A stretch of DNA of 14,356 nt from an uncultured Rhodospirillaceae bacterium (lineage in GTDB: Bacteria; Pseudomonadota; Alphaproteobacteria; RF32; CAG-239), in NCBI GenBank assembly GCA_900313355.1, contig OMQZ01000081.1:1-14356 (forward strand), in the 5' to 3' direction. Shown here piece by piece: positions 1 through 14,356 of this stretch. Made by a program: the position numbers and the translations under genes. The first letter of the stretch is position 1; each line of letters opens with the position of its first letter. Under the pieces are notes generated by a model that was not told the origin of the DNA, did not search any database, and was given only the letters and a program-made list of their open reading frames with translations.

Positions 1-1
1 A

Positions 2-370
2 AAAGGAACCGCTCAAGATATTGAGAAAAATTTCGGAAAACGAGTGAAAAACCTCGTTATTGGTGCAACGGAACCCGAACACAACAATCTTTCTTGGAAA
101 GAAAGAAAAACTCACACGATTAATTATATCAAAAATGATGCAAACACAGATACGCTTTTTGTGATCTGTGCGGACAAATTGCACAACTTGAGCTCAATCA
201 TAGATGATTATCAAAAAACAGGCGAGGCGGTTTGGCAAAGATTTAACCGCGGAAAAGACGATCAAAAATGGTATTATAAAAGTATGGCTGAAGCCTTTTT
301 CAAAAGAGATTCTCAAAATAAATTATTCTTAAAATTTTATAACACGGTTCAATCTTTTTTTAACGACTGA
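2..370 (+). CDS. SpoT-like HD-domain phosphohydrolase, C-terminal part (gene starts before the window)
   Basis: The reading frame is open from base 2, so the gene begins upstream. The GTG at 44 is an internal valine codon, because the residues before it (EKNFGKRV) already fit the family. HD-superfamily metal-dependent phosphohydrolases related to the hydrolase half of RelA/SpoT have a stretch like 'DIEKxFGxxVxxLVxGxTE', then an ERK helix, then an 'ADKLHNL' motif carrying a metal-binding Asp. All three are visible here (IEKNFGKRV, WKERK, ICADKLHNLSSI). The catalytic HD pair itself lies outside the window. The C-terminus (WQRFNRGKDDQKWYY) is typical of small stand-alone HD proteins, not of full RelA/SpoT, since no synthetase domain follows. 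It ends 6 bases before recG and is probably cotranscribed with it. The natural substrate cannot be read from this fragment; (p)ppGpp or another nucleotide is possible. Confidence 0.8.
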   Translation, partial: KGTAQDIEKNFGKRVKNLVIGATEPEHNNLSWKERKTHTINYIKNDANTDTLFVICADKLHNLSSIIDDYQKTGEAVWQRFNRGKDDQKWYYKSMAEAFFKRDSQNKLFLKFYNTVQSFFND

Positions 371-376
371 TGAAAA

Positions 377-2458
377 ATGCGTCCTGAAATCTTAAACCCG
401 CTTTTTTGTTCGATTGATACCTTAAAAGGTGTCGGCTCTCGCTATTTTAAGCTCGTATCAAACCTGATCGGCGGCGCAAAAATTTCAGACCTTCTTTTTC
501 ATCTGCCTTATAATTTAATCGATCGAACATATTCTTGCAAAATCAACAAAATCGAAACCGGAAAAATTTGGACGGGGCTTGTAACAATCAATGAACATAT
601 TGAGCCTAAAACAAAAAAACAACCTTATCGCATTATTTGTTCTGATGAGACGGGTGATGTTATCTTAAATTTTTTCAAATATTACAAAGATTCCTTAAAA
701 AAACAACTTCCTGTCGGCTCAAAAAAAATCATCAGCGGTAAAACCGAATTTTTTAACGGACAAATTCAAATCAGTCACCCTGATTATATATCAGACCCGT
801 CAAACGCTGATTTTATAAGAACAATTGAGCCCGTCTATCCTTTAACATCAGGTGTCACAAACAAAATGATGCGAACACTTGTTCATCAGGGCTTATTAAA
901 ACTTCCGGACTTAAACGAATGGCTTGATCAAAAATTCAAAGAAGAACAAAAATTTTTAACATTTAAAGAAAGCCTTATTAAAGCACATAACCCCACCCAA
1001 ACAAGTGATTTAATTTTAACATCAGCAGTAAGACAGCGCTTGGCTTATGATGAGCTCCTCGCAAACCAATTAACTCTTGCAATCGCAAGACATTATCACA
1101 AGAAAAAAGAAGGGCGAAGCATTTGTTCAAAAGGTGTATTGCAAGAAAAGTTACTCAAAATTTTAGGTTTTGAACTCACTTCTGCTCAACAAAAAGTTTT
1201 ACAAGATATCTTTAATGACCAAAAAGCAAACTACCAAGGGTTGAGATTGGTCCAAGGTGATGTCGGTTCAGGGAAAACCGTTGTGGCTATGATTTCTATG
1301 TTAAATGCTGTTGAGGCAGGTTATCAAGCCGCTTTAATGGCACCGACTGAAATTCTTGCAAAACAACACCTTGAAACAATCGGCGCGTGGGCTGATCAAA
1401 TAGGCGTTAAAACAGCGCTCCTTACAAGCAAAATTAAAGGAAAAAAGCGCACCGAAATTTTGCAAAAATTAAAAAACGGTCAAATAGATATTCTAATCGG
1501 TACACACGCCTTATTTACAGACGAAGTCTTATTCAAAGATTTGGCTTTTATTGTTGTTGATGAGCAACACAGATTTGGTGTTGAACAACGCTTAAAATTA
1601 AGCCAAAAAGGCAACAAGCCGGATATTGTCGTGATGACAGCAACACCTATTCCGAGAACGCTTGTCTTAACAAGATTCGGAGATATGGATTATTCAAAAA
1701 TCGATGAGCTACCGAAAGGAAGAAAACCTGTTGTGACAAAGGTTATGCCCGTTTCAAAAACAGCTGATGTGATTGCCGCCCTAAAACGAAAAATTGAAAG
1801 CGGTGCAAGAGCTTATTGGGTTTGTCCTTTAATTGAAGAAAGCGAAAAATCGGATTTGGCTGCCGCAATAGAACGATTTGAAGATTTACAAAAACACTTT
1901 GGCGATATTGTCGGACTTGTCCACGGAAAAATGAAAGAAGACCAAAAAGACGCCGTTATGGAAAAATTTAAAACCGGCGAAATTAAAATTTTGGTTGCAA
2001 CAACGGTTATCGAAGTCGGTGTGAACATCAAAGAAGCCACTGTTATGATTATTGAGCGCGCTGAAAGATTTGGTCTTTCGCAGTTGCATCAATTGCGCGG
2101 ACGCATTAAACGAGGAGATCAAGAAGGTGTTTGTTTGCTTCTCTACGGCTATCCTTTAAGTCAAACCGCACATGAAAGATTGAATGTGATGAAAGAAAGT
2201 GAAGATGGTTTTTATTTGGCCGAAAAAGATCTTGATTTGAGAGGCGGAGGCGAAATTTTAGGAACAAAACAATCCGGTTTTGAAGAGTTTAAGCTGGCAA
2301 ATCTTGAATTTCATAAAAACCTGCTTTTAACAGCATATAAAGATGCCGAACTGATTTTAGCAAAAGACCCCGAACTCAAATCAAAAAGAGGTGAGGCTTT
2401 AAGAGTTTTGCTTTATCTTTTTGAGCAAGACAGCGCATTTTTAACTTATAAAGCTTAA
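377..2458 (+). CDS. recG: ATP-dependent DNA helicase RecG
   Basis: This is the monomeric superfamily 2 branch-migration helicase that regresses stalled forks and processes Holliday junctions and R-loops. The 693-residue product is the usual RecG length. The wedge/OB region covers roughly residues 50-150, with the helicase domains after it. Visible motifs are Walker A GDVGSGKT (about 294-301), motif Ia MAPTEILAKQH (321-331), the DExH box DEQH (395-398) followed by RFGVEQR, motif III TATPIPRTL (421-429), and in domain 2 the VGVNIKEA and QLHQLRGRIKRG segments. A C-terminal DLDLRGGGEILGTKQSG matches the conserved RecG tail. The start ATG lies 6 bases after the upstream HD gene. The stop overlaps the A-tract that, on the other strand, forms the U-tract of the neighbouring gene's terminator. 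No frameshift or missing motif was seen. Confidence 0.97.
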   Translation: MRPEILNPLFCSIDTLKGVGSRYFKLVSNLIGGAKISDLLFHLPYNLIDRTYSCKINKIETGKIWTGLVTINEHIEPKTKKQPYRIICSDETGDVILNFFKYYKDSLKKQLPVGSKKIISGKTEFFNGQIQISHPDYISDPSNADFIRTIEPVYPLTSGVTNKMMRTLVHQGLLKLPDLNEWLDQKFKEEQKFLTFKESLIKAHNPTQTSDLILTSAVRQRLAYDELLANQLTLAIARHYHKKKEGRSICSKGVLQEKLLKILGFELTSAQQKVLQDIFNDQKANYQGLRLVQGDVGSGKTVVAMISMLNAVEAGYQAALMAPTEILAKQHLETIGAWADQIGVKTALLTSKIKGKKRTEILQKLKNGQIDILIGTHALFTDEVLFKDLAFIVVDEQHRFGVEQRLKLSQKGNKPDIVVMTATPIPRTLVLTRFGDMDYSKIDELPKGRKPVVTKVMPVSKTADVIAALKRKIESGARAYWVCPLIEESEKSDLAAAIERFEDLQKHFGDIVGLVHGKMKEDQKDAVMEKFKTGEIKILVATTVIEVGVNIKEATVMIIERAERFGLSQLHQLRGRIKRGDQEGVCLLLYGYPLSQTAHERLNVMKESEDGFYLAEKDLDLRGGGEILGTKQSGFEEFKLANLEFHKNLLLTAYKDAELILAKDPELKSKRGEALRVLLYLFEQDSAFLTYKA

Positions 2459-2482
2459 AAAAAACCGCCCTTTCCAGAGCGG
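2457..2482 (-). terminator. Rho-independent terminator of the leftward 178-residue gene
   Basis: On the minus strand a stem of six pairs (CCGCTC with GGGCGG, one G-T wobble, loop TGGAAA) is followed at once by eight T residues. It lies 10 bases past the stop of the 2493-3029 gene. On the plus strand the hairpin follows the recG stop but lacks a good T-run, so it would end recG transcription only weakly. Confidence 0.75.
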
Positions 2483-2492
2483 CAACAGTTTC

Positions 2493-3029
2493 TTAAATTT
2501 TGATAAAGAAGCGATCGAAATACTTGACTCCGAGATATGTTTTGAGGTTTTCAATCTCATCATACTCTAACTCGATGACAGGTCTTTTCTCTTTAAGAGC
2601 TTCGGCAATTTTATCTTTGCAGATAATCTCGCCGCTAGAGCAATAAGGCGTCCAAACGTAAAACAGATTTCCGCCTTCAACCTTCATATAGTCGCTGATA
2701 TAACAACCATTTCTGACATGATAACGACTTTCACCATGCAAAGCATGGATATTCGTTTCAAGGACAATTTTGCCTTTTTCCATGTAGTTGACCTCAGCAA
2801 TATTGGTGTGCCAAATAACAAGGTAGCCCTTATAGACATCACCGAACGAAAGTTTTCTTTCGGCACCGAAATGAGCGAGAGCATCATCAAAAGAGCGATA
2901 GAGATAATCCTTGAAAACCATCGCTTCAGCTTCGGTAATTTTGATGGCTTCCAGCGTGTTGGGAAGTCGAAGCATTAAAGACGCCGGTCTTATTTTAAGC
3001 GCTTCTTTTTTGATAAAAAATTTATCCAT
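2493..3029 (-). CDS. Hypothetical protein, 178 residues, no recognised family
   Basis: I do not recognise this protein. It has no signal peptide and no membrane segment, so a soluble cytoplasmic protein is likely. The sequence is mixed alpha/beta in character and has only two cysteine pairs' worth of residues (RNGCYIS, TPYCSSGEIIC). One stretch is rich in aromatic and histidine residues (VIWHTNIAEVNY, HALHGESRYHVRNGCY), which might form a binding pocket, but no catalytic signature is evident. The ATG at 3027-3029 is the first in frame and has no clear Shine-Dalgarno sequence. The coding strand looks somewhat less AT-biased than the membrane-protein genes beside it. It is followed by a good terminator and preceded by a short gap, so it is probably its own transcription unit or the end of one that begins with the 3097-3654 gene. 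Confidence 0.7.
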   Translation of the reverse strand: MDKFFIKKEALKIRPASLMLRLPNTLEAIKITEAEAMVFKDYLYRSFDDALAHFGAERKLSFGDVYKGYLVIWHTNIAEVNYMEKGKIVLETNIHALHGESRYHVRNGCYISDYMKVEGGNLFYVWTPYCSSGEIICKDKIAEALKEKRPVIELEYDEIENLKTYLGVKYFDRFFIKI

Positions 3030-3096
3030 AATTATTGATATTTAATTGGTTTCTAAGAAAATAACTAACACCCATTAAAAACTTTGTCAATCTTCT

Positions 3097-3654
3097 TTAA
3101 ATAAAACAAATCAATAAAAAAACAAAAATTGCAGCATAAAACAAAACACCTAACGGATAAGAAAAAGCAACCTTAAAATCTGTCGATGAGGGAAGGGAGT
3201 TTTCAATGATAATTGTTTGTAAAAAAACATACAAAACATAGTTTATATAGTTAATCTGAATATGGTTAAAAAACCAGCGATTAAAATAATATCCGACAAA
3301 AAGCAACAAAAACGGTGCAAGAGCAGACGGTAATGCATTATAAAAACGAACGTTTCGAAAACCGACACTGCCCATCACATAATATTCACCTTCTTTTTTC
3401 GGAAACAGATTAAAACGGGTCGGGTGAGCATTAAAAAATAAGCCGACAATAAAATGCGAAATTTCATGTAAAAAAGTTCCGGGAATATTAACAAGCGAAC
3501 TCATATAAATATTGGAATATGTCTGATATTTTAGCTTAAGCAAAACAATCACCAAAAAAATCATTAAAAAACGATTCGATACAAATATTCTAAGTGTTTC
3601 GGGATTGTTCAGAAAAACAACCAATTTATCAGCTAAAATCGTTAAAAAATCCAT
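3097..3654 (-). CDS. Small HExxH integral membrane protein, putative M50-like metallopeptidase
   Basis: The 185-residue protein has hydrophobic segments at about residues 27-42, 56-74, 108-124, 133-150 and 166-185. The zinc-binding motif HEISH sits at 63-67 inside a hydrophobic stretch, as in membrane-embedded M50 (site-2-protease-like) enzymes. A later motif LPSSTDFK at 154-161 could supply the third, acidic ligand (D159), in the place of the NxxPxxxxDG motif of classical M50 proteins. The start is supported by GAGG at 3663-3666, eight bases before the ATG. The gene at 7599-8270 has the same layout: HExxH, a G-rich stretch, an AP[FY] segment, then P-x2-TD-[FL]-K about 90 residues after the first His. 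Peptidase activity is inferred from motifs only, and the substrate is unknown. A non-catalytic membrane protein is the alternative. Confidence 0.65.
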   Translation of the reverse strand: MDFLTILADKLVVFLNNPETLRIFVSNRFLMIFLVIVLLKLKYQTYSNIYMSSLVNIPGTFLHEISHFIVGLFFNAHPTRFNLFPKKEGEYYVMGSVGFRNVRFYNALPSALAPFLLLFVGYYFNRWFFNHIQINYINYVLYVFLQTIIIENSLPSSTDFKVAFSYPLGVLFYAAIFVFLLICFI

Positions 3655-3736
3655 TTTTAAAACCTCATCTTATTTGCTTTTAAGATAAATAAATTAAATT
3701 AAAATTTTGATAAAATTTGTTATTATTTTCAGATAC

Positions 3737-3866
3737 AAAAAAAACAGAGAATGGCGCAGATAGAGTGGCTTTCAAGGCGAGCAAAATTTTAGCGTACAAA
3801 AAAGTACGTGAATTTTGCAAGACCGCAGAAAACTGCTCTAGATACGCCATTATATGTGTTTTTTTA
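3737..3866. repeat. Long imperfect palindrome (two 48-base arms, A6 loop), bidirectional terminator-like
   Basis: The left arm at 3750-3797 begins AATGGCG and ends GCGTAC. The right arm at 3804-3851 begins GTACGTG and ends CGCCATT. The arms are reverse complements apart from scattered mismatches, and the loop is AAAAAA at 3798-3803. Blocks AATGGCG, AGAG, GCAAAATT and GTAC match exactly. Outside the arms an A8 run at 3737-3744 faces a T7 run at 3859-3865, so transcripts from either strand would form a very long hairpin followed by uridines. It begins at the stop codon of the TetR gene and probably terminates that gene. Its size is far beyond an ordinary terminator and fits a dispersed palindromic or MITE-like element. 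No second copy was seen in this window. Confidence 0.7.
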
Positions 3867-4454
3867 TATTTTTTCGAGAACTTTAATACCTGTTAAATAA
3901 GTATTAAGCAAAAACTTACATATTTTTGTTTGTTCAACCTTGCTGTATGATTCAAGAGATGATGTTGTTAAAAGTGAGCTGACACCGAAAAGACAAATCC
4001 ATAAAACCTGAACACTGACATGGCGTTTGTCCGGTTTTAAGAGAGGATAAAGCTCCTTAAAAGATTTTTCAATAAGCATAACCATTGTTGAAATACGTCT
4101 TAAATATGTTATTGAAAAAGTTCGTTCGCTTTGTTTAAGATGAAAATTAAAAACCATAAACCAAAAATTTCGATTCTCCATAACAAATTCGGCAAAAACA
4201 GATGCATACATATTAAGCCGTTCATAAGCTGAATCTGTTTTAACTTTCAAAAATCGATGATAAAGGGAATCTAAGGTCAGATAATTTTGAATCAATATAA
4301 AATTATCCATATTTCCGAACTGATTATAAATCGTTCCGACAGAATAGCCTGAAGCTTCGGAAAGCTTTCGTGCCGTTAAAAACTCAACACCTTTTTCTTT
4401 GATAATCGTTCGGCCGGTGTTAACTAAATTTTCTTGTATATAATCTCTTGCCAT
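3864..4454 (-). CDS. TetR/AcrR-family transcriptional regulator
   Basis: The 196-residue length is typical of TetR repressors. The N-terminal DNA-binding domain is clear: a first helix (residues 6-20), then the helix-turn-helix at about 26-47 (LTARKLSEASGYSVGTIYNQF), which carries the family's 'GxSxGTxYxxF' recognition-helix pattern. The C-terminal ligand and dimer domain (about 60-196) is diverged and rich in aromatic residues (NRNFWFMVFNFH), so a hydrophobic inducer is possible but cannot be named. The gene is divergent from the secreted-protein/Mur-ligase/carboxypeptidase run, with 106 bases between the starts. An inverted repeat in that gap is a good operator candidate, so repression of that run, and perhaps of itself, is the simplest model. 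The ATG at 4454 has no obvious Shine-Dalgarno sequence. The stop sits at the edge of the long palindrome. Confidence 0.9.
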   Translation of the reverse strand: MARDYIQENLVNTGRTIIKEKGVEFLTARKLSEASGYSVGTIYNQFGNMDNFILIQNYLTLDSLYHRFLKVKTDSAYERLNMYASVFAEFVMENRNFWFMVFNFHLKQSERTFSITYLRRISTMVMLIEKSFKELYPLLKPDKRHVSVQVLWICLFGVSSLLTTSSLESYSKVEQTKICKFLLNTYLTGIKVLEKI

Positions 4455-4515
4455 TTTAAAAAATCTTATCTTAAAATTAAGAATTATTGTTTATATTACC
4501 TATATACACAAAAAA

Positions 4516-4528
4516 TGAACAGTGTTCA
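4516..4528. promoter_or_regulatory. Candidate TetR operator (inverted repeat TGAAC-N3-GTTCA)
   Basis: TGAACAGTGTTCA is a perfect 5-base inverted repeat about a 3-base centre. It lies in the divergent gap between the TetR gene and the 4561 gene, 32 bases before the latter's ATG and 9 bases after a TATATA stretch (4501-4506) that could be a -10 element for rightward transcription. TetR regulators commonly bind short palindromes of this kind close to the transcription start. No convincing -35 hexamer was found. Confidence 0.55.
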
Positions 4529-4560
4529 ATTTTTTTCTTTAAACTATTGGAGAAAATTTT

Positions 4561-5397
4561 ATGAAAAAGTTATTTTTAAGCATTTTAAGCCTGTTTTTAA
4601 CATTAAACCACCACGCAAAAGCTGATGATGATTTTTTTGATAATTTAATCGTTGATGACGAATTAAAACAAAAAATTGAACAAAAAGACGCTATTGAAGA
4701 AGGAAAAAACAAAGCAAGCGAAATTTTAGACAGTAAACCGATTAAACTTCAAATAGATGACAATTTGAAACTTAAAATGGAAGAATTGAATGTTGAACAG
4801 GTTGCGCCTGTTATCAGAGAACCTGCGCCGTTCGGATTAAAATGGCTCGCAACAAAAAAAGAAATAGAATACTTGCATGTCAGATTAAATAAAGCGCAAG
4901 TCAAAGATTCTCCAAACAGTTATATAGCCGACAACTTACCAAAACCGGTTAAGGCTTTCAGAGAAGTTTTATTAAGTTTTGGCGAAAATGATGCATTATG
5001 GCGCATAGCTGCTTATTCAAATTTTTATGAAGATGATTCATCAGCAACAAAAGGTTTGGAACAATATAAAAAATTTTATGAAATGTTAAATGACAAATAC
5101 GGCAACGCTGAAGAATTTTATACACCCGCCGTTGTCAGTATTGAAGAAGAAATAACCTTAGATGACGGAACAAAATCACGCTCAATCAAACAAAAAGTTT
5201 TAGAAATGGGGGAACCCGGTTTTAAAGAAAAATTAATGAGCGGTCAATCAACACTTTATTCAACTTTTGAAAACGACACAATCGGTGTGACTTTAGCACT
5301 TTTGGCTGATGGAAACGGTCAAACATATATCATCATCGATTATAAAAACCTCAAAATTGATGAAGTCGAAAAACAAGAAATATATGAGGCCCTTTAA
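4561..5397 (+). CDS. Secreted/periplasmic protein of unknown function
   Basis: The 278-residue product starts with a clean Sec signal peptide: basic n-region MKK, hydrophobic core LFLSILSLFLTL, and AKA at 19-21, giving predicted cleavage before D22. There is no lipobox cysteine, so it should be soluble in the periplasm or exported. The mature protein opens with an acidic, lysine-rich, probably helical or coiled region (about 22-85), then a mixed domain from EPAPFGLKW onward to a strand-rich end (TYIIIDYKNLKI). I recognise no family. The start is supported by TTGGAGAAAA at 4547-4556, eight bases before the ATG. The stop TAA shares its last A with the ATG of the Mur ligase gene (TAATG), so translation is coupled. 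This suggests a role alongside cell-wall peptide recycling, but that is an inference from position only. Confidence 0.8.
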   Translation: MKKLFLSILSLFLTLNHHAKADDDFFDNLIVDDELKQKIEQKDAIEEGKNKASEILDSKPIKLQIDDNLKLKMEELNVEQVAPVIREPAPFGLKWLATKKEIEYLHVRLNKAQVKDSPNSYIADNLPKPVKAFREVLLSFGENDALWRIAAYSNFYEDDSSATKGLEQYKKFYEMLNDKYGNAEEFYTPAVVSIEEEITLDDGTKSRSIKQKVLEMGEPGFKEKLMSGQSTLYSTFENDTIGVTLALLADGNGQTYIIIDYKNLKIDEVEKQEIYEAL

Positions 5398-6779
5398 TGA
5401 AAAAAGTTTGTTTTTGCGGAATATCAGGAAGCGGAATGAGCGCTCTTGCTCAGGTTTTGAAAGCAAGAGGATATGAAGTCTGCGGCTCTGACAGAAGTTT
5501 TGATCAAGGAAAAGATAAAAAAAATAAAAAAGCTTTAGAGTCAATCGGAATTAAAATTTTCAAACAAGATGGTTCCGCAATTGATAAAAATACGGATTTT
5601 TTATATGTTTCAACCGCTGTTGAAGACACAATTGAAGATGTTAAAAAAGCCATTGAATTAAATGTAAAAATAAAAAAACGCTCAGACCTTCTTGCTGAAA
5701 TTTTTTCCAGTTATAAGTATGGAATTGCTGTCGGCGGAACATCCGGAAAAACAACCTTAACCGCAATGATTGGTTTTATTTTAGATCAACTCAAACAAAA
5801 ACCGACTGTTATTAACGGCGGACTTCTTAAAAATTATCAAAAACAAAAAGGAATACAAAATGTTATTTTAAATAACGGCAATATTTGTGTGATTGAGGCT
5901 GATGAAAGTGACGGATCAATTGAAAAATATAATCCTTATATCGCCGTTGTAAACAACATCACAATCGATCACAAACCGATTGATGAACTCAAAAAACTCT
6001 TTTCTGATTTTATTGACAGGTCGCATTTTGCTGTTGTCAACTTAGATTGTGAAAATTCAAAAGAGTTGATAAAAAACAAAAAAGTAAAAACATTTTCAAT
6101 CAAAAATCCGAAAGCCGATATATTCTTTTCAAAAATAAAACCTTTGAAAAACGGTGTTTCTTATGAATTTATGAAAAAAAGATTTAAGCTGAAACTGATC
6201 GGCGCATTTAATGTTTCAAATGCGGCAGCGGCTGTTTTAGCAACGTCAATGCTTGGAATTGACCCTATAAAAGCTGCTGAAGTTTTACAAAAATTTTCAG
6301 GAACAAAAAGACGTCTTGATGTTATCGGCACAAAAAAAGGAATATCCGTCATTGATGATTTTGCACACAATCCGGACAAGGTCAGAGCATCTGTCAGCGC
6401 CCTAAGAGATTATAAAGGAAGATTGCTCATTATGTTTCAACCGCATGGTTTTTCACCGATGCGTATGATGGGAAAAGAGATTATTGAAAGTTTTGCATCA
6501 TTGATGAATAAAAATGATATGTTGTTTATGCCTGAAATATTTTATGCCGGCGGAAGTGTAAAAAAAGATATTTCATCTATTGATCTAATTAATTATGGTA
6601 AATCTTTGGGTTTAAAAGCATTTTTTTATCAATCACGTGATGAAATCAAAAATCAAATCGTCAAACTTTCAAAAAAAGGCGATAGAATAGTGATTATGGG
6701 CGCAAGAGATAACAGTTTAACCGATTTTTGTAAAAGTATTTTAAAGGAAATAGAATGCTCAAAAAAGGAGATAAAATAG
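5397..6779 (+). CDS. Mur ligase, MurC/Mpl type (probable murein-peptide ligase)
   Basis: The 460-residue protein has the three Mur-ligase domains: a Rossmann-type UDP-MurNAc-binding domain (CGISGSGMSALAQVL at 7-21, GSD at 30-32), the central ATP domain with the P-loop GGTSGKTT (113-120) and EADESDGS (167-174), and a C-terminal domain with TKRRLDV, DDFAHNPDKV and FQPHGFSPMR. The signatures are mixed. ADESD is typical of MurC (L-alanine addition), whereas KRRLDV...DDFAHNP is closer to Mpl, which attaches the recycled tripeptide L-Ala-D-Glu-meso-Dap to UDP-MurNAc. The 25-base overlap with an LD-carboxypeptidase gene, whose product trims tetrapeptide to that tripeptide, favours the recycling role. 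The absence of other mur or fts genes nearby argues against the main MurC of a dcw cluster. The class is certain, the exact substrate is not. Confidence 0.85.
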   Translation: MKKVCFCGISGSGMSALAQVLKARGYEVCGSDRSFDQGKDKKNKKALESIGIKIFKQDGSAIDKNTDFLYVSTAVEDTIEDVKKAIELNVKIKKRSDLLAEIFSSYKYGIAVGGTSGKTTLTAMIGFILDQLKQKPTVINGGLLKNYQKQKGIQNVILNNGNICVIEADESDGSIEKYNPYIAVVNNITIDHKPIDELKKLFSDFIDRSHFAVVNLDCENSKELIKNKKVKTFSIKNPKADIFFSKIKPLKNGVSYEFMKKRFKLKLIGAFNVSNAAAAVLATSMLGIDPIKAAEVLQKFSGTKRRLDVIGTKKGISVIDDFAHNPDKVRASVSALRDYKGRLLIMFQPHGFSPMRMMGKEIIESFASLMNKNDMLFMPEIFYAGGSVKKDISSIDLINYGKSLGLKAFFYQSRDEIKNQIVKLSKKGDRIVIMGARDNSLTDFCKSILKEIECSKKEIK

Positions 6780-7627
6780 CCCTTGTGGCACCATCAGGCT
6801 GGTTTTCAAAATCTGATTTAGAAAACGCTTTGGATTGGTTTAAAAAACAAGGTTTAAAAACACAAATTATGCCTCATGCTTATGATGTAGAATTTTATGC
6901 TGCAGGAACACCTCAAAACAGAGCAAAAGATATAAATGACGCATTTAAAGATAAATCAGTTAAGGCAATTTTTTGTATCAGAGGCGGAGCCGGAAGCTTA
7001 AAAGTTTTAGATTTTTTAGATTTTGAGATGATTAAAAAAAATCCGAAACCTGTTTTTGGTTTAAGTGATTCAACAGCTCTCCAAAATGCTTTATATACAA
7101 TAACAAAAAATGTTTCATATACCGGATTTTTACCGATTTATGATTTTAAAGAAAATCATCTCGATTCAAAAATAGAAAACAGTTTATTTGAAATTTTCAA
7201 TAACAAAAAACAAGAAATTAAAGAATTTGAGGTTTTAAAAAAAGGCGAGGCTGAAGGTGTTTTAATAGGAGGGTGTTTAAGTGTTTTTAACGCGCTTTGC
7301 GGAACAAAATATTTTCCGAAACTGAAAAACAAAATCCTATTAATTGAAGATGTCGGTGAAAAAACATATCGAATTGATTTAATGCTCGATCAATTAAAAA
7401 AACAAAAAGATTTTGATAAGGTTAAAGCAATTATTTTCGGCTCATTTCTCAATTGTAAAATAGCTGACATCGGAGACGGAACAATTGATGAAATTATTAA
7501 AAACTTTGTGCAAACTTTAGATATTCCGGTTATTTATAATTTTCCATACGGACATATTAAAAGCAGATTTATTTTGCCGATTGGAAAAAAGATCAAACTT
7601 AAAACGAAGAGTTCAATAACATTTTAA
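6755..7627 (+). CDS. ldcA: Muramoyltetrapeptide (L,D-)carboxypeptidase, peptidase family S66
   Basis: Cytoplasmic S66 LD-carboxypeptidases remove the terminal D-Ala from murein tetrapeptides during wall recycling. The 290-residue product has the full signature: an N-terminal VAPSG segment (11-15), RGGAGS (76-81, oxyanion region), the nucleophile serine in FGLSDST (S104), the charge-relay glutamate in IEDVGEKTYRID (E198), and the histidine in YGHIKSRF (H267). It overlaps the Mur ligase gene by 25 bases. An AAAGGAAA Shine-Dalgarno stretch lies at 6743-6750, inside the upstream coding sequence, just before the ATG at 6755. Together the two enzymes would convert tetrapeptide to tripeptide and reload it on UDP-MurNAc. 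The 3' end overlaps the convergent gene at 7599-8270 by 29 bases, and no terminator is visible between them. Confidence 0.92.
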   Translation: MLKKGDKIALVAPSGWFSKSDLENALDWFKKQGLKTQIMPHAYDVEFYAAGTPQNRAKDINDAFKDKSVKAIFCIRGGAGSLKVLDFLDFEMIKKNPKPVFGLSDSTALQNALYTITKNVSYTGFLPIYDFKENHLDSKIENSLFEIFNNKKQEIKEFEVLKKGEAEGVLIGGCLSVFNALCGTKYFPKLKNKILLIEDVGEKTYRIDLMLDQLKKQKDFDKVKAIIFGSFLNCKIADIGDGTIDEIIKNFVQTLDIPVIYNFPYGHIKSRFILPIGKKIKLKTKSSITF

Positions 7628-8270
7628 TATAATCAATATAACCCAATGTTAATTGATTAATTAAATGAAAATATTGGATAAAACCTGTTAATCCTTTGCT
7701 GTTATATGCAAGCAAACTACCGATTGTATATAAATTTATTCCGGGTAAAAACATAAAACAAAAACGAAAACCGACTTTTTTTAAATCTGTTTGATCCGGA
7801 TGAATTTGTGAAAAAACAGTATCAATATGATAACCTAAAAAATAACCTAAAATGCCGTTCCATATTAATTGTTTCGGTAAAAAATTCATCACACATATAT
7901 AAATAAAACAAAACAGCGGAAAAAAATACGGCGCAATAATAATAAGCCAATTTCCATCACCGACAAACCCCATTTCACCACCTGTATCATCTGGATTTAA
8001 ACGGATATGTTTAACCTTATGAAAAGTAAGAAGCGCAAAAAAACTGTGTGTAAATTCATGAGCTATAATTTGCATTGATGTGCGAACACTTGCATCCATC
8101 ATTGTTTTTGAAAATATAAAAAAAACAACACCGGCTAAAAGAACAAATGTTCTAATGTTTGAAATTTGAAAATAATAAAAAGAATGAATCAATGCAGGGG
8201 TTGAAATAAGAACATACCACGTGATTGGCCATTTAAAAAAATTAATGATTTTATCTAACAGCGTCGACAT
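7599..8270 (-). CDS. HExxH integral membrane protein, putative M50-like metallopeptidase
   Basis: The chosen start is the ATG at 8268-8270 (MSTLLDKI), giving 223 residues. The frame can be extended to a TTG at 8291, but nothing supports that and neither start has a good Shine-Dalgarno sequence. Several hydrophobic segments are visible (about 17-34, 40-55, 64-82, 105-130, 138-150, 172-190). HEFTH at 71-75 is the expected zinc motif. GGEMGFVGDGN follows at 98-108, then APYF at 113-116, and IHPDQTDLKK at 156-165, where D162 could be the third ligand. This order matches the protein at 3097-3654 although overall identity looks low, so the two are probably distant members of one membrane metallopeptidase family. 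The substrate is unknown. The gene converges on, and overlaps by 29 bases, the LD-carboxypeptidase gene. Confidence 0.65.
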   Translation of the reverse strand: MSTLLDKIINFFKWPITWYVLISTPALIHSFYYFQISNIRTFVLLAGVVFFIFSKTMMDASVRTSMQIIAHEFTHSFFALLTFHKVKHIRLNPDDTGGEMGFVGDGNWLIIIAPYFFPLFCFIYICVMNFLPKQLIWNGILGYFLGYHIDTVFSQIHPDQTDLKKVGFRFCFMFLPGINLYTIGSLLAYNSKGLTGFIQYFHLINQLTLGYIDYIKMLLNSSF

Positions 8271-8594
8271 ATTTTTAATATATAAAAACAAAAAAAAGAC
8301 GCAAGCTTATTTTTAAAAGTGTAAAGAAAATTAGTTTGTTATAATATATATAAGACACTTGTTCCTTGGTCATTAGATATAAAATCTGTTCAAATTTTAA
8401 GAAATTATGAGGGAAACACAAGTTCTTACACAAGTGCTTTTTACGGCGACCAACATCAACAATGTTTAAAACAAAAAAAACAGATGTTTGAGAGATTTAA
8501 AAATATCTGATTTAGAAGATTTATGCCGTGTTTGCCAAGATGCATCGAACTGTCGTTTATTTATATTCTTTAAAGATGCACAAGTATTTCAAAA
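8271..8594. other. 324-base gap between the HExxH gene and dnaQ
   Basis: No intact protein gene is evident. The gap holds a perfect TATAAT at 8340-8345 and a possible small structured RNA just after it (8352-8468). The remainder, 8469-8594, has two short open frames without convincing starts and a repeated AAGATGCA (8537-8544 and 8573-8580). I found no terminator with a T-run for dnaQ in it. Confidence 0.6.
8352..8468 (+). ncRNA. Possible small structured RNA (unassigned)
   Basis: Seven bases after a perfect TATAAT (8340-8345), the sequence ACA-C-TTGTT-CC-TTGGTC (8355-8371) can pair with GACCAA-CATC-AACAA-TGT (8448-8465). This gives a closing stem of 14 pairs with a bulge and one internal loop, joining the putative 5' and 3' ends. 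Inside are small hairpins (AGAT/ATCT at 8375-8387; AATTT/AAATT at 8393-8406) in an otherwise open region. A long terminal stem around an open bubble resembles the topology of 6S RNA, but no 6S sequence signature was confirmed, the apical stem is short, and there is no -35 match or T-run terminator. A competing fold pairs CACTTG (8356-8361) with CAAGTG (8431-8436). A decayed gene is the alternative reading. Confidence 0.3.
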
Positions 8595-9287
8595 TTAAGA
8601 TTTTAACCAAAGAGCTTCTTTGATTTTTTGATTTAAAAACTCTTCATGATTTTTTTCATCTTCTTCACTCAATTTAAAATCACGAGGTTTAAGATATTTT
8701 TTTTCATGAGTATTTTGATTATCTGCTGTTGTGACAACTTTTTCTTCAGTATTTAAGTTCATCGTTGGTTCAGCTCCGCCTAAAAGCTCAAGATAAACTT
8801 CTGCCAATAATTCAGCATCAAGTAAAGCACCATGTTTTGTGCGCTTTGAATTATCAATATTAAAACGTTTACATAAAGCATCTAAGTTGTTTCGCGCGTT
8901 TGGAAATTTAGCTTTAGCAATTTCTAACGTATCAACAACTTCATGATCTTTTAATGTATCAAAACCGTTATGTTTAAGCTCATAATTTACAAAATTCATA
9001 TCAAATTGTGCATTATGAGCAACCATAATTCCGTCATCACCGACAAAATTTAAAAAGTCTTTTGCAATTTCAGAAAAGCGCGGATAATTTTGTAAAAATT
9101 CAGTTGATAGACCATGAACCTTAAAAGCTTCTTCAGGCATATCACGAAGGGGATTAATATATTGATGATATGTTCTTCCGGTCGGAATATGATTAATTAA
9201 TTCAATCGCACCGATTTCAACCAATTTATCTCCTTGATGAGGATCAAAACCTGTTGTTTCAGTATCAAAAACAATTTCTCTTAACAT
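8595..9287 (-). CDS. dnaQ: DNA polymerase III epsilon subunit (3'-5' proofreading exonuclease)
   Basis: This DEDDh exonuclease proofreads for the replicative polymerase. Of 230 residues, the first 170 form the nuclease domain: Exo I FDTETTG (D8, E10), Exo II VAHNAQFDMNF (D96), and Exo III HGALLDAELLAEVY (H152, D157), all catalytic residues present. The charged tail after residue 170 (rich in Glu, Lys and Asn) corresponds to the region that tethers epsilon to the polymerase alpha subunit. Its ATG (9285-9287) lies inside the end of coaE with a 7-base overlap, so the two genes are translationally coupled. The coaE-dnaQ pair next to the replication origin is a conserved arrangement in alphaproteobacteria, and both genes are read away from the proposed origin. 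Confidence 0.95.
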   Translation of the reverse strand: MLREIVFDTETTGFDPHQGDKLVEIGAIELINHIPTGRTYHQYINPLRDMPEEAFKVHGLSTEFLQNYPRFSEIAKDFLNFVGDDGIMVAHNAQFDMNFVNYELKHNGFDTLKDHEVVDTLEIAKAKFPNARNNLDALCKRFNIDNSKRTKHGALLDAELLAEVYLELLGGAEPTMNLNTEEKVVTTADNQNTHEKKYLKPRDFKLSEEDEKNHEEFLNQKIKEALWLKS

Positions 9288-9862
9288 TCTTCAATCTCAC
9301 TTAAAATTTGAAAAATATCTGTTGTTAAAGTTGAAAGACTTTGATGTGTGTTAAGAAGAAAAGATGATTCATCAACACTTAAATTATTATATTGGTTTTT
9401 AAAAATTTTATCAAAATCTTGAGCACTGATATGATCTCTTAACATCACCCTGTTTTGCATAACTTTATAAGGTGCTGTTGTGATAATTACATCAGAACAA
9501 TATTTATCTAACCCCATTTTATATAACAACGCCGATTCGATAAAACAAAGATAAGGTTTTAACCTGTTTTTATGAATAATATGAAGTAATTTTTGTTTTA
9601 AATAAGGGTGGGTTAATCCCTCAAGTTTTTGAAGCTCATTTTCATCCGAAAAAACAAGATTGCGTAAAATTTTTTTATCAAACTTTCCATTTATAAATGT
9701 TTGAGGAAAATTTTTCTTTATAAGATCTAAAAAATCTTTTTCAAAATACATTTTCCGACACCAAACATCCATATCAAAAACAACAAAACCTAAATCTCTT
9801 AAAATCTGGCCGACTGTTGTTTTACCGCTTCCTATAAAACCTGTAATACCTATTAAACGCAT
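9281..9862 (-). CDS. coaE: Dephospho-CoA kinase
   Basis: CoaE phosphorylates the ribose 3'-OH of dephospho-CoA with ATP, the last step of coenzyme A synthesis in the cytoplasm. The 193 residues match the usual length. The P-loop GFIGSGKTT is at 8-16, followed by VFDMDVWCRKMYF (D30, D32), where substrate-binding Asp residues are expected. Further on are the LTHPYLKQKL segment and the lid-region pair of arginines (QNRVMLRD), as in other CoaE proteins. The start is supported by AAAGGAT at 9868-9874, seven bases from the ATG. It is the first gene leftward of the proposed origin, and its start lies only 17 bases from DnaA box 1, so its promoter must sit within the origin region and may respond to DnaA. 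Confidence 0.95.
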   Translation of the reverse strand: MRLIGITGFIGSGKTTVGQILRDLGFVVFDMDVWCRKMYFEKDFLDLIKKNFPQTFINGKFDKKILRNLVFSDENELQKLEGLTHPYLKQKLLHIIHKNRLKPYLCFIESALLYKMGLDKYCSDVIITTAPYKVMQNRVMLRDHISAQDFDKIFKNQYNNLSVDESSFLLNTHQSLSTLTTDIFQILSEIEEC

Positions 9863-9878
9863 TTTTTATCCTTTAAAA

Positions 9879-9887
9879 TTATACACA
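9879..9887 (+). promoter_or_regulatory. DnaA box 1 (TTATACACA)
   Basis: This is an exact match to the consensus TTATNCACA. It lies 17 bases upstream of the coaE start codon, so DnaA bound here could also influence coaE-dnaQ transcription. Confidence 0.7.
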
Positions 9888-9901
9888 TTTTTATGTCAGA
9901 T

Positions 9902-9910
9902 TGTGTATAA
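9902..9910 (-). promoter_or_regulatory. DnaA box 2 (TTATACACA on the minus strand)
   Basis: TGTGTATAA on the plus strand is the exact reverse complement of box 1. The two boxes face each other 14 bases apart, forming an inverted pair. Confidence 0.7.
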
Positions 9911-10012
9911 AATACCCTCTTAAACGAAAGTATATCTTTTTATGCATCTTATTTAAAATAAATCAAATAAGTTATAAACATGTTCATTATTTTATAAACA
10001 CCTTGTGAATTA

Positions 10013-10021
10013 TGTGTATAA
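10013..10021 (-). promoter_or_regulatory. DnaA box 3 (TTATACACA on the minus strand)
   Basis: TGTGTATAA is identical to box 2. It is preceded directly by a one-mismatch box TGTGAATTA (10004-10012), giving two tandem sites with no gap. Confidence 0.7.
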
Positions 10022-10148
10022 AAGAACTAACATATTGAAATCAAATAATGAAAAAAAATTTTCATTTGTGAATGAATATATGAATAAAAAATAATAAACA
10101 ATCATCACAGAGATATACAATAACAACAATTATTTTTAAAATTTTAAA

Positions 10149-10174
10149 TAGTAGGTCGAACACGTTGTGAATAA
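10149..10174 (-). promoter_or_regulatory. DnaA box 4 with adjacent TAG repeats (unwinding-element-like)
   Basis: Read on the plus strand, TAGTAG (10149-10154) is followed by an 11-base GC-richer spacer GTCGAACACGT (10155-10165) and then TGTGAATAA (10166-10174), the reverse complement of TTATTCACA. On the minus strand this is box, GC segment, then CTACTATTT running into A/T-only DNA. That is the order and orientation of the DnaA-trio basal unwinding system known from Bacillus subtilis and other bacteria. Only two exact trios are present. Confidence 0.6.
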
Positions 10175-10182
10175 AAATTTCA

Positions 10183-10220
10183 TATCAAAACTTGACTTTA
10201 AAATACTTTTTTGATAAGAC
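10183..10220 (+). promoter_or_regulatory. Candidate rho promoter inside an inverted repeat
   Basis: TTGACT (10192-10197) and TAAGAC (10215-10220) are spaced by 17 bases. The -35 is good and the -10 is poor. A perfect 8-base inverted repeat, TATCAAAA (10183-10190) and TTTTGATA (10209-10216), brackets the -35 and overlaps the -10, so it could be an operator. The start would be about 50 bases before the rho ATG. Confidence 0.35.
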
Positions 10221-10276
10221 AAAAAATGTCATATTCTTGACGTATTTCCCACTTTTTTAATTTCAAGGTTTTTTAT

Positions 10277-11530
10277 ATGTATTTAAAAGATTTAAAAGAA
10301 AAGTCTCCTAAAGAGCTTTTAACATGGGCTGAAGACTTAGGTGTTGAAGAAGCTTCATCAATGCGTGTGCAAGACTTGGTTTTTGCAATTATGAATAAAA
10401 TTGCCGACGGAAATGAAGTCATTTATGCTGACGGTGTGATAGAGGTTTTACCTGACGGATTCGGATTTTTACGCTCTTCAAAATCAAATTATCTCGCAAG
10501 TGCTGATGATATTTATGTTTCACCTCAGCAGGTAAAAAAATATTCTCTTCGAACAGGTGATACGGTTGAAGGTGAAATCAGAGCACCAAAAGAAAATGAA
10601 AGATATTTTGCTTTAACAAACATTAATACAATCAATTTTGAAGATCCTGAAAAATCAAAACTTCGTGTTAATTTTGACAACTTAACACCTCTTTATCCGA
10701 CTGAAAAATTAAACTTTGATATTATTTGTGGTGAAAAAGATTATACAACACGTGTGATTGATTTAATATCACCTCAGGGAAAAGGTCAACGCGGACTTAT
10801 AGTTGCTCCGCCTAGAACCGGTAAAACAGTTATGCTTCAAAATATTGCACATGCTATTGCTGTTAATCATCCGGAAGTTTATTTAATGGTTTTGTTAATT
10901 GATGAACGTCCGGAAGAAGTAACAGATATGACACGCTCTGTAAAAGGTGAGGTAATTTCATCAACTTTTGATGAGCCGGCAACAAGACATGTTCAAGTTG
11001 CTGAATTAGTGATTGAAAAAGCAAAACGTTTGGTTGAAACCAAAAAAGATGTTGTTATTTTACTCGATTCGATTACACGTTTAGGTCGTGCTTATAACGC
11101 TGTTGTTCCATCTTCAGGAAAAGTTTTAACAGGTGGTGTTGATGCAAACGCACTTCAACGTCCGAAAAGATTACTTGGTGCGGCGCGAAATATTGAAGAA
11201 GGCGGCTCACTCACAATTATTGCAACAGCTTTGATTGATACGGGCTCAAAAATGGATGAAGTTATTTTTGAAGAATTTAAAGGAACAGGTAACTCTGAAA
11301 TTATATTAGATCGCAAATTAACAGACAAACGTTTGTTCCCGACAATTGATATCACCCGTTCAGGCACACGTAAAGAAGAACTTCTTGTTGATAAAGCAAC
11401 ATTATCAAAAATGTGGGTTTTAAGACGTGTGTTGATGCAAATGGGTGTGACAGACGGTATGGAATTTTTACTTGATAAATTAAGAGTAACAAAAAACAAC
11501 CAAGACTTTTTTGATAATATGAACTCTTAA
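10277..11530 (+). CDS. rho: Transcription termination factor Rho
   Basis: Rho is a hexameric RNA-dependent ATPase that releases RNA at factor-dependent terminators. The 417-residue length is normal, with no insertion domain. The N-terminal helical part (1-45) is followed by the cold-shock-like primary RNA-binding domain with [15 protein letters not shown] (53-67) and [19 protein letters not shown] (77-95). The motor domain has Walker A APPRTGKT (177-184), catalytic glutamate in LIDERPEEV (E210), Walker B VVILLDS (259-265), the Q-loop GKVLTGG (281-287) and the R-loop region [20 protein letters not shown]. The ATG at 10277 is preceded by AAGG (10265-10268). It is the first gene to the right of the proposed origin and is read away from it. 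A strong intrinsic terminator follows. Confidence 0.98.
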
Positions 11531-11537
11531 AACTAAA

Positions 11538-11562
11538 ACGCCTTAAAAAGGCGTTTTTTTTT
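11538..11562. terminator. Bidirectional intrinsic terminator between rho and the response-regulator gene
   Basis: ACGCCTT (11538-11544), loop AAA, AAGGCGT (11548-11554), then eight T residues (11555-11562), make a near-ideal terminator for rho. On the minus strand the same hairpin is followed by TTTTAGTTTT and can end the leftward response-regulator transcript, whose stop codon overlaps the T-run. Confidence 0.92.
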
Positions 11563-12178
11563 ATATTAACCCCATTTTTTGAGCCTGAATAACAGCCTGA
11601 GTTCGATTGTTGACTTTTAGCGAGCGAAGAAGCGCATTAATATGGAGTTTGACTGTCGCTTCAGAAACACCTATTTCATAAGCAATTTGTTTGTTTGATT
11701 TTCCCTGAGCAATCAAATCTAAAACTTGGGACTGCCTGTTTGTAAGAGTTTTATTATTAATTTTATTGATATTTTCATTATCAATATCTTTTAAGGCTTG
11801 AGGAATATATTTTTCACCTTTAATAATCTGTTTGAAAATTTCTTCTAAATTTTGAGTATCAATACTTTTTGGTATATAACCTTTTATGTTATATTCCAAA
11901 ATTTGGCGAATAAGATGAATATCTTCCGAAGATGATATAACAATCAAATTTAAATCATTTGAGATTTCTTCAAGGGTTTTAAGAGTTTCTATCGGGGTGA
12001 TATTTTCCATATCTAAATCAAGAACCAAAAAATCAAGATTTTTCTCTTTTCTTAAAACCTGAACAACTTGAGAAAAGGTGCCGACCTGTAAGATAACACT
12101 TTCAGGATAAATTTTAGATAATAAAAGAGCGAGATTATCGCGAAATAAAGCATGGTCGTCCGCAATTAAAAATTTCAT
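11561..12178 (-). CDS. NarL/FixJ-type response regulator (REC + LuxR HTH)
   Basis: The chosen start is the ATG at 12176-12178 (MKFLIADDH), giving 205 residues. A TTG at 12199 extends the frame, but GGAG at 12187-12190 sits eight bases from this ATG and decides the start. The receiver domain (1-120) has the acidic pair D7-D8, phospho-acceptor D54 in LVLDLDM, the switch residues VISSS near 83-87, and the conserved lysine in GYIPKS. A short Asn/Ile-rich linker leads to a C-terminal LuxR/GerE helix-turn-helix (LTNRQSQVLDLIAQGKSNKQIA, then VSEATVKLHINALLRSL). It is a DNA-binding two-component output protein. No histidine kinase is adjacent, so it is an orphan in this window and its stimulus is unknown. 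A hairpin with a T-run lies between it and the upstream deaminase gene. Confidence 0.93.
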   Translation of the reverse strand: MKFLIADDHALFRDNLALLLSKIYPESVILQVGTFSQVVQVLRKEKNLDFLVLDLDMENITPIETLKTLEEISNDLNLIVISSSEDIHLIRQILEYNIKGYIPKSIDTQNLEEIFKQIIKGEKYIPQALKDIDNENINKINNKTLTNRQSQVLDLIAQGKSNKQIAYEIGVSEATVKLHINALLRSLKVNNRTQAVIQAQKMGLI

Positions 12179-12186
12179 CTTTAATT

Positions 12187-12190
12187 CTCC
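12187..12190 (-). promoter_or_regulatory. Shine-Dalgarno GGAG of the response-regulator gene
   Basis: GGAG on the minus strand lies eight bases before ATG 12178 and just inside the TTG alternative at 12199. It therefore rules out the longer start. Confidence 0.8.
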
Positions 12191-12231
12191 AAAAAACAAG
12201 ATGCGCTGGATATAATTCTTTATCCGAGCAT
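12191..12231 (-). terminator. Weak terminator or attenuator between the deaminase and response-regulator genes
   Basis: On the minus strand ATGC-TC-GGATA (12231-12221) pairs with TATCC-AGC-GCAT (12212-12201) around an 8-base loop, followed by CTTGTTTTTT (down to 12191). The T-run abuts the GGAG ribosome-binding site of the next gene. The stem is AT-rich with an internal loop, so it is likely a partial terminator, an attenuator or a regulator binding site. Confidence 0.4.
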
Positions 12232-12257
12232 TTAAAGTGCGGTTTTAATAAAAAATT

Positions 12258-12710
12258 TTAAAGTTCGATATATTCAACCCCCGCTTCTTCAAACATTTGA
12301 GCGGAAACACTGAGTTTGTCGCGCCATGTGTTTTTAGGGGTGTTTTCATCAATAATAATTTTATTTGTAATCACGGTTTTAATACCGGCTTGAATAATTG
12401 CACGAGCGCAGTCAACACAAGGTGTGTGTGTGGCATACATTGTGCAACCTTTAACCTGAACACCTGTTAAACAAGCGTTATATAAAGCGTTTCGTTCAGC
12501 GTGTTCAAAAAAATCGTATTTCGTCGGACGCTCCATACGCTCAGGAACATCATCATTAACACCTCTGACCGGACCGTTGTATCCGGTGGCTCTGATTTCT
12601 TTATCCGGACCGACAATGACAGCACCGGTTTTTGTAGATGGATCTTTAGACCAAGAAGCCACTAAAAATGCAAGCTCCATAAAACGCTTATTCCATTTAT
12701 CTGAAAACAT
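12258..12710 (-). CDS. Deoxycytidylate (dCMP) deaminase, ComE-type
   Basis: Zinc-dependent cytidine-deaminase-fold enzymes of this type convert dCMP to dUMP, feeding thymidylate synthesis. The 150-residue product has the catalytic HAE motif (H70, E72 in FFEHAERNA) and the second zinc motif PCVDC (C98, C101 in HTPCVDCARAI). The N-terminal part, WNKRFMELAFLVASWSKDPSTKTGAV, is the substrate-side signature of the dCMP deaminase/ComEB group rather than the tRNA-adenosine deaminase or guanine deaminase groups. The insertion GVNDDVPERMERPTKYDF before HAE is also seen in that group. AAGGAAT, a few bases before the ATG at 12710, supports the start. It is divergent from eno and lies upstream of the response-regulator gene in the same direction. 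The deaminase class is secure. The exact nucleotide is inferred. Confidence 0.88.
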   Translation of the reverse strand: MFSDKWNKRFMELAFLVASWSKDPSTKTGAVIVGPDKEIRATGYNGPVRGVNDDVPERMERPTKYDFFEHAERNALYNACLTGVQVKGCTMYATHTPCVDCARAIIQAGIKTVITNKIIIDENTPKNTWRDKLSVSAQMFEEAGVEYIEL

Positions 12711-12779
12711 ATTTTTATTCCTTAAAAATACACTTTATCAAAATGCTAAATTATTTTTATTAATAAAAACCTAAATCTC

Positions 12780-12813
12780 TTGACTTTTAATAAAAAAAGT
12801 CCCAATTTAAGAC
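12780..12813 (+). promoter_or_regulatory. Possible eno promoter region
   Basis: TTGACT at 12780-12785 is a good -35 match, but no convincing -10 lies at the usual spacing; TAAGAC at 12808-12813 is 22 bases on. The same TTGACTTT and TAAGAC words occur before rho, where the spacing is 17. Low confidence. Confidence 0.25.
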
Positions 12814-12822
12814 CAGTTTTAA

Positions 12823-14124
<1,302 letters not shown>

Positions 14125-14143
14125 GTCGGTAAAAAAACAAAAC

Positions 14144-14177
14144 AAAAGCAAGGGTAAGAAATTATCCTTGCTTTTTT
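14144..14177. terminator. Intrinsic terminator of eno, shared with the convergent rlmN
   Basis: AAGCAAGGGTAA (14146-14157) pairs fully with TTATCCTTGCTT (14162-14173), with one G-T wobble and a GAAA tetraloop, followed by T residues to 14177. Two further A-T pairs extend the stem outward. On the minus strand the stem is followed by TTTTGTTTTG, so it also serves the leftward rlmN gene, whose stop codon is inside the hairpin. Confidence 0.92.
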
Positions 14178-14356
14178 GATTTTAACTGTCCGCAGGCAGC
14201 CAAGATATCCTGACCTCTGGCAACTCTGACGGGACAAGCAAAACCGGCCTTATTTAAAATATCGGCAAATTTTTTGATGTTTTCGGGTTTGCTCGGCTTA
14301 AATTCACACCCCGGCCAAGGATTAAAAGGTATTAAATTAAAAGTCGCGCGGATTTT
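14162..14356 (-). CDS. rlmN: 23S rRNA (adenine-2503-C2)-methyltransferase RlmN, C-terminal part
   Basis: Read leftward from the window edge, 64 codons and a TAA (14162-14164) encode the end of a radical-SAM methyltransferase. The sequence runs [19 protein letters not shown], then helices, then [15 protein letters not shown] and a short basic tail. The NLIPFNPxPG motif and the ARGxDIxAACGQL motif, which holds the conserved cysteine that forms the covalent RNA intermediate (C355 in the E. coli protein), are diagnostic of RlmN, which modifies 23S rRNA A2503 and some tRNAs. The radical-SAM CxxxCxxC motif lies outside the window. The gene converges on eno. Its last codons (KKQG and stop) are encoded by one arm of the shared terminator hairpin. 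Confidence 0.93.

Follow-up and report, generated by a model that had tools for sequence, protein, structure and literature searches.

A probable chromosomal replication origin in the compact coaE/rho interval of an uncultured alphaproteobacterium

Results

A gene-free, AT-rich gap with clustered DnaA boxes separates coaE-dnaQ from rho

We analysed a 14,356-nucleotide stretch of DNA (the window), which is contig C101 of the genome G000 of an uncultured alphaproteobacterium; this assembly comprises 1,244,173 bases in 219 contigs and is 77.8% complete. The window holds an intergenic gap of 414 bp (9863-10276) between divergent genes. To the left, coaE (dephospho-CoA kinase, 9281..9862, minus strand; TIGR00152, 120 bits, cut-off 66) forms the boundary, and dnaQ (DNA polymerase III epsilon, 8595..9287, minus strand; TIGR01406, 273 bits, cut-off 223) follows it, directed away from the gap. 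The right boundary is rho (transcription terminator Rho, 10277..11530, plus strand; TIGR00767, 680 bits, cut-off 509). The AT content is 80% in the gap and 67% in the window. No open reading frame longer than 49 amino acids occurs in the gap, and the overlapping frame of 49 amino acids is mostly antisense to rho. We found no Rfam family at gathering score and no tRNA gene in the window, nor any terminator within 9700-10400. A promoter scan of the latter region was uninformative, with 7 sigma-70-like sites where shuffles averaged 4.8.

The gap, a putative oriC (9863..10276), contains all four exact copies of the DnaA box TTATNCACA present in the window, at 9879(+), 9902(-), 10013(-) and 10166(-), spread over 296 bp. 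One-mismatch copies number 30 in the window, with five in the gap (9972+, 9992+, 10004-, 10067- and 10079-) and 25 elsewhere. The 34 window hits at up to one mismatch compare with a shuffle mean of 20.8, and 1 of 200 shuffles attained this number. The initial annotation had described four exact and at least four one-mismatch boxes in about 300 bases of gene-free, AT-rich DNA between diverging genes; the description is accurate, the one-mismatch boxes being five.

Counting exact TTATNCACA across the whole assembly, we obtained 48 sites versus 47 for the reversed control pattern. Thus, the motif is not enriched genome-wide, and its local density is what stands out. The genome-wide rate predicts 0.016 exact sites for a gap of 414 bp, and four or more would arise with a Poisson probability of 2.7e-9, before any correction for how many places were inspected. 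Nowhere else in the 77.8% complete assembly do 500 bp carry more than two exact boxes, the nearest other pair lying at C69:218/434. The density check proposed in the initial annotation therefore favours the gap, as a box cluster in gene-free DNA that is unique, for exact boxes, in the 78% of the genome at hand. The looser pattern TTATN(A/C)ACA is enriched in the genome (217 versus 147 for the control), and clusters of such weak boxes may exist elsewhere, beyond the matches listed.

Reading from coaE to rho, the gap opens with an inverted DnaA-box pair, TTATACACA-N14-TGTGTATAA (9879..9910), 16 bp from the coaE start. Two weak DnaA-like boxes TTATAAACA at 9972 and 9992 (+) lie in a block (9972..10000) that aligns with AACTTATNAACATGTTGATAA in relatives. 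Tandem boxes follow at 10004..10021 (-), where TAATTCACA with one mismatch adjoins an exact TTATACACA, and then two one-mismatch boxes, TCATTCACA and TTATTCATA (10067..10087, -). The segment 10092..10129 (+) starts with degenerate tandem boxes (2 and 3 mismatches), the first 9-mer of which reads TTATCCACA in several relatives in an alignment of 33 gaps, and continues into a well conserved CACAG..GATATACAA-ACAAC block. The rho-proximal exact box TTATTCACA (10166..10174, -) is directed into the AT-rich element described below. A putative rho promoter -35 element (TTGACT, 10192..10197, +) falls on conserved TTGAC columns of the alignment; it is absent from the promoter-scan list, and the pattern TTGAC-N18..21-TANA was matched in 25 of 31 gaps, the window's own not among them. 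Within the rho leader, GTCATATTCTTGAC (10228-10241) forms an imperfect inverted repeat, slightly varied copies of which occur in several same-genus gaps.

Elsewhere in the window, two genes on the minus strand encode small, apparently membrane proteins with an HExxH motif, one at 7599-8291 (Peptidase_M50B match, 37 bits) and one at 3097-3654 (no Pfam family at E 0.001). A MurC-like ligase at 5397-7627, scoring 309 of 335 bits and hence just under the murC cut-off, overlaps an LD-carboxypeptidase gene, a pair that suggests cell-wall peptide recycling.

The coaE/rho gap and its boxes are conserved in the family

Searching 57 genomes, we found CoaE in 48 and used the best 30 of these 48 loci, 29 from the same family and one (L060) from another family of the order. 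Here rho stands divergently beside coaE, with boxes between them, in 27 of the 30 loci (411-625 bases start to start by tblastn). Two of the other three (L036 and L056) end at a contig edge, and the third (L035, genome G002) has no rho on its contig. The box-rich gap of G002 (C1, L035 2080-2563) still lies beside coaE and is followed after the boxes by tRNA-Arg (TCT); this tRNA gene in the place of rho indicates a rearranged right flank.

The 30 loci and three additional records, after removal of the duplicates L061 (of L047) and L063 (of L055), gave 31 distinct gaps. Their ends were set by tblastn matches, so that some take in coding bases, and the right end of L035 was chosen by hand. Exact DnaA boxes are present in 31 of 31. 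The nine same-genus gaps hold 29 exact boxes (shuffle mean 0.6) and the 22 other gaps hold 64 (shuffle mean 1.0), totals that none of 200 shuffles attained in either group. Weak TTATNAACA boxes behave similarly, with 29 versus a shuffle mean of 1.7 in the genus and 47 versus 3.3 in the others. The inverted pair TTATNCACA-N14-TGTGNATAA occurs in 53 of 126 family genomes, at one place in each (reversed control 0), and its exact form is missing from the other 73; where both could be located, in 16 genomes, it lies 11-39 bp from coaE. The rho-proximal half of the gap also contains a well conserved block, in which a tandem box leads into GATATACAA-ACAAC, followed by a run of A and T and a box resembling TGTGNATAA.

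A probable unwinding element lies beside the boxes

Performing a nearest-neighbour scan of duplex stability, we located a probable DNA unwinding element at 10113..10153, the least stable 40-bp stretch of the gap and the fourth in the window. The least stable 100 bp of the window are 10051-10151, but their margin over the runner-up is only 0.1 kcal/mol, and scanning in 60-bp steps puts other places first. Low duplex stability is not unique to the gap within the window. The AT-rich, easily opened stretch that an oriC should have beside its boxes is thus found at 10051-10151, by a narrow margin.

A DnaA-trio-like CTA-CTA-TTT (10146..10154, -) lies 11 nt from the box at 10166-10174. The published trio rule allows a spacer of up to 16 nt and asks for at least three N-A-N trios on the opposite strand (PMC8287927). 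The arrangement TTATTCACA-N11-CTACTATTT on the minus strand (10146-10174) follows this box-spacer-trio rule. The likeness to the Bacillus subtilis-type basal unwinding system consists of a box, an 11-nt spacer and then CTA-CTA-TTT on the box strand; the differences are that there are only three trios here and that they are not kept across the family. Motif and spacing are identical only in L031-L034, four of the nine same-genus gaps, and vary in the others. We rejected DnaA-trios as a family-wide unwinding track, since they are kept only among the closest relatives. The track may matter in the window's closest kin, with other members relying on another part of the conserved block.

The gene order is best read as a classical origin region without its intervening genes

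We compared the locus with outgroup gene orders. Asticcacaulis (L076) and G042 share dnaQ-coaE-aroE-maf-ppsR, a gap, and hemE-hemH-hemJ-rho. Rhizobium (L072) has the left arm of Asticcacaulis and rho on the right, a presumed hemE being masked by an overlapping frame in the open reading frame list. G041 reads coaE-aroE-maf, gap, hemE-hemH-hemJ-rho, and G038 reads dnaQ-coaE, gap, hemE-hemH-hemJ-rho-rsmG-parA-parB. In all five, the coaE arm and the rho arm meet at one and the same breakpoint, marked by a gap that carries DnaA boxes or CtrA sites, and by gene order (L072, L076, L204-L206) the window's gap occupies this position of a Caulobacter-type origin. Gene names differ in their footing: hemE, hemH and coaE in L204 and hemE, hemH and ppsR in L076 score above the NCBIfam cut-off, whereas the matches to hemJ in the two loci and to maf and aroE in L076 fall below it; the other names in L072, G041 and G042, together with rsmG, parA and parB, were read from sequence and order.

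The boundary genes of the window's gap are coaE and rho, not hemE or COG1806 (ppsR). We detected hemE in none of 29 family genomes (G000 and 28 others; 11 belong to the window's genus and several are incomplete), and in 8 of 11 outgroup genomes, including G041 and G042, with misses in G033, G035 and G050. Taken together with the hemE search, these gene orders make the window's coaE-gap-rho arrangement best read as the classical alphaproteobacterial origin region from which the intervening genes have gone on both sides, hemE-hemH-hemJ on one and aroE-maf-ppsR on the other. The compact variant without hemE, as the initial annotation had it, is borne out. Its remark that coaE-dnaQ beside the origin is a known arrangement is right in part: coaE adjoins the gap in G038, but the classical order interposes aroE, maf and ppsR. 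We found no published description of the coaE/rho/oriC arrangement in the open literature searched, where the single paper listed concerned phytoplasma genomes.

Three of four relatives have their skew minimum at or near the gap

The window's own contig being 14 kb, we computed GC skew on contigs of four relatives (G008, G023, G002 and G021). In G008, a member of the same genus (151 kb), the cumulative minimum at 112,641 is 0.6 kb from the gap (113,241-113,658), and the mean skew is -0.091 on the left arm and +0.118 on the right. A two-segment change point, at 96,100, disagrees with this minimum and is 17 kb from the gap. In G023 and G002 the two statistics agree. G023 (392 kb) has its minimum at 189,558 and its change point at 189,500, the minimum being about 4.2 kb from the gap; for G002 (154 kb) the positions are 110,715 and 110,700, with the minimum about 5.9 kb from coaE. 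The contig G021:C1 (266,773 bases; L207, L214-L227) behaves differently, with positive skew on both sides of the coaE/rho gap, no sign change and a change point at 83,500. Exact boxes lie closest together at 150.7 kb, as a pair, and the gap holds a single one, although the looser TTATN(A/C)ACA is most densely clustered at the gap. The skew of G021 counts against the origin reading; an inversion or misassembly might explain it.

We also searched 17 genomes for exact parS (GTTTCACGTGAAAC) and found it in 15 (control 0). Six of these (G002, G006, G008, G015, G021 and G023) have a parS 4.5-22 kb from coaE on the same contig. The nine others, G000 among them, carry it on contigs without a coaE match. 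G002 has six exact parS on four contigs (C1, C3, C9 and C55), and parS is thus not confined to the origin region there. The dnaA contig of the window's own genome (C73) carries no exact DnaA box. The DnaA encoded on it has RDHTTVMHAVRKV in its last domain. In G023, dnaA is about 55 kb from the gap and about 51 kb from the skew minimum.

The genus lacks the CtrA-site and GANTC enrichment of its sister gaps

Caulobacter-type origins bear sites of the form TTAA-N7-TTAA for CtrA, the cell-cycle brake of alphaproteobacteria (PMC1914354). The window's gap contains none, exact or loose, and also no GANTC and no IHF site (WATCAN5WTR); at least one such IHF site occurs in 6 of 9 same-genus gaps. The 22 gaps from outside the genus hold 43 exact CtrA sites, spread over 18 of them (shuffle mean 5.1, attained by 0 of 200 shuffles). 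The nine same-genus gaps hold one versus 2.6 expected, and 58 of 200 shuffles had as few; the genus is therefore not depleted below chance but rather without enrichment. GANTC, which CcrM targets, follows a similar pattern, with 60 versus a shuffle mean of 15.5 in the 22 other gaps and one versus 4.3 in the genus (as few in 12 of 200 shuffles). The Fisher value of 0.0005 for the CtrA-site contrast takes no account of relatedness; the genus amounts to a single event.

Gaps without CtrA sites also occur outside the genus. Four of the 22 other gaps (L044, L055, L056 and L059) have no exact site, each retaining 2-6 GANTC, and among the six outgroup gaps only L076 and L060 have exact sites, the other four having none. 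In a concatenated CoaE-DnaQ-Rho tree rooted on other alphaproteobacteria, the genus forms a single clade within the family (bootstrap 100); its nearest neighbour is L047 (89; one CtrA site), and L037/L039 (three and four CtrA sites) come next. Given this nesting among neighbours with CtrA sites, loss of the sites is the simpler reading. We also counted GANTC over contigs of both groups, where it reaches 0.55-0.63 of shuffle; the control GTNAC is depleted too (0.52 in G008, 0.74 in G023), and the GANTC depletion thus says little about methylation.

The regulators themselves are encoded. The window's own genome has CtrA (404 bits, cut-off 350), GcrA and a CcrM-like methylase with a RAMA domain. 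Across the 11 genus genomes, CtrA is above cut-off in seven (end fragments in G004 and G010, nothing in G006 and G009), GcrA is above cut-off in nine (not in G001 and G009), and RAMA is above cut-off in eight (weak in G002, not found in G006 and G008). Incomplete assembly could account for some of these absences, yet G008 and G002 are 99% complete. An alignment of nine CtrA copies from the family shows near identity in the C-terminal part, beginning at about residue 149, so that an altered binding specificity of CtrA is unsupported as the cause of the missing sites. Loss of CcrM behind the missing GANTC is likewise unsupported for the window's own genome, which encodes the methylase with the RAMA domain; elsewhere in the genus it may have occurred, given the RAMA results in G006, G008 and G002.

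Upstream of ctrA we observed a core, TTAATAATTATTAACA, in 9 of 9 regions (L208, which is G000:C61, at 881-898, and G002, G003, G005, G007, G008, G015, G021 and G023). In G000 it consists of two back-to-back weak DnaA-like boxes, TTATTAACA, and can be read as TTAA-N6-TTAA as well. Either DnaA or CtrA could bind it.

Discussion

We conclude that positions 9863-10276 are very likely the chromosomal origin (oriC) of this uncultured alphaproteobacterium. The initial annotation had read the gap in this way, and the conserved boxes, the homologous position and the skew minima at or near the gap in three relatives lend it support. The skew check that it proposed, carried out on the relatives, gave a mixed picture, with the minimum close to the gap in G008, G023 and G002 and no switch in G021. 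The G008 change point, 17 kb from the gap, slightly lowers our confidence in the origin reading.

The boxes, the AT-rich stretch, their conservation, the homologous position and the three skew minima point to DnaA binding, unwinding and initiation at the gap. DnaA would bind the inverted pair near coaE and the middle exact boxes, fill the weak ones and spread towards the AT-rich element at about 10113-10153. This element is flanked by inward-pointing boxes, the degenerate tandem at 10092-10109 and the exact box at 10166-10174. Opening of the element by DnaA filaments would come next, with the trio-like CTACTATTT track, the ACAAC-rich block or both as the probable path, after which the helicase would be loaded. 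The spot itself was probably inherited from the alphaproteobacterial origin region, ppsR-maf-aroE and hemE-hemH-hemJ having gone, so that coaE and rho now adjoin the gap directly.

Dense DnaA boxes alone cannot separate an origin from a DnaA-titrating or DnaA-reactivating site (datA- or DARS-like), and we leave a small chance that the cluster is such a site and not an origin. The skew minima, which lie in or close to the gap region on three of the four contigs, and a position homologous to alphaproteobacterial origins argue against it, as do the parS sites within 22 kb on the same contig in six genomes and the want of a second exact-box cluster in the own genome, about 22% of which is missing. 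We give still less weight to the idea that the boxes only regulate the coaE-dnaQ and rho promoters while the origin lies elsewhere, for example near dnaA. The boxes do approach both genes, lying 16 bp from coaE at one end and 17 bp ahead of the putative rho -35 element at the other. Nine boxes over 300 bp with a conserved core would nevertheless seem to exceed the needs of two promoters; the boxes of G002 stay beside coaE though rho is not there; and the neighbourhood of dnaA is a poor candidate, with no exact box on C73 and about 51 kb between dnaA and the skew minimum in G023. DnaA control of these promoters on top of an origin function is possible. Chance clustering of a short motif in DNA of 80% AT is refuted for practical purposes, with box totals about 50-60 times the shuffle means, attained in 0 of 200 shuffles, and with position and spacing conserved.

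The origin reading places the gap close to Caulobacter crescentus Cori. Both share the breakpoint between a dnaQ-coaE arm and a rho arm, as seen in the Caulobacter relative Asticcacaulis (L076), and both are AT-rich regions of about 400 bp with DnaA boxes (Cori features as given in PMC1914354). The window's gap differs in its borders, which are neither hemE nor COG1806, and in lacking TTAA-N7-TTAA, GANTC and WATCAN5WTR matches. The origins of Ehrlichia ruminantium and of a Wolbachia from a pseudoscorpion are described as having few or no CtrA sites in genomes that encode CtrA (PMC1914354). These Rickettsiales origins resemble the present one in a changed boundary gene, scarce CtrA sites and an encoded CtrA, and differ in that they retain hemE as boundary gene, which is gone from the site here. 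The Sinorhizobium meliloti origin has no CtrA motifs, yet CtrA depletion is reported to uncouple replication from division (PMC4433202). That is another lineage, for which CtrA ChIP data exist; our case is made from sequence. Since CtrA-less origins are known in CtrA-bearing species, the phenomenon is not new in kind, and the lineage and the contrast between sister genera are what we add.

We see here an ordinary bacterial origin in a compact alphaproteobacterial neighbourhood, whose most interesting trait is that the genus lacks the CtrA and GANTC sites of its sisters. Tentatively, and at somewhat less than even chances, we suggest that the genus origin has been uncoupled from the CtrA/CcrM clock. 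The CtrA and GANTC sites would have been lost from oriC after the split from the sister genera, initiation would be set by DnaA without direct repression by CtrA, and CtrA, mostly together with GcrA and the CcrM-like methylase, would survive for transcription. The RAMA misses and the outgroup gaps without CtrA sites temper this suggestion. If it is true, the sister genera with their CtrA-rich origins would offer a natural before-and-after comparison.

Placing an origin for this uncultured family would allow coverage-based growth estimates to be anchored in its fragmented genomes. The gene orders suggest a plain path by which the classical origin, with hemE at its border, became the compact coaE/rho form in a family where hemE is not detectable. 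Finally, the genus appears to have dropped the CtrA sites of its origin with CtrA nearly unchanged, and the need for direct CtrA control of an origin may thus be asked between sister genera.
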